Assembly (NCBI GenBank): GCA_016124675.1
Contig: WGNG01000020.1
Location: 1-59,748, forward strand
Origin: Alphaproteobacteria bacterium
Lineage (GTDB): Bacteria > Pseudomonadota > Alphaproteobacteria > Caulobacterales > Maricaulaceae
Reading direction: 5' to 3'
Length of the DNA stretch: 59,748 bases
Positions within the stretch are counted from its first letter, which is position 1; each line of letters starts with the position of its first letter. Below the pieces are notes generated by a model that saw only the letters and a list, made by a program, of their open reading frames with translations, was not told the DNA's origin and did no database searches. The position numbers were made by a program, and so were the translations under genes. This document shows positions 1-59,748 of the stretch, piece by piece.

Positions 1-123
1 CTTCGCAAAGCCGCCGCGCGCACCGTCCCCGATCTGCACAACGCCGTCGCCGATGCCCTCGACGCCATCACCCCCGCCGAATGCGCCAACTACTTCACAG
101 CCTGCGGATATGAGCCGGAATAA
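1..123 (+). mobile_element. IS630-family transposase, C-terminal fragment
   Basis: The window opens inside a reading frame that ends with TAA at 121-123. The last 40 residues include the stretch TPAECANYFTACGYEPE, which I recognise as the usual end of the DDE domain of IS630-type transposases. Only the tail is visible, so the catalytic residues and the left inverted repeat lie outside the window and intactness cannot be judged. The right end of the element must lie just after the stop, somewhere in about 124-140, because coding-like sequence of another gene starts there. IS630 elements usually insert at TA dinucleotides. Confidence 0.8.
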
Positions 124-170
124 AGCGAAAATGCTCTAGCGGCACCTTCGCAGAATACGGCGCTTTCATC

Positions 171-575
171 GTGCGCAATCAGAATGGCAGGCTCAGCTCA
201 ACTGTACCCTTCACTTCAAACAATAGTGATAATGTAACATTTGGTGTTTCAGGTGATGGCGCCTCAGTTACGATGGCCGCTCAAGTACTTCGTGGAATTC
301 CGCCAACAAGCACAATTGTTGGATTCATACACACCCATAGAAATGACCCTCGACCCAGCGTAAACGACACGATGTTGGTCGGGTTCCTGGAAAGCAATCG
401 TGACCGTTTTGCCTTTCCAGCCTCCTTTGATTCCAAATTTCTCGACTATATCATTTATACGCCTCATCCGGATCGTAACATCCCAGGAATGCCGTCATTG
501 AGAGAATTCTCACGGAATGAAATGTCGCAAATTTCAGGAAGCCTCCAGGATCCCTGTGGGTATCGGTTGAACTGA
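171..575 (+). CDS. JAMM/JAB-like (DUF4329-type) protein, probably 5'-truncated by the IS element
   Basis: This 134-residue ORF from a GTG start contains the block GFIHTHRNDPRPSVNDTMLV, which resembles the zinc motif of JAMM/JAB peptidases (HxH, then S and D), although the spacing between the second H and the S is six rather than the canonical seven. The same frame is open upstream to about position 114, and the residues GTFAEYGAFIVRNQNG encoded at 141-188 look like the preceding JAB strand with its conserved Glu. The GTG is therefore probably an internal codon, and the true start was probably lost to the IS630 insertion. JAB/DUF4329 domains are often found at the C-terminus of polymorphic toxins. 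The stop is directly followed by the ATG of the next gene. Function is inferred only from the motif. Confidence 0.5.
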   Translation: MRNQNGRLSSTVPFTSNNSDNVTFGVSGDGASVTMAAQVLRGIPPTSTIVGFIHTHRNDPRPSVNDTMLVGFLESNRDRFAFPASFDSKFLDYIIYTPHPDRNIPGMPSLREFSRNEMSQISGSLQDPCGYRLN

Positions 576-1232
576 ATGAAACAGGCTATGAAAATGTTGT
601 TGCTGACAGCCGCATTTGCCATTCTGTCACTGGCGTTTGAAAGAGATGCGGCAGGACAACTTGTCTGCTTTGAACCGCGGCCTGATCATGAACTGCCGCA
701 ATGCCGCTTTCCATTTCCATACGATGACGTGATAACGAGCTTCGAAGTACAGTGCCCGCCAATCGGCGCCGTCAGATTTACATCCAAGCGCAATCTCGAT
801 AGAGTGAGTGCTGAAGAGGGCGCTTTCATATATGACTTGCAGTTTAATGGTGAAATTTTCAGCGCGGACGTCAACACATTTATAAATCGTGCGCTCTCCC
901 AATTCTACACATTAGTGAGACTGGAAAGTGTCTCATGCGCCTACGGTAACGAGTTTGACCTGCAATTGAGATTTCACCTTACCCGGAGATTGAGCCTCGG
1001 TCCCTTGACGGGCGGGCCTTATCGGGAGCGCCGCGCTGCTTTCAGTTTCCTGATCTACACCGTCACCATCAAGGACGGAGCCGTCATTTACGATCACGTC
1101 CGCGAATGGCTGGGTGACGATCATGCAGGCCCTGGAGAGTTAGTGCTATATGAGGCTTATGCCCGGGAGCATGGCTTTGACGACCTTCCCCTGCGTCCCC
1201 GCGCGCCGGAAGATGCGCCGTGGCGCCATTGA
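576..1232 (+). CDS. secreted hypothetical protein, paralogue 1
   Basis: A 218-residue protein with an N-terminal hydrophobic stretch (about residues 5-20, MLLLTAAFAILSLAF) that looks like a signal peptide, followed by a Cys-containing mature region. I do not recognise the family. It is clearly paralogous to the next gene: both share the blocks FINRA, FDLxLxFHLTR, FSFLIYT and the C-terminal DDLPLRPRAPEDAP. The start abuts the stop of the JAMM-like ORF, suggesting cotranslation, although ATGs at 588 and 594 are also possible starts. AT content is higher than in the flanking housekeeping genes, in keeping with an accessory origin. A role as a partner or immunity protein for the upstream JAMM-like ORF is conceivable but unsupported. 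Confidence 0.7.
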   Translation: MKQAMKMLLLTAAFAILSLAFERDAAGQLVCFEPRPDHELPQCRFPFPYDDVITSFEVQCPPIGAVRFTSKRNLDRVSAEEGAFIYDLQFNGEIFSADVNTFINRALSQFYTLVRLESVSCAYGNEFDLQLRFHLTRRLSLGPLTGGPYRERRAAFSFLIYTVTIKDGAVIYDHVREWLGDDHAGPGELVLYEAYAREHGFDDLPLRPRAPEDAPWRH

Positions 1233-1255
1233 GACTGGATTGAGAGGATAGCGTT

Positions 1256-1882
1256 ATGAAGTGGGTCCTTGGGCTCCTGACCGCGTCGGCCATCTGGTCG
1301 GCGGGAGCAATATCGGCGCATGCGCAAACCTTCTGCATCGACCCCGGCCCGGATCATGCGGAGGAATCTTGCCGGTTTGTCCCCTACAACACAAATGTGG
1401 AAACGGCATACGAGGCATCTTGCCGTCTCGGCGCCATCAGATTTACATCAAACCGAACCATCGGCAATATTTCAGAGGATATAGGACACTATACATATCG
1501 TCTATTCCTTAATGGGGAAACATATAGCGATCAGGTTGATGAGTTCATAAATCGCGCCATGGCTCAATATTACACAGTCGCGCGGCTGGATCGCATTGCC
1601 TGCCTGTATGGTGATGAATTTGACTTGCGCCTCAAGTTCCACCTGACCCGCCAATATGGCCATTTTGGCACCGTACGACCGGTGACGCGGCCCGTTTCGT
1701 TCAGCTTCCTGATTTACACCATCACCATCAAGGATGGAGAGGTGCTTTACGACGAGGTCCGCGAGTGGATCAGCGATGATATCGGCTGGCCGGGCCAGCT
1801 TGTGATCGCGCGCGAGTTCACCCTTGAGTACGGGATAGACGACCTGCCCCTGCGTCCCCGCGCACCGGAAGATGCGCCGTGA
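1256..1882 (+). CDS. secreted hypothetical protein, paralogue 2
   Basis: A 208-residue protein with a signal peptide (WVLGLLTASAIWSAGAISAHA, cleavage probably after AHA near residue 23). The mature part starts QTFCIDPGPDHAEESCRF and parallels that of the upstream gene. Conserved cysteines in the first half could form disulfides in the periplasm. It shares FSFLIYTITIKDG and DDLPLRPRAPEDAP with paralogue 1, and the 3' ends of the two genes are almost identical at DNA level. The last 11 bases overlap the start of the Fic gene. Family and function are unknown to me. Confidence 0.72.
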   Translation: MKWVLGLLTASAIWSAGAISAHAQTFCIDPGPDHAEESCRFVPYNTNVETAYEASCRLGAIRFTSNRTIGNISEDIGHYTYRLFLNGETYSDQVDEFINRAMAQYYTVARLDRIACLYGDEFDLRLKFHLTRQYGHFGTVRPVTRPVSFSFLIYTITIKDGEVLYDEVREWISDDIGWPGQLVIAREFTLEYGIDDLPLRPRAPEDAP

Positions 1883-2570
1883 CGCTATGCGGGTGAACCT
1901 GTTGGATGTCAGGCCCGGCTTCGCCTATCCCGAGCTCGATCATCACCACCTGGACGCGCTTCTGACCGGACTGACAGCGCTGCGGGCGCTGCCGGACGAC
2001 ATCGCCCTGGCCCGCGACATGGCCAGGACAAGCGCCCGCCATCAATCCAACCTGCTCCGCCATGCCGATCATCTCGCCGGGCGAACACGTCCTGTTCTGG
2101 AAGACCTGAAAGGCGCACCGGCTGAGCTGGACATGATCGCGATCCGCGTGCTGGGCGCCGGCGCCGGGTTTCGCACCGGCAGCGCCCGTTCAGGCGTCTG
2201 CGGGAACTACCGCATGCTGTACCCTGTCGCGGAGCGTCTGTCAGGTCTGATGGATCAATGGCTCAGCCTGTCACCTGACGACGCCCCTCACCCTTTGGCC
2301 TGGGCCATGCTGCGCTATCTCACGCTGGTGTTGATCCACCCCTATCGCGATGGCAATGGACGCATGGCGCGCGCCATTCTGGAGATCGACCTGAGCCGGA
2401 TCACAGGCCGCGCCATTGCGCCGCTCAGCCTGTCGCCGTTTCTGCATAATGACATTCACGCCTTGGCCGAAGCGGTCGTGAATGCGCACAGATTAAAGAC
2501 CAACCAACCGCTGTTCAGCTGGCTGGCTGGCCTTTTCCAAACCCGGCTGGCCTATCGGCCCTGCGCCTAG
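1872..2570 (+). CDS. Fic-domain protein (probable AMPylase or related nucleotidyl/phosphoryl transferase)
   Basis: A 232-residue protein with the Fic signature HPYRDGNGRMAR at residues 156-167: the catalytic His, the D/E-GNGR anion hole and the final Arg are all present. The upstream segment GNYRMLYPVAERLSGLMDQW matches the flap and helix region of Fic proteins. Fic enzymes usually transfer AMP from ATP to Ser/Thr/Tyr hydroxyls. I see no clear (S/T)xxxE(G/N) inhibitory helix, so the protein may act as an unrestrained enzyme or be controlled by a partner. The start chosen overlaps the upstream secreted gene by 11 bases; ATG 1887 is the alternative. Its stop overlaps the stop of lemA on the other strand. 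Confidence 0.85.
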   Translation: MRRDAMRVNLLDVRPGFAYPELDHHHLDALLTGLTALRALPDDIALARDMARTSARHQSNLLRHADHLAGRTRPVLEDLKGAPAELDMIAIRVLGAGAGFRTGSARSGVCGNYRMLYPVAERLSGLMDQWLSLSPDDAPHPLAWAMLRYLTLVLIHPYRDGNGRMARAILEIDLSRITGRAIAPLSLSPFLHNDIHALAEAVVNAHRLKTNQPLFSWLAGLFQTRLAYRPCA

Positions 2571-3115
2571 AACGACACAGACGGCGTGGCGCGTTCGGTT
2601 CCGGCGATCTCGAAGAATTCCTTCTCCTTGAAACCGAACATGCCCGCCAGCACGACCGCCGGGAATTGCTCGATGGCCGTGTTGTATTCCGACACGGCGT
2701 TGTTGAAGAAGCGGCGCGCGGCGGCGATCTTGTTTTCCAGATCGGCCAGCTCGTTCTGCAGCTTGAGGAAATTCTGGTTCGCCTTCAGGTCCGGATAGGC
2801 TTCCGACAGGGCGAAGAGCTGGCGCAGCGCGCCCGACAGCATGTTCTCCGCCTGGGCGAGATCCTTGACCGAGCTGGCGTCCACCGCCTGCTGGCGGGCT
2901 TTGACCACATTTTCCAGCGTCTGGCTCTCGTGGGCAGCGTAGCCTTTCACCGTCTCCACCAGATTGGGGACCAGGTCGTGGCGCTGCTTGAGCTGGACGT
3001 CGATATCACCCCACGCCTGACGCGTCGTCTGACGCAGCGCGACCAGGCGGTTATAGATCAGGACGATGACCAGGCCGACCACCGCCACGATGGCCAGAAA
3101 CACCATGAATTCCAT
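2567..3115 (-). CDS. lemA: LemA family protein
   Basis: A 182-residue protein beginning MEFMVFLAIVAVVGLVIVLIYN, a single N-terminal membrane anchor with a short outside part. A helical domain follows with the LemA hallmarks DVQLKQRHDLVPNLVETVKGYAxHE and YNTAIEQFP. The family is widespread and linked to envelope functions, but its biochemical role is not established. The frame is open 225 bases further upstream, but that part is low-complexity, runs through the GC-rich repeat, and does not resemble LemA, so I start at 3115. Its stop codon interlocks with that of the convergent Fic gene. Confidence 0.9.
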   Translation of the reverse strand: MEFMVFLAIVAVVGLVIVLIYNRLVALRQTTRQAWGDIDVQLKQRHDLVPNLVETVKGYAAHESQTLENVVKARQQAVDASSVKDLAQAENMLSGALRQLFALSEAYPDLKANQNFLKLQNELADLENKIAAARRFFNNAVSEYNTAIEQFPAVVLAGMFGFKEKEFFEIAGTERATPSVSF

Positions 3116-3275
3116 GTCGCACTCCTCAAGCCCGGCGCGGGTCTGCGCCTGCCTGAGTGGTTTAACCTGCGCGCGCGCCAACGCCAACTGACAACGCAGA
3201 CAGGGTCGACGGCCAGTCAAGCGTGAGGCCGATCGCACTTGAGCCATGGTCCCGCTGAAGACGGCGCTGGCCATT

Positions 3276-3386
3276 CTCCCTCCCCCCACCGGGGGAGGGT
3301 TGGGGTGGGGGGCGCGCCATTTCAGCAACCCTGACGCCACCCCTCACCGCCGCACACCCCACCCTGACCCTCCCCTCAAGGGGGGG
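3276..3386. repeat. GC-rich intergenic palindromic element
   Basis: This sits in the 348-base gap between lemA and parC, which holds no convincing gene. The left part is a 9-bp hairpin (3278-3286 with 3291-3299, loop CACC) followed by GGTTGGGGTGGGG. The right part, around 3355-3386, is an imperfect inverted version (CACCCCACCCTGACCCTCCCC, then a G run). The two arms could fold on each other into a long stem. This looks like the C/G-tract intergenic repeats scattered through many alphaproteobacterial genomes. The rest of the gap must hold the promoters of both genes, but I cannot place them. Confidence 0.55.
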
Positions 3387-3463
3387 AAAAAGTGCTCATG
3401 GCCCTAACGCGATAGGCCTGCCTCAAGGAGTAAGGAGGACGTATACAGCCAGCTTAACCAAAA

Positions 3464-5707
3464 TCATCGCCCGTCAAACCGCCTGGACGCAAAGCCCTTG
3501 GGCGCCAGCTTGCCGGCCTGGGCGCGCCGCCCCTCGAACAGGCGCCAGTCCTCAACGAGATGGCGCCGGCCCGCCGGGTCGATGCGGATAAGCCCTTCGG
3601 CGCTGTTGAACACGGTGATGTCAGCAAGGCCGGACTGCTTGGAGCCGCCCATGAGGCGCACGCCCTTGCCGCGCACCATGTCGGGCATGTCCTCCAGCGG
3701 GAAAGCCAGAAGCTTGCGGTTCTCGCCCAGCACGGCCACCCGGTCGCCCGTCACCGGTACGGCGGCCATGGCCCGCGCGCCGTCAGACAGGGTGAGCACC
3801 TGGCGCCCGGCCCGCTTGGCGGCGGGCAGCTCCTTCTCCTCCACGATGAAGCCATGGCCCGATGTGGCGGCGAGCAGGAGCTTGCGCGCCGGGTCATGGC
3901 GCAGCAGCGTCACGGGATCGGCATCGTCGGCGGCGTCCACCATCAGGCGCACCGGTTCGCCAAAGCCGCGCCCGCCGGGGAGTTTGGCGGCGTCCAGGGT
4001 GAACCAGCGCCCGTCGGTGGTGAACAGGAGGAGCTTGTCTGTGGTCTCGGCCTTGACCGCGAACAGGGTCTCATCGCCGTCCTTGTGCTTCAGGGCCGAG
4101 AGGTCATCCACATGGCCCTTGAGGGCGCGGATCCAGCCCATGCGCGACAGGATGACCGTGATGGGCTCGCGCGCGATCAGCGCCTCGTCCACCGCGTCGG
4201 ACAGATCGGCGGACGGGGCATCAGCGAATTCGGTCCGGCGCTTGCCCAGCGGCGTCGCGGGGCCAAAGCGCGTCTTCACCTCGGCGATCTCGCTGTCCAC
4301 GGCCTTCCACTGCACGGCCTCGTCGGCGATCAGCGCCTGCAGCGCCGAGCGCTCCGCGCCCAGCGTGTCGGCCTCGGCGCGCAGCGTCATCTCTTCCAGC
4401 TTGCGCAAGGAGCGCAGGCGCATGTTCAGGATCGCCTCCGCCTGGCGCTCTGTCAGGCTGAACGCCGCCATCAGGACGGGTCGCGGCTCGTCCTCCTCGC
4501 GGATGATGCGGATCACCTCGTCGAGATTGAGGAAGGCGATGATATAGCCGGCCAGAACCTCCAGCCGGTCCTCCACCTTTTCGAGGCGGGCGCGGGCGCG
4601 GCGCACCACCACCACCTGGCGGTGGTCGAGCCAGATGCGCAGCGCCTCTTTCAGCCCCACCACGCGCGGCGCGCCGGTGGCGTCCAGCACATTCATGTTC
4701 ATCGCAAAGCGCACTTCCAGATCGGTGACCCGGAACAGCGATTCCATCAGCAGGGCCGGATCGACGGTGCGGCTCCTGGGCTCGAACACGACGCGGATAT
4801 CCTCCGCGCTCTCGTCCATCACGTCGGCTAGAAGCGGAAGCTTCTTCTGCTCCAGCAGGGCGGCGATGCGTTCGATGAGGCGCGATTTCTGCACCAGATA
4901 GGGAATCTCGGTGACGATCACGCGCCACTGGCCGCGGGCCGCCTCCTCCACCTCCCAGCGCGCGCGCAGGCGGAAGCCGCCGCGCCCGGTCTCATACGCC
5001 TCCAGCATGGACTGCACCGGCTCCACGCACACCCCGCCGGTGGGGAAGTCCGGCCCCTTGACGTAGTTCATCAAGGTCTCGGTGGCGGCATTGGGCGTCT
5101 TGATCAGGTGGCGCGCCGCATCGCACAGCTCGGCAGCATTATGGGGCGGGATATTGGTGGCCATGCCCACGGCAATCCCCGCCGAGCCGTTGGCCAGGAG
5201 GTTCGGGAAGGCCGAAGGCAGGACCAGCGGCTCTTCATCCTCGCCGTCATAGGTGGTGCGAAAATCGACGGTGCCCGCATCGTAGTCCTGCAGGATGAGA
5301 CGGGCAGCTTCGGTCAGGCGCGCTTCGGTATAGCGCATGGCCGCCGCGCCATCGCCGTCCACATTGCCGAAATTGCCCTGGCCCTCCACCAGCGGATAGC
5401 GGCTGGCGAAATCCTGGGCCAGGCGCACCAGCGCCTCATACACCGCCTGGTCGCCATGGGGGTGGAAGCGGCCGATGACATCGCCCACGACGCGCGCGCA
5501 TTTCTTGAAGGCGGAGTCCGGGTCCAGCTTCAAAAGCCGCATGGCGTAAAGCAGGCGCCGGTGAACGGGCTTCAGCCCGTCGCGCGCATCGGGCAGCGCC
5601 CGCTGGGTGATGGTGGACAAGGCATAGGCGAGGTAGCGCGAGGACAAGGCGTCCTCGAAGCTCTGCTCGAAAATCCGCCCGCCCTCGCCGGGAAACTGCT
5701 CACCCAT
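3464..5707 (-). CDS. parC: DNA topoisomerase IV subunit A
   Basis: ParC cleaves and rejoins DNA to decatenate daughter chromosomes, acting with ParE, which lies at 31483-33573. The 747 residues match the usual length of about 750. The N-terminal breakage-reunion domain shows [15 protein letters not shown] (residues 82-96), [23 protein letters not shown] with catalytic Tyr126, and the tower domain. The C-terminal third carries the degenerate beta-pinwheel repeats. The residue at the classical quinolone position (Ser80 in E. coli) is Gln87, which I believe is normal in this group. The start [21 protein letters not shown] agrees with relatives. Confidence 0.95.
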
Positions 5708-5793
5708 ATCGTCCTCGCGATTCGATCAGGCCCGACTATACGCGGTGATGCGCGGACGCGAGGGGTGCGCGGTGCAGCCCCATCAACATCTCT

Positions 5794-7947
5794 TCACGTC
5801 TCCCACGGCCGCCCGCGCCTTGTGTCATTTGCGGCGCGCAGGCGGATGACGCGGCCATCGCGGATCCAGACTTCCGCGCCGCCCAGTTCCTCCCGCGCCG
5901 GATCGTCCAGCAGGATGGCGGCGCAGCGGCGCTTGCGCCAGGCGCTGGCGCGGCCGTTGAACACGATGAGATCGGCGCGCTCGCAGTCCTCCACGAGCGC
6001 TTCGGGCTCGCCGGTCACCGCAATCAGCACGCCCTGCGCCGTGCGGCCGGTGCAGCCCAGCGCATCGCAGGCCAGGTCCGCGCGCTGCGGGCCGGCGCTG
6101 CCCTCCCCGGCGCGCTGCAGGAAGACGGTGGAGGCAAAGCGCGCGCGGCGGGTGTCGGTGGCCTGGAAGCCTGCGCCCTCCTCAAAGCGCGCCAGCACCA
6201 CGCCGCCATCGGCGATCATCATGTCAGGCGGGCTCTGCACGCTCCACAGCACCAGGGCGACCAGCGTCACAGCCCCGCCTGCGAGGCGCGCAAGGCCCAG
6301 CCCGAGGGTCAGGAGCGCGAAGCCGGCGGCGTAGAGCGCCACAACAGGCCCGCCGGCGGCGGTGACCAGCACTTCGGCGCCCTCCAGACCGGCGCTCCAA
6401 TAGGCGATGGCCATCACCACGCGCAGACCGTAATCCATCGCCATCAGGAAAACGGCGTCGAGACCGAAGGGCGCTGCGGCGAGCGCCATCACGCCCACAG
6501 GCATGACCCAGAAGGTGAAGACCGGCATGGCCAGCAGATTGGCGATCAGGCCGTAGGCGGCCATGCGCTGGAAATGGAAGGCGGCGAAGGCCCCGGTGGC
6601 TGCCCCCGCGACCAGTGAGGTGACGGCGAGACCGGCGAAACTGCCCGTGGCCCGCCCGATCAGGCCGGGGCGGCCCTCTGGCGCGGGGCGCACCCGCATC
6701 CACGCCTCATAGACGGCGATCAGCGCGGCCACGGCGGCGAAGCTCATCTGGAACCCGGCATGGATCACGCTTTCGGGCGCAATCAGCAAGACGGCCAGCG
6801 CCGCCAGCGCCAGCGACCGCAGCGAGAAGGCGCGCCGGTCGATCAGCACGCCGATGAGCACCACGCACGCCATGATCCAGGCCCGCTGGGTCGAGACGGC
6901 GGCGCCCGACAGGATGAGGTAGACGGTCGCGGCCAGGATGGCGATGAGGGCGGCGGGCTTGCGCGGATCATGGGCGCGGGCCAGCGGCTCGATGCTCGCC
7001 AGAACCAATCGCACGGCGAAGAACACCCCGCCTGCAAACAGCGCCATGTGCAGGCCGGAGATCGCCAGAATATGCCCCAGCCCTGACAGGCGCAGCGCCT
7101 CGGCGTCGTCCTCGCTGACCCCGGCGCGCTCGCCCGTCAGCAAGGCGGCGGCGATGGCGCCGGTCTGCTCTCCGGCGACAGCCTCGACCCTTTGGGCCAG
7201 ACGCCATCGCAGGCCCGCCAGCCAGCGCGCGAACCCGCCGCCCTCGACCGAGGCTGGCTGAAGCGGCGTGACCGCATACCCTGTCAGCGCCACAGACTGG
7301 AACCAGGCCGCGCGCCCGCCATCATAGCCGCCGGGCGCAGCGGGGCCCGTGGGGCGGGTCAGCGATGCGCGCACCCGCACGCCGTCGCCCGGCGCGAAAT
7401 CACCCAGGGACGCCCGCACGCGGATGCGCCGGGGCGGCTCGTCCATGCCCTCCATCGCCGTCACCCGGATACGAAGGCGCGACCTTGTTCCGCCGCGCTC
7501 GATGGCTTCAACCCAGCCCTCCACCGTCAACGCCCGGCCCGACAGATCGAGTGGCGGCGGGGTCAGGCGCTCGGCCCGCAGCTGGGTGTGCGCGAAGCCG
7601 AACACGCAGACAGCGGTCAGCAGCAGGCCATAGAGGAGGATCGCGCGGCTGCGCGCCCACAGGGCGCCCGCCAGCAGGACCGCCGCCAGCGCCATCAGCG
7701 CGCGCGCCGCCCAGGCGGGAGGTTCGGCCGGGAGCGCGAGATACGCCGCCGCTCCTGCCGCCAGCGCGCATGGCAGCCACAGGATGAGGCGCGAGGGATC
7801 GGGCGCGCTGAAGCCTGCAGGGGCGCCCAGCACGGCCACAGCGCTGCGCTCCCAGAAACCGGGCGCGCGCCGGGAAGGATCAAAGACCGCGTCCACGCGG
7901 AAGCTTTGCGCCTGACGCGCGTTTCGGGCAAGGCCCGTTCGCGTCAT
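5794..7947 (-). CDS. comEC: ComEC/Rec2-family DNA uptake channel protein
   Basis: A 717-residue multi-pass inner-membrane protein. After about 45 polar residues there are several hydrophobic segments, then the OB-like DUF4131 region (around residues 120-230), then the Competence domain with LSGLGHILAISGLHMALFAGGVFF and many membrane helices to about residue 570. In competent bacteria ComEC passes single-stranded DNA into the cytoplasm. The C-terminal 140 residues take the place of the metallo-beta-lactamase-like domain but lack the HxHxDH zinc motif, as in several alphaproteobacterial versions. The start lies 10 bases downstream of the aminotransferase stop, so the two are probably cotranscribed. 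Confidence 0.9.
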   Translation of the reverse strand: MTRTGLARNARQAQSFRVDAVFDPSRRAPGFWERSAVAVLGAPAGFSAPDPSRLILWLPCALAAGAAAYLALPAEPPAWAARALMALAAVLLAGALWARSRAILLYGLLLTAVCVFGFAHTQLRAERLTPPPLDLSGRALTVEGWVEAIERGGTRSRLRIRVTAMEGMDEPPRRIRVRASLGDFAPGDGVRVRASLTRPTGPAAPGGYDGGRAAWFQSVALTGYAVTPLQPASVEGGGFARWLAGLRWRLAQRVEAVAGEQTGAIAAALLTGERAGVSEDDAEALRLSGLGHILAISGLHMALFAGGVFFAVRLVLASIEPLARAHDPRKPAALIAILAATVYLILSGAAVSTQRAWIMACVVLIGVLIDRRAFSLRSLALAALAVLLIAPESVIHAGFQMSFAAVAALIAVYEAWMRVRPAPEGRPGLIGRATGSFAGLAVTSLVAGAATGAFAAFHFQRMAAYGLIANLLAMPVFTFWVMPVGVMALAAAPFGLDAVFLMAMDYGLRVVMAIAYWSAGLEGAEVLVTAAGGPVVALYAAGFALLTLGLGLARLAGGAVTLVALVLWSVQSPPDMMIADGGVVLARFEEGAGFQATDTRRARFASTVFLQRAGEGSAGPQRADLACDALGCTGRTAQGVLIAVTGEPEALVEDCERADLIVFNGRASAWRKRRCAAILLDDPAREELGGAEVWIRDGRVIRLRAANDTRRGRPWET

Positions 7948-7957
7948 GCGCGAGCGG

Positions 7958-9190
7958 CTATCCCTTGGCGAAGAAGCCCTTCATGGCGCGCGCCGCCTGA
8001 CGGATGCGCTGCTCGTTCTCTACCAGCGCCAGGCGCACATGGGTGTCGCCGCGCTCGCCAAAGCCCAGACCCGGCGCCACGGCCACATCGGTCTCCTCCA
8101 GCAGGCGCTTGGCGAACTCCACCGAGCCCATATGGGCGAAGGGTTCCGGGATCGGCGTCCAGGCGAACATGGTCGCGGGCGGGCTCGGGATATTGAACCC
8201 GATGCGTCCGAAGCTTTCCACCATGACGTCGCGGCGCTTGCGATAGATCAGGCGCGCCGCCTCCACCCCGTCCTGGGGACCGTCCAGCGCGGCCACCGCC
8301 GCGATCTGGATCGGCGTGAAGGCGCCATAGTCGAGATAGGATTTCACCCGCTTGAGCGCCTCCACCAGGCGCGCCGATCCGGCCGCAAAGCCGATACGCC
8401 AGCCCGGCATGGAATAGGTCTTCGACATGGAGGTGAACTCCACCGCCACATCGCGCGCGCCCTTGACCTGAAGGATGGAGGGCGGCGGCCCGCCATCAAA
8501 CCAGATATCGGCATAGGCCAGATCGGAGATGATAACGAGGTCATTGTCGCGCGCCAGCTTGACCGCCTCTTCGTAGAAGTCGAGGCCCACCACCCGCGCG
8601 GTGGGGTTGGACGGGAAGTTCAACACAAGGGCCGATGGCGCGGGGATGGAGCGCTTGCACGCCAGCGCGGCGTCGCGCAGAAACGTCTCCGGATCGTTGA
8701 ACCCGACCGGGCGCACGGCGGCTCCGGCGATGATGAAGCCGAACATGTGAATGGGATAGGACGGGTCCGGCACCAGGATGACATCGCCCGGCGCGGTGAT
8801 CGCCTGGGCGAGATTGGCCAGCCCTTCCTTGGACCCCAGCGTGACGCACACTTCGGTGTCGGGATTGAGCGCCACGTCAAAGCGCCGCTCGTAATAGCGC
8901 GCCAGCGCCCGGCGCAGGGAGGGCAGGCCCTGGCTGGCCGAATAGCGATGGGCGCGCGGATCGGCGGTGACTTCCTTCAGCTTGTCGATGATGTGCTGGG
9001 CGGGCGGCAGATCGGGATTGCCCATGCCGAAATCGATGACATCGCGCCCCGCCTTGCGGCTGGCGGCCTTCATCCGGTTCACTTCCGCGAACACGTAAGG
9101 CGGCAGGCGCCGCTCCCGGTAAAACACATCAGTCTGGGACGCGGTCATGGAAGGGTCCGGTTGCTGCGCTGCCACATGGATGTTCAGCAT
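7958..9190 (-). CDS. alaC: class I/II PLP-dependent aminotransferase (AlaC-like)
   Basis: A fold-type I aminotransferase of 410 residues. PLP-binding features are visible: NFPSNPTARVV, SDLAYADIWFDG (Asp223 and Tyr226), and SMSKTYSMPGWRIGFAAG with the Schiff-base Lys257. The N-terminal block RRLPPYVFAEVNRMKAxxR and DVIDFGMGNPDLP are typical of the AlaC/YfdZ glutamate-pyruvate aminotransferase branch, which also contains LL-diaminopimelate aminotransferase-like proteins, so the exact substrate is not certain. The start at 9190 adds 14 residues before the conserved region; ATG 9148 is an alternative and neither has a strong Shine-Dalgarno sequence. comEC follows 10 bases downstream. Confidence 0.85.
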   Translation of the reverse strand: MLNIHVAAQQPDPSMTASQTDVFYRERRLPPYVFAEVNRMKAASRKAGRDVIDFGMGNPDLPPAQHIIDKLKEVTADPRAHRYSASQGLPSLRRALARYYERRFDVALNPDTEVCVTLGSKEGLANLAQAITAPGDVILVPDPSYPIHMFGFIIAGAAVRPVGFNDPETFLRDAALACKRSIPAPSALVLNFPSNPTARVVGLDFYEEAVKLARDNDLVIISDLAYADIWFDGGPPPSILQVKGARDVAVEFTSMSKTYSMPGWRIGFAAGSARLVEALKRVKSYLDYGAFTPIQIAAVAALDGPQDGVEAARLIYRKRRDVMVESFGRIGFNIPSPPATMFAWTPIPEPFAHMGSVEFAKRLLEETDVAVAPGLGFGERGDTHVRLALVENEQRIRQAARAMKGFFAKG

Positions 9191-9234
9191 TCAGCCGCAA
9201 CGCCGCACGCGTCAATGGCGCAGCGCGGCGCGGG

Positions 9235-10008
9235 CTATTCATCCCTCGCCCGGAATACCCCGCTCACGGGCGCGTGGCGGTGGGCGATGCGCATCACCGC
9301 ACGCGAGACCGGTTCGGCCACGGTGAGCATGTGGAAGGCGTTGGCATGGATGATCGTGTCCGGCGAGGTGAGAATGCCCACATGGCCGGGCCAGAACATC
9401 AGATCGCCGCGCTGCAGCCCGCCCAGCTCCTCATCGATGTGGACCTCATCCCAGTGAGCGCCGGCCCAGGCTTCCTGATCGCGGCTATCGCGCGGGACCA
9501 GCACGCCGGCGCGCTCCAGCGCCGTCTGGACGAGACCGGAACAGTCGAGCCCCAGGCTCTCCTTGCCGCCCCATTGATAGGGCGTGCCGACAAAGCGCTC
9601 GGCCACGGCGGCATAGTCGGGCTCATGCGCGCCCAGAGGCGCCAGATGACTTTCAAAAACCCAGCCAAGGCGTTGCGCTTCAACGAATTTTCCACTGCGG
9701 GCGCCAGCTGAGACCTTGGCGTTCATGGAGATCAGGAAGCGCGGCGCGGATTTGAGGTCGGGTTCGCTGAAGACATAGGTGCGCAGCACCGAAACCACGT
9801 GGGTGGGGATCAGCACCGGCGCCGACAGGGCCTCCATCGCGACCCAGCCGCGATAGCCGTCATGGCGCGACACGCCCTCGCCCCAGCCTGCCTCTTCACG
9901 CTCGACATGAAACACCTCGCCAGCGAGCAGCTGGGAGAGCTGCATCGCATCATCAGCCGGTTCGCGGCGGATCGGCGCGACGCCGGCCGTGACCTGGTAA
10001 TCCGTCAT
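9235..10008 (-). CDS. NlpC/P60-family (C40) peptidase with SH3-like N-terminus
   Basis: A 257-residue protein predicted to cut peptidoglycan stem peptides. The first 125 residues form an SH3b-like substrate-binding region (ending GWVFESHLAPL). The NlpC/P60 domain follows, with catalytic Cys156 in LDCSGLVQTALERAG, His209 in GDLMFWPGHVGIL and His221 in IIHANAFHM. It resembles the dipeptidyl-peptidase VI/YkfC type that acts on muropeptides. No signal peptide is seen, which suggests cytoplasmic muropeptide recycling. The start lies three bases after the stop of the M17 aminopeptidase gene, so the two peptidases probably form an operon. Confidence 0.9.
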   Translation of the reverse strand: MTDYQVTAGVAPIRREPADDAMQLSQLLAGEVFHVEREEAGWGEGVSRHDGYRGWVAMEALSAPVLIPTHVVSVLRTYVFSEPDLKSAPRFLISMNAKVSAGARSGKFVEAQRLGWVFESHLAPLGAHEPDYAAVAERFVGTPYQWGGKESLGLDCSGLVQTALERAGVLVPRDSRDQEAWAGAHWDEVHIDEELGGLQRGDLMFWPGHVGILTSPDTIIHANAFHMLTVAEPVSRAVMRIAHRHAPVSGVFRARDE

Positions 10009-10011
10009 CGC

Positions 10012-11388
10012 CTAGCCTCCGTAGCGCTGCTGCAAGAAACGCCACAGGGCGCGCCCGCCCAGCAATTCCCCGCCCGCCGGGCGGCCGGGCCGCGCCGCAG
10101 GGTTCCAGGCGTAAATGTCGAAATGCGCCCAGGCGCGCGCCTCGCGGGCGAAGCGGCGCAGGAACAGCGCCGCCGTCACCGACCCGGCGAGCTTGCCGCC
10201 GGTGTTGGAGAGATCGGCGATGGGGCTGTCGAGCTGGGCGTCATACCCGCCCCACAGCGGCATCGGCCAGACCGGATCGTCCACTGCCTGCCCGGCGGCG
10301 ACCAGGGCGTCGCGCACCGCGTCATCATCGGTGTAGAGCGGGGCCAGCTCCGGCCCCAGCGCAATGCGCGCCGCGCCGGTGAGGGTCGCCATATCCACCA
10401 CCAGATCGGGATCAAACTCGATGGCGCGGGTCAGCGCGTCGGCGAGCACCAGCCTGCCTTCCGCGTCGGTATTGCCGATCTCCACCGTCAGGCCCTTGCG
10501 GGAGCGCAAGATGTCGCCGGGGCGGAACGCATTGCCCGATATCGCGTTTTCGACCGCCGGGATCAGCACGTGCAGGCGCACCGGCAGGCGCGCCTGCATG
10601 ATCATGTAGGCCACGCCCATGACGCTGGCGGCGCCGCCCATGTCCTTCTTCATCAGGAGCATGCCGTCGCCAGGCTTGATGTCGAGCCCGCCGGAATCAA
10701 AGCACACGCCCTTGCCCACCAGCGCCAGGCGCGGATGGCTGTCCTCGCCCCAATGCATCTCAATGAGGCGGGGCGCGTCGGCCGAGGCCCGGCCCACCGC
10801 ATGGATCATGGGATAGTTCTGCGTCAGCAGATCATCGCCCGTCACCACGTCCACATGCGCCCCGAACCGGGCGGCAAGCCCGCGCACCGCCGCTTCGAGA
10901 TGGCTGGGCAGCATGTCCGCCGCCGGGGTGTTGACCAGATCGCGCGTGAGCATGACCCCATGCGTCACTCGCGAGGCTTCGGCCCGGTCCGCGCCCTCTG
11001 GCGGAATGAGCCGCGCAGGCGCGCGCCGGGGCGCCTTGTAGCGGGTGAACTGATAGCCGCCGAGCGCGAAGGCCATGGCGAACACGGTCGGGTCCCAGCC
11101 GGCAGGCAGGTGTTCAAACCGCCAGTCGCCTTCGGGCAGGACCAGCGCCGCGCCGGCGGCGTCAAACGGGCTGAGGCCGGCCCCGGCGCCCACCAGCGCA
11201 TCGGCCCCGGCCCCCGCGGGAAGGATGACGACCTGGCTCGGGCCGGCCTCAAAACCGCCATCGCGCGCATGGGCGCGCGCCGCCTCCGGCAGGGCGGCCA
11301 GCGCCCCGGCGAGCCCGGGGGCGGTCACCACACGGGCAAGGCGTCCTTTGGCGGACGCATCGGCGAACAGGTCAAGGGCATCGGTCAT
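10012..11388 (-). CDS. M17 leucyl aminopeptidase family protein
   Basis: A 458-residue two-metal aminopeptidase. The C-terminal catalytic domain shows LVGKGVCFDSGGLDIKPG (Lys226, Asp231), MKKDMGGAASV (Asp249) and NTDAEGRLVLADAL (Asp308, Glu310, Arg312), which are the metal and bicarbonate-site residues of M17. The N-terminal domain is divergent, as in the alphaproteobacterial PepB-like group. The frame continues upstream to 11562, but those residues overlap the opposite gene and look non-coding; ATG 11388 begins MTDALDLFADAS. The NlpC/P60 gene follows with a 3-base gap. Together they could finish the breakdown of cell-wall peptides. Confidence 0.9.
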   Translation of the reverse strand: MTDALDLFADASAKGRLARVVTAPGLAGALAALPEAARAHARDGGFEAGPSQVVILPAGAGADALVGAGAGLSPFDAAGAALVLPEGDWRFEHLPAGWDPTVFAMAFALGGYQFTRYKAPRRAPARLIPPEGADRAEASRVTHGVMLTRDLVNTPAADMLPSHLEAAVRGLAARFGAHVDVVTGDDLLTQNYPMIHAVGRASADAPRLIEMHWGEDSHPRLALVGKGVCFDSGGLDIKPGDGMLLMKKDMGGAASVMGVAYMIMQARLPVRLHVLIPAVENAISGNAFRPGDILRSRKGLTVEIGNTDAEGRLVLADALTRAIEFDPDLVVDMATLTGAARIALGPELAPLYTDDDAVRDALVAAGQAVDDPVWPMPLWGGYDAQLDSPIADLSNTGGKLAGSVTAALFLRRFAREARAWAHFDIYAWNPAARPGRPAGGELLGGRALWRFLQQRYGG

Positions 11389-11489
11389 ACGGGGGCAATC
11401 CATGTCAGCTTGGGCGCGCCAGTCGTTAACGGCTTCTTGACCGGCGCGCGGGAGAACTGGGCGCAGAAGCGTTGGCCAAGAGGTAGAGC

Positions 11490-12311
11490 ATGCGCGCCCC
11501 GGTATCGGCAATCGCCCTTGTAAGCCTTGTCCTTTCCGGGTGCGGCGCCACGACGGGCGCAACGCGGCTGACGCCGCAGGAAGAATCCCTCGCGCAGGAG
11601 ATGCAGGCGCGCAGCCTCGCCCCGGCCACGGCGGACGAGCGCGCCGCGATCCGCAATCAGGACCTCCTGACCCAGTCCGCCTTCTGGGCCGAGGCCTATC
11701 AGATGAACCCCGGTGACCGCGAAGCGGCGCTGGAGCTTGCCACCATATTGCGCCAGCTGGGCGGGGCGGCGCGGGCGGCGGACATCGCGCGCCAGGCGCT
11801 GGCGCTCTATCCCGACGACATGGCGCTGCTGACCCAGTATGCCCTGGCGCTGACCGCTTCGGGCCAGGGCGCGCAGGCGGTGGAATCGTTCAATCGCGTG
11901 CTGCAGTCGCAGCCGGCGGACTGGCGCCTCTACAACGCTTACGGCGTGGCGCTGGAGCAGGCCGGTCGCAGCGACCGGGCGCGTACGCTGTTCCACGAAG
12001 CGCTGGCGCTCAGCCCGGGCGAGCCGGCGATCCTGACCAATCTGGCGATGAGCCACATGCTGGCGGGCGATCCCGAAGCAGCCGAGCGCCTGTTGCGCCA
12101 GGCGGTCGATCATGATCGCGCCGCCCCGGAATCGCGCCAGAACCTCGCCCTCGCCCTGGCCCTTCAGGGCCGGTTTGCGGAGGCCGAATCCGTCGCCGCC
12201 AGCGATCTGCCCGCCAATATGGTGGCGGCGAACATGGACTTCGTGCGCGATCTGATGAGCTCGCCGCGCAGCTGGGACCGCCTGAGGGAAGCGGACCTGC
12301 GCGGACGGTGA
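11490..12311 (+). CDS. TPR-repeat lipoprotein (TadD-like)
   Basis: A 273-residue protein with a lipoprotein signal peptide (SAIALVSLVLSGC, lipidated Cys18). A polar linker is followed by several tetratricopeptide repeats: AFWAEAYQMNPGDREAALEL, ADIARQALALYPDDMALL, AVESFNRVLQSQPADW and ARTLFHEALALSPGEPAIL. This architecture matches TadD, the pilotin-like TPR lipoprotein of Flp pilus systems, but no tad genes are nearby, so a general scaffold role at the outer membrane is all that can be claimed. It is divergent from the M17 peptidase gene with about 100 bases between the starts. Confidence 0.8.
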   Translation: MRAPVSAIALVSLVLSGCGATTGATRLTPQEESLAQEMQARSLAPATADERAAIRNQDLLTQSAFWAEAYQMNPGDREAALELATILRQLGGAARAADIARQALALYPDDMALLTQYALALTASGQGAQAVESFNRVLQSQPADWRLYNAYGVALEQAGRSDRARTLFHEALALSPGEPAILTNLAMSHMLAGDPEAAERLLRQAVDHDRAAPESRQNLALALALQGRFAEAESVAASDLPANMVAANMDFVRDLMSSPRSWDRLREADLRGR

Positions 12312-12342
12312 GCCTGGTCTGCAAGCCGGGCGAGCGCGGCGT

Positions 12343-12699
12343 CTAAAGCGGCGACATGCAGCGCAAAAGGCTGCCGTTTTCATCCACGACCGCGAACATG
12401 CGATGGCCGGACGGGTCGTTCCAGGATGCCGTCAGGCGCGGAATGCCCTCATCGGGAAGCCCGGCGCCGGCCCATTCCTGGCGCAGCGCATCGGCGTCCG
12501 CCACGCGCACGCAGGCGCTGAACGAGGACTCCCACGGGTTCAGGTCAGGATAGGGAAAAAACTCGATCTCCAGCCCGCCGCGCGACAGGATCATCCAGCC
12601 GTCGTCCTTGAAATCCACCTCGAAGCCCAGCCTGGTGTAAAACGCCGCCGTCGCATCGAAATTGATCGCCGGCAGATTGGCGGTCACCCGTTCAGACAT
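12343..12699 (-). CDS. VOC superfamily (glyoxalase/bleomycin-resistance-like) protein
   Basis: A 118-residue single VOC domain. It opens with VTANLPAINFDATAAFYTRLGFEVDFKDDGWMIL and ends with NDPSGHRMFAVVDENGSLL, the paired beta-alpha-beta-beta-beta modules of this superfamily. Members close to this length include bleomycin-binding proteins, which sequester the drug without chemistry, but many relatives have other ligands, so the ligand is unknown. The gene's 5' end overlaps the 3' end of the upstream DUF502 gene by 8 bases, indicating translational coupling. Confidence 0.8.
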   Translation of the reverse strand: MSERVTANLPAINFDATAAFYTRLGFEVDFKDDGWMILSRGGLEIEFFPYPDLNPWESSFSACVRVADADALRQEWAGAGLPDEGIPRLTASWNDPSGHRMFAVVDENGSLLRCMSPL

Positions 12700-13477
12700 C
12701 GCCCGTCCTCTTTGCTGTCTGTCCGCCCTGTTGCGTCGCTTGTGGGTCAGCCGGCTCTGCTTGCACCCTCAAGGGGTGATCGTCCGGGATCGCCCCAAGG
12801 GGCAGCCGGTCCGGCTGCACGATTCCGAAGGAGATGATGAGCTTGGCGGCCTCTTCCAGGGACAGATCAAGCGGGGCCGCCTTCGAACGCGGCACGAAGA
12901 GCAAAAAACCGGATGTGGGGTTGGGCGTGGTGGGAATGAACACCCCGATCACCTCCTCGCCCTGGCCCACCACCTGGCGGATGACGCCGCGCCCTTCCGA
13001 GGCGACGAAGGCGACCGCATAGCTGCCCTTCATCGGGTACTCCACCAGCACAACCTCCTTGAAGGAATGCTGCTGGCCCTGGAACACCGTCTCGATGATC
13101 TGTTTGAGCGCTCCATAGACATTGCGGATGAAAGGCAGGCCATTGACCACGCGCTCGCCGACGGAGATCACCGTGCGGCCCAGGATATTCGCCGCCAGCG
13201 CGCCCAGAAGCGTCAGCGCGAGGATGGCGATGAGCAAGCCCATGCCCGGAATGGCGAACGGCAGATAACTCTCGGGGTTATAGCGTTCCGGAATGAGCGG
13301 CTTGATAGTGTCGTCAATGAAGGTGACCACCGTGACGATCAGCCAGACCGTGATCGCCAGCGGCGCCGCCACCGCGATGCCGGTCAGAAATCGGGTGCGA
13401 AGCCAGCGCAGCAAGGGATGACAAGCCTCTCGAACGGACAGCAGCGCCATGATGATGTGCTTTGCCGCTTTGGCCAA
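12692..13477 (-). CDS. DUF502 family membrane protein
   Basis: A 261-residue protein with two membrane segments (TGIAVAAPLAITVWLIVTVVTF and GMGLLIAILALTLLGALAAN) and the soluble DUF502 core: NGLPFIRNVYGALKQIIETV, VVLVEYPMKGSYAVAF, GVFIPTTPNPTSGFLLFVPRS and LSLEEAAKLIISFGIV. The family is conserved in proteobacteria and in plants (COV proteins), but no molecular function is established. The start at 13477 was taken; an internal ATG ten codons on is possible. It is divergent from the DUF3089 gene with only 40 bases between them. Confidence 0.88.
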   Translation of the reverse strand: MAKAAKHIIMALLSVREACHPLLRWLRTRFLTGIAVAAPLAITVWLIVTVVTFIDDTIKPLIPERYNPESYLPFAIPGMGLLIAILALTLLGALAANILGRTVISVGERVVNGLPFIRNVYGALKQIIETVFQGQQHSFKEVVLVEYPMKGSYAVAFVASEGRGVIRQVVGQGEEVIGVFIPTTPNPTSGFLLFVPRSKAAPLDLSLEEAAKLIISFGIVQPDRLPLGAIPDDHPLRVQAEPADPQATQQGGQTAKRTGDV

Positions 13478-13517
13478 ATCATCGCTGCACTTGCCCGGCG
13501 CGGCGCGGGAGGCTTAG

Positions 13518-14744
13518 GTGTCGGTCATGACATCGATGCTATCCACCGAGCGCTTGCGTCGCTGGTTCTGGCGCCTCCTGCTCGCCGGGGCCGGCCTGTT
13601 TGTGCTGCTGGTCCTGGCGGCCGCCTGGATCATGCGCGAGCAGGTATTCCAGACCTTTCTCGATCCGGGCATCCCGTTCCAGACCTATGAGCGCCCGCCC
13701 GCGCCCGACTACGCTCTGGCGCAGGCCTGGGCGGCGCGCCCGTCGCAGGCGCCGGAGGATGCTGACACGCCGGCGATCTTCTTCATCCATCCCACGACCT
13801 ATGAAGGCGGGGTGCACTGGAACGCGCCGTACGACCGGTCCCAGGAAGCTGAAGTCATCGCACAGTCGGTGCTGCCCAATTTCGCCGCGCCCTTCCTCGC
13901 CGGTGACGCGGTCCTGTACGCGCCGCACTACCGGCAGGCGGCGCTGTACACCTTCCTCAACAATCGTGAGGACTCCCTCCAGGCGCGCCAGCTGGCGTTC
14001 GAGGACGTGCGTGCGTCCTTTGATGCCTTCCTCAGGGAGATCGGCCCCGACCGGCCCTTCATTCTGGCCGGCGCCGGCCAGGGCGCCAGTCACGGGCTGG
14101 GCGTGCTCATCCACCAGGTGGCGCCGGACCCGCAGGTGCGTGAACGCCTGGCGGCCGCCTATCTGATCGAGACGTCCGTCCCGCTGGACCTGTTCAACGG
14201 GCCGCTGGCGGAGCTGCCGCCGTGCGATCAGCCCGAAGACGTGCGCTGCGTCATCGCCTGGGCGGGTGCGCGCGCCGAGGAGCGCGGACGCATCGAGGCC
14301 ATCACCCAGCGCGCGCGGGCGTGGGATCCCGAGGGCGGCCTGACGCCCGTCATCGGCCGGGAGCTGCTGTGCGTCAATCCGGTCCTGTGGACGACGGCGG
14401 AGGACTACGCCCCGCCGCGCCTGCATCGCGGCGGAGCGGCGGCGGACGGGCTCGACCTCTCCGACACCCCCTCCCCCATGGCTGGCCAGACCGGCGCCCA
14501 ATGTCAGGCAGGCGTGCTGATGATCGACCAGCCGCGCACGCGCGCCCTGCGCCGCCCGTCGCGCGTGGGCGAGGACCGGCGCACGCCGACGGCCAACCTG
14601 TTCTACATGGATATCCGCCTCGACGCCGAACGCCGGCTGGACACGCTTGGCGCCCGCCTTGCTGAAGAGCGCCGCTGGGCGCCGCCGCTGGACGCGGTGG
14701 AGGAGATTGAAGTGGCGCCCGTCGTGCCGATGCGCGGCGGTTAG
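13518..14744 (+). CDS. DUF3089 alpha/beta-hydrolase-like membrane-anchored protein, apparently lacking the nucleophile
   Basis: A 408-residue protein. Residues 14-40 form an N-terminal membrane anchor (RRWFWRLLLAGAGLFVLLVLAAAW), with the rest periplasmic. DUF3089 features are IFFIHPTTYEG, DAVLYAPHYRQAALYTF and RPFILAGAGQGASHGLGVLI. In this family the last block normally reads GHSQG with Ser as the nucleophile. Here it reads GAGQG, so Ser is replaced by Gly and the protein may be a pseudoenzyme or use another residue. The GTG start is preceded by GGGAGG with 5-base spacing; ATG 13527 is the alternative. A hairpin separates it from the convergent ratA. Confidence 0.82.
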   Translation: MSVMTSMLSTERLRRWFWRLLLAGAGLFVLLVLAAAWIMREQVFQTFLDPGIPFQTYERPPAPDYALAQAWAARPSQAPEDADTPAIFFIHPTTYEGGVHWNAPYDRSQEAEVIAQSVLPNFAAPFLAGDAVLYAPHYRQAALYTFLNNREDSLQARQLAFEDVRASFDAFLREIGPDRPFILAGAGQGASHGLGVLIHQVAPDPQVRERLAAAYLIETSVPLDLFNGPLAELPPCDQPEDVRCVIAWAGARAEERGRIEAITQRARAWDPEGGLTPVIGRELLCVNPVLWTTAEDYAPPRLHRGGAAADGLDLSDTPSPMAGQTGAQCQAGVLMIDQPRTRALRRPSRVGEDRRTPTANLFYMDIRLDAERRLDTLGARLAEERRWAPPLDAVEEIEVAPVVPMRGG

Positions 14745-14753
14745 ACTGGCGGC

Positions 14754-14769
14754 GTTTGCAAGCGCAAAC
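14754..14769. terminator. small hairpin between convergent genes
   Basis: A perfect 6-bp stem GTTTGC/GCAAAC with loop AAGC lies between the convergent DUF3089 and ratA stops. It has no U-tract on either side, so it is at best a weak or Rho-assisted shared terminator. Confidence 0.3.
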
Positions 14770-14784
14770 CGGCCCCCGAAACGT

Positions 14785-15297
14785 CTAGCTGCCCGCCGCG
14801 CGATAATCGTTCAGCGCGCCCGACAGCGGATAGTCCCGTGCGCCCACCGTCTCAAAGCGGGTCTCCGCTTCGGTGCGGAAGGCGTTGATGAGATAGCGGA
14901 TTGCGCGCGAGCGGTTGGTGTCGACCAGCACCTGCAAGATCGGATTGCGGAAGTGATAGCGGATCCAGAAATCCACCAGCGTTGACCCGTCATCCAGCGG
15001 GTGGAACCGCCATTGATTGGCCAGATCGTCGAACGGGCCGGACAGGTACGCGACGTCGATCCGCCGTCCGGGCCGGTCCAGTGACACCCGCGTGGTGAAG
15101 CGCTCGCGCACGAAGCGGAAGCGCACGCGCGCCTCGGCCTCCATCTGGCCGACGCCGCCGGTGACGTCCTCGCGCATCACGCGCATGGCGCTGATCAGGG
15201 GGATAAAGCGCGGATAGGCGCGCACATCGCTGACCAGATCGAACAGATCGTCAGGTCTGTGCCGCAGGCGCAGGCGCTCGACATGCTCGGCTGACAC
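14785..15297 (-). CDS. ratA: RatA/Coq10-like START-domain protein
   Basis: A 170-residue SRPBCC (START-like) protein with the family opening HVERLRLRHRPDDLFDLVSDVRAYPRFIPLISAMRV and the later block LANQWRFHPLDDGSTLVDFWIRYHFRNP. Relatives bind ubiquinone (Coq10) and are often annotated RatA after an E. coli protein proposed to inhibit ribosome subunit joining; the quinone-carrier role is the more likely one in alphaproteobacteria. It starts four bases after the lipA stop, the usual lipA-ratA pairing in this class. Confidence 0.88.
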   Translation of the reverse strand: MSAEHVERLRLRHRPDDLFDLVSDVRAYPRFIPLISAMRVMREDVTGGVGQMEAEARVRFRFVRERFTTRVSLDRPGRRIDVAYLSGPFDDLANQWRFHPLDDGSTLVDFWIRYHFRNPILQVLVDTNRSRAIRYLINAFRTEAETRFETVGARDYPLSGALNDYRAAGS

Positions 15298-15301
15298 TGG
15301 G

Positions 15302-16270
15302 CTAGACCGCGCGCCCCGAGGCCAGCGCTGCTGCGCGCGCGGCGCGCAGGCGCTGGAAATCCTCTCCGGCGTGATAGCTCGAGCGCGTCAGCGGCGAAGC
15401 CGAGACCATGAGGAAGCCCTTGGCGCGGGCGATGGTTTCATAGCCCCTGAACTCGTCCGGGGTGACATAGCGCGCCACCGCCGCATGCTTGCGCGTGGGC
15501 TGCAGGTACTGGCCAATGGTCAGGAAATCGACACCCGCCGAGCGCATGTCGTCCATCACCTGCATCACCTCTTCCCGGGTTTCGCCCAGGCCCACCATCA
15601 GTCCGGACTTGGTGAACTGGGACGGGTCACGCTCCTTGACCCGCTCCAGGAGGCGCAGCGAGTGATAATACCGGGCGCCGGGACGAATGGAGAGATAGAG
15701 CCGCGGCACAGTTTCCAGATTGTGGTTGAACACGTCCGGGCGCGCATCGATCACCTGTTCGGCGGCGCCGGCCTTGCGCAGGAAGTCCGGGGTCAGGATC
15801 TCGATCGTGGTGTTCGGCGCCGCGGCGCGGATGGCGCCAATGACCTCGGCGAAGTGACGCGCGCCGCCATCGGCCAGATCATCGCGGTCCACCGAGGTGA
15901 TGACCACATGCTCCAGCCCCATGGTGGCGGTGGCTTCGGCGACGCGGCGCGGCTCGTCGGCATCGAGCGCGGCGGGCATGCCGGTCTTTACATTGCAGAA
16001 GCTGCAGGCGCGCGTGCAGGTATCGCCCATGATCATGAAGGTGGCGTGCTTTTGCGACCAGCACTCGCCAATGTTCGGGCAGCCTGCCTCCTCGCACACG
16101 GTGACAAGCTTGTTGTCTTTCACCAGCTTGCGGGTCTCGGCAAACACCCCGCCGGCCGGCGCGCGCACGCGGATCCAGTCCGGCTTGCGCAGAACCTCCG
16201 TATCGGGACGCTTCTGCTTTTCCGGGTGGCGTGCGGCGCGGGCGGTGCGGGCGTCGATGAGCGTTGTCAT
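15302..16270 (-). CDS. lipA: lipoyl synthase
   Basis: A radical-SAM enzyme of 322 residues that inserts two sulfurs into octanoyl groups on lipoyl domains of 2-oxoacid dehydrogenases. Both iron-sulfur sites are visible: the auxiliary cluster motif [12 protein letters not shown] (Cys59, Cys64, Cys70) and the radical-SAM motif CTRACSFC (Cys85, Cys89, Cys92). GLGET and the C-terminal [10 protein letters not shown] complete the family picture. The frame extends upstream to 16597, but that part overlaps the next gene antisense and is not LipA-like; I use ATG 16270. ratA follows immediately, and lpdA, whose product serves the same complexes, lies 1.5 kb upstream. Confidence 0.96.
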
Positions 16271-16376
16271 TGCGCGCAAGATGGACCTGGCGGGCGGCAG
16301 GTTCAAGCGCGCCCTGCTGAAAAGATACGCCGCCGCGCCGGCATGGCGCAGCGGCGTTTCGTACCCGCTGCGGCGA

Positions 16377-17612
16377 TCAGATCGCGCCGCCGGCACCCGC
16401 TTCGAGGCCCTTGAGCGATTCGCGCCCGAAAATGGCCAGCGTCCAGGCGCCCAGGCCGATGCACAGCACCAGCGGCAGCACGATGAAGCCGAGCACCGGC
16501 ACCGCGCTGAGCGCGATGATGGCGAGGATCGCGGCGAGCAGCGAACCCAGGCGCAGGCCCAGCCCGGCCCGTCCGCCCGAGCGGTTGAGGATCGCATCCC
16601 CGATCACCACCCCGCCAAAGGCGAAGGCGAGGAAGTACAGGATGGGCGCGGCCAGCAAAAGCAGCAGGGCGAGCGGGATGCCGATGATGGTTACCACCAA
16701 AAGCACGCCCAGAGTCACGATCAGCACCGGAGACATGGCCAGCACGACCAGTCCCAGAAATCCTGACACCCAGGGCCGGCGGCGGAAGGCCAGCGCCACG
16801 CCCGCCACGCCGCGCGGGGCGATGACCGAGGCCAGGAAGCCCAGAATGAAGGCGCTGGCGCCCAGCACGCCCCCGATGGCCCAGGGCGACGGCATGAAAT
16901 CCAGCGACACGTCATGGCGCGCATGGCGCTCTTCGATGAAGGGCGCTTCGACATAGGTGATCTCGCCGACCACCGCGCCCTCGGCGACGCGCGGCGGATT
17001 GGGCGCGCGCACTGTGACGGGACCCGTGATCACGGCGGTGGCGGTGATCTCCACGCGCTCGGCGGCGATGTCCAGCGGGCCGTCCACGGCGCCGCTGATG
17101 CGGATGTCGCGTGCGGCGAACTTGCCGCCGCGGCCCAGCGCGCCTTCGAGGATGATCTCGCGCGCGGAGAGGTCGGCCTCGCCTTCGATGCGGGCATCGC
17201 GCCCGATCGTAATCAGCGCGCCTCGGGCGGACATTTCGCCGGCGACGATGTCGAGCAGCGTGATATTGGCGCCGGCCGCATCAAAATCACCGCCCACCGG
17301 CGCATCCAGCGTGATGTTCGCGGCAATGCCGGTCACGTCGCCCTGAACCGGACCGGTGACGGTCACGTTCGCGGCCGCCATTTCCAGATCTCCGCCAATG
17401 CCGGCGCTGGAAAAGAAGTCTGCCGACGCGACGGACACCGAGCCGCCGACGCGCCCGGTCAGGCGCACATTGGCGCCGGCGATGCTCACATCGCCGCTGT
17501 CATCGAGATCCAGTTGCAGATTGCCGCCCACATATTGCGCCGAGGCCGGCGCGGCCAGCAGGGCGGCCGCCGCCAGCGCGGCCACCGCGATCGGCTTGAG
17601 CAAGGTCATCAT
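16377..17612 (-). CDS. periplasmic polymer-like (bactofilin-like repeats) protein with C-terminal membrane helices
   Basis: A 411-residue protein. A signal peptide ([19 protein letters not shown]) is followed by about 220 residues of short beta-helical repeats of the type [27 protein letters not shown], like the polymer-forming bactofilin/DUF342 fold but exported. The last 150 residues hold about four or five membrane helices (for example [35 protein letters not shown]). Such proteins are found in many proteobacteria without a defined function; an envelope-stress or surface-structure role is inference. The start at 17612 has GGAGGAGG upstream. A tandem palindromic operator lies 100-130 bases upstream of the start. 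Confidence 0.75.
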
Positions 17613-17708
17613 CGGCGTCACTCCTCCTCCAGGTCCGCCTGCCCGGCCGGCCCGGCCTGTTGGCCTGGGTCCGTCCGGTGAGCGGCTGTCTCCTTGTATG
17701 GGACCAAC

Positions 17709-17744
17709 CATATCGAAACTCGATAACATATCGAAACTCGATAA
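17709..17744. promoter_or_regulatory. two perfect 18-bp tandem operator-like repeats
   Basis: The unit CATATCGAAACTCGATAA occurs twice head to tail with no gap (17709-17726 and 17727-17744). Each unit contains the palindrome TATCGA-AAC-TCGATA. The site lies between the lpdA stop and the start of the polymer-like membrane protein gene, in the right place to control that gene. An 18-bp phasing of palindromes suggests cooperative binding of dimers. No regulator gene lies next to it, so the cognate factor is unknown. Confidence 0.7.
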
Positions 17745-17802
17745 GAAAGAGGGATTTTCCGAATAACGATAAATTTTTCCGCCGCAGGCAGCGGCATGCC
17801 GG

Positions 17803-19218
17803 TCAGATGTGCAGCGCCCGCCCATAAGCGTCCAGCACGCTCTCATGCATCATTTCGCTCAGGGTTGGATGCGGAAAGATCGTATGCATCAGCTCGGCCT
17901 CGGTGGTTTCGAGGGTGCGCCCCACGGCAAAGCCCTGGATGAGCTCGGTGACCTCCGCGCCGATCATGTGGGCGCCCAGAAGCTCGCCGGTCCTGGCGTC
18001 GAAAATCGTCTTGATCAGGCCCTGATCCTCGCCCAGCGCAATCGCCTTGCCATTCCCCACAAAGGGGAACCGGCCGATCTTGAGCTCGTGGCCCGCCTCC
18101 CGGGCGCGCGCCTCGGTCAGGCCCACCGACGCGATCTGCGGATGGCAATAGGTGCAGCCGGGGATATTGGTCTTGTCGATGGCATGGGGATGCAGCCCGG
18201 CGATCGCCTCAACGCAGATCACGCCCTCATGGGAGGCCTTGTGCGCCAGCCAGGGCGCGCCCGCGACATCGCCGATGGCGTATAGCCCCTTAACATTCGT
18301 GCGCCCATAACCGTCGGCGGCGACATGGCCGCGGTCCAGGGTCACGCCGAGCGCTTCCAGCCCGATCCCCTCGACATTGCCGGTGATGCCGATAGCCAGA
18401 ATCACCCGCTCGGCCTCGATGGAGTGCGCCTTGCCATCCTTGCCGGTGACCTGAGCCGTCACAGACTTGGCGCCCGTCTTCAGCCCGCCGACCTGAGCGG
18501 AAGTGAAGATGCTCATGCCCTTCTTGCGGAAGGTTTTCTCGGCCAGGGCGGAGATTTCGGCGTCCTCGGCGGGCAGGATTCGGTCGACCATCTCCACCAC
18601 GGTCACCTGCGCGCCCATGGTGTGATAGAAGCTGGCGAACTCCATGCCGATGGCGCCCGATCCGATGACCAGCACCGATGCGGGCATGGTTTCGGGCACC
18701 ATGGCTTCCTTGTAGGTCCAGATCAGCTTGCCGTCCGGCTCCAGCCCGGCCTTGGGGAGGGTGCGCGCGCGCGCCCCTGTGGCGAGGATCACGTGATCGG
18801 CTGACAGGGTCTGCGTCTTGCCGTCCTTGCCCTTGACCACCACGCCCGGCGCCGCCTCGCCGGCCTTCAGGCTCGCCTCGCCGTCAAACACGCTCACCTT
18901 GTGCTTCTTCATCAGACCGGCGACACCCGACGACAGGCGCTTGGCCACCTGGCGCGAACGCTTCACGACCGCGCCAATATCAAAGCGCACATTGTCCGCC
19001 GCCAGCCCGAACTCTTCGGCGCGGTGGAACAGCTCGTACACATCGGCGCTGCGCAGCAGGGCCTTGGTGGGGATGCATCCCCAGTTCAGACAGATGCCAC
19101 CCATGTGCTCTCGCTCGACGAGGGCGGTCTTCATGCCCAGTTGCGAGGCGCGGATGGCGGCGACATAGCCGCCCGGTCCGCCGCCAATCACGATCAGGTC
19201 AAACTTCATCGCCGACAT
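17803..19218 (-). CDS. lpdA: dihydrolipoyl dehydrogenase (E3)
   Basis: A 471-residue flavoprotein that reoxidises dihydrolipoyl groups of the pyruvate and 2-oxoglutarate dehydrogenase complexes. FAD-binding GGGPGGYVAAIRASQLG, the redox disulfide GGICLNWGCIPTKALL (Cys43 and Cys48), NAD-binding VIGSGAIGMEFASF and the C-terminal HPTLSEMMHE with the catalytic His/Glu are all present. The chosen ATG 19218 has GGAG 10 bases upstream; ATG 19209 is three codons inside. The open frame further upstream to 19353 is not conserved in type. It lies near lipA, which supplies the lipoyl cofactor for the same complexes. Confidence 0.95.
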   Translation of the reverse strand: MSAMKFDLIVIGGGPGGYVAAIRASQLGMKTALVEREHMGGICLNWGCIPTKALLRSADVYELFHRAEEFGLAADNVRFDIGAVVKRSRQVAKRLSSGVAGLMKKHKVSVFDGEASLKAGEAAPGVVVKGKDGKTQTLSADHVILATGARARTLPKAGLEPDGKLIWTYKEAMVPETMPASVLVIGSGAIGMEFASFYHTMGAQVTVVEMVDRILPAEDAEISALAEKTFRKKGMSIFTSAQVGGLKTGAKSVTAQVTGKDGKAHSIEAERVILAIGITGNVEGIGLEALGVTLDRGHVAADGYGRTNVKGLYAIGDVAGAPWLAHKASHEGVICVEAIAGLHPHAIDKTNIPGCTYCHPQIASVGLTEARAREAGHELKIGRFPFVGNGKAIALGEDQGLIKTIFDARTGELLGAHMIGAEVTELIQGFAVGRTLETTEAELMHTIFPHPTLSEMMHESVLDAYGRALHI

Positions 19219-19388
19219 GGGTTGCGCGCTCCGTTGGGTTGCCGCTGCGGTCATCACCCGGCAGGCCGGGAAAATCAACCGCGCCCCGCCTCCCTCGCCT
19301 CCAAGCCATGCACCGGCGAGTTTTGCCTTCTTGCCTGCCGCGACTCGCGTCAAAGTTTATCTGCCAATCAGGCAAAGGGGAGTGTCAC

Positions 19389-19982
19389 ATGAAAGTGAAG
19401 AAACTATTTGTTGCAGGTGCGAGCGCCGCGATGGCCCTCGCCGCTTTGCCAGCGACCGCGTCGGCTGAATATGAACCCTATATCGGCCAGGTGTCCCTCG
19501 TCGCTGAAAACTTTTGTCCGCAGGGCTGGCTTGCCGCCAATGGCCAAACCTTGCCCATCAACCAGTACCAGGCCCTCTACTCGCTGCTGGGCACACGGTT
19601 TGGCGGGAACGGGACGACCAACTTCAATCTGCCCGATCTGCGCGGACGCGCCGTGATCGGCGCCGGGCAAAGCGTGCCGCTCGGACAGGCGGGCGGGTCA
19701 CCGAGCCACACCATGTCAGTCGCTGAACTGCCGCCCCACAACCACCTGATACGGGCCTCTGACCGGGTTGGCTCGACCAACTCGCCCGCCAATGCCGACC
19801 TGGCTGAACAGTCGGGGACAGGCGTGAATTCGTACGCCTCCGGCAATCCGGAGCCGGGCATGGCCATGGCGGCGGGCGTCCTGGGACTGGCGGGCGGATC
19901 GCAGCCGTTTTCGATCACCCAGCCCTCCCTCGGCATGACCTACTGCGTCGCCATCCAAGGAATTTATCCGAGCCGCGACTGA
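19389..19982 (+). CDS. secreted phage-tail-collar domain (Mdp-like) protein 1
   Basis: A 197-residue protein with a signal peptide (KKLFVAGASAAMALAALPATASA) followed by one complete tail-collar domain: YIGQVSLVAENFCPQGW, NGQTLPINQYQALYSLLGTRFGG, FNLPDLRGRAVIG and ELPPHNH. Such domains occur in phage tail fibres and in the microcystin-dependent protein family. Here the export signal and lack of any phage gene nearby point to a host surface or secreted protein. Two conserved Cys (FCPQGW and YCVAIQG) could form a disulfide. The start follows an AGGGGAG ribosome site. It is the first of three tandem paralogues. Confidence 0.85.
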   Translation: MKVKKLFVAGASAAMALAALPATASAEYEPYIGQVSLVAENFCPQGWLAANGQTLPINQYQALYSLLGTRFGGNGTTNFNLPDLRGRAVIGAGQSVPLGQAGGSPSHTMSVAELPPHNHLIRASDRVGSTNSPANADLAEQSGTGVNSYASGNPEPGMAMAAGVLGLAGGSQPFSITQPSLGMTYCVAIQGIYPSRD

Positions 19983-20006
19983 CGGCAGATATCACAGGAG
20001 ACACAG

Positions 20007-20612
20007 ATGAACCGCTTCAAACTCACGCTCGCCGCCATGGCTAGCGCGGCAGCCGCAGCCTTCGGCGCGGCTGCCCCCGCACACAGCCAGGTCGACCCGT
20101 ACATTGGCCAGATCACTCAATTCGGGTTCGCGTTTTGCCCCTCGGGATGGGCGCCGGCCAACGGTCAGGTGATTGCAGTCTCGTCCAACCCCGCCCTGTT
20201 TTCACTGTATGGCCCCACGTATGGCGGAGACGGCCGAAACACGTTCGCCCTGCCCAATCTGAACGGCCGGCACGCCGCCGGCGTCGGGACCGGCGCGGGA
20301 TTGCCGCCGCTCAACCCGGGTCAAGTCATCGGCAGCGAGACCGTCAGCCTGACGCTGCCGCAGATGCCGGCGCACACGCACAGCTTCCACGCCTCCTCCC
20401 AGGGACCGGACAGCACGACGCCCGCTGGCAGCGGCTTCGCCACGTATCCGCCGGCGTCGGTCGCCTATGCTGCAGCCGGCACATCCGACGTCATCATGAA
20501 TCCCGGCCTCGTCCAGACGGTGGGCGCCGGGGCCCCCTTCTCCGTGCGTCAACCCTATCTGGCCCTGACCTGGTGCGTCGCCCTTCAAGGCGTCTACCCG
20601 ACACGGCCGTGA
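20007..20612 (+). CDS. secreted phage-tail-collar domain (Mdp-like) protein 2
   Basis: The second of the tandem trio, 201 residues. A signal peptide ending in AHSQ is followed by the same collar architecture: YIGQITQFGFAFCPSGW, NGQVIAVSSNPALFSLYGPTYGGDG, FALPNLNGRHAAG and LPQMPAHTHSF, ending WCVALQGVYPTRP. Only 24 bases separate it from gene 1 and 17 bases from gene 3, so one transcript is likely. Signal peptides and middle segments differ between the three proteins while the fold motifs are kept, which suggests an old duplication with diversification of the exposed part. Confidence 0.85.
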   Translation: MNRFKLTLAAMASAAAAAFGAAAPAHSQVDPYIGQITQFGFAFCPSGWAPANGQVIAVSSNPALFSLYGPTYGGDGRNTFALPNLNGRHAAGVGTGAGLPPLNPGQVIGSETVSLTLPQMPAHTHSFHASSQGPDSTTPAGSGFATYPPASVAYAAAGTSDVIMNPGLVQTVGAGAPFSVRQPYLALTWCVALQGVYPTRP

Positions 20613-20629
20613 AACAAGGAATCTCAGCC

Positions 20630-21217
20630 ATGAAACTCATTACATCGCTCGCCGCAGGGATTTCGGCCGCAGCGCTTGCTTCAGCCGCCGCCTCCGCCCA
20701 GGCCGATCCGTATGTCGGCGACATAATGCTTGTCGGGTTCAGCTACTGCCCCCAGGGGTGGCTTGAAGCCAATGGCCAGGTTCTGTCCATCGCCGACTAC
20801 CAGGTGCTGTACTCCCTGGTGGGAACCACATATGGCGGCAACGGCGTCACGACCTTCGCCCTCCCCAACCTGCAGGGCCGCATCCCGGTCGGCGTGGGAC
20901 AGGGGCCGGGACTGAGCCCCGTCCAGATCGGCCAGCCCTTTGGCCAGGCCTCGGTCATACTGTCCCCGGCCAATCTCGCGCAGCACACGCATGTGGTGTA
21001 CGGCGCCAGCCAGCTGGCCGATACGGTCAGCCCTGAGAATGCGACACCGGCGAGCTTCGCCCAGCCGCGCTACCGCCAGGGCGGGGTCGACGTGACCATG
21101 GACAACGACATGGTCTCGCCTGCCGGCGGAACAACGCCGGTGGATGTTCACGCCCCGACCCTGGGCTTGCGGTACTGCGTCGCCATGGACGGAATGTACC
21201 CGCAGCGGCCCAACTAG
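20630..21217 (+). CDS. secreted phage-tail-collar domain (Mdp-like) protein 3
   Basis: The third paralogue, 195 residues from ATG 20630. The longer open frame from 20135 is an artefact of overlap with gene 2. It has a signal peptide ending ASAQA, then YVGDIMLVGFSYCPQGW, NGQVLSIADYQVLYSLVGTTYGGNG, FALPNLQGRIPVGVGQGPGLSPVQIGQPFG and NLAQHTH. This is the closest of the three to the canonical microcystin-dependent protein pattern. The operon ends at a strong hairpin terminator 20 bases downstream. Confidence 0.85.
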   Translation: MKLITSLAAGISAAALASAAASAQADPYVGDIMLVGFSYCPQGWLEANGQVLSIADYQVLYSLVGTTYGGNGVTTFALPNLQGRIPVGVGQGPGLSPVQIGQPFGQASVILSPANLAQHTHVVYGASQLADTVSPENATPASFAQPRYRQGGVDVTMDNDMVSPAGGTTPVDVHAPTLGLRYCVAMDGMYPQRPN

Positions 21218-21236
21218 GCGCCCCGCCTCCTGGCAG

Positions 21237-21267
21237 CGCCCCCGGCCCTTCCGGCCGGGGGCGTTTT
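21237..21267 (+). terminator. Rho-independent terminator after the collar-protein operon
   Basis: An 11-bp perfect GC stem (21237-21247 pairing with 21253-21263) with a 5-base loop CTTCC is followed by a TTTT tract. It sits 19 bases after the stop of the third collar gene. Confidence 0.85.
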
Positions 21268-21361
21268 GCGTTCAGGGGCGTATGACGCCTCGGGAGCACA
21301 GGTCCGCCAGCCTGCGCTGACGATCTGCGCCGTTCCGGCCGGACCCTCCGTCCGGGCTTAC

Positions 21362-23629
<2,268 letters not shown>

Positions 23630-23699
23630 GGCGCGCGATCCGGTTAGCAGGAAGATTTGATGTGGGCGAGGCAGCTATACGCTGGCGCCGCGCGCGCGG

Positions 23700-25688
<1,989 letters not shown>

Positions 25689-25736
25689 AGCGCCCGCCTT
25701 CACCTCATCCAACCCTCTGACCGGAGCCCTATCTCA

Positions 25737-27140
25737 ATGTCTGACAAGATCATGAAACTGATGGAAGAGCAGGACGTCGAATATGTCGATCTGCGCTTTT
25801 CCGATCCGCGCGGCAAGCTGCACCATGTGACCTTCCACAAGGACATGGTGGATGAGGACTTCTTCGAGGACGGGCAGATGTTCGACGGCTCCTCGATCAA
25901 TGGCTGGAAGGCCATCAACGAGTCCGACATGAACCTCAAGCCGGACGTGGAGACGGCTCATATCGACCCGTTCTTCCAGCAGACGACGCTGAACATCATC
26001 TGCGATGTGCTCGATCCGTCGACCGGCGAGGCCTATAACCGCGATCCGCGCACCACGGCCAAGAAGGCCGAGAAATTCCTCGCCGCATCAGGGATTGGCG
26101 ACACGGCCTTCTTCGGTCCGGAAGCCGAGTTCTTCGTCTTTGACGATGTGCGCTGGAGCGTTGCCCAGAACGATACCGGCTACACCCTCGATTCCGACGA
26201 AGGCCCCTACAACTCGTCGAAGAAGATTGAAGGCGGCAATCTGGGACACCGTCCGGGGCCCAAGGGCGGGTATTTTCCGGTTCCCCCGATCGACTCGCTT
26301 CAGGACATGCGCTCGGAAATGCTGTCAGTCATGGCCGAACTGGGCATGAAACCGGAAAAGCATCACCATGAGGTGGCGCCCGCACAGCATGAGCTGGGGA
26401 TGAAATTCGCCACGCTGACCACGATGGCCGACCGGATGCAGCTCTACAAATACGTCATCCACAATGTGGCCGCCGCCTATGGCAAGACCGCGACCTTCAT
26501 GCCCAAGCCGGTCTATGCCGACAACGGGTCCGGCATGCACGTGCACCAGTCGATCTGGAAGGGCGGCCAGCCGCTGTTCGCCGGCGACAAGTATGCCGAC
26601 CTGTCGGACATGTGCCTGTATTATATCGGCGGCATCATCAAGCATGCCCGTGCGATCAACGCCTTCGCCAATTCGTCGACCAATTCGTACAAGCGCCTGG
26701 TGCCGGGCTTCGAAGCGCCGGTGCTGCTCGCCTACTCGGCGCGCAACCGCTCGGCCTCGATCCGCATTCCGCACGTCTCCTCGCCCAAGGCCAAGCGCAT
26801 CGAGACCCGCTTCCCGGACGCGGCGGGCAACCCGTATCTCACCTTCGCAGCCCTGCTGATGGCCGGGCTCGACGGCATCGAGAACCAGATCCACCCCGGC
26901 GAGGCGATGGACAAGGACCTCTACGACCTGCCGCCCGAGGAGCTCAAGGACATCCCCACCGTCTGCCGCTCGCTGCGCGAGGCGATGGAATCGCTCGACG
27001 CCGACCGCGACTTCCTGAAAAAAGGCAATGTGTTCGACGACGACCAGATCGATTCCTACATCGCACTGAAAATGGAAGAGGTGGTCCGCATCGAGCAGCA
27101 TCCTCACCCGGTCGAGTTTGAACTCTACTACAAGGCCTGA
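25737..27140 (+). CDS. glnA: glutamine synthetase, type I
   Basis: A 467-residue GS-I (beta subtype) that makes glutamine from glutamate, ammonia and ATP as a dodecamer. Visible sites include [83 protein letters not shown], and the adenylylation site [12 protein letters not shown] with Tyr396. The presence of that Tyr implies control by GlnE, in keeping with the cotranscribed glnB. A hairpin terminator follows about 30 bases after the stop. Confidence 0.97.
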
Positions 27141-27172
27141 CGCGCCATCCGAACGTAACAGAACGCTGGCAG

Positions 27173-27204
27173 CGGCCGGTCCGGACAGTCCGGGCCGGCC
27201 GTTT
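27173..27204 (+). terminator. terminator after glnBA
   Basis: A 13-bp GC-rich stem (27173-27185 with 27189-27201, one G-T pair) with loop CAG is followed by a short TTT run. It lies 32 bases after the glnA stop. Confidence 0.7.
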
Positions 27205-27338
27205 GCGTGCTGTCTGGCCCGGCAGCAGGCGCCCGGCGCGACGCAGCAGTGTCGACGCCGGACGCGGCATGGGCTAGACACTTGATCCGACGCTCTGTGT
27301 CTGCACGATCGCAGGCGACCAGTCCGGAGACCCGCCGC

Positions 27339-30300
27339 ATGCGCCGCAGCCTTCTCGCCGCCGTTTCGACCCTCGCCATCGCCGCCAGCCCGGCGTTCGC
27401 GCAGGACACCCGCGTTGAGAACGAGCGCACCACGCCGATCGACACCGCGACGGCAGGTAATTTCGTCATCGCTCCGAACGGACGGGTGATCCTGACCGGT
27501 CAGCCCGGGCCGGCGGTTCGGGTCAATTCAAACAACACCGTCACCACCGATCCCGCATCTCGCATCGAGATCGCGGACGTGGACGGCTCTGTCGGCATCC
27601 AGGTCGATCCCGGCGTGGACGGTGAGGTCACGCATGGCGGCTCGATCACCCTCAGCGACCCGTTCGTCGCGCCGACCGATACCGACAGCGGCGTTCCCAA
27701 CGGGCCGTTTGCACAGGATCAGAACAAGACCGGGATTCTGATCGGGGCGGTGGACGCCAACCATGACGCCCTTCCCGGGCAGGCCGGGTTTGACGGATCA
27801 CTGCGGTCCGGCGCCGGCAGCCTGATCGATGTCGCCGGCCAGGACAGCTATGGCGTGCGCGCCGTTGCCGCGGTGAGCGGTGATATCGACCTGCAAGGCC
27901 AGGTCCGGTTGCGCGGCGAGCGCAGCCGGGGCGTGTCAATCGAGAACGGCGTCGGCGGCGACATTGACATTCGGGCTGTCAGCGCGGCGACGCCGGACGG
28001 ATCGGGCGTTTTTGTGGGCGGACCGGTCGGCGGCGGCGTTCGCCTGACCGGCGCCATCGAGGTCTCGGGCTATCGCGTCCCCACCCGGCTGGCGCGCGAT
28101 CTGTTTGTACAGCTCGCCGACCTGGATGTGTCCCAGAACTCCAATTCCGCCGTCATCATCGCCGGCTCCGTCAGCGGCGGCGTCTTCATCGGCGGTTCGG
28201 GCGCAATCACTCACAGCAGCGGCGTCGGCAGCGCGGTCGAGCTGCGCCCGGGTGAAGCCGCGGCTGAGGACCAGCTTATCGGCGAAGTCGTGCTGCCGGC
28301 CAATTTCGGCGTGCCGGCCGCAGATGCCGACGCAGCCGCTGTCGCCGCCGCGCTGGGCTATAGCGTCGTCAACCGCGGCACGATCGCGGCGCGCGGCATT
28401 TTCGACGGGCGCGACGCCACCGCCTTTCTCATCGCCGGGCGCGATGTGAGCGGCGCGATGCGCGCCGTCATTCTCACCCAGGGCGGCATGCGCAATGACG
28501 GGGTCATTGACGCCCTGGCCTTTGATGCCGATGCAACCGGCCTGCGCGTCGGCGCGGGCGCCGCGCTTGACACCCTCCACAATCGCTCTGACCTGCGCGC
28601 CACGGCGGCGCTTGGCTACGCCGACGACGACTTCGCTGACGGAGCCGGGCACGGATCGGGACGCGCCTTCGCCCTGGTGCTGGATGAAGGATCCCAGATC
28701 CGCCGGATCCTCAATGAACGCGGGACGATTTTCGCGCTGGTTGATCGTGGCGGCGTCGCGGCGACCGCGATCACGGTCAACACCCAGTCGCTGGAGCGGA
28801 TCGACAATTCGGGCGTGATTTCCGCCCTCACCAATAATCTCGTGGAGGGCTCAGGCCCGGTCAGCACGATCGCCATCGACGCACGCAATCATGATGCGGG
28901 CCTGCTGATCCGCCAGACGCAAGCGCTCGACGATGAAGGCCGGCCGGTCGAGAACCTCGTCGCGACCATTTCCGGCGATGTCCTGCTAGGCGATGGCGAC
29001 GACACGATCGAGCTCTTGTCCGGTGAATTGCGCGGAGATGTGAATTTCGGCGGTGGCTCCGATTCGCTGATCATCAATGGCGCCCGGATGACCGGCGCCA
29101 TTATTAATGGCTCGGGCGAGCTGGATGTGTCGGTCACGGATGGGCGCATCACGCTCACGGGTCAAAACGCCGTTGAACTGACCAATGCCGTCTTCAATTC
29201 GGGCGGCGTGCTGGATTTGCGCATCGACTCCGCAGGACGCACAGACGCCTTCATCAACGCCAGCGGTGAGGTCGCCTTCCTGGAAGGATCGGATCTGTCG
29301 ATCAGCCTGGCCCGGCTGGTCGGTTCCGGCCGTGATTTCCAGCTGATCACCGCGCAAACCCTGACGATCACCAATGAAGCGGACCTGCTGACGGTCACCG
29401 ACGCGCCCTTTGTCTACAATGCATCGGTCCGCCGCGACGACGCCGATCCCAATACGCTGATCCTGAGCCTGGAGCGCAAGAGCGCCGGCGAGCTCGGGTT
29501 CAATGCCAACCGCGCCGCCGCCTATAGCGAGGCGCTGGCAGCATTTGACGCCGTCGAGGGCCTTGGAACCGCCATCGCGTCCCTGCGCACGCAGGGCGAG
29601 TTCTTCGGCGCGTATGACCAGCTGCTGCCGGACTACGCCGGTAGCGCCATCCAGTTTGCGCTGGCGACCAACGACGCCTCCGCCGGCGCCCTTGCGGCGC
29701 GCCTGGAGAATGCGCGGCGCGCGCCGGACGAGCTGGCGGGCGTCTGGATCCAGGAATTTGCGTACTTCGTGGACCGCTCGGGCGGTCTGGTGACGGACCC
29801 CGGCTATCGCGGCCAGGGGATTGGCCTCGCGGCCGGCATCGATATCCCGTGGGGCCCGTTCTACGCGGTGGGCGTCAGCGTATCGGGCGCCAGCAGCGAC
29901 ATGCGCCGTCATGAGGGCTTCAATGACCCGATGGTGGCGTTCACCGCCCAGCTGGGCGCCTATGTGGGCATGGAGCTGGCCGGGTTCGACGTGTCCGGTT
30001 CCGCCGGGGTCGGGTTCGACCGGTTCGAGACCGAGCGCAGCATCCGCATCCAGAACTTCAGCGCCTTGACGGTTGCTGACTGGAGCGGCTGGCACTTCAC
30101 CGCTGCGGGCCGCGTCGGGCGTGACTTCACCTACAACCGCTGGCTCGTGCGGCCCGAGGCCACCCTGACCTATCTCAGCCTGTTCGAGAGCGCATTCAAC
30201 GAAACCTCCGGCGGCCTGAACGCCGACACCAACGCGCCGCTGGCGCTGTATATCGACGCGCGCGAATCCTCCACCCTGCTGGGCGCAGCCACGCTGACAG

Positions 30301-30584
30301 CGGCGCGCCGCTTCGGGAGCGACACGTCCTGGTGGCTGCCGTCCCTGCGCATCGGCTATCGCGGCGAGTTTTCCAACCGCGATCCGGAAACCGTGGCGCG
30401 CTTCGGGCCTGACGGATCGCCCTTCACGCTCAACCCGCGCGCGGTGCCAGGTTCCGGCGTGCTGCTGGGCTTCGGCCTGTCGGCCGGATCGAACTACTCC
30501 ACCTTCACATTCGGCTATGATGCGGATGTACGGGATGATTTCATCCGGCACACCGCCCGCATCCTCATTCGTCTCGCGTTCTAG
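27339..30584 (+). CDS. autotransporter (type Va) outer-membrane protein
   Basis: A 1081-residue secreted protein from ATG 27339. A signal peptide (RRSLLAAVSTLAIAASPAFAQ) is followed by a long passenger of beta-helix-like sequence with many short Gly/Asp/Asn-rich repeats (for example ISGDVLLGDGDDTIELLSGELRGDVNFGGGSD). From about residue 800 a C-terminal autotransporter barrel follows, with alternating aromatic/polar strands and the terminal signature ARILIRLAF ending in Phe. The passenger has no recognised enzymatic domain, so adhesion or surface structure is the likeliest role. The frame open upstream to 27207 has no signal peptide and is discarded. A strong terminator follows. Confidence 0.88.
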   Translation: MRRSLLAAVSTLAIAASPAFAQDTRVENERTTPIDTATAGNFVIAPNGRVILTGQPGPAVRVNSNNTVTTDPASRIEIADVDGSVGIQVDPGVDGEVTHGGSITLSDPFVAPTDTDSGVPNGPFAQDQNKTGILIGAVDANHDALPGQAGFDGSLRSGAGSLIDVAGQDSYGVRAVAAVSGDIDLQGQVRLRGERSRGVSIENGVGGDIDIRAVSAATPDGSGVFVGGPVGGGVRLTGAIEVSGYRVPTRLARDLFVQLADLDVSQNSNSAVIIAGSVSGGVFIGGSGAITHSSGVGSAVELRPGEAAAEDQLIGEVVLPANFGVPAADADAAAVAAALGYSVVNRGTIAARGIFDGRDATAFLIAGRDVSGAMRAVILTQGGMRNDGVIDALAFDADATGLRVGAGAALDTLHNRSDLRATAALGYADDDFADGAGHGSGRAFALVLDEGSQIRRILNERGTIFALVDRGGVAATAITVNTQSLERIDNSGVISALTNNLVEGSGPVSTIAIDARNHDAGLLIRQTQALDDEGRPVENLVATISGDVLLGDGDDTIELLSGELRGDVNFGGGSDSLIINGARMTGAIINGSGELDVSVTDGRITLTGQNAVELTNAVFNSGGVLDLRIDSAGRTDAFINASGEVAFLEGSDLSISLARLVGSGRDFQLITAQTLTITNEADLLTVTDAPFVYNASVRRDDADPNTLILSLERKSAGELGFNANRAAAYSEALAAFDAVEGLGTAIASLRTQGEFFGAYDQLLPDYAGSAIQFALATNDASAGALAARLENARRAPDELAGVWIQEFAYFVDRSGGLVTDPGYRGQGIGLAAGIDIPWGPFYAVGVSVSGASSDMRRHEGFNDPMVAFTAQLGAYVGMELAGFDVSGSAGVGFDRFETERSIRIQNFSALTVADWSGWHFTAAGRVGRDFTYNRWLVRPEATLTYLSLFESAFNETSGGLNADTNAPLALYIDARESSTLLGAATLTAARRFGSDTSWWLPSLRIGYRGEFSNRDPETVARFGPDGSPFTLNPRAVPGSGVLLGFGLSAGSNYSTFTFGYDADVRDDFIRHTARILIRLAF

Positions 30585-30715
30585 GCGACTTTGATTGCAC
30601 CAAGGCGCGATCTGACGTATCCTGATCCTGTCCGGTTGCAGTTGTCCCCCCAAAGCGCCTGCCCGGACAGCGGGAGCAGCCTCCCCCCTTATGGCCGCAC
30701 CGCTCGACCCCGACC

Positions 30716-30759
30716 CGGTCCCCGGTCCCTCGCACAGGGGCCGGGGACCGATTTTTTTT
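30716..30759 (+). terminator. strong Rho-independent terminator after the autotransporter gene
   Basis: A 15-bp stem (30716-30730 with 30736-30750, one wobble pair), loop CGCAC, is followed after one base by a run of eight T. This is the clearest terminator in the window. Confidence 0.92.
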
Positions 30760-30805
30760 CGGGCGCGTTTGACATTTGAGCCCTTGTTAACCGTGTTCGC
30801 GCACT

Positions 30806-31417
30806 GTGCGCCTCATGATCCGCTCGATCCATATCTTGCTGCTCGCCATCGCGCTGGCCCTCGCCGGATGCGCATCGCGCCCGCCGGCCGAGACACATGA
30901 CGCGTGCCTGCTGCTGGAGGATAACCGGTCGTGGTGGCGCGCCCTGCAGCGCACCGAGAGCCGCTGGGGCATCACGCCCGGTGTTCAGCTCGCCATCCTG
31001 AAACGCGAATCAAGCTTCAACGCCCGCGCCCGGCCGGCCCGCCAGCGCCTGCTCGGGATCATCCCCGGCGCCCGTCCGTCCACCGCCTATGGCTACGCCC
31101 AGGCGCTGGACACGACCTGGGAATGGTATCAGCGCGACACCGGCAACCGGCGCGCGCGCCGCAACGATTTTGCCGACGCCGTGGATTTCGTGGGCTGGTA
31201 TGCCCGCAAGAGCCGGGAATTGTCGAACATCGCGCTGGACGACCCGTATAATCTGTATCTTGCCTATCATGAGGGTCATGGCGGCTATAACCGGGCGAGC
31301 TATCGCGGCAAGGACTGGCTGCTGCGCGCCGCGCGGGAGGTAGAGCGCGATGCGCGCCAGTATGACCAGCAACTGGCAGGCTGCCGGCGCCTGCAAAGGC
31401 GCTTCCGCTTTTTCTAG
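30806..31417 (+). CDS. lytic transglycosylase-like lipoprotein
   Basis: A 203-residue protein with a lipoprotein signal peptide (SIHILLLAIALALAGC). The SLT-like fold shows AILKRESSFNARA with the expected catalytic Glu, GYAQALDTTWEWYQRDTG and YNLYLAYHEGHGGYNRASY. It would cleave peptidoglycan glycan strands to anhydro-muropeptides from the outer membrane. The first start is GTG 30806; ATG 30815 keeps the same lipobox and is also plausible. The C-terminus is rich in basic residues (RRLQRRFRFF). parE begins 65 bases downstream. Confidence 0.85.
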   Translation: MRLMIRSIHILLLAIALALAGCASRPPAETHDACLLLEDNRSWWRALQRTESRWGITPGVQLAILKRESSFNARARPARQRLLGIIPGARPSTAYGYAQALDTTWEWYQRDTGNRRARRNDFADAVDFVGWYARKSRELSNIALDDPYNLYLAYHEGHGGYNRASYRGKDWLLRAAREVERDARQYDQQLAGCRRLQRRFRFF

Positions 31418-31482
31418 CCGCTGACGCCGCCTGTCAGAACACTTTTCAATCCGGGGCGCGCCCGTCCATTCTGCGCCTCATC

Positions 31483-33573
31483 ATGGCTCACGATTCGCAA
31501 AACGATCTGTTCAACGCCGCCACACCGGATCGGCGTCCCGCACCGCCGCCGGAGGCGCCTCCTGCACCCAAAGCGCCGGTGAAGCCGGCGCGTCCGGTTG
31601 CCGCGAAGGCGCCCTCACCCGCTCCGGCCACGGGCGGCGGCGATTATGACGCTTCCTCCATCGAGGTGCTTGAAGGCCTGGAGCCCGTGCGCAAGCGCCC
31701 GGGCATGTATATCGGCGGCACGGACGAGCGCGCCCTGCATCACCTGTTTGCCGAGGTGCTCGACAACGCCATGGACGAGGCCGTCGCCGGCCACGCCGAC
31801 CGCATCGAGGTGAGCCTGGACGATGAGGGCTTCGTCACGGTCGTGGACAATGGCCGGGGCATCCCGGTGGACCCCCACCCGAAATTCCCCGGCAAGTCCG
31901 CGCTGGAGGTGGTGCTGACCACGCTGCATTCGGGCGGCAAGTTCTCCAACAAGGCCTATGAGACCTCCGGCGGCCTGCACGGCGTGGGCATCAGCGTGGT
32001 CAACGCCCTCTCCGAACGGCTGGAGGTGGAAGTGGCCCGCGAGCGCATGCTGTGGCGCCAGGTGTTTGAGCGCGGCGCCCCGCAAGGTCCGCTGGAAAAC
32101 GCCGGACCTGTCTCCAACCGGCGCGGCACCTCGGTGCGCTTCAAGCCGGACGCCGAGATTTTCGGCGCCCGCGCCGCCTTCAAGGCGGCGCGCCTGTTCG
32201 CCATGGCGCGCGCCAAGGCGTTCCTGCGGCGCGGCGTCCAGATCCGCTGGCGCTGCCCGGCTCATCTGGTGGAAGGCACGGATATCCCGGCGGAAATCAC
32301 CCTCGCCTTCCCCGGCGGCCTGGCGGACCGGCTCACCGAGCTGTGCGGCGAGTCCGGCCTGGTGCTCGACATCTTCGCCGGGCGCGTCGAGCGCGACGGG
32401 CGCATGGGCGCGGTGGAATGGGCGGTGGCGTTCGCCGAAAACGGGTTCGCCGAAGCCGACGGCTTCTGCCAGAGTTTTTGCAACACCGTGCCCACCCCCA
32501 TGGGTGGCACCCATGAACAGGGCCTGCGCGCGGCGCTGTCGCGCAGTATCCGCGGCTATGGCGAGCTCGCCGGCCAGAAGAAGGCCGCCCAGATCACGGC
32601 GGATGATGTCATGGGCGGCGCCGGGGCGCTGGTGTCGGTGTTCGTGCGCGATCCCGAGTTTCAGGGCCAGACCAAGGACCGCCTCTCCACGGCCGAGGTG
32701 CAGCGCCTGGTCGACGCCGCGATCCGCGACCAGTTCGACCATTGGCTGGCGGCCCGTCCCAGGGACGCAGCCAGACTGGTGGAATGGGCCATCGAGCGGG
32801 CCGAGGACCGCCTCAAGCGCAAGCGCGACAAGGAGGTCAAGCGCCAGTCCCACACGCGCAAGCTGCGCCTGCCGGGCAAGCTCGCCGACTGCTCGCAGAA
32901 CCATGCCGAAGGCGCGGAGATTTTCCTGGTCGAGGGCGATTCGGCGGGCGGTTCGGCCAAGCAGGCGCGCGACCGCAAGACGCAAGCCATATTGCCCCTG
33001 CGCGGCAAGATCCTGAACGTCGCCTCGGCCACGCCCGACAAGATCGCCGCCAATCAGGAGATCGGCGATCTGCTGCTGGCGCTGGGCGTGCAGCCGGGCA
33101 AGAAATTCGATCTCGATGATCTGCGCTATGAGCGCGTCATCATCATGTGCGACGCCGACGTGGACGGCGCCCATATCGCGGCGCTCTTGGCGACCTTTTT
33201 CTACAAATTCCTGCCCGGCCTCATCGAATCGGGCCGGCTCTTCATGGCCCAGCCGCCGCTCTACCGCCTGACGCAAGGCGGGCGCACGCTCTACGCCGCC
33301 GACGATGCGGAAAAAGACAAGCTGATCGCCGGCGAGTTCAAATCGGGCAAGGTGGAGGTCGGCCGCTTCAAGGGCCTGGGCGAAATGACCCCGCCCCAGC
33401 TCAAATCCACCACCATGAACCCGGAGACCCGCTCGCTGGCGCGCGTCATCGTCACGCCCGTCATGCGCGAAAGCGCCGACGCGCTGGTGGAGACGCTGAT
33501 GGGCAAGAAGCCCGAACTGCGCTTCCAGTACATCCAGGACCATGCGCCGTTTGTCGAAGCGGTGGATGTGTGA
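31483..33573 (+). CDS. parE: DNA topoisomerase IV subunit B
   Basis: The ATPase partner of ParC, 696 residues. After a Pro/Ala-rich extension of about 52 residues (PAPPPEAPPAPKAPVKPARP), which is longer than in E. coli ParE, the GHKL ATPase domain begins (EVLEGLEPVRKRPGMYIGG, EVLDNAMDEAVAG, VVDNGRGIPV, SGGLHGVGISVVNALS). The transducer follows, then the TOPRIM domain with FLVEGDSAGGSAKQARDRKTQAILPLRGKILNV and MCDADVDGAHIA. The C-terminal MNPETRSLARVIV is typical. parC lies 26 kb away in opposite orientation. Confidence 0.96.
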   Translation: MAHDSQNDLFNAATPDRRPAPPPEAPPAPKAPVKPARPVAAKAPSPAPATGGGDYDASSIEVLEGLEPVRKRPGMYIGGTDERALHHLFAEVLDNAMDEAVAGHADRIEVSLDDEGFVTVVDNGRGIPVDPHPKFPGKSALEVVLTTLHSGGKFSNKAYETSGGLHGVGISVVNALSERLEVEVARERMLWRQVFERGAPQGPLENAGPVSNRRGTSVRFKPDAEIFGARAAFKAARLFAMARAKAFLRRGVQIRWRCPAHLVEGTDIPAEITLAFPGGLADRLTELCGESGLVLDIFAGRVERDGRMGAVEWAVAFAENGFAEADGFCQSFCNTVPTPMGGTHEQGLRAALSRSIRGYGELAGQKKAAQITADDVMGGAGALVSVFVRDPEFQGQTKDRLSTAEVQRLVDAAIRDQFDHWLAARPRDAARLVEWAIERAEDRLKRKRDKEVKRQSHTRKLRLPGKLADCSQNHAEGAEIFLVEGDSAGGSAKQARDRKTQAILPLRGKILNVASATPDKIAANQEIGDLLLALGVQPGKKFDLDDLRYERVIIMCDADVDGAHIAALLATFFYKFLPGLIESGRLFMAQPPLYRLTQGGRTLYAADDAEKDKLIAGEFKSGKVEVGRFKGLGEMTPPQLKSTTMNPETRSLARVIVTPVMRESADALVETLMGKKPELRFQYIQDHAPFVEAVDV

Positions 33574-33581
33574 GGGGCGGG

Positions 33582-33827
33582 TCAGACCGCTTTCAGCGTA
33601 AACTCCGGCTCGCCGCTCCAGACCAGCGCCCAGCTCGCGCCGGGGCGGACATTCTGGATGATGCCGGGATCGAACGCAACGAAGGAACGCCCGCCCGGAT
33701 GGCGCACCAGAGAGACCAGCAGCCGGGTCCGCAATGTCCCGGCAACGTCATCGCCATGCTCGTGCGCGGCGATCGCGTCGTTGCGGTCTGGCGATGCACG
33801 GCTCGGTACGATTTTGCGCGTCGTCAT
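33582..33827 (-). CDS. small hypothetical protein
   Basis: An 81-residue ORF from ATG 33827 with GGAG six bases upstream. The sequence is protein-like (TRLLVSLVRHPGGRSFVAFDPGIIQNVRPGASWALVWSGEPEF), without the Arg/Pro/Ala bias of shadow frames, and it fills the gap between parE and the TonB receptor without overlap. There is no signal peptide, membrane segment or motif I recognise. It ends 8 bases from the convergent parE stop. Confidence 0.5.
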   Translation of the reverse strand: MTTRKIVPSRASPDRNDAIAAHEHGDDVAGTLRTRLLVSLVRHPGGRSFVAFDPGIIQNVRPGASWALVWSGEPEFTLKAV

Positions 33828-33889
33828 CGCGGGCTCCACAACTGGCATCGCCAGTATATGCCTGTGCAACCTGCACATCGATAGGCCCC

Positions 33890-35920
33890 CTACCCCCTTA
33901 CCCTCACCCCCACGCTCACCTGTCGCGGCTCGCCGGGGAAGTAGCGGAAGTTTCCGAACGCGAAGTCGGCGCGTTCGGCGTAGCTTGCGTCGAGCGCGTT
34001 GCGCAGGGCGGTGAAGACCTCCACGCCCTCGCGCACCTGCCAGCGGGCGCGCAGGTGGAGAAGGTCATGGCCGTCATAGCGCGCGGTATTGCCTGCATTG
34101 GCGTAGTATTCGCCCACATGGACCCATTCGGCCTCGGCCTGGAGCGCGTCTGACGGTGTCCACAGGAGGCGCAGATTGCCCAGCCAGTCCGGCGCGGTGT
34201 CCACGCGCGCGCCGTCGGCGATCACTTCGGACAGGTTGGTGAGCGGCCGGTCAAAGGCATAGGTATGGCGCGCGTAAGCGAGCGCGCCCGACAGGGTGAG
34301 CTGGCGTGTCAGGTCGAAACTGGCGTCCAGCTCCACGCCCTGGTGGCGCGTGGCGCCGTCGGTGACGTTGAAGCCGTCGGCGTCGCGGAAGAAGACATTG
34401 CGCTTGTCCATCGCAAAGCCGGTGATCTCCACCCGCCCGCGCGCCCAGCCGCGGCGCAGGCCCGCTTCCAGGCTGTCGAGGACTTCAGGCTCGATCCCGT
34501 CAATCTCCTGCCCGGGCTGCAGGCGGTAAAGCTCATCGGTCTGGGGCGCGCGCACGCCGCGCGCGGCGCGGGCGAAGACCTGAAAGCCTTCCGCCGCGTC
34601 CCAGACCAGACCGGCGCTGGGGGCAAACGTGGTGTAGCTGTCGGTCCTGTCCGCAGGCCGCAAATAGCGCCCGACAACCCCGTCCGGCGCGGCGTTGGCG
34701 TAGTCGTAGCGCGTGGTCTCCAGCCGCGCGCCCGCCTCGATGCGCAGAGTCTCGGTCAAGGCGCGGCGCGCATGGACGAAGCCCGCCAGCACCGCAGCAT
34801 CCACCGTGTAGTCATAGTGCAGGCCCTGCACGAACGGGCCGACGGTGGGGCGCGACTGAAACTCGTACAGAAAGCCCCGCGTCAGCTCGGCGTCGATGCC
34901 GGCCGCGAACCGCGTCGCGCCGGTGTCGGCGATGATCTGGGTCTGGGCGCCGATACTGTGATGCCCGGTGCGCTCCAGCGCGCGCGACGGCAGGAAGTGC
35001 AAGAGGAAGTCCATCGTGTTGGCGCGGGCATAGACCACAGCCTGGCCCGTCACCCCGCCGCCAAACTCGTGCTCGCCATGCAGGGCTGCCCGCGCGGCGC
35101 TGGCGCGGCGGAAAGCTTCGGGATTGAGATTGCGCCGCGACAGGGCCCGGTCCCGGAAAGAGCCCTCGCCCTGGACGAAGGTCGCCGTGTCCTGATCGAG
35201 ATGGATGAGCGCGCCCCGCACGGACCAGCGTGTAGCGCCCGCCCCGCCATCCAGCCGACCCTGCAGCGCGGCGCGCATCAGGCCTGCATCCTCGCGCCAG
35301 CCCTTTTCGGTGCGCACAGACAGGCCGATCAAGCCCGCGCCGATCTCATTGGGCCCGCCCGCCTGCAGGCGCAGGCGGGCGCGCCCGTATTGGCCAACCT
35401 CCACCTCGGCCAGGCGCGCGTCGCGGCGTGGATCGGCGCCGATGATGTTCACAAGGCCGTGAAGCGCGTTGGAGCCGTACTGGGCCGGGCCCGGTCCGCG
35501 GATCACCTCGATACGGCCTGCCAGATCATCGGCGGCCTCGAACAGGCCGTTGACATTGGCAAAGCCCGCCGCGCGCAGCGGCACGCCGTCTTCGAGATAG
35601 AGAAAGCTGCCCGCCCCGGCCCCGCCGGTCAGCACGGGCGAGCGGATGGCGGTGAGATGTTCGGCCCCATTGCCGCGATGGATCATCACGCCCGGCAGGC
35701 GGTTAAGCGCCTCGCTGACATGCTGGGCGGCCAGCCGCTCGATCTCGCCCGCCTCCATCACCGCCACCGGCGCAGGGCTCGCCGCGCGCGCCTCGCCCGC
35801 CCGGCTGGCGGTGACCACGATGACATCGGAAGGGCGCGGCCCTTCAGTCTCTTCAGCGCCACCGGCGGCTGCGAGCGCCAGGGCGGCGGCCTGCGCCAAT
35901 ATCAACACTGCCATGTCCAA
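33890..35920 (-). CDS. TonB-dependent outer-membrane receptor
   Basis: A 676-residue TonB receptor. A short signal sequence (AVLILAQAAALALAAAGG) is followed by a TonB-box-like segment DVIVVTASR. The plug domain is about residues 45-160 (ALNRLPGVMIHRGNG, DGVPLRAAGFANVNGLFE, GRIEVIRGPGPAQYGSNALHGLVNII), and the 22-strand barrel follows. The family imports siderophores, vitamin B12, sugars or other large ligands; nothing here fixes the substrate, although a BtuB/FepA-like plug is suggested by the length. The C-terminus ends VSVGVRVRG rather than with the usual aromatic residue. No ABC transporter or regulator is adjacent. Confidence 0.9.
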   Translation of the reverse strand: MDMAVLILAQAAALALAAAGGAEETEGPRPSDVIVVTASRAGEARAASPAPVAVMEAGEIERLAAQHVSEALNRLPGVMIHRGNGAEHLTAIRSPVLTGGAGAGSFLYLEDGVPLRAAGFANVNGLFEAADDLAGRIEVIRGPGPAQYGSNALHGLVNIIGADPRRDARLAEVEVGQYGRARLRLQAGGPNEIGAGLIGLSVRTEKGWREDAGLMRAALQGRLDGGAGATRWSVRGALIHLDQDTATFVQGEGSFRDRALSRRNLNPEAFRRASAARAALHGEHEFGGGVTGQAVVYARANTMDFLLHFLPSRALERTGHHSIGAQTQIIADTGATRFAAGIDAELTRGFLYEFQSRPTVGPFVQGLHYDYTVDAAVLAGFVHARRALTETLRIEAGARLETTRYDYANAAPDGVVGRYLRPADRTDSYTTFAPSAGLVWDAAEGFQVFARAARGVRAPQTDELYRLQPGQEIDGIEPEVLDSLEAGLRRGWARGRVEITGFAMDKRNVFFRDADGFNVTDGATRHQGVELDASFDLTRQLTLSGALAYARHTYAFDRPLTNLSEVIADGARVDTAPDWLGNLRLLWTPSDALQAEAEWVHVGEYYANAGNTARYDGHDLLHLRARWQVREGVEVFTALRNALDASYAERADFAFGNFRYFPGEPRQVSVGVRVRG

Positions 35921-36088
35921 TCCGTTTCTTCCGCGCCGGCCACCGCTTCACACATAGCGCAGCGCCCCGCAAACAGAACCCTGCCCGGCGCCAGCGTGCT
36001 TGACCGGCCCCATCCGCAGCGTACCGTGTTAACCCGTTTCTTGCTGTGACGCCCGGCCGCGCCGGACGATTTGGGGAAGTATCTGAAC

Positions 36089-38713
36089 ATGCTGCGCCTG
36101 CTCGCCACCGGTCTCGCCGTGCGCCTCGCCGCCATTCTCGCCGCCAGCCTGGGTCTGGCCTGCGTCCCTGCATCCGCTCATGCGGACCTCTATGAGCCCA
36201 AGCCGGTCGAGCAGCTGCTGGATCAGGGGATCACCTACGACCCCGCGACGCCGCGCCCCGAAGCCGTGACCGGTTTCGCCATCGGCGACATCATCTGGAC
36301 GCCGGCCATGCACAGCCAGTACGCGCACGCCGTCGTGGCGGGCTCGGACCGCATGACCATCGAAACGGTGGGACGCAGCACGTTCGGCCGCCCGATCGAG
36401 CGCATCATCATCACCTCGCCGCGCAACCATGCGCGCCTTGAAGAGATCCGCCAGACCCAGCTTGGCCTGATGCGGGCGGGGGCCGAGGCGGCGCCGCAGG
36501 ACCATCCGGTCATCTTCCAGACCACGTTCGGCGTGCACGGCTCGGAGCCGTCGAGCTACGATTCCGCGGCGCTGCTGCTGTATCATTTCGCCGCCGGCCA
36601 GGGCGAGGCGATGGAGAGGCTCCTTGAGGAGGCCGTGATCATTCTGGTGATCATGGTCAATCCCGACGGCGCGGACCGTTTCGCCAACTGGACCAATATG
36701 CACCGCGCCGTCGCGCCTGTCGCCGATCCGCAAAGCCGCGAGCATTTTCATGAATGGCCATGGGGCCGGACCAATCATTACTGGTTTGACCTCAACCGTC
36801 AGTGGCTGCCGGTGATGCAGCCCGAAGCGCGCGTCGTGGTGCGCGCCACGCATGAATGGCTGCCCGGCATCGCCGCCGACATGCACGAGATGGGACCCAA
36901 CACGACCTACTTCTTCTCCCCCGGCCCGCTGGACGGGCTGCACCCTTTGCTCAGCCAGGATTCCCTGCAGCTCAATCTGGCCATGAACCGCTTCCTGCGC
37001 GACCAGCTCGACGGGGAAGGCCAGCTTTATGTCAGCGAGGAATTGTTTGACGATTTCTATCTCGGCTACGGCTCAAGCTATCCCGGGCTGATCGGTTCGG
37101 CGCCCTATCTGTTCGAGCAGAGCTCGACGCGCGGCATCTTGATGGAGACCGATTTCGGCGTGCAGCGCTATGACGACAAGGTCGGCCAGCAGGCCCGCGC
37201 CTTGCTCGCCCTGGTGCGCGCCGGCCAGCATCACCGCGCCGACCTGCAGGCGCATTTGCGCAATTTCTTCAACGAAAGCCGCCAGCGCGCCCAGGCCGAT
37301 CCGGTCAGCGCATGGGTGGTCACCTCGCATGATCGCGCGCGCATGGCGGACTTTTTCGAGGTGCTCGACACCCATGGGGTCGAGGTGCGCGAGCTCGCCC
37401 AGCCCTTGCGCCAGAACGGCCGGACCTACCAGCCGGGCGAGGCGTTCTTCATCCCGGTGCGCCAGGACCAGTACCGCATCGTGCAGGGCCTGTTCGAGAC
37501 CCAGAACGTCGACGGCAAGACCGAGTTCTACGACGTGTCCGGCTGGACCCAGCCGCTGGCCTGGGGGCTGGAGTATGCGGCCGTGCGCACCGGCCTGTTT
37601 GCGCCGACGCTCGCCGGCGAGCGCATCACCCGCGTCGAGCGTGCGGCGCCCGAACCTGCCCGCGCGCGGGTCGCCTATGTCATGAGCTGGGACAGCTATT
37701 ACGCGCCGCGGGCCCTGCACCGCCTGCAGGCAGCCGGCGTGCGCGCCCAGATGGTTCCCGATCCGATCACCGTGATCACCGATGACGGCGAGGTTGAGGT
37801 TGCGCGCGGAGCGGTGGTCGTGCCGGTCACGCGCCAGCCCATCGACGCCGACGCGCTGCATGCGCTCATGGTGCGCGCCGCGCGCGAGGACAGCGTCGCC
37901 ATCCACGCCGCGCGCTCATCGCATACCACGGCCGGTTCCGATCTGGGCGGGTTTGCGCTCTCGGCGCTCACCCGGCCGTCCATCCTGCTGGTGACCGGGC
38001 GCAGCGTGAACGTCAATGATGCGGGCGAGCTGTGGCATCTGATGGATGCGCAAATGCACATGCCGGTGTCGCAGATCGACGTCACGGAGCTCCCGGGCGC
38101 CGACCTCAGCCGGTATAACCGCATCATCCTGCCTCATGGCGGCTATGGCGCGCTGCCAGAGTCGATGGTGACGCAGCTTGACGCCTGGGTGCGGGCGGGC
38201 GGCGTGCTGATCGCGACGCGCGGCGGCGCGCGCTGGGTGATGGATCGCGAGCTGTCATCGGCCCGATTCGCCGAGCGTGATGGCGAAGGCAGCTCGCCCG
38301 GACCGCTCGCCTATGAAGAGATGGGCGGGTGGGACGCCGAGGAAACCATCGCTGGCGCCATATTCGGCGCGGACGTGGACCTGACCCATCCTCTGGCCTT
38401 TGGCCTGCGCGAGCCGGCGCTGGCGCTGCAGCGCATTGGCGAGGACGCATTCGCAGCCGGCGACAATCCGTTCGCCCTGCCGCTGCGTTATTCAGCGCCT
38501 GATCCGCTGCTCTCGGGCTATGCCTCGCAGGCCAATCGCGATGCGCTGGCGGGCCTTGGTGCAGTGCACGCGGAACGGCGCGGCTCGGGCGCGGTTATCC
38601 TGTTTGCGGACAATCCGGCGTTCCGGGCCTATTTCCGTGGCAGTTCGCGGGTGTTCATGAACGCGGTCCAGTTCGGCGACACGTTGCGCAACCCGAGCCG
38701 GCGCGCGCAATAG
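36089..38713 (+). CDS. M14-family zinc carboxypeptidase-like secreted protein
   Basis: An 874-residue protein with a signal peptide (LAAILAASLGLACVPASAHA). The M14 catalytic domain follows: HGSEPSS with zinc ligands His150 and Glu153, NPDGADRFANW, FDLNRQWLP, and the third ligand His266 in DMHEMGPNTTYFF. The second half (about residues 400-874) is an additional beta-rich and Rossmann-like region (ILLVTGRSVN, YNRIILPHGGYGALPESM) found in large bacterial M14 proteins. It probably trims peptides in the periplasm or outside. The start chosen is ATG 36089 with GGGGA upstream; a TTG at 36071 is in frame. Confidence 0.88.
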   Translation: MLRLLATGLAVRLAAILAASLGLACVPASAHADLYEPKPVEQLLDQGITYDPATPRPEAVTGFAIGDIIWTPAMHSQYAHAVVAGSDRMTIETVGRSTFGRPIERIIITSPRNHARLEEIRQTQLGLMRAGAEAAPQDHPVIFQTTFGVHGSEPSSYDSAALLLYHFAAGQGEAMERLLEEAVIILVIMVNPDGADRFANWTNMHRAVAPVADPQSREHFHEWPWGRTNHYWFDLNRQWLPVMQPEARVVVRATHEWLPGIAADMHEMGPNTTYFFSPGPLDGLHPLLSQDSLQLNLAMNRFLRDQLDGEGQLYVSEELFDDFYLGYGSSYPGLIGSAPYLFEQSSTRGILMETDFGVQRYDDKVGQQARALLALVRAGQHHRADLQAHLRNFFNESRQRAQADPVSAWVVTSHDRARMADFFEVLDTHGVEVRELAQPLRQNGRTYQPGEAFFIPVRQDQYRIVQGLFETQNVDGKTEFYDVSGWTQPLAWGLEYAAVRTGLFAPTLAGERITRVERAAPEPARARVAYVMSWDSYYAPRALHRLQAAGVRAQMVPDPITVITDDGEVEVARGAVVVPVTRQPIDADALHALMVRAAREDSVAIHAARSSHTTAGSDLGGFALSALTRPSILLVTGRSVNVNDAGELWHLMDAQMHMPVSQIDVTELPGADLSRYNRIILPHGGYGALPESMVTQLDAWVRAGGVLIATRGGARWVMDRELSSARFAERDGEGSSPGPLAYEEMGGWDAEETIAGAIFGADVDLTHPLAFGLREPALALQRIGEDAFAAGDNPFALPLRYSAPDPLLSGYASQANRDALAGLGAVHAERRGSGAVILFADNPAFRAYFRGSSRVFMNAVQFGDTLRNPSRRAQ

Positions 38714-38741
38714 GCTCAAGCCATGGCGCCATAGACACAGC

Positions 38742-38770
38742 CGCCCGTGCGCGTCGCGTGCGCACGGGCG
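38742..38770 (+). terminator. hairpin after the M14 peptidase gene
   Basis: A perfect 11-bp stem (38742-38752 with 38760-38770) with a 7-base loop lies 28 bases after the stop. It lacks a U-tract, so it would be an imperfect terminator. A good promoter begins directly after it. Confidence 0.45.
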
Positions 38771-38776
38771 CACAGA

Positions 38777-38804
38777 TTGACACGTCATGGCCAAAGCGTA
38801 TGTT
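38777..38804 (+). promoter_or_regulatory. sigma70-type promoter of the DEAD-box helicase gene
   Basis: A perfect -35 TTGACA (38777-38782) is followed after 16 bases by TATGTT (38799-38804). Transcription would start near 38811 and leave a leader of about 80 bases before ATG 38891. The leader can form the hairpin AGCGCC/GGCGCT (38820-38825 with 38833-38838). Structured leaders are common on cold-induced helicase mRNAs. Confidence 0.65.
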
Positions 38805-38890
38805 GCGCCGCACGCAATGAGCGCCCCGAAGCGGCGCTAGAAGCTGCCCGCCGACCGTCGGCCGGCCAGAGAAAGCGACCCCAGAGGCGT

Positions 38891-40462
38891 ATGACCTTCG
38901 AAGAACTCGGGCTTAGCCCCAAGCTGTTGTCGGCCATCGCCGACGCCGGATACACCACGCCGACCCCGATCCAGGCCGGCGCCATCCCCTTCGCCCTGCA
39001 AGGACGTGACGTGCTGGGCATCGCCCAGACCGGCACCGGCAAGACCGCCTCCTTCACCCTGCCGATGATCGAGCGTCTGTCGCGCGGACGTGCGCGCGCC
39101 CGCATGCCGCGCTCGCTGATCCTGTGTCCGACGCGCGAACTGGCTGACCAGGTCGCCGAGAACGTCAGGACCTACGCCAAGAACCACAAGCTCACCATGG
39201 CGCTGCTGATTGGCGGCGTGGCGTTTGGACCGCAAAAGGACATTCTTGATCGCGGCGCGGACATCGTGATCGCGACGCCGGGCCGGATGCTCGACCATGT
39301 CGAGCGCGGCGGCCTGTTGCTGATGGGCGTGGAAATCCTCGTCATCGACGAAGCCGACCGCATGCTGGACATGGGCTTCATCCCCGATATCGAGCGCATC
39401 GTCGCCCTGCTGCCGGCGCGCCGCCAGACCCTGTTCTTCTCGGCGACCATGCCCAACGAGATCCAGCGACTGGTCGCGTCCTTCCTGAACAATCCCGAGC
39501 GCGTCGAGGTCACCCGCCCCGCCCAGGCCGCTGAAACCATCAAGCAATACGTCGTGCGCGTGGCGGACGACCAGCCCAAGACCAAGCGCGAAGCGCTGCG
39601 TGCGGCGATCAACCGCGACGGCGTGAAGAACGGCATCATCTTCTGCAATCGCAAGCGCGATGTGGATACGGTGGCCCGCTCGCTCCAGCGCCACGGGTTC
39701 TCGGCGGCGCCGATCCACGGCGATCTTGACCAGTCCCTGCGCACCAAAACGCTGGCCCAGTTCAAATCGGGCGAGCTGCGCCTGCTGGTCGCCTCCGACG
39801 TCGCTGCGCGCGGCCTCGACATCCCTGCGGTCAGCCATGTGTTCAACATGGATATTCCGCGCAACGCCGATGACTATGTACACCGCATCGGCCGTACGGG
39901 TCGCGCGGGCCTCTTGGGCGAATCCATCACCATCGTGACGCCCGCCGACCGCAAGGCGCTGGCCGCCGTGATCAAGCTGGTCGGCGCGGAGCCCGAAACG
40001 CTGAAGCTGGATCGCTCGGATGCCAGTGTACGCACCAACGCGCCCGCGCCGTTGGAGGCTGACGCCCCGGTGGACGCCCCCGTTGAGGGCGCAGCGCAAG
40101 CCCAGGCCGAGCCGCGGGAGCCCCGGAGCGATGGCGCGCAGGGCGAAGGCCGCTCCTCGCGCCGGCGGCGCGGCGGACGCCGCTCGGGCGGCGAACGCGG
40201 TGACCGCGGCGGACGCGAGCGCTCCGACGGCGAGCGCGCTGCGGCTGAACCGGCCGAGGCCAGGCGCGCGCCCGAGCCGCGCCCGGCGCCGGAATCCCGC
40301 GCCGCCCCAAGCGCTTCGTACGCTCCGCAGACCGTGCGCCCGGACACCGCTGCCAGGACGCCGCGGCCGGATCGGGCGCCCCATGGCGGGCGCGATTACG
40401 ACGACGCTCCGGTCGGATTCGGCGATCACGTCCCGGACTTTCTGTTGCGCAAAGCCGTCTGA
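38891..40462 (+). CDS. rhlE: DEAD-box ATP-dependent RNA helicase (RhlE-like)
   Basis: A 523-residue RNA helicase. All core motifs are visible: Q motif (MTFEELGLSPKLLSAIADAGYTTPTPIQ), I (AQTGTGKT), II (VIDEADRMLDMGF), III (FSATMP), and V/VI (DVAARGLDIPAVSHVFN, HRIGRTGRAG). The RhlE subgroup fits the core. The last 140 residues are a low-complexity Ala/Arg/Glu tail (RRRRGGRRSGGERGDRGGRER) that should bind RNA non-specifically. Roles in ribosome assembly, mRNA decay and cold adaptation are known for the family. The start follows AGAGG. Confidence 0.92.
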   Translation: MTFEELGLSPKLLSAIADAGYTTPTPIQAGAIPFALQGRDVLGIAQTGTGKTASFTLPMIERLSRGRARARMPRSLILCPTRELADQVAENVRTYAKNHKLTMALLIGGVAFGPQKDILDRGADIVIATPGRMLDHVERGGLLLMGVEILVIDEADRMLDMGFIPDIERIVALLPARRQTLFFSATMPNEIQRLVASFLNNPERVEVTRPAQAAETIKQYVVRVADDQPKTKREALRAAINRDGVKNGIIFCNRKRDVDTVARSLQRHGFSAAPIHGDLDQSLRTKTLAQFKSGELRLLVASDVAARGLDIPAVSHVFNMDIPRNADDYVHRIGRTGRAGLLGESITIVTPADRKALAAVIKLVGAEPETLKLDRSDASVRTNAPAPLEADAPVDAPVEGAAQAQAEPREPRSDGAQGEGRSSRRRRGGRRSGGERGDRGGRERSDGERAAAEPAEARRAPEPRPAPESRAAPSASYAPQTVRPDTAARTPRPDRAPHGGRDYDDAPVGFGDHVPDFLLRKAV

Positions 40463-40541
40463 AACCGGCCGCCGTTTACCCGATATTTCCTTTCCTGCGC
40501 CTAGTCTGCACCCAGGCAAGCGGTGGAAACGCGGTGAGGAC

Positions 40542-41621
40542 ATGGCGGGGGAACAGGACGTGAGCGGCAGACTGCAGACATCCGAAGGCATTGAGATTGC
40601 GCGCAAGGCGCTCGATCTTATGGCGGAAAAGAGCGTGCCGCCGACCCCCCAGAACTACGCCCTGTTCACGCATTTTTTGACCGATACCAATGTTGAGCTG
40701 TGCGCCGAAATGCGCACCGCGCTCGACGCAGGCGGGCCGCTTGAGCCGACCGTTCTGGAAGACCTCTACGATCGCCACTTCACCTTCAAGCGCATGCAGG
40801 ACGCCGTTCTGGAAGTGGGCGGCGCGATGAGCCGTGAACTCGGCGCTGTGGTCAGATCGCTGGAAGCCGCCGAACGCGACACTGCGGCCTATGGCCAGGT
40901 GCTGGCCGGCGCCACGGGCGAGCTTGACGAGGCGACCGACGCCGCCTCGATGAAGCGCATGATCGAGGGCCTGGTCTCCGCCACCGCCCGCATGCAGCGC
41001 CGTTCGCGCGATCTGGAAAAGCGCCTGCAGGAGACCCATCAGGAGGTCAACCTTCTCAAGACCAATCTTGAGAAGGTGCGCGAGGAGTCGATGACTGACG
41101 CCCTCACCGGCGTGGCCAATCGCAAGCGCTTTGACGAAGCCATGCGCGCCGCGCGCCGGGACGCGGACCTCAGGAACATGCCGATGACGCTGATCATGTG
41201 CGACATTGATCATTTCAAGCGCTTCAACGACACCTGGGGCCATCAGACCGGCGACCAGATCATTCGCTTCGTGGCCGCTTGCCTGGCGCGCTTCTCCAAG
41301 GATTATCACGTGGTCGCGCGGTACGGCGGAGAAGAGTTCGCCATCGTCATGCCGCGCACCGCCCTCGAAGAGGCGCGCACCCTGGCCGAAAAGGTCCGCG
41401 CCACGGTGGAGAGCAAGCGGCTCCTGCGCAAGTCCACCAATGAGGATTTGGGCAATATCACCATCTCGCTGGGCGTGTCGCAGTATCGCGACGGCGAATC
41501 CATCGAGGCGTTGATCGAGCGCTGCGACACCAATCTCTACAAATCCAAACAGACCGGCCGCAATCGCCTGACCGTCGACAACGCCGAGGCCAAGGCCCCG
41601 CGCGGCGCGGCGGCGGCCTGA
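40542..41621 (+). CDS. GGDEF-domain diguanylate cyclase
   Basis: A 359-residue protein from ATG 40542. The N-terminal 190 residues are helical with a predicted coiled coil (RRSRDLEKRLQETHQEVNLLKTNLEKVRE) leading into the GGDEF domain (DALTGVANRKRFDEAM, MCDIDHFKRFNDTWGHQTGDQ, ARYGGEEFAIVMPR). GGEEF is an active-type signature, so it should make cyclic di-GMP from GTP. The RxxD product-inhibition site is not seen just before the signature. No membrane segment is present. The longer open frame upstream to 40020 overlaps the helicase gene and is discarded. Confidence 0.9.
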   Translation: MAGEQDVSGRLQTSEGIEIARKALDLMAEKSVPPTPQNYALFTHFLTDTNVELCAEMRTALDAGGPLEPTVLEDLYDRHFTFKRMQDAVLEVGGAMSRELGAVVRSLEAAERDTAAYGQVLAGATGELDEATDAASMKRMIEGLVSATARMQRRSRDLEKRLQETHQEVNLLKTNLEKVREESMTDALTGVANRKRFDEAMRAARRDADLRNMPMTLIMCDIDHFKRFNDTWGHQTGDQIIRFVAACLARFSKDYHVVARYGGEEFAIVMPRTALEEARTLAEKVRATVESKRLLRKSTNEDLGNITISLGVSQYRDGESIEALIERCDTNLYKSKQTGRNRLTVDNAEAKAPRGAAAA

Positions 41622-41802
41622 TTTCAGACGGCGCCCGGACCGTTTTTCCCGCAGGCCCGATCCATCAGCGATTGAACACGCGCCTGTCCTGTGTCTCACT
41701 GGGGCAGTCCGGGACCGTACGGTTTGACCGGACGGGGCGGCGCTGCGGGCGCGCCTGCAGCGGGAGCCGGTCATCAAACAGATCGACGCGCATATCAGCA
41801 AG

Positions 41803-42753
41803 GTGATGTCCGCCTCCAGCTCGCCGACAGCGCCCGCGCGCTCGCGGCTGGCGGCGTCGTGGCGCCGGTCGATGACGCTACACGGGCTGGACCCGGCGCA
41901 GGACGCCGCCAAGGAGCGGATGGACGATGCCGAGCTCAGGGCGCGGCGCCAGTCCGCCGAGCACTTTCTGCTGATCGCCGGCCCCAGGCTGGACCATCTC
42001 TTCCAGCTGGTCGGCCAGTCGGGTTGCGCCGTCCTCCTGTGCGATGCCAGCGGCATCGTGCTGGACCAGCGCTGCAGCGAGGCTGACCGGGAGGCGTTCA
42101 GCCGCTGGGGCCTGTCGGAGGGAGCCGACTGGTCGGAAGCGGCGGAAGGCACGAACGGCATCGGCACCTGCCTGGCTGAAAACCGCAGCCTGATCATTCA
42201 TCGCGACGAGCATTTTCTGGCGCGCAATATCGCCATGAGCTGCATTGACGCGCCGATCCACGGCCCGGACGGCAAGCTCGCCGGCGCGTTGGATGTCTCC
42301 TCGGCGCGATCGGATCAGACCGAGGCCTTCAATCGCCTGATCGCCGCCATGGTCGTCCAGACGGCGCGCCAGATCGAGGCCGACAGCTTCACCGCAGCCT
42401 ATCCGAAGATGCGGATCGTTCAGGCCGATGCGGACAGCACCGAAGCAGCGAACCTGCTGGCGGTGGACGCAGATGACATCGTCATGGGCGCCACGCGCGG
42501 CGCGCGCAAGGTCTATGGCATGGCCGCCACGGGGCCGATCACGCCCGTTCCGGCCACCGATCTGTTCGGCCGTGATGATGGCCTGCGCGGCTTTGAGAAG
42601 GCCGAGCGGGCCGCCGTGATCCGCGCCCTGACGCGCGCGGGCGGCAATGTTTCAGAGGCGGCGCGCAGCCTGGGCGTCGGACGCGCCACCCTCTACCGCC
42701 GGATGAACCGGCTCGCGATCGGCGATGAGCCGGGCCAACTGTCTCAGGACTGA
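41803..42753 (+). CDS. AcoR-like GAF/Fis-type transcriptional regulator without AAA+ domain
   Basis: A 316-residue regulator. It carries [19 protein letters not shown] near the N-terminus, a GAF sensor domain (around residues 65-205: [40 protein letters not shown]), a linker, and a C-terminal Fis-type helix-turn-helix ([36 protein letters not shown]). The central sigma54-interacting ATPase of full AcoR proteins is absent. Residues that look native ([15 protein letters not shown]) are encoded upstream of the GTG at 41803, back to a stop at 41725, with no ATG, GTG or TTG, so the true start is unclear. It probably controls the downstream aldehyde dehydrogenase. Confidence 0.8.
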
Positions 42754-42757
42754 GACA
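42740..42757. promoter_or_regulatory. perfect palindrome TGTCTCA-N4-TGAGACA, candidate operator
   Basis: An 18-base site with perfect 7-bp arms spans the stop codon of the AcoR-like gene and lies 100 bases upstream of the aldehyde dehydrogenase start. A single half-site TGTCTCA is also present at 41692-41698, about 105 bases upstream of the regulator's start. The position makes it a likely binding site for the regulator or a partner. Confidence 0.6.
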
Positions 42758-42857
42758 CCTGGCGCGCGCCGACGCCTGGCGGGGGCTGACCGGCCTGCGG
42801 CCCCGCTCCAGTCTTCTCCCATCCCCGGCGCAGAACCGGGTCAGGAGGAGGACTATC

Positions 42858-44378
42858 ATGAACGTTCAAACCAAACTCGCCGGGCGTTACGCATCGCCCT
42901 TCAAGGCGCGCTATGACAACTTCATCGGCGGCGCCTTTGTGGCGCCGGTCGCCGGGCGCTATTTCGACAATGTCACGCCCATCACCGGCGAGGTCGTGTG
43001 CCAGGTGGCCCGCTCTGACAAGGCCGACATGGACCTGGCGCTGGACGCCGCGCACGCCGCCAGGGCCGCCTGGGGCCGGACCCCGGCAGCCGAGCGCTCG
43101 AACATCCTGCTGCGCATCGCCGACCGGATGGAGGCCAATCTGGAGCTGATCGCCACGGCGGAAACCTGGGACAATGGCAAGCCGATCCGCGAAACCCTGG
43201 CGGCCGACATTCCGCTGGCGATTGACCATTTTCGCTATTTCGCCGGCGTGCTGCGCGGCCAGGAAGGCGCCATAAGCGAAATCGATCCCGACACCATCGC
43301 CTATCACTTCCATGAGCCGCTCGGCGTGGTCGGCCAGATCATTCCGTGGAATTTCTCCATTCTCATGGCGGCGTGGAAGCTGGCGCCCGCGCTGGCGGCG
43401 GGCAATTGCATCGTGATGAAGCCGGCCGAACAGACCCCCGCCGCGATCATGGTGCTGATGGAGCTCATTGGCGATCTCTTGCCCGACGGCGTCCTGAACA
43501 TCGTCAACGGGTATGGCGCCGAGGCGGGCGACGCGCTCGTGCGCTCGGGCCAGATCGCCAAGATCGCCTTCACCGGCTCCACCGCCACCGGCCGCCGGAT
43601 CCTGGAAGCGGCCACGGCCAGCCTCATCCCGGTGACGCTGGAGCTCGGCGGCAAATCGCCCAACATCTTCTTTCCCGACATCATGGCGCAGGACGACGCG
43701 TTTCTGGACAAGGCGGTGGAAGGCTTCGTGCTGTTCGCCTTCAACCAGGGCGAGGTGTGCACCTGCCCCAGCCGCGCGTTGATCCACGAAGACATCTATG
43801 AGGACTTCATCGCGCGCTGCATCGAGCGGGTGAAAGCCATCCAGCAGGGCGACCCGCGCGACATGGCCACCATGGTCGGCGCCCAGGCAAGCAAGCAGCA
43901 GCATGAGAAAATCATGTCCTACTTCACCATCGGCGCCCAGGAAGGCGCCGAGGTGCTGGTGGGCGGCAAGGCCAGATCGCTCGGCGGCGATCTGGCGGGC
44001 GGGTTCTATATCGAGCCCACCATCCTGAAGGGCCACAACAAGATGCGCGTCTTCCAGGAAGAGATTTTCGGCCCCGTCGTGTCGGTCACCACCTTCAAGG
44101 ATGAGGCCGAGGCCCTCGCCATCGCCAATGACACCATGTACGGGCTCGGGGCGGGCGTGTGGACCCGCGATGGTTCGCGCGCCTACCGCTTCGGACGGGC
44201 GATCGAGGCCGGCCGGGTCTGGGTCAATAACTACCACGCCTACCCGGCCCATGCCGCGTTCGGCGGCTACAAGCAGTCCGGCATCGGGCGCGAAAACCAC
44301 AAGATGATGCTGGATCACTATCAGCAGACCAAGAACATGCTGGTGAGCTATAATCCCAACAAGCTCGGCTTCTTCTAG
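42858..44378 (+). CDS. NAD-dependent aldehyde dehydrogenase (AldB/AcoD-like)
   Basis: A 506-residue aldehyde dehydrogenase oxidising aldehydes such as acetaldehyde to acids. Visible features are [39 protein letters not shown], the general-base block [13 protein letters not shown], and the nucleophile in [21 protein letters not shown]. The GEVCTCPSR form and the C-terminal [26 protein letters not shown] are typical of AldB/AcoD/ExaC-type enzymes, which are often controlled by AcoR relatives, in keeping with the upstream gene. The start follows AGGAGGAGG. Confidence 0.93.
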
Positions 44379-44396
44379 AGGCAGGCCTGACGCAGC

Positions 44397-44424
44397 GGCG
44401 CCGCCTCCCTTGCGGGGCGGCGCC
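44397..44424 (+). terminator. possible terminator after the aldehyde dehydrogenase gene
   Basis: A perfect 9-bp GC stem (44397-44405 with 44416-44424) with a 10-base loop lies 18 bases after the stop. It is followed only by CCTTCC, so efficiency is doubtful. Confidence 0.4.
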
Positions 44425-44526
44425 CCTTCCGGCGCAAGCCCGGCCATAGCTTCTGATCCGTCAATCAAGACCTTTTCAAACCGCCGCGTTCAGACCAATC
44501 TGACGATGCAGGACAGCGGGGGCGGG

Positions 44527-45249
44527 ATGACGCGGCGCTATGATCGGAGCGGGGATGCGCAGTTCACCTGGCGCGGCGGCGATGTCTCGCGCACGGAGAA
44601 TTTGTCCGACATCGTGTTTGCGCTGGTGCTGGCCCTGGCGGCGGTGGAGAGCGTGCCGCGCAGTTTTGACGAGCTGACCGGGCTGTGGCGCGAAGCGCTG
44701 GCGCTGGCCATTTGTTTCGCGCTGATCATCCTGATCTGGTATACGCACCACCATTATTTCCGCCGCTTCGGGCTGCAGGACCGCACGGTCACGGCGCTCA
44801 ACAGCGTCCTGCTCCTTCTGGTGCTGGCCTATATCTTCCCGCTCAAATTCATGGCCGTGTTCGTGATCACCCTGTTCACCGGAGGCTACGAATCGATTGC
44901 ACAGATCGAAGCGGTATTGCGGCTGGATCAGGTCAAATGGCTCTACCTGATCTATGGCGGTTTCCTGGCTGGCGTGTATCTGGTCTTCGCCGCCCTGCAC
45001 GCGCACGCGCTGGCCCGCGCCGTGCCGCTGCAACTCACCGCGCGTGAGCGCGCCTTTACGCGGGGCGAGATCGAGTTTGCGGGCGGTGTTGCGGGGCTCA
45101 CCGCGCTCGTGGTGGCCCTCGCCTTCATCCTGCCGGAGCGTATCGCGCCGTTCTCGGGCGTATTGTTCGCCCTCACCGGTTTAGTGGGATGGGTCGCGGG
45201 CGCACGCGCGGAGGCCAGCGCCTGCAAGCAGGAGGCCGCGCAGGGGTGA
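44527..45249 (+). CDS. TMEM175/DUF1211-like membrane protein
   Basis: A 240-residue protein with about six hydrophobic segments. The first segment contains SRTENLSDIVFALVLALAAVE, a variant of the RxxxFSD signature that lines the pore of TMEM175-type potassium channels (Leu in place of Phe here). Later segments include ALALAICFALIILIWYTHHHYF and LNSVLLLLVLAYIFPLKFMAVFVITLF. Bacterial members have been reported as potassium channels; transport here is inference. The start ATG 44527 has a GGGGGC stretch upstream; ATG 44506 and further upstream starts have none. Confidence 0.75.
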   Translation: MTRRYDRSGDAQFTWRGGDVSRTENLSDIVFALVLALAAVESVPRSFDELTGLWREALALAICFALIILIWYTHHHYFRRFGLQDRTVTALNSVLLLLVLAYIFPLKFMAVFVITLFTGGYESIAQIEAVLRLDQVKWLYLIYGGFLAGVYLVFAALHAHALARAVPLQLTARERAFTRGEIEFAGGVAGLTALVVALAFILPERIAPFSGVLFALTGLVGWVAGARAEASACKQEAAQG

Positions 45250-45306
45250 GACCCCAAAGCCGTGCAAACTGGTCAGGCGATTTGAGACCACGTTGATGCG
45301 GCCGCG

Positions 45307-45641
45307 TCACCGCTTCGCCCGCAGCGCTGCATCAAGGGCCCGCAGGCCCCAGGCGCGCGCCGCCTCGGGATCATCCAGCGCCGAGTCGGGCAGGCGCCGG
45401 TACCGCATGACCTGGGGGGCTTGTCCCCGGTCGTGACCACAAACGGACCGCAGCCCAGCGCCTCAAGCTCGGCGGCGAGCGCGTCATCTGCCTTGAGATA
45501 GATCACGTCATCGGCGACGAGGGCGAACATCACCTCGCCCGCATACAGCCCGGCGGCGCCGAACATGCGCCGCGCTCGCACCGGCCCCACCCCTGCAAAC
45601 AGCGCGCACGCCATGTCAAGGAAGCCCGCACTGACCCGCAT
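45307..45641 (-). pseudogene. TfoX N-terminal-domain protein, frameshifted
   Basis: From ATG 45641 the frame reads MRVSAGFLDMACALFAGVGPVRARRMFGAAGLYAG, then FALVADDVIYLKADD and FVVTTGDK, a typical TfoX N-terminal domain. It then shifts at a run of six G (45414-45419 on the plus strand). In the neighbouring frame the family's ending continues (QVMRYRRLPDSALDDPEAAR, then an alanine-rich helix) to a stop at 45307-45309. One additional base in the run would restore about 111 residues. Either the gene has decayed or the run length was misread. TfoX-like proteins are associated with competence control in some proteobacteria, but many are of unknown function. Confidence 0.75.
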
Positions 45642-45654
45642 GACGGGAGAGCCT

Positions 45655-46260
45655 TCAGGCCCCCGCCGGCGGCGCGGTCTGGATGAAGCTGTCGCGGGCG
45701 TCCCAGCGGGCTGCGAACGCCACCAGCTCTGGATGCCGCTCGCGCCAGCCATACTCGCCATAGCGCAAATCCATATACCCCAGCGCCGCCGCCACCGCGA
45801 GCGCGCCCAGATCCACCGAGCGCTCAAACTGCGCCCGCTCCGCCTCCAGCGCCGCCATGGTGCGCGCGATGGCGCGCTCCCAGCGCTCGGCCCAGAATGG
45901 CCACCGCACTTGCGGCTCACGATTCATTTCGATGCGCCGGCCCATGATCAGATCAATCAGGCCATCGGCCAGAGCCTGCTGGCGCAGCACCGAGAACCGG
46001 CTCTCGCCGCGCGCAGGAATCCAGTTTTCGTCCGACAGGGTGTCGATCAACTCGCAGATCAGCGGCGAATCCATCAGGGCCGGACCGCGATCCCGCTCCA
46101 GCACCGGCACCTTGCCCAGGGGGTTGGCCGCCAGAAGATCCGCCGCGTCGTCGAGCGGTGCGCACTCAACGACCTGGATCTTGCTCTCCAGGCTCTTTTC
46201 GATGATCAAAGCCCGGCACTTGCGTGCATAGGGCGAGGTCGGCGAGACGTACAGCTTCAC
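45655..46260 (-). CDS. glutathione S-transferase family protein
   Basis: A 201-residue GST. The N-terminal thioredoxin-like domain begins MKLYVSPTSPYARKCRALIIEKSLESKIQVVEC and contains NPLGKVPVLERDRGPALMDSPLICELIDTL, with the cis-Pro and the glutathione gamma-Glu contact region. The all-helical C-terminal domain ends with LGYMDLRYGEYGWRERHPELVAFAARWDARDSF. Substrate is unknown. It lies 73 bases downstream of sufA on the same strand, and the damaged tfoX follows 13 bases later. Confidence 0.88.
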   Translation of the reverse strand: MKLYVSPTSPYARKCRALIIEKSLESKIQVVECAPLDDAADLLAANPLGKVPVLERDRGPALMDSPLICELIDTLSDENWIPARGESRFSVLRQQALADGLIDLIMGRRIEMNREPQVRWPFWAERWERAIARTMAALEAERAQFERSVDLGALAVAAALGYMDLRYGEYGWRERHPELVAFAARWDARDSFIQTAPPAGA

Positions 46261-46333
46261 AGGTCAGCCCCCAGCGGATGAGCCGCCACAAAGCCCTGTC
46301 ACGCAAATGAGTTCAAGCCTGACGCGCAGACTG

Positions 46334-46693
46334 TCAGCGGTCGGCGCTCGCCGCTGTCAAGGTGACGCTTTCGCCGCAACCGCAAGCGTCGGTCTGGTTG
46401 GGATTGCGGAACACGAACTTGGCGTGCAGCGGGGTGATCTCGTAGTCGAGCTGGCAGCCAAGCAGAAACAGGAGCGAGCTGGAATCCACCACGATCTCCA
46501 CGCCCTTGTCCTCCACCCGCTCGTCCAGCGGCGCGGGCTCGGCGACATAGTCCATGACATATTCCATCCCGGCGCAGCCGCCATTCTTCACGCCGACGCG
46601 CAGGAAACCCTTGCCATGGCGGGCCATCAGCGCCTTGACGCGCTCGGCGGCGGAATCGCTCAGGGTCACGGCCTTGGGGCGGGGGCGGGTCAT
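46334..46693 (-). CDS. sufA: A-type iron-sulfur carrier (HesB/IscA/SufA)
   Basis: A 119-residue scaffold/carrier that receives Fe-S clusters from SufBCD and passes them to apoproteins. It has the three ligand cysteines of the family: one in VKNGGCAGMEYVMDY and two in the C-terminal TDACGCGESV. I use ATG 46693 with GGAG eight bases upstream; a GTG at 46711 overlaps the sufT stop and would add six residues. It is the last gene of the suf operon. Confidence 0.92.
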   Translation of the reverse strand: MTRPRPKAVTLSDSAAERVKALMARHGKGFLRVGVKNGGCAGMEYVMDYVAEPAPLDERVEDKGVEIVVDSSSLLFLLGCQLDYEITPLHAKFVFRNPNQTDACGCGESVTLTAASADR

Positions 46694-46707
46694 GGGATTA
46701 GCTCCGG

Positions 46708-47151
46708 TCACAGCATGTTCAGGGTCAGTCGCGCCTCGTCCGACATGCGCTCGGGCGTCCAGGGCGGATCGAAGGTCAGGCTGATATCGGCGCGCGACAC
46801 GCCCTCGACGCGCTCGCAGGCATCCTTGACCCAGCCGGGCATTTCGCCCGCTACCGGACAGCCGGGCGCGGTCAGGGTCATCTCCACCTTGAGCACGCCG
46901 TCAGCTTCCAGATCCACCTGATAGATCAGGCCCAGCTCGTAAATGTCGGACGGGATTTCCGGGTCATGCACCGATTTGAGCGCCGCGATCACATCATCGG
47001 TGATGCGCGCGATCTCTTCGGGCGGCAGGTCGGATTCAGACGCGCCGGTGCGCGCCTGGGCCGGGGCATCGGCGCCAGATCCGGCCGGAGGCGGCGGCGC
47101 GCTGAGATCGATGATGTCGCGTGGGGCCGAAGCGCCGGTATCCATGGTCAT
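46708..47151 (-). CDS. sufT: SufT-like DUF59 iron-sulfur assembly protein
   Basis: A 147-residue protein. About 45 N-terminal residues are Ala/Pro-rich and variable; the rest is a DUF59 (MIP18/PaaD-like) domain: IARITDDVIAALKSVHDPEIPSDIYELGLIYQV, VEMTLTAPGCPVAGEMPGWVKDACERVEGV. The Cys in APGCP is the conserved one. SufT proteins help Fe-S maturation in Suf-dependent bacteria. It sits between sufS (5-base gap) and sufA in the operon. Confidence 0.92.
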   Translation of the reverse strand: MTMDTGASAPRDIIDLSAPPPPAGSGADAPAQARTGASESDLPPEEIARITDDVIAALKSVHDPEIPSDIYELGLIYQVDLEADGVLKVEMTLTAPGCPVAGEMPGWVKDACERVEGVSRADISLTFDPPWTPERMSDEARLTLNML

Positions 47152-47156
47152 GATCC

Positions 47157-48398
47157 CTAGATGAGGAAGCTGATCGACTTGCGCAACGCCTCGAGGAAAG
47201 CGTCCGCATCATCTGTCGTGTTGTAGGCCGCAAAACTGGCGCGCACCGTCCCAGTGACGCCAAAGCGCTGCATCAAGGGATGGGCGCAGTGATGGCCCGC
47301 GCGCACCGCCACGCCATACTTGTCCATGATCTGCGCCAGATCATGGGGGTGAGCGCCGTCCACAGTGAAAGAGGCGATGGCGCCCTTGTCCTGCGTGCGC
47401 CCGAACAGGCGCAGGCCCTTGATCTCGCTCAGGCCCGCCTCGACCCGGTCCAGAAGCGCGCGCTCATGCGCCATGACGCCCGCCCGGTCCAGCGCCTGGA
47501 CCCAGTCTATGGCTGCGCCCAGACCGATCACCTCGGCGATTACCGGCGTGCCCGCTTCAAACTTGTGCGGCGGATCGGCATAGACCACGCCGGTTTCGCT
47601 GACCTCCGCGATCATCTCGCCCCCGCCCTGCCAGGGCGCCATGCGGTCCAGCCAGTCGCCTGACGCATAGAGCACACCCACGCCATTGGGGCCGTACAGC
47701 TTGTGGCCGGTGAAGACGTAGAAATCACAGCCGATCTCGCGCACATCCAGCGTCAGGTGAACCGCCGCCTGGGTGCCATCAAACAGGATCGGCACGCCAT
47801 GGGCGTGGGCGATCTCGGTCAGGCGCCGGGCCGGGTTCACTGTACCCAGCACGTTGGACATGTGCACCAGGCTGACAAAGCGCGTGCGCGGCGTGAACAG
47901 CGCCTCATAGGCGTCCATGTCCAGCGCGCCGTCCCCGGTCACCGGCACCCATTTGATCACCACGCCCTTGCGCTCGCGCAGGAAGTGCCAGGGCGCGATG
48001 TTGGAATGGTGCTCCATCTGGGACAGGATGATTTCATCACCCTCGACCAGCGTCTCGCCGATGGAGGCGGCCACCAGGTTGATGGCTTCGGTCGCCCCCT
48101 TGGTGAACACGATCTCCTGCGTCCGCGCCGCGCCCAGGAAGCGCGCCGTCTTGCCGCGCGACGCCTCGAAGGCTTCGGTCGCCTCATTGGCCAGCGTGTG
48201 CAGGCCCCGGTGCACATTGGCGTAGGCATAACGCCAGACATCAGCCACCGCCTCGATCACCGCTTCGGGCTTTTGCGCCGAGGCGGCATTGTCGAGATAG
48301 ACCAGCGGCTTGCCATTCACCTGACGCGACAGGATGGGAAATTGCGCGCGTACCCCGTGGGGGTCGAACAGTGTTTCAAGGCGGGCGGGCGCCGTCAT
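47157..48398 (-). CDS. sufS: SufS-type cysteine desulfurase
   Basis: A 413-residue PLP enzyme (class II desulfurase) that takes sulfur from cysteine for the Suf system. Visible are FPILSRQVNGKPLVYLDNAASAQKP, YANVHRGLHTLANEATEAFE, HSNIAPWHFL, VFTGHKLYGPNGVGVLY with the PLP lysine, and AGHHCAHPLMQRFG with the catalytic Cys. ATG 48398 overlaps the sufD stop in ATGA, so the two are translationally coupled. The upstream extension of the frame to 48593 is not SufS-like. Confidence 0.95.
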   Translation of the reverse strand: MTAPARLETLFDPHGVRAQFPILSRQVNGKPLVYLDNAASAQKPEAVIEAVADVWRYAYANVHRGLHTLANEATEAFEASRGKTARFLGAARTQEIVFTKGATEAINLVAASIGETLVEGDEIILSQMEHHSNIAPWHFLRERKGVVIKWVPVTGDGALDMDAYEALFTPRTRFVSLVHMSNVLGTVNPARRLTEIAHAHGVPILFDGTQAAVHLTLDVREIGCDFYVFTGHKLYGPNGVGVLYASGDWLDRMAPWQGGGEMIAEVSETGVVYADPPHKFEAGTPVIAEVIGLGAAIDWVQALDRAGVMAHERALLDRVEAGLSEIKGLRLFGRTQDKGAIASFTVDGAHPHDLAQIMDKYGVAVRAGHHCAHPLMQRFGVTGTVRASFAAYNTTDDADAFLEALRKSISFLI

Positions 48399-49492
48399 GA
48401 CATCCCCTCCAGCGCCGTTTGCAGGCGCGCCATCAGCGCCTCGCGCACCGCCTCGTCGCTCAGCCGCTCCAGCGGTTCGGCCAGGAAGCTCCGGGTCAGC
48501 AGCGCCCGGGCGCGCGGCTCGGACAGGCCCCGCTGGCGCATGTAGAACAGCGCCGCCGCATCCATGGCGCCCAGCGCATTGCCGTGGGCGCACACCACGT
48601 CGTCGGCGTAAATCTCCAGCTCCGGCTTGGCGTCGATCTCGCTGCGTCCGTCGAGCAGCAGGCCGCGATGGTTCATCTTCGCATCGGTCTTCTGCGCCGC
48701 GCGCTCCACATGGATCTTGCCCTGGAACACGCCGCGTCCGCCGTGGGCGGCGGCGCCCTTGAACAGTTCGCGCGTGGTCCCGCCCGGGCCGGTATGGCGC
48801 ACGATCCCGGTCTGGTCGAGATGCAGGCCCTCGCCCACCAGATAGGCGCCATTCATCTCCAGCGAGGCGCCCTGCCCGCCATGGCTGATGTTTGTTTCAA
48901 GCCGGGCGAGCTTGGCGCCAAAGCCCAGCGTGGTCTGGGCGGCGTGGGCGCGCTGGGACAGATCCATCGTGGTGGTGACCACAATCACCGCGTCGGGCGA
49001 GGCGTCCTGCTCGATGATGCGCGTCAGATGTGCGCGCGGCGAGATGGCGTAGTGGACATTGAGATTGAGCATGGCGCCCGGCGCCGCAGAATAGCGCTCG
49101 CGCACCACCGCATGCACGCCGTCGCGCGCGCGCACCACGACGGCGCCGTGTCCGGCGCCCGCCGCCACCGAAGCGTCCAGGGTCACCGTTTCGCCATTGT
49201 GCAGGTCATACACCTGCGCCTGACCGCCCAGCGCGGCAGCGAGGCGCGCCATGATCTGGTCGGGCGCGCCCATCAGGGGCCGGCGCGCGTCGGGCGCGCG
49301 CGACATGGTGAGCGTGAGCTCGCCCGCCTCCGCCGGCAGTCGCGCCAGCGCGGTGCGCAGATCGCTCCATTTCCAGTCCTCCACCCGCCGGTGCGGCAGG
49401 CCCCGGCCCTCAAGCTCGGCGCGCAGATCGCCCGCAGGCAGCTGCTCAGCCAGCGCCGCTTCAAAGGCGGAGAGTTTCACAGGCAGGGTCAT
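48395..49492 (-). CDS. sufD: Fe-S assembly protein SufD
   Basis: A 365-residue component of the SufBC2D scaffold. The N-terminal region is variable (HRRVEDWKWSDLRTALARL). The C-terminal beta-helical SufBD core shows HYAISPRAHLTRIIEQDAS, FGAKLARLETNISHGGQGASLEMNG, GRGVFQGKIHVERAAQKTDAKMNHRGLLLDGRSEIDAKPELEIYADDVVCAHGNALG, and RGLSEPRARALLTRSF. The His in CAHG is the cluster-assembly residue in SufD. Start and sufC stop overlap as TGATG. Confidence 0.94.
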   Translation of the reverse strand: MTLPVKLSAFEAALAEQLPAGDLRAELEGRGLPHRRVEDWKWSDLRTALARLPAEAGELTLTMSRAPDARRPLMGAPDQIMARLAAALGGQAQVYDLHNGETVTLDASVAAGAGHGAVVVRARDGVHAVVRERYSAAPGAMLNLNVHYAISPRAHLTRIIEQDASPDAVIVVTTTMDLSQRAHAAQTTLGFGAKLARLETNISHGGQGASLEMNGAYLVGEGLHLDQTGIVRHTGPGGTTRELFKGAAAHGGRGVFQGKIHVERAAQKTDAKMNHRGLLLDGRSEIDAKPELEIYADDVVCAHGNALGAMDAAALFYMRQRGLSEPRARALLTRSFLAEPLERLSDEAVREALMARLQTALEGMS

Positions 49493-50259
49493 CAGGCGGC
49501 CGCTCCGGCGTATTTCTCATAGCCTTGCGATTCCAGCGTCAGGGCGAGGTCCGGCCCGCCCGTCTCGACGATGCGCCCCGCCGCCATCACATGGACCACG
49601 TCGGGTTTGAGATAATCGAGCAGGCGCTGATAATGGGTAATCACCAGCATGCCGCGATCGGGGCTGCGCAGGGCATTGACGCCCTCGGCCACCACTTTGA
49701 GCGCGTCGATATCGAGACCTGAGTCCGTCTCGTCCAGGATCAGGAATTTGGGCGCCAGCATCAGCGCCTGGAAAATCTCCATGCGCTTCTTCTCGCCGCC
49801 GGAAAATCCGACATTCACGGGCCGCTTGAGCATCTCGCTGGAAATGCCGAGTTTTGCAGCGTTTTCACGCGCCAACTTGATGAAGTCGGGCGCGCTTACC
49901 TCGGCCTCGCCGCGTGCGCGGCGCTGGGCGTTGGCCGCTTCCTTGAGGAAGGTCAGGGTAGGCACGCCGGGGATTTCCACCGGGTATTGAAACGACAGGA
50001 ACAGGCCGCGCGCGGCGCGCTCTTCCGGCGCCAGCGCGCCGATATCCGCGCCCTCGAACACCAAGGCGCCGTCGGTGACCTCATAGCCGTCATGGCCGGC
50101 CAGCACATAGGACAGGGTCGATTTCCCGCACCCGTTCGGCCCCATGATGGCATGCACCTCACCGGCCGGAACCTTCAGGTCCACGCCCTTGAGAATAGCC
50201 AGCGCCTCACCCTCTTCAGGGTTGACGCGCGCATGGAGGTTTTTGATTTCAAGCATCAC
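49492..50259 (-). CDS. sufC: Fe-S assembly ATPase SufC
   Basis: A 255-residue ABC-type ATPase of the SufBCD complex. Walker A GPNGCGKST, the signature FSGGEKKRMEIFQALML and Walker B FLILDETDSGLDIDALK are intact. ATP hydrolysis drives the rearrangement of SufB/SufD during cluster assembly. A 144-base gap separates it from sufB, which is unusual inside this otherwise tightly packed operon, and that gap carries a REP-like double hairpin. Confidence 0.96.
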   Translation of the reverse strand: MMLEIKNLHARVNPEEGEALAILKGVDLKVPAGEVHAIMGPNGCGKSTLSYVLAGHDGYEVTDGALVFEGADIGALAPEERAARGLFLSFQYPVEIPGVPTLTFLKEAANAQRRARGEAEVSAPDFIKLARENAAKLGISSEMLKRPVNVGFSGGEKKRMEIFQALMLAPKFLILDETDSGLDIDALKVVAEGVNALRSPDRGMLVITHYQRLLDYLKPDVVHVMAAGRIVETGGPDLALTLESQGYEKYAGAAA

Positions 50260-50320
50260 GATACGCTTTCAGTTCCTTGTTCTTGTTGGATTGCAGTCGC
50301 ACCCTGACCGCAATCTGCGC

Positions 50321-50385
50321 TTTCCCGGCGAAAGCCGGGACCCAGTCGGACCGGCATTGCTGGACCCCGGCTTTCGCCGGGGAAA
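50321..50385. repeat. REP-like inverted pair of hairpins between sufB and sufC
   Basis: The first hairpin is CCCGGCGAAAGCCGGG (50324-50339), with a 6-bp stem and GAAA loop. The second is its near reverse complement (50365-50382), with a 7-bp stem and TTTC loop. Both are flanked by matching CCCAG/CTGG sequence, so the two units form an inverted pair like a BIME. This type of unit is a common dispersed repeat in alphaproteobacteria. Inside the suf mRNA it could affect stability or the relative dose of SufB and SufC. Confidence 0.75.
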
Positions 50386-50403
50386 CGCGCGAGGTGGCGC
50401 CCA

Positions 50404-51909
50404 TCACCCCACACTCCCTTCCAGCGACACTTTCAGGAGCGCCTGGGCCTCTACGGCGAATTCCATGGGCAGTTCCTGGAGCACTTCGCGGCAGAAGCCG
50501 TTGACCAGGAGGGCCACCGCCGTCTCCTCGTCGAGGCCGCGCTGGCGGGCGTAGAAGAGCTGGTCTTCGGAGAGTTTGGACGTGGTCGCCTCGTGCTCCA
50601 GCGTGGCGTGGGGCGTCTTGGCTTCGATATAGGGCACGGTGTGGGCGCCGCACTGATCGCCGATCAGCAGGCTGTCGCACTGGGTGAAATTGCGCGCGCC
50701 CTCGGCCTTGGCATGGACCGAGACGAGGCCGCGATAGGTCTGGTCCGACCGCCCCGCCGAGATGCCCTTGGCGATGATGCGCGAGCGCGTGTTCCTGCCC
50801 AGATGGATCATCTTGGTGCCGGTATCGGCCTGCTGGCGGCCATTGGTCACCGCGATGGAGTAGAACTCGCCCTGGCTGTTATCGCCGCGCAGCACGCAGG
50901 AGGGATATTTCCACGTGATCGCCGAGCCGGTCTCGACCTGGGTCCAGCTGACCTTGGAGTTCCTGCCCCGGCAATCGGCGCGCTTGGTGACGAAGTTATA
51001 CACCCCGCCCTTGCCCTCGGCATCGCCCGGCCACCAGTTCTGCACGGTGGAGTATTTGATCTCCGCGTCATCGAGCAGCACCAGCTCCACCACAGCCGCG
51101 TGCAGCTGGTTCTCATCGCGCATGGGCGCGGTGCAGCCCTCCAGATAGGACACATAGGCGCCCTTGTCGGCAATGATCAGCGTGCGCTCGAACTGGCCTG
51201 TGCCTTGCGCATTCATCCGGAAATAGGTGGACAGCTCCATGGGGCAGCGCACGCCCGGCGGCACATAGACGAAGGAGCCGTCTGAAAACACCGCGCTGTT
51301 GAGCGTGGCGAAATAATTGTCCGTGGGCGGAACGACGCTGCCGAGATACCGGCGCACCAGCTCGGGATATTCCTGCAGCGCGTCGGAGATGGACATGAAG
51401 ATCACGCCCGCCTTGGTCAGCTCGGCCTTGAAGGTGGTCGCCACGGACACCGAATCGAACACCGCATCCACCGCCACGCGCGGACGCTCGCGCGCCTCGG
51501 CGGCCGTGGTGGCCTCGGCGCCCTCCACGCCCAGCAGAACCTCCGCTTCGCGCAACGGAATGCCGAGCTTCTTGTAGGTCTCCAGAATCTCCGGCGGGAC
51601 CTCATCCAGGCTCTTGTATTTCGCCGCATCCTTGGGCGCGGCGTAATAATACGCGTCCTGATAGTCGATCCTGGGGTAATTCACATTGGCCCAGACCGGC
51701 TCGTCCATCTTCAGCCAGCGGCGGTAAGCGTCGAGGCGCCAGTCCAGCATCCATTGCGGCTCGTTCTTCTTGGCCGAGATGAAGCGCACAATGTCCTCGC
51801 TGAGGCCCTTGGGCGCGTATTCCTGTTCGATATCGGTGCTGAAGCCGTACTTGTACTTGTCGGCCTCGAGCCGGCGGACGTCTTCAATGGTTTCTTTCAC
51901 CGCAGCCAT
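50404..51909 (-). CDS. sufB: Fe-S assembly scaffold protein SufB
   Basis: A 501-residue scaffold subunit on which nascent clusters are built. Recognised blocks are [107 protein letters not shown], and the C-terminal core with [53 protein letters not shown], which holds the conserved Cys and the acceptor Glu. The length is slightly more than in E. coli SufB. It starts 23 bases after the iscS-like gene stop. Confidence 0.96.
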
Positions 51910-51932
51910 GTCATGCCACTTTCTTCATCGCT

Positions 51933-53078
51933 TCAGACCGCCACGGCCGCGCGCGGCAAGGCGCGTGACCGGGCATCGAGATAAGCCGCAGCGAACGCCT
52001 CGGCTTCGTCCATCGTGCTCGACCAGCCAAAACTCACCCGCAGCGCGCTCTGGGCATGCGCTTGGCCCGCGCCCATGGCGTCCAGCACCTTCGAGCGCCG
52101 CACCTTACCCGAGGCACACGCCGCGCCGGCGCTCACTGCAAATCCGGCCAGATCCATGGCGATCACCTGGATCTCGCTCATCCAGCCCGGCGCTGACAGG
52201 CAGCTCGTGCCCGGCAGGCGCGGCGCCTGCGCGCCCCAGATCGTCACGCCGGCGCGCGCGTCACTCAGGCGCGCTTCCAGCCGGTCGCGGATCGCGGCGA
52301 TGCGTGCCGGCTCGCTAGCGTCCGACAACGCCGCTTCCAGCGCTGCGGCGAAGCCGGCAATGCCGGGCAGGTTTTGCGTACCTGCACGGCGATAGCTTTC
52401 CTGACCGCCGCCGAGGATCTGGGCGCTCACGCCGGCATCGCACGCGGCGATCAAAGCGCCCACGCCCATGGGTCCGCCGCACTTGTGCGCCGACAGCGCC
52501 GCGAAATGGGCGAGCGATCCCGCAAAATCAAACGCCGCCTTGCCCGCGATCTGCACCGCGTCGACATGGAACAGGTGCCCCGCCTCGCGCACCAGCCGGC
52601 CGGCCTCAGCCACCGGCTGGATCACGCCCGTCTCGTTATTGGCCGCCATCAGCGCCACCAGCAGGCGCTCCCCGCCGCTGTCCTGGCGCGCCAGACGCGC
52701 TTCCAGCCAGGCCATGTCCACAACGCCGGTTCCCAGCACCGGCCATATCTCCACCGGCAGGCCGCTGGCCGCCGCCGGCGCCGTCACCGCGTCATGCTCG
52801 AACGCGGCGTGGATGATGCGCCGGGCGCCCGCCGCCCTGGCCGCCGCGATCGCCAGATTATTCGCTTCGGTCCCGCCCGAGGTGAAGATCACGTCCCCGG
52901 CCCGCGCCGTCATCAGCGAGGCGATGGTGCGCCGCGCCGTCTCCAGCCGCGCCCGCGCCGCCCGGCCCGGAGCGTGCACCGAAGACGGGTTGCCGCACGC
53001 GCTCAGCGCCTCGCCCATGGCGGCGAGCGCCTCGGGGCGCAGCGGCGCGCTGGCGTTATGGTCGAGATAGATCGTCAC
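51933..53078 (-). CDS. iscS: cysteine desulfurase (IscS/NifS-like)
   Basis: A 381-residue class I-type desulfurase from a GTG start that overlaps the iscR stop (GTGA). Visible are IYLDHNASAPLRPEALAAM, CGNPSSVHAPGRAARARLE, FTSGGTEANNLAIAAA, NNETGVIQPV, FHVDAVQIAGK, LSAHKCGGPMGVGALI with the PLP lysine, and SAGAACASGKVRRSKVL with the flexible-loop Cys. A second desulfurase next to iscR in a suf operon is normal in alphaproteobacteria. It may serve other sulfur acceptors, for example tRNA thiolation, besides Fe-S assembly. Confidence 0.92.
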   Translation of the reverse strand: MTIYLDHNASAPLRPEALAAMGEALSACGNPSSVHAPGRAARARLETARRTIASLMTARAGDVIFTSGGTEANNLAIAAARAAGARRIIHAAFEHDAVTAPAAASGLPVEIWPVLGTGVVDMAWLEARLARQDSGGERLLVALMAANNETGVIQPVAEAGRLVREAGHLFHVDAVQIAGKAAFDFAGSLAHFAALSAHKCGGPMGVGALIAACDAGVSAQILGGGQESYRRAGTQNLPGIAGFAAALEAALSDASEPARIAAIRDRLEARLSDARAGVTIWGAQAPRLPGTSCLSAPGWMSEIQVIAMDLAGFAVSAGAACASGKVRRSKVLDAMGAGQAHAQSALRVSFGWSSTMDEAEAFAAAYLDARSRALPRAAVAV

Positions 53079-53530
53079 TCGGCCGCCTCGAGCATGAGCG
53101 GGTTGAGCGCCGCCCGGCCGGCCACGCGCTGGCGGATCACGTCGTCCAGGCTCACGCCCGCCAGGAACAGGTGGATCTGCCGGCCCAGCTCGTCCCACAG
53201 ATCATGGGTGATGCAGCGCGCCCCGCCGGTCATGCAGCCGCGCACCTGATGGCGGCAGCGCGTGACGTCCACCGGCTCTTCCACCGCCAGCATGATGTCG
53301 GCCACCCGCGTCTCGGAGGCAGCCCGCGCCAGGCGGTAGCCGCCGCCCGGTCCGCGCGCCGACTTCACAAGGCCTGCCCGGCGCAGCTTGGCGAACAGCT
53401 GTTCGAGATAGGACAGGGAAATTTCCTGGCGCGAGGCGATATCACTCAGCGTGACCGGGCCCTCGGCGCCCATCCGGGCGAGATCGGCCATGGCCATCAC
53501 GGCGTAGCGGCCCTTGGTGCTCAGCTTCAT
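53075..53530 (-). CDS. iscR: Rrf2-family Fe-S-sensing regulator (IscR-like)
   Basis: A 151-residue winged-helix regulator: MKLSTKGRYAVMAMADLARMG, DIASRQEISLSYLEQLFAKLRRAGLVKSARGPGGGYRLAR, then the cluster-binding loop CRHQVRGCMTGGARCITHDLW with three cysteines, each separated by six residues (five in E. coli IscR). It heads the suf operon and should sense cluster supply, repressing the operon when holo. ATG 53530 is used; 15 extra upstream codons are open but not family-like. Confidence 0.93.
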   Translation of the reverse strand: MKLSTKGRYAVMAMADLARMGAEGPVTLSDIASRQEISLSYLEQLFAKLRRAGLVKSARGPGGGYRLARAASETRVADIMLAVEEPVDVTRCRHQVRGCMTGGARCITHDLWDELGRQIHLFLAGVSLDDVIRQRVAGRAALNPLMLEAAE

Positions 53531-53657
53531 GGTCTCATCCTCTGCTCGGGCGGGCACAGCATGCCCGGCTCGCACTTTGCGCCCGGCCTGTGGTAAGAGG
53601 CCGCTCCTATATCCAACCCGATGGCGCTATCGAAGATGTAAGTCTCCCAGCGCCGGA

Positions 53658-53670
53658 GTCAAGAATTGAC
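53658..53670. promoter_or_regulatory. small palindrome GTCAA-GAA-TTGAC upstream of the suf operon
   Basis: This lies in the 230-base gap between iscR and the divergent hydrolase gene. On the minus strand the right arm supplies TTGACT, a good -35 hexamer, followed after 16 bases by a weak TACATC. It could be an operator/promoter of the suf operon. No match to the E. coli IscR consensus was recognised. Nothing else was seen in this gap. Confidence 0.35.
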
Positions 53671-53760
53671 GGCCAGCTTCGCCAGAAACCCTGCTGCGCG
53701 CCCGCGCGGACACCTGACTGGAAAGCTCGGTTATCTGAACACAGGACGCGTGAACCGCCC

Positions 53761-54444
53761 ATGCCCGACGTGATCATTCCCGGCCCTGCGGGCCGTCTTG
53801 AAGGCAAGTACAGCCCCGCCAAGGATACCGGCGCGCCGCTGGCCCTCGTGCTCCACGCCCACCCGCGCGGCGGCGGCCATATGGAGACCCCGGTCTCCCT
53901 CATGCTGTACGACCAGTTCAAGGCGCGCGGCTTTTCCGTGCTGCGCTTCAATTTCCGCGGCATTGGCCGCAGCCAGGGCAGCTATGACCAGGGTCTGGGT
54001 GAGCTGTCAGACGCCGCCACGGCGCTCGACTGGGCCCAGGCGCACAATCCCCTGGCCAGCTATTGCTGGGTGGCCGGCCATTCCTTCGGCGCCTGGATCG
54101 CCATGCAGCTTCTGATGCGCCGGCCGGAAATCGCCGGTTTCATCGCGGTGTCGCCGCCCACCAACATGTATGATTTCACCTTCCTGGCCCCCTGCCCGGC
54201 CTCGGGCCTCATCGCCCACGGCGAACACGACGCCATCGTGCCGCCCGACGACATGGTGCGCGCCATGTCCAAGGTGCGCAGCCAGAAGGGCATCACCATC
54301 TCCACCGACATCATCCCCGGCGCCGGCCACCTCTTCCGCGACCATCTCGACCCGCTGCAAGCCAGCGTCGCCGCCTATCTCGACAAACGCCTGCCCGAAG
54401 TGGCCCGCGAAAAGGCGGAACCGGGGCCTGTGGGGAAGAGGTAG
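53761..54444 (+). CDS. alpha/beta hydrolase (serine hydrolase)
   Basis: A 227-residue cytoplasmic alpha/beta hydrolase from ATG 53761: ALVLHAHPRGGGHMETPV, FSVLRFNFRGIGRSQGSYDQGLGELSDAATALDWAQ, nucleophile elbow WVAGHSFGAWIAMQLL, then GLIAHGEHDAIVPPDD with the acidic residue and PGAGHLFRDHLD with the catalytic His. The family (KANL3/Tex30-like or YpfH-like) has mostly undefined substrates. The frame open back to 53590 looks non-coding. Its 3' end lies about 40 bases from the tracrRNA terminal hairpin, so transcription of the two converges. Confidence 0.85.
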   Translation: MPDVIIPGPAGRLEGKYSPAKDTGAPLALVLHAHPRGGGHMETPVSLMLYDQFKARGFSVLRFNFRGIGRSQGSYDQGLGELSDAATALDWAQAHNPLASYCWVAGHSFGAWIAMQLLMRRPEIAGFIAVSPPTNMYDFTFLAPCPASGLIAHGEHDAIVPPDDMVRAMSKVRSQKGITISTDIIPGAGHLFRDHLDPLQASVAAYLDKRLPEVAREKAEPGPVGKR

Positions 54445-54486
54445 GGGGGTGCGCTAAATAGATTTGTGCCCTTGGTTTATAGCATT

Positions 54487-54600
54487 GCGGCGCCTTCGTG
54501 AAACGAAGGCACCGCAAAGAACCGGCGCTGTCTTTGGGATGCCGAGCCCACACGAAGAGACTTTTGCTTGCAAAAAGCAGCCCCTTCTCGTTCTGCTAGA
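54487..54600 (-). ncRNA. tracrRNA of the type II-C CRISPR system
   Basis: On the minus strand, 54600-54577 reads TCTAGCAGAACGAGAAGG and onward. It complements the CRISPR repeat over 24 positions with one mismatch and one G-U pair. Weaker pairing (54576-54566, TTTTTGCAAGC) extends towards the repeat's 5' end. Downstream follow the nexus-like region around GGGCTCGGCATCCC (54553-54540), closed by GTCT/AGAC, and a 12-bp terminal hairpin (54498-54487 with 54515-54504). The arrangement closely resembles, from memory, the published Parvibaculum lavamentivorans tracrRNA. There is no clear U-tract after the last hairpin, so the 3' end is uncertain and could run to about 54455. Confidence 0.85.
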
Positions 54601-54605
54601 TACTC

Positions 54606-54633
54606 ATGCTAGCAATATCCGGCGGGAGGTCAA
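54606..54633 (-). promoter_or_regulatory. tracrRNA promoter
   Basis: Minus-strand -35 TTGACC (54633-54628), 16-base spacer, and -10 TAGCAT (54611-54606) preceded by TGC, an extended -10. The predicted start near 54599 coincides with the first base of the anti-repeat. The -35 overlaps the cas9 ribosome-binding site on the other strand. Confidence 0.65.
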
Positions 54634-54635
54634 GT

Positions 54636-57600
54636 GTGGCATCAGAACTCATATTCGGTTTCGATATCGGCACCACATCCATCGGATCGGCCGTTGTCAG
54701 GATGGACAGCGCTGCCGGAACTGGCGAGGTTGTCCACCTGGGGGTTCGCATCTTCCCCGAAGCGCGCGATCCTAAAGGCATCCCACTGAACCAGGAGCGT
54801 CGGGTAAAGCGCATGATGCGCCGCCAGTTGCGCCGGCGACGCACAAGGCGGCGCGATCTCAACCAATTTCTGCGCGAGGCTGGCCTGCTGCCAGAATTCA
54901 GCAAGACTGAAGGGTCGGCATGGGCCCAGGTTATGGCCCTCGATCCATGGCCCTTGCGAGCAAAAGCAACCAGCGAGCCACTCAGTCCCGCCGAACTTGG
55001 CCGCGCGCTCTACCATCTTGCGCAGCGTCGCCACTTCCGCGGGCGCGATCTTGAAGACGCGGACATCAGCGACGAAAGGGCAAAGGACGAGCCGGAAGCC
55101 GACGAGAAGGCCGCCGCGTCCAAACGGGAAACCGATCGCAGGGCCTTGAAAGCGTCTGGCAAAACGCTCGGCGCTTTTATCGCCGCCATCCCAGAACGGG
55201 AGCAGCGCCGGCGCGGGCACCATTTTGCAAGGGACGACGTATCCGCCGAGTTCCGCGCCATCGTCGCGGCGCAAGCCCCTCACCATGCCCAACTGCGCGA
55301 CGCCGACTTCGTGACGGCGCTTGAACAGACGATCTTCGACCAAAAGCCGGTTTTCTGGCGCAGGGCGACGCTCGGCGACTGCCGTTTTGTGCCCGGGGCG
55401 GACCTGGCCGCCTCCGCCTTCCGGGGGGGCCCAGGAAAAGCGCATGCTGGAGAAGCTTAACAATCTGCGCATCGAGGAAGGCAATGGCCGCCCGCTGGAC
55501 GAGCATGAACGCGCCGCCCTGGTGTCCTTGCTCCGCAAACAGGACAGCGTGAGTTGGGTGGGCATCCGCCGGCATCTCAAGCTCTATTGGCGCACGCATG
55601 ATCTGCCCGAGAAGCCGACGTTCAATCTGGAGCGCGGCGGCGAAAAGGGGCTGGTCGGCAACCGGCTGGAAAACCGCCTCGCCAGCATCATGGGCGAGCG
55701 GTGGCACGCTGGGCCGGATTTGCGCGACCGGATGCGCCGGGAGATCCATGCGCGCCTCTACGCCGCCGATTATGGCCGGATCGGTGGCCGCATCGTCATC
55801 CGGCGCGAGACCGACCGGAGGCAGGCGCGCGCAGCAGAGCGGGAGCGACTCAAGGCAGACTTCGGCTTGACTGACGAACAAGCCGAAAAGCTGGCCAATT
55901 TGACCTTTGCGCCGGGATGGGAGCCGTTCTCGGAGGACTCTCTCTGGCAGTTTCTGCCCCGCCTGCAAGAGGGTGCGGTCTTTGGTGCGTTGCTTGCCAG
56001 CCCGGAGGAGGAAGGCTGGCGCGCCAGCACCTTCCCGAACCGGCTGCAGCCCACCGGCAGCTGGGTGGATCGCCTGCCCACACCCGGCAACAGCAAAGAG
56101 GAAATCGATCGCCAGAAATCGGTGCGCAACCCGACCGTGCTGCGTGTGCAGAACGAGCTGCGCAAGGTCGTGAACAATTTGATCAGCGTTTATGGCCGCC
56201 CCGACCGCATCCGGGTGGAAGTGGCGCGCGAGGTGGGCAAGTCGGCGCGCGAGCGGGCCGAGGAACTCAAGCGCAACCGGGAGCGCGAGAAGGAGCGCAA
56301 AAAGGCCGCCGAGGAACTCCAGAAGGGTGGCATTGCGCAGCCAACGCGCGACGACATCGAGAAATGGCTGCTGTGGCAGGAGTGCAATCGCCAATGCCCT
56401 TACACGGGGCGGATGATCGATTTCGCCGCTCTGTTCCATCGCGGGGAGTTTCAGGTCGAGCATATCTGGCCGCGCTGGCGGTCGCTGGACGACAGCTTTG
56501 TCAACAAGACACTCTGTCACCGGGACTTCAATCTAAAGAAGTCCAATAGCCTGCCGTTCGAGGCATTCGGGCACGACCGCGATGCCTGGGAGGCTGCGCT
56601 GAAACGGGTCCGTGAGTTCGCGGGGCCGAAGGGGCGTGTGGAAATCAAGGCCCGGCGCTTCGCGGCGATGGAAATTCCCGCCGACTTCGCCGCCCGCCAG
56701 CTCACCGACACGGGCTATGCCGCGCGCCAGGCAGTCGGCTTCCTCAAGATGCTGTTCCCCGATCTGGGCCAAGCCGGAGAGGTGCGCGTGGCCACCCTTT
56801 CGGGCCGCGTCACGTCGCGGCTGCGGCACAATTGGGGGCTGAACAACATCCTGTCGGACAGCGGCGAGAAGACCCGCGCCGACCACCGCCACCATGCCAT
56901 TGATGCGCTTGTGGTGGCGCTGGCCCATCCCGGCTATACCCAGCGCCTGTCGCGCTGGTTCCAGGCGCGTGATGCCGCGGCGCCGCAGCCCGAACCGCCG
57001 CTCGATCCGCCATTCGCCGACGTGCGGGCGCAGGCCGTGCGCAAGGCCGCCGACATTGTCGTTTCCCACCGCGTGCGCCGCAAGGTGTCCGGCCCGCTGC
57101 ACAAGGACACCACCTATGGCGACGCGGGCCCGGCTGATGGGAGCGGCGGGATCGCCTATCGCTGGTTCGTGACCCGCAAGCCGGTGGAGGCGCTGACCAA
57201 AGCGCTGTTGGCCGACGACGACGCTTGGCCCGACGCCCATGTGCGCGACCGCGTGCGGGCATGGGTCGAGGCGCATGGCGGCGATCCGAAGAAGGCCTTC
57301 GCGACCGGCTATCCGACCGTATCCGAAGGCGGCGCACCGATCCGCAAAGTGCGCATCCGCGTGAAGCAGCAGCAGAAGCTCATGGCGCCGTTGAAGAACG
57401 GTTATGCTGATCTCGGTAACAACCATCATGCCGTCATATACACCAAGCCGAACGGAAAGGCGGACTTCAGGGTGGTTTCCCTTTTTGAGGCATCAGCACG
57501 ACTAAGAAATAGCCTGCCACCAGTCGACAATTCCGATACCGGTGACCTGAAATTCAGGATGTCACTGGCTGCTGGAGATACTGTCCGTCTGGGAGGAGAT

Positions 57601-57786
57601 CGGGCTGGCCTGTGGATCGTGAGGAAACTGTCTGCCAACGGGCAGCTTACACTATGGCCAATCAACGATACCGATGCCGAGAAACACAAGACGATTTTTG
57701 AACCGACGATTGGCGGCATGGTGTCACGAGGGTTGGAAAAGGTCAGCGTCGATCCCATTGGCCGCATTCGCCCGGCGCGCGACTGA
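54636..57786 (+). pseudogene. cas9: type II-C Cas9, frameshifted at a G7 run
   Basis: The RNA-guided DNA endonuclease of the locus. The start is GTG 54636 with GGGAGG six bases upstream. RuvC-I shows FGFDIGTTSIGSAVV with Asp10, followed by the Arg-rich bridge helix (VKRMMRRQLRRRRTRRRDLN). At 55423-55429 a run of seven G shifts the frame, and the first frame stops at 55460 after 274 residues. With six G the sequence continues FRGAQEKRMLEKLNNL into the rest of a normal II-C Cas9 of 1049 residues: RuvC-II around RIRVEVAREVGKS, HNH with FQVEHIWPRWRSLDD (His codon 56461), RuvC-III HHAIDALVVAL (Asp codon 56902), and a C-terminal PAM-interacting region ending DPIGRIRPARD. It resembles Parvibaculum-type Cas9 throughout. 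It overlaps cas1 by one base. Confidence 0.92.
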
Positions 57787-58718
57787 TGCTTCGCAAGACG
57801 ATCGAGATCGCCACGCCCGGCACGCGCCTTTCGGTGGCGCATCGCCAGCTGGTGATCGAGCGGCCGGACCTGCCGAAGGCGACCGTGCCCATCGAGGATC
57901 TGGGTGTTTTGGTGATCGATAATGGCCGCGCCAGCTACACCCAGGCGGTATTCATCGAAAGCCTGGCCGCCGGCGCCACCGTCATCGTTTGCGGCCGCGA
58001 TCACTTGCCCGCCGGCATGATGCTGCCGATGGAGGGGCACCATGCCCTCACAGAGCGGCACTGGGCGCAGGTAGAGGCCGGCGCGCCTCTACGGAAGCGG
58101 CTGTGGCAGGCGATCGTGAAGGCCAAGCTGCGTCAGCAGGGCCGCCTGCTGGCCCAGGTGACGGGCCAGGATGCGGGCCTCAACGCCCTCGCCGGCCGCG
58201 TGCGCTCTGGCGATACCGATAATCTGGAGGCGCAAGGCGCTCAGCGTTACTGGCCGCGGCTGTTCGGCCGGGCGTTCCGGCGGGATCGCAGCGCAGACGA
58301 CGCCAACGCCTTGCTCAACTATGGCTACGCCATTGTGCGAGCCGCTTGCGCCCGCGCGCTGGTGGCGTCGGGCCTGATCCCCTCGCTTGGCGTTTGGCAC
58401 CGCAACCGCTCCAACCCCTTCTGTTTGGCAGACGATTTGCTTGAGCCATGGCGACCGATCGTGGATTGGAAGGTGTACAGCGTCATGCAGGATGCGACTG
58501 ACCCCAAAACGCTGGACGACCGGCCGACCCGCGCAGCGCTGCTCGCCATCTTCAATGAGACGGTGCTGGTAGGCGGCAAGCGCTGGCCATTGTTGCTGGG
58601 CATCGAACAATCGGCGGCCAGCCTCGCCAAGGCGCTGATGCAGAACGACCGGCACGCGCTGATCCTGCCCGAAAGCCTGCCGCTGCCGCCGGACTTGCTC
58701 GACGATGGCCAGGGCTGA
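57786..58718 (+). CDS. cas1: CRISPR-associated endonuclease Cas1 (type II)
   Basis: The 310-residue spacer-integration nuclease. The N-terminal beta domain (TIEIATPGTRLSVAHRQLVIERPDLPKATVPIEDLGVLVID) is followed by the helical catalytic domain with metal ligands Glu148 (DNLEAQGAQRYWPRLFG), His205 (LGVWHRNRSNPFCLADDLLEPWRPIVD) and Glu220. It starts within TGATG with the cas9 stop and overlaps cas2 by 14 bases, so cas9-cas1-cas2 are one translationally coupled operon. All active-site residues are present, so spacer acquisition machinery looks intact even though cas9 is broken as read. Confidence 0.95.
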   Translation: MLRKTIEIATPGTRLSVAHRQLVIERPDLPKATVPIEDLGVLVIDNGRASYTQAVFIESLAAGATVIVCGRDHLPAGMMLPMEGHHALTERHWAQVEAGAPLRKRLWQAIVKAKLRQQGRLLAQVTGQDAGLNALAGRVRSGDTDNLEAQGAQRYWPRLFGRAFRRDRSADDANALLNYGYAIVRAACARALVASGLIPSLGVWHRNRSNPFCLADDLLEPWRPIVDWKVYSVMQDATDPKTLDDRPTRAALLAIFNETVLVGGKRWPLLLGIEQSAASLAKALMQNDRHALILPESLPLPPDLLDDGQG

Positions 58719-59067
58719 CGCGCCCCCGGCCTATCCCATCCAGCCCTGGGGGTGGCGCAGCATGTGGGTAATCGCCATGTTCGACCTGCCGGTGGACACG
58801 AAGGCCGCCCGCCGCGCCTATGCCCGCTTCCGCAAGGACCTGCTGGAAGACGGATTCACCATGATGCAGTTCTCCATCTATATCCGCCACTGTGCATCCA
58901 TCGACAATGCCGAGATGCACGTCACCCGCATGGGCGCCAAGGTGCCCGAGAAGGGAGAGGTGCGATTCCTGACCATCACCGACAACCAGTTCGGCCGGAT
59001 CAAGGTGTTTGTCGGGAAAAAGCGGGCCACCATCCCTCCGGCGCCGGCCCAGCTCCAGCTTTTTTGA
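58705..59067 (+). CDS. cas2: CRISPR-associated protein Cas2 (type II)
   Basis: A 120-residue ferredoxin-like protein that bridges two Cas1 dimers. About 20 N-terminal residues precede the conserved MWVIAMFDLPVDTKAARRAYARFRKDLLEDGFTMMQFSIYIRH, with Asp27 at the usual acidic position, and RFLTITDNQFGRIKVFVGKK follows. It ends in APAQLQLF. It is the last cas gene: no csn2 or cas4 follows, which defines subtype II-C. A bidirectional hairpin separates it from the array. Confidence 0.94.
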   Translation: MARADAPPAYPIQPWGWRSMWVIAMFDLPVDTKAARRAYARFRKDLLEDGFTMMQFSIYIRHCASIDNAEMHVTRMGAKVPEKGEVRFLTITDNQFGRIKVFVGKKRATIPPAPAQLQLF

Positions 59068-59078
59068 AGCTCGCAAAC

Positions 59079-59116
59079 AAAAAGCCCTCGCGTTCCCAGA
59101 GGGTTACGCAAGGGCT
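59079..59116 (-). terminator. terminator of the CRISPR precursor transcript (minus strand)
   Basis: The hairpin AGCCCT/AGGGCT (59083-59088 with 59111-59116), with inner GCGT/ACGC pairing, is followed on the minus strand by TTTTTGTTT. It lies directly against the first repeat. On the plus strand it is followed by ATTTT of the repeat, so it may also stop cas2 transcription. Confidence 0.75.
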
Positions 59117-59748
59117 ATTTTAGCAGAACGAGAAAGGGCTGCAATCCGCAGCAGCAGGTCCGGCGACGGATCGATCTCGACGATTTTAGCAGAACGAGAA
59201 AGGGCTGCAATCCGCAGCTGCAGTCATGTTCGACTCCTTGATTGGTTGATTTTAGCAGAACGAGAAAGGGCTGCAATCCGCAGCGAGCCGGGCATGATTG
59301 AGTATCTGGAGCAGATTTTAGCAGAACGAGAAAGGGCTGCAATCCGCAGCCACGCATTGCGATAGCGCAGGCGCAGGTCAATTTTAGCAGAACGAGAAAG
59401 GGCTGCAATCCGCAGCAGCCGCAAGAGCGCATCTCGCTTCAAGCGTATTTTAGCAGAACGAGAAAGGGCTGCAATCCGCAGCCGCCCCGGTGGGTGCTTA
59501 TCGAGAACGTCGAATTTTAGCAGAACGAGAAAGGGCTGCAATCCGCAGCATCCCGTGCGCGACATCAATGAAGACACCGATTTTAGCAGAACGAGAAAGG
59601 GCTGCAATCCGCAGCGCCACACGCCCGGGCTATCCACGGCACGCCATTTTAGCAGAACGAGAAAGGGCTGCAATCCGCAGCGCAACGAGCCGTCTGATGT
59701 GAGCGCCGAGGATTTTAGCAGAACGAGAAAGGGCTGCAATCCGCAGCC
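59117..59748 (-). CRISPR. type II-C CRISPR array, at least 10 repeats, runs off the window
   Basis: Ten identical 36-bp repeats start at 59117, 59183, 59249, 59315, 59381, 59447, 59514, 59580, 59646 and 59712. The nine complete spacers are 30 bases except the sixth, which is 31. The plus strand of each repeat starts ATTTTAGCAGAACGAG and ends CAATCCGCAGC. The functional (minus) orientation is 5' GCTGCGGATTGCAGCC to TCTGCTAAAAT 3', supported by the anti-repeat on the minus strand and by the minus-strand terminator next to cas2. The leader end should therefore lie to the right, outside the window. Read on the minus strand, each repeat carries TTGCAG, 16 bases, then TAAAAT with an upstream TGC, a promoter-like arrangement as in Neisseria and Campylobacter II-C arrays. 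Confidence 0.98.

Follow-up and report, generated by a model that had tools for sequence, protein, structure and literature searches.

The window, a stretch of 59,748 nt that makes up the whole of contig C18, carries a type II-C CRISPR locus whose only cas9 may have been inactivated very recently by one short complex lesion, a reading to which we give a little less than an even chance. As printed, the cas9 frame is broken, a family motif is changed at the break, the remainder is intact and the genome yields one RuvC_III match. Either the break is very recent, with a real null allele as our tentatively preferred explanation, or it is a local error of the consensus, which we hold to be a substantial but lesser possibility.

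Cas9 is encoded by two open reading frames, which the initial annotation had taken for the halves of one protein.

54636..55460, plus strand, N-terminal piece of cas9, GTG to TAA, 274 aa, frame 1 (TIGR01865 positions 2-279, E = 1.9e-46)
55432..57786, plus strand, C-terminal piece of cas9, in the family frame from QEKRM to the stop codon (TIGR01865 positions 284-1069, E = 3.9e-115)

Since the two pieces match adjoining ranges of the TIGR01865 Cas9 model (1070 positions in total), they are indeed consecutive parts of one Cas9. Frame 2, which holds the C-terminal piece, is open from 55321 to 57786, and the last 12 or so residues of the N-terminal piece are out of the family frame. HNH_4 and RuvC_III (Pfam) are carried by the C-terminal piece, and RuvC-I is presumably in the N-terminal piece. 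The uninterrupted cas9 frame of a functional type II-C locus is not found in the printed sequence, where the frame changes within 55419-55431. The single RuvC_III match in the genome is this cas9 itself, so no spare Cas9 was found.

The break was compared with eight distinct relatives from one contig scan (57-79% identity to the C-terminal piece), in all of which a single open frame of 1030-1057 aa encodes Cas9. The window cas9 starts with GTG at 54636 and theirs with ATG (8/8), a slight difference that may be of no consequence. Distant homologues from a 61-genome search also had open frames without internal stops (9/9), and a split shared with any homologue, as a natural two-piece gene would have, was found in none of the eight near and nine distant ones. 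Closer copies of cas9 were confined to the organism's own genome among 137 family genomes at E 1e-100, to the own genome and G195, at a strict cut-off, among 385 genomes drawn from the class, and, at the strict cut-off, to G195 alone among nine genomes of its order. At a loose cut-off, a Cas9 with 32-35% identity was found in two of the 14 other genomes of the genus. Neither the 61-genome search nor the 137 family genomes yielded a second genome of the species, no cas9 relative was found in viral contigs, and identity was below 60% in all 56 plasmid records. Among the open-access titles listed, none deals with a cas9 frameshifted or split in nature.

The break itself comprises a short lesion and the homopolymer within it.

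55419..55431, plus strand, lesion, 13 nt against the 12 nt coding S-W-[VLI]-[AS] in eight relatives
55423..55429, plus strand, run of seven G, absent from all eight relatives

The run of seven G was correctly reported by the initial annotation, which had read the break as a single additional G, with nothing else gained or lost compared with the family; this second claim did not hold. Between the conserved ASA and QEKRM every relative has 12 nt coding S-W-[VLI]-[AS] (8/8), and the window, at about residue 262, has 13 nt, a net gain of 1 nt, and differs there in at least three places. The smallest edit distance from the lesion to any of the 780 codings of the motif is 3, reached by one coding; the actual relatives are 4 to 7 edits from the lesion and 1 to 5 from one another. 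The W that is invariant in all eight is lost, its codon and that for V/L/I having both changed, and the 13 nt do not yield the family residues in any frame. The lesion is therefore not one extra G in a family-like stretch, and the run arose with other changes. Runs of at least seven G or C number 10 in 331,748 sampled bases of the genome, about one per 33 kb, which gives a chance of about 9% for at least one in 3.15 kb; the G7 run as such is thus unremarkable. The longest G/C run in that sample is one of nine G at L036:18946-18954. As read from the sequence, the notable features are the broken frame and the lost invariant motif, rather than the run.

These counts bear on two ways in which the run might still govern Cas9. 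One is a phase-variable cas9, proposed earlier as a reversible contingency switch, in which slippage of the G run toggles Cas9; in its favour, a G7 run is located at the frame break and the system otherwise looks intact. A contingency tract would, however, be kept in related genes, and this run is in none of the eight. No run length gives the family motif, and runs of this size are common here. With the run absent from every relative, the W and V/L/I codons changed and no frame that fits, the main ground for a switch is removed; we rejected it as the main reading and consider it very improbable. The other is programmed ribosomal or transcriptional slippage that would give some full-length Cas9. 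It agrees with a homopolymer preceding the frame change, but the eight relatives have no such run and the slipped product would still be without the conserved motif, so that we allow it only a slight chance. DNA folding was also examined for hairpin-templated mutation; the z value at the lesion is -1.00 in the window and -1.44, -2.30 and -0.32 in three intact relatives, and no template explaining the 13 nt was seen.

Outside the lesion, the gene was compared column by column with the same relatives. Where all eight agree, the window differs from them at 3/102 columns in the N block, 4/320 in the C block, 2/153 in Cas1 and 0/69 in Cas2. The three N-block deviations are the start residue and the S and W of the lesion, the last two being counted through the placing of the block boundary. 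When each relative was left out in turn, its own count of deviations in the N block was larger than that of the window in three cases, equal in two and smaller in three; in the C block it was larger in seven of the eight and smaller in one. When the criterion was relaxed to group-conserved columns, the window fell outside the group at 6/141 in the N block (four of them the lesion), 4/404 in the C block, 4/208 in Cas1 and 0/92 in Cas2. Relative-rate comparisons of changes found only in the window with those found only in L012, the nearest relative, gave 17:13, 12:11, 10:13 and 11:12 for the N block. For the C block they conflicted, with 86:32 (L018) and 71:37 (L013) on one side and 32:60 (L015) and 34:56 (L016) on the other. 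Faster change of the window's C block, as in the first two, was rejected because the signal came from one part of it, which we take to be the PAM-interacting domain.

57430..57740, plus strand, C-terminal PAM-interacting part of Cas9, of a type different from that of L012

Outside this part the counts with six outgroups were even (30:30, 31:31, 23:24, 25:21, 24:27, 22:37). Within it, amino acid identity is 36% to L012, 68% to L015 and 64% to L016, and in the rest of the C block it is 88% to L012 and 74% to L015. Nucleotide similarity to L012 resumes after the PAM-interacting part, which suggests that this part was obtained by modular domain exchange. Judged by these comparisons, the window cas9 has evolved like its intact nearest relative. 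With no decay besides the lesion, the break would be very recent, or not real; both alternatives had been raised in the initial annotation, and both are supported by the state of the rest of cas9 and of the locus.

If the break is not real, cas9 is uninterrupted in the organism and the consensus is wrong over a stretch rich in G, an explanation that we regard as quite plausible, at clearly under an even chance. It would account for changes clustered in 13 nt while the rest of cas9 evolves as if intact, and, against the nearest relatives, two T are read as G in a G-rich context. One account gives T called as G after GG as the commonest systematic Illumina error (PMC3295828), Illumina not necessarily being the platform of this assembly; another describes GGC-type motifs as lowering coverage and quality (PMC4872057). 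The assembly is also a draft, with a contig break within the CRISPR array. Set against an error, the documented T-to-G type covers part of the lesion and not the change in length, the lesion lies 4.3 kb from the contig end, and no other frameshift held up when the rest of the window was screened against two genomes, G012 (34 genes) and G011 (40 genes). The one case flagged, 25214-25691 against G011, was rejected as an antisense ORF next to a P-II gene that is itself intact; frameshifts are thus not a general feature of the contig. In six further entries, four of them against G012 and two against G011, coverage was partial and there was no second piece. The null allele faces an objection of its own, in that at least three changes in 13 nt with none elsewhere are unusual for one ordinary mutation, and a local misread fits them too.

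The normal constraint on the two pieces could also be explained by a Cas9 that works in two parts, both being translated and assembling on the tracrRNA-crRNA. The C-terminal piece would then be started by termination-reinitiation at an internal site.

55433..55446, plus strand, possible internal start of the C-terminal piece, with AGGA at 55433-55436 and an in-frame ATG at 55444-55446

The AGGA stands 7 nt before this ATG, which is itself 14 nt before the frame-1 stop codon, and the normal constraint on both pieces would be there because the two-subunit Cas9 still cuts. However, the intact relatives have the same ATG (8/8) and AGGA (7/8) through the coding of QEKRM, so nothing shows selection for an internal start. 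Translational coupling is reported to be best at a spacing of -4 to +3 nt and to fall with longer overlap (PMC12548453). The invariant W is lost in such a Cas9 as well, and no homologue examined is split; we consider this explanation highly unlikely. A two-piece Cas9, if shown, would lift the locus above an ordinary broken or misread cas9.

The rest of the locus lies on both sides of cas9.

54485..54598, minus strand, predicted tracrRNA with anti-repeat (54577-54598), conserved core and 3' hairpin (54485-54517)
54606..54633, minus strand, promoter-like site for the tracrRNA (TTGACC, 16 nt, TAGCAT), adjoining the anti-repeat upstream
57786..58718, plus strand, type II cas1 (TIGR03639, E = 1e-74)
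58705..59067, plus strand, cas2 (TIGR01573, E = 6.5e-16)
59117..59748, no strand given, CRISPR array of ten identical 36-nt repeats and nine spacers, cut by the contig end

This complement, a Cas9 with HNH and RuvC parts, cas1, cas2, an array and a tracrRNA with a matching anti-repeat, places the locus in type II-C; no fourth cas gene (csn2 or cas4) was found between cas9 and the array. The cas1 and cas2 genes overlap, and the array begins 49 nt after cas2. The 22-nt anti-repeat is 95% complementary to each of the ten repeats, the tracrRNA stretch folds with a z value of -2.34, and its core is strongly conserved in an alignment with eight relatives. One promoter-like site was found, against a mean of 0.1 in shuffles, and its TTGACC is kept in seven of the eight relatives. 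The earlier view that tracrRNA, cas1, cas2 and the ten perfect repeats look functional is thus sustained to the extent that they appear intact, by the TIGR matches and the 95% anti-repeat. Within 54606-54646 the promoter-like site of the tracrRNA overlaps, on the other strand, the ribosome-binding site of cas9. The crRNA-sense repeat of the array (59117-59748) ends in TGCTAAAAT, which resembles a promoter of the extended -10 type; Neisseria II-C arrays are known to have promoters within their repeats.

The array continues on a second contig, C3, whose start holds a further four identical repeats with three spacers, making 14 identical repeats over the two contigs. The hydrolase gene to the left of cas9 and the sequence to the right of the array on C3 are neighbours in all five regions fetched from the same genus (G005, G007, G008, G011 and G012, of 14 other genomes), with a gap of about 0.14 to 6.4 kb between them. 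The array therefore links the two contigs, and the site of the CRISPR locus is a variable one. This site, between the hydrolase gene and an anmK-like ORF (54444-59748 and the start of C3, L030), varies in the genus: G005 has an N6-methylase/HsdR_N protein there (L074:3279-6077), and G011 has two flagellin-like/laminin-G ORFs (L072), their likeness to flagellin being judged by eye. The site may be one for accessory or defence functions.

Self-targeting was considered as a driver of cas9 loss. When all 12 known spacers, nine on C18 and three on C3, were compared with the own genome, none had a match above chance; the unassembled part of the array lies outside this set. The best matches outside the arrays and the anti-repeat had E values of 0.27 (spacer 59153-59182, 24/30 ungapped) and 0.65. 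The nine spacers of C18 gave three phage records (best E 0.2) and two plasmid records (best E 0.7). A match of E 3.8e-5, the best outside the own genome among 137 same-family genomes, was rejected as a spacer target, with 18 of 30 letters. In a scan of viral contigs with 20-21 nt pieces of three of the 12 spacers, one of the three matched. This spacer, 59285-59314, has 27 of 30 letters in viral contig L083 and 25 of 30 in two others, two of the three contigs being the same there. The match sits in a reading frame (EPGMIEYL) that is kept in all three contigs and that we take to resemble a phage portal protein. Together with the differing PAM-interacting part of Cas9, it suggests past activity of the locus.

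Under the preferred reading of a recent null allele, one short complex lesion at about residue 262 would have split the only cas9 into an N-terminal piece with RuvC-I and a separate C-terminal piece with HNH and RuvC-III. Guide RNAs and Cas1-Cas2 could still be made, and Cas9 only in two pieces. As neither piece holds the whole RuvC site, we infer that interference would be lost, provided that the printed sequence is correct, as we also infer. A real allele would capture CRISPR immunity shortly after its loss, while the guides and the adaptation genes are still intact, and would make a convenient setting for studying what functions such a locus retains and whether Cas9 can last in two pieces. 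An error would instead illustrate that, in a draft genome, an isolated frameshift next to a homopolymer should be checked against the reads before it is interpreted biologically.

The locus can be set beside several known systems. Neisseria and Campylobacter have phase-variable genes with G tracts, and the G run at the frame break is a likeness to these, but here the run is short and without conservation in relatives, and the flanking motif is also changed. Laboratory split Cas9s work and consist of two polypeptides, as sequenced here, whereas the present split is unselected and its two pieces are known from sequence alone. Among solved Cas9 structures, 8hnt, 6jdq and 6kc8 align with the HNH-RuvC region of the C-terminal piece (E = 2.8e-48 to 1.6e-46), and residues 11-268 of 6jdq align with residues 5-259 of the N-terminal piece. 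All three are single chains, whereas here the frame breaks at the equivalent of about residue 268; we take 6jdq and 6kc8 to be Neisseria Cas9, in which the break point would presumably fall in the recognition lobe. The closest counterpart is the intact type II-C locus of L012 (WGLN01000004.1, a Porphyrobacter sp. MAG), which has the same cas9-cas1-cas2 order and a tracrRNA likewise upstream of cas9 on the opposite strand. Its repeat differs at 2 of 36 positions, and identity to it is 82% and 79% for the two halves of Cas9, 88% for Cas1 and 92% for Cas2. In L012, however, cas9 is a single open frame of 1046 aa with 12 nt at the site of the lesion, and its PAM-interacting part is of another type.
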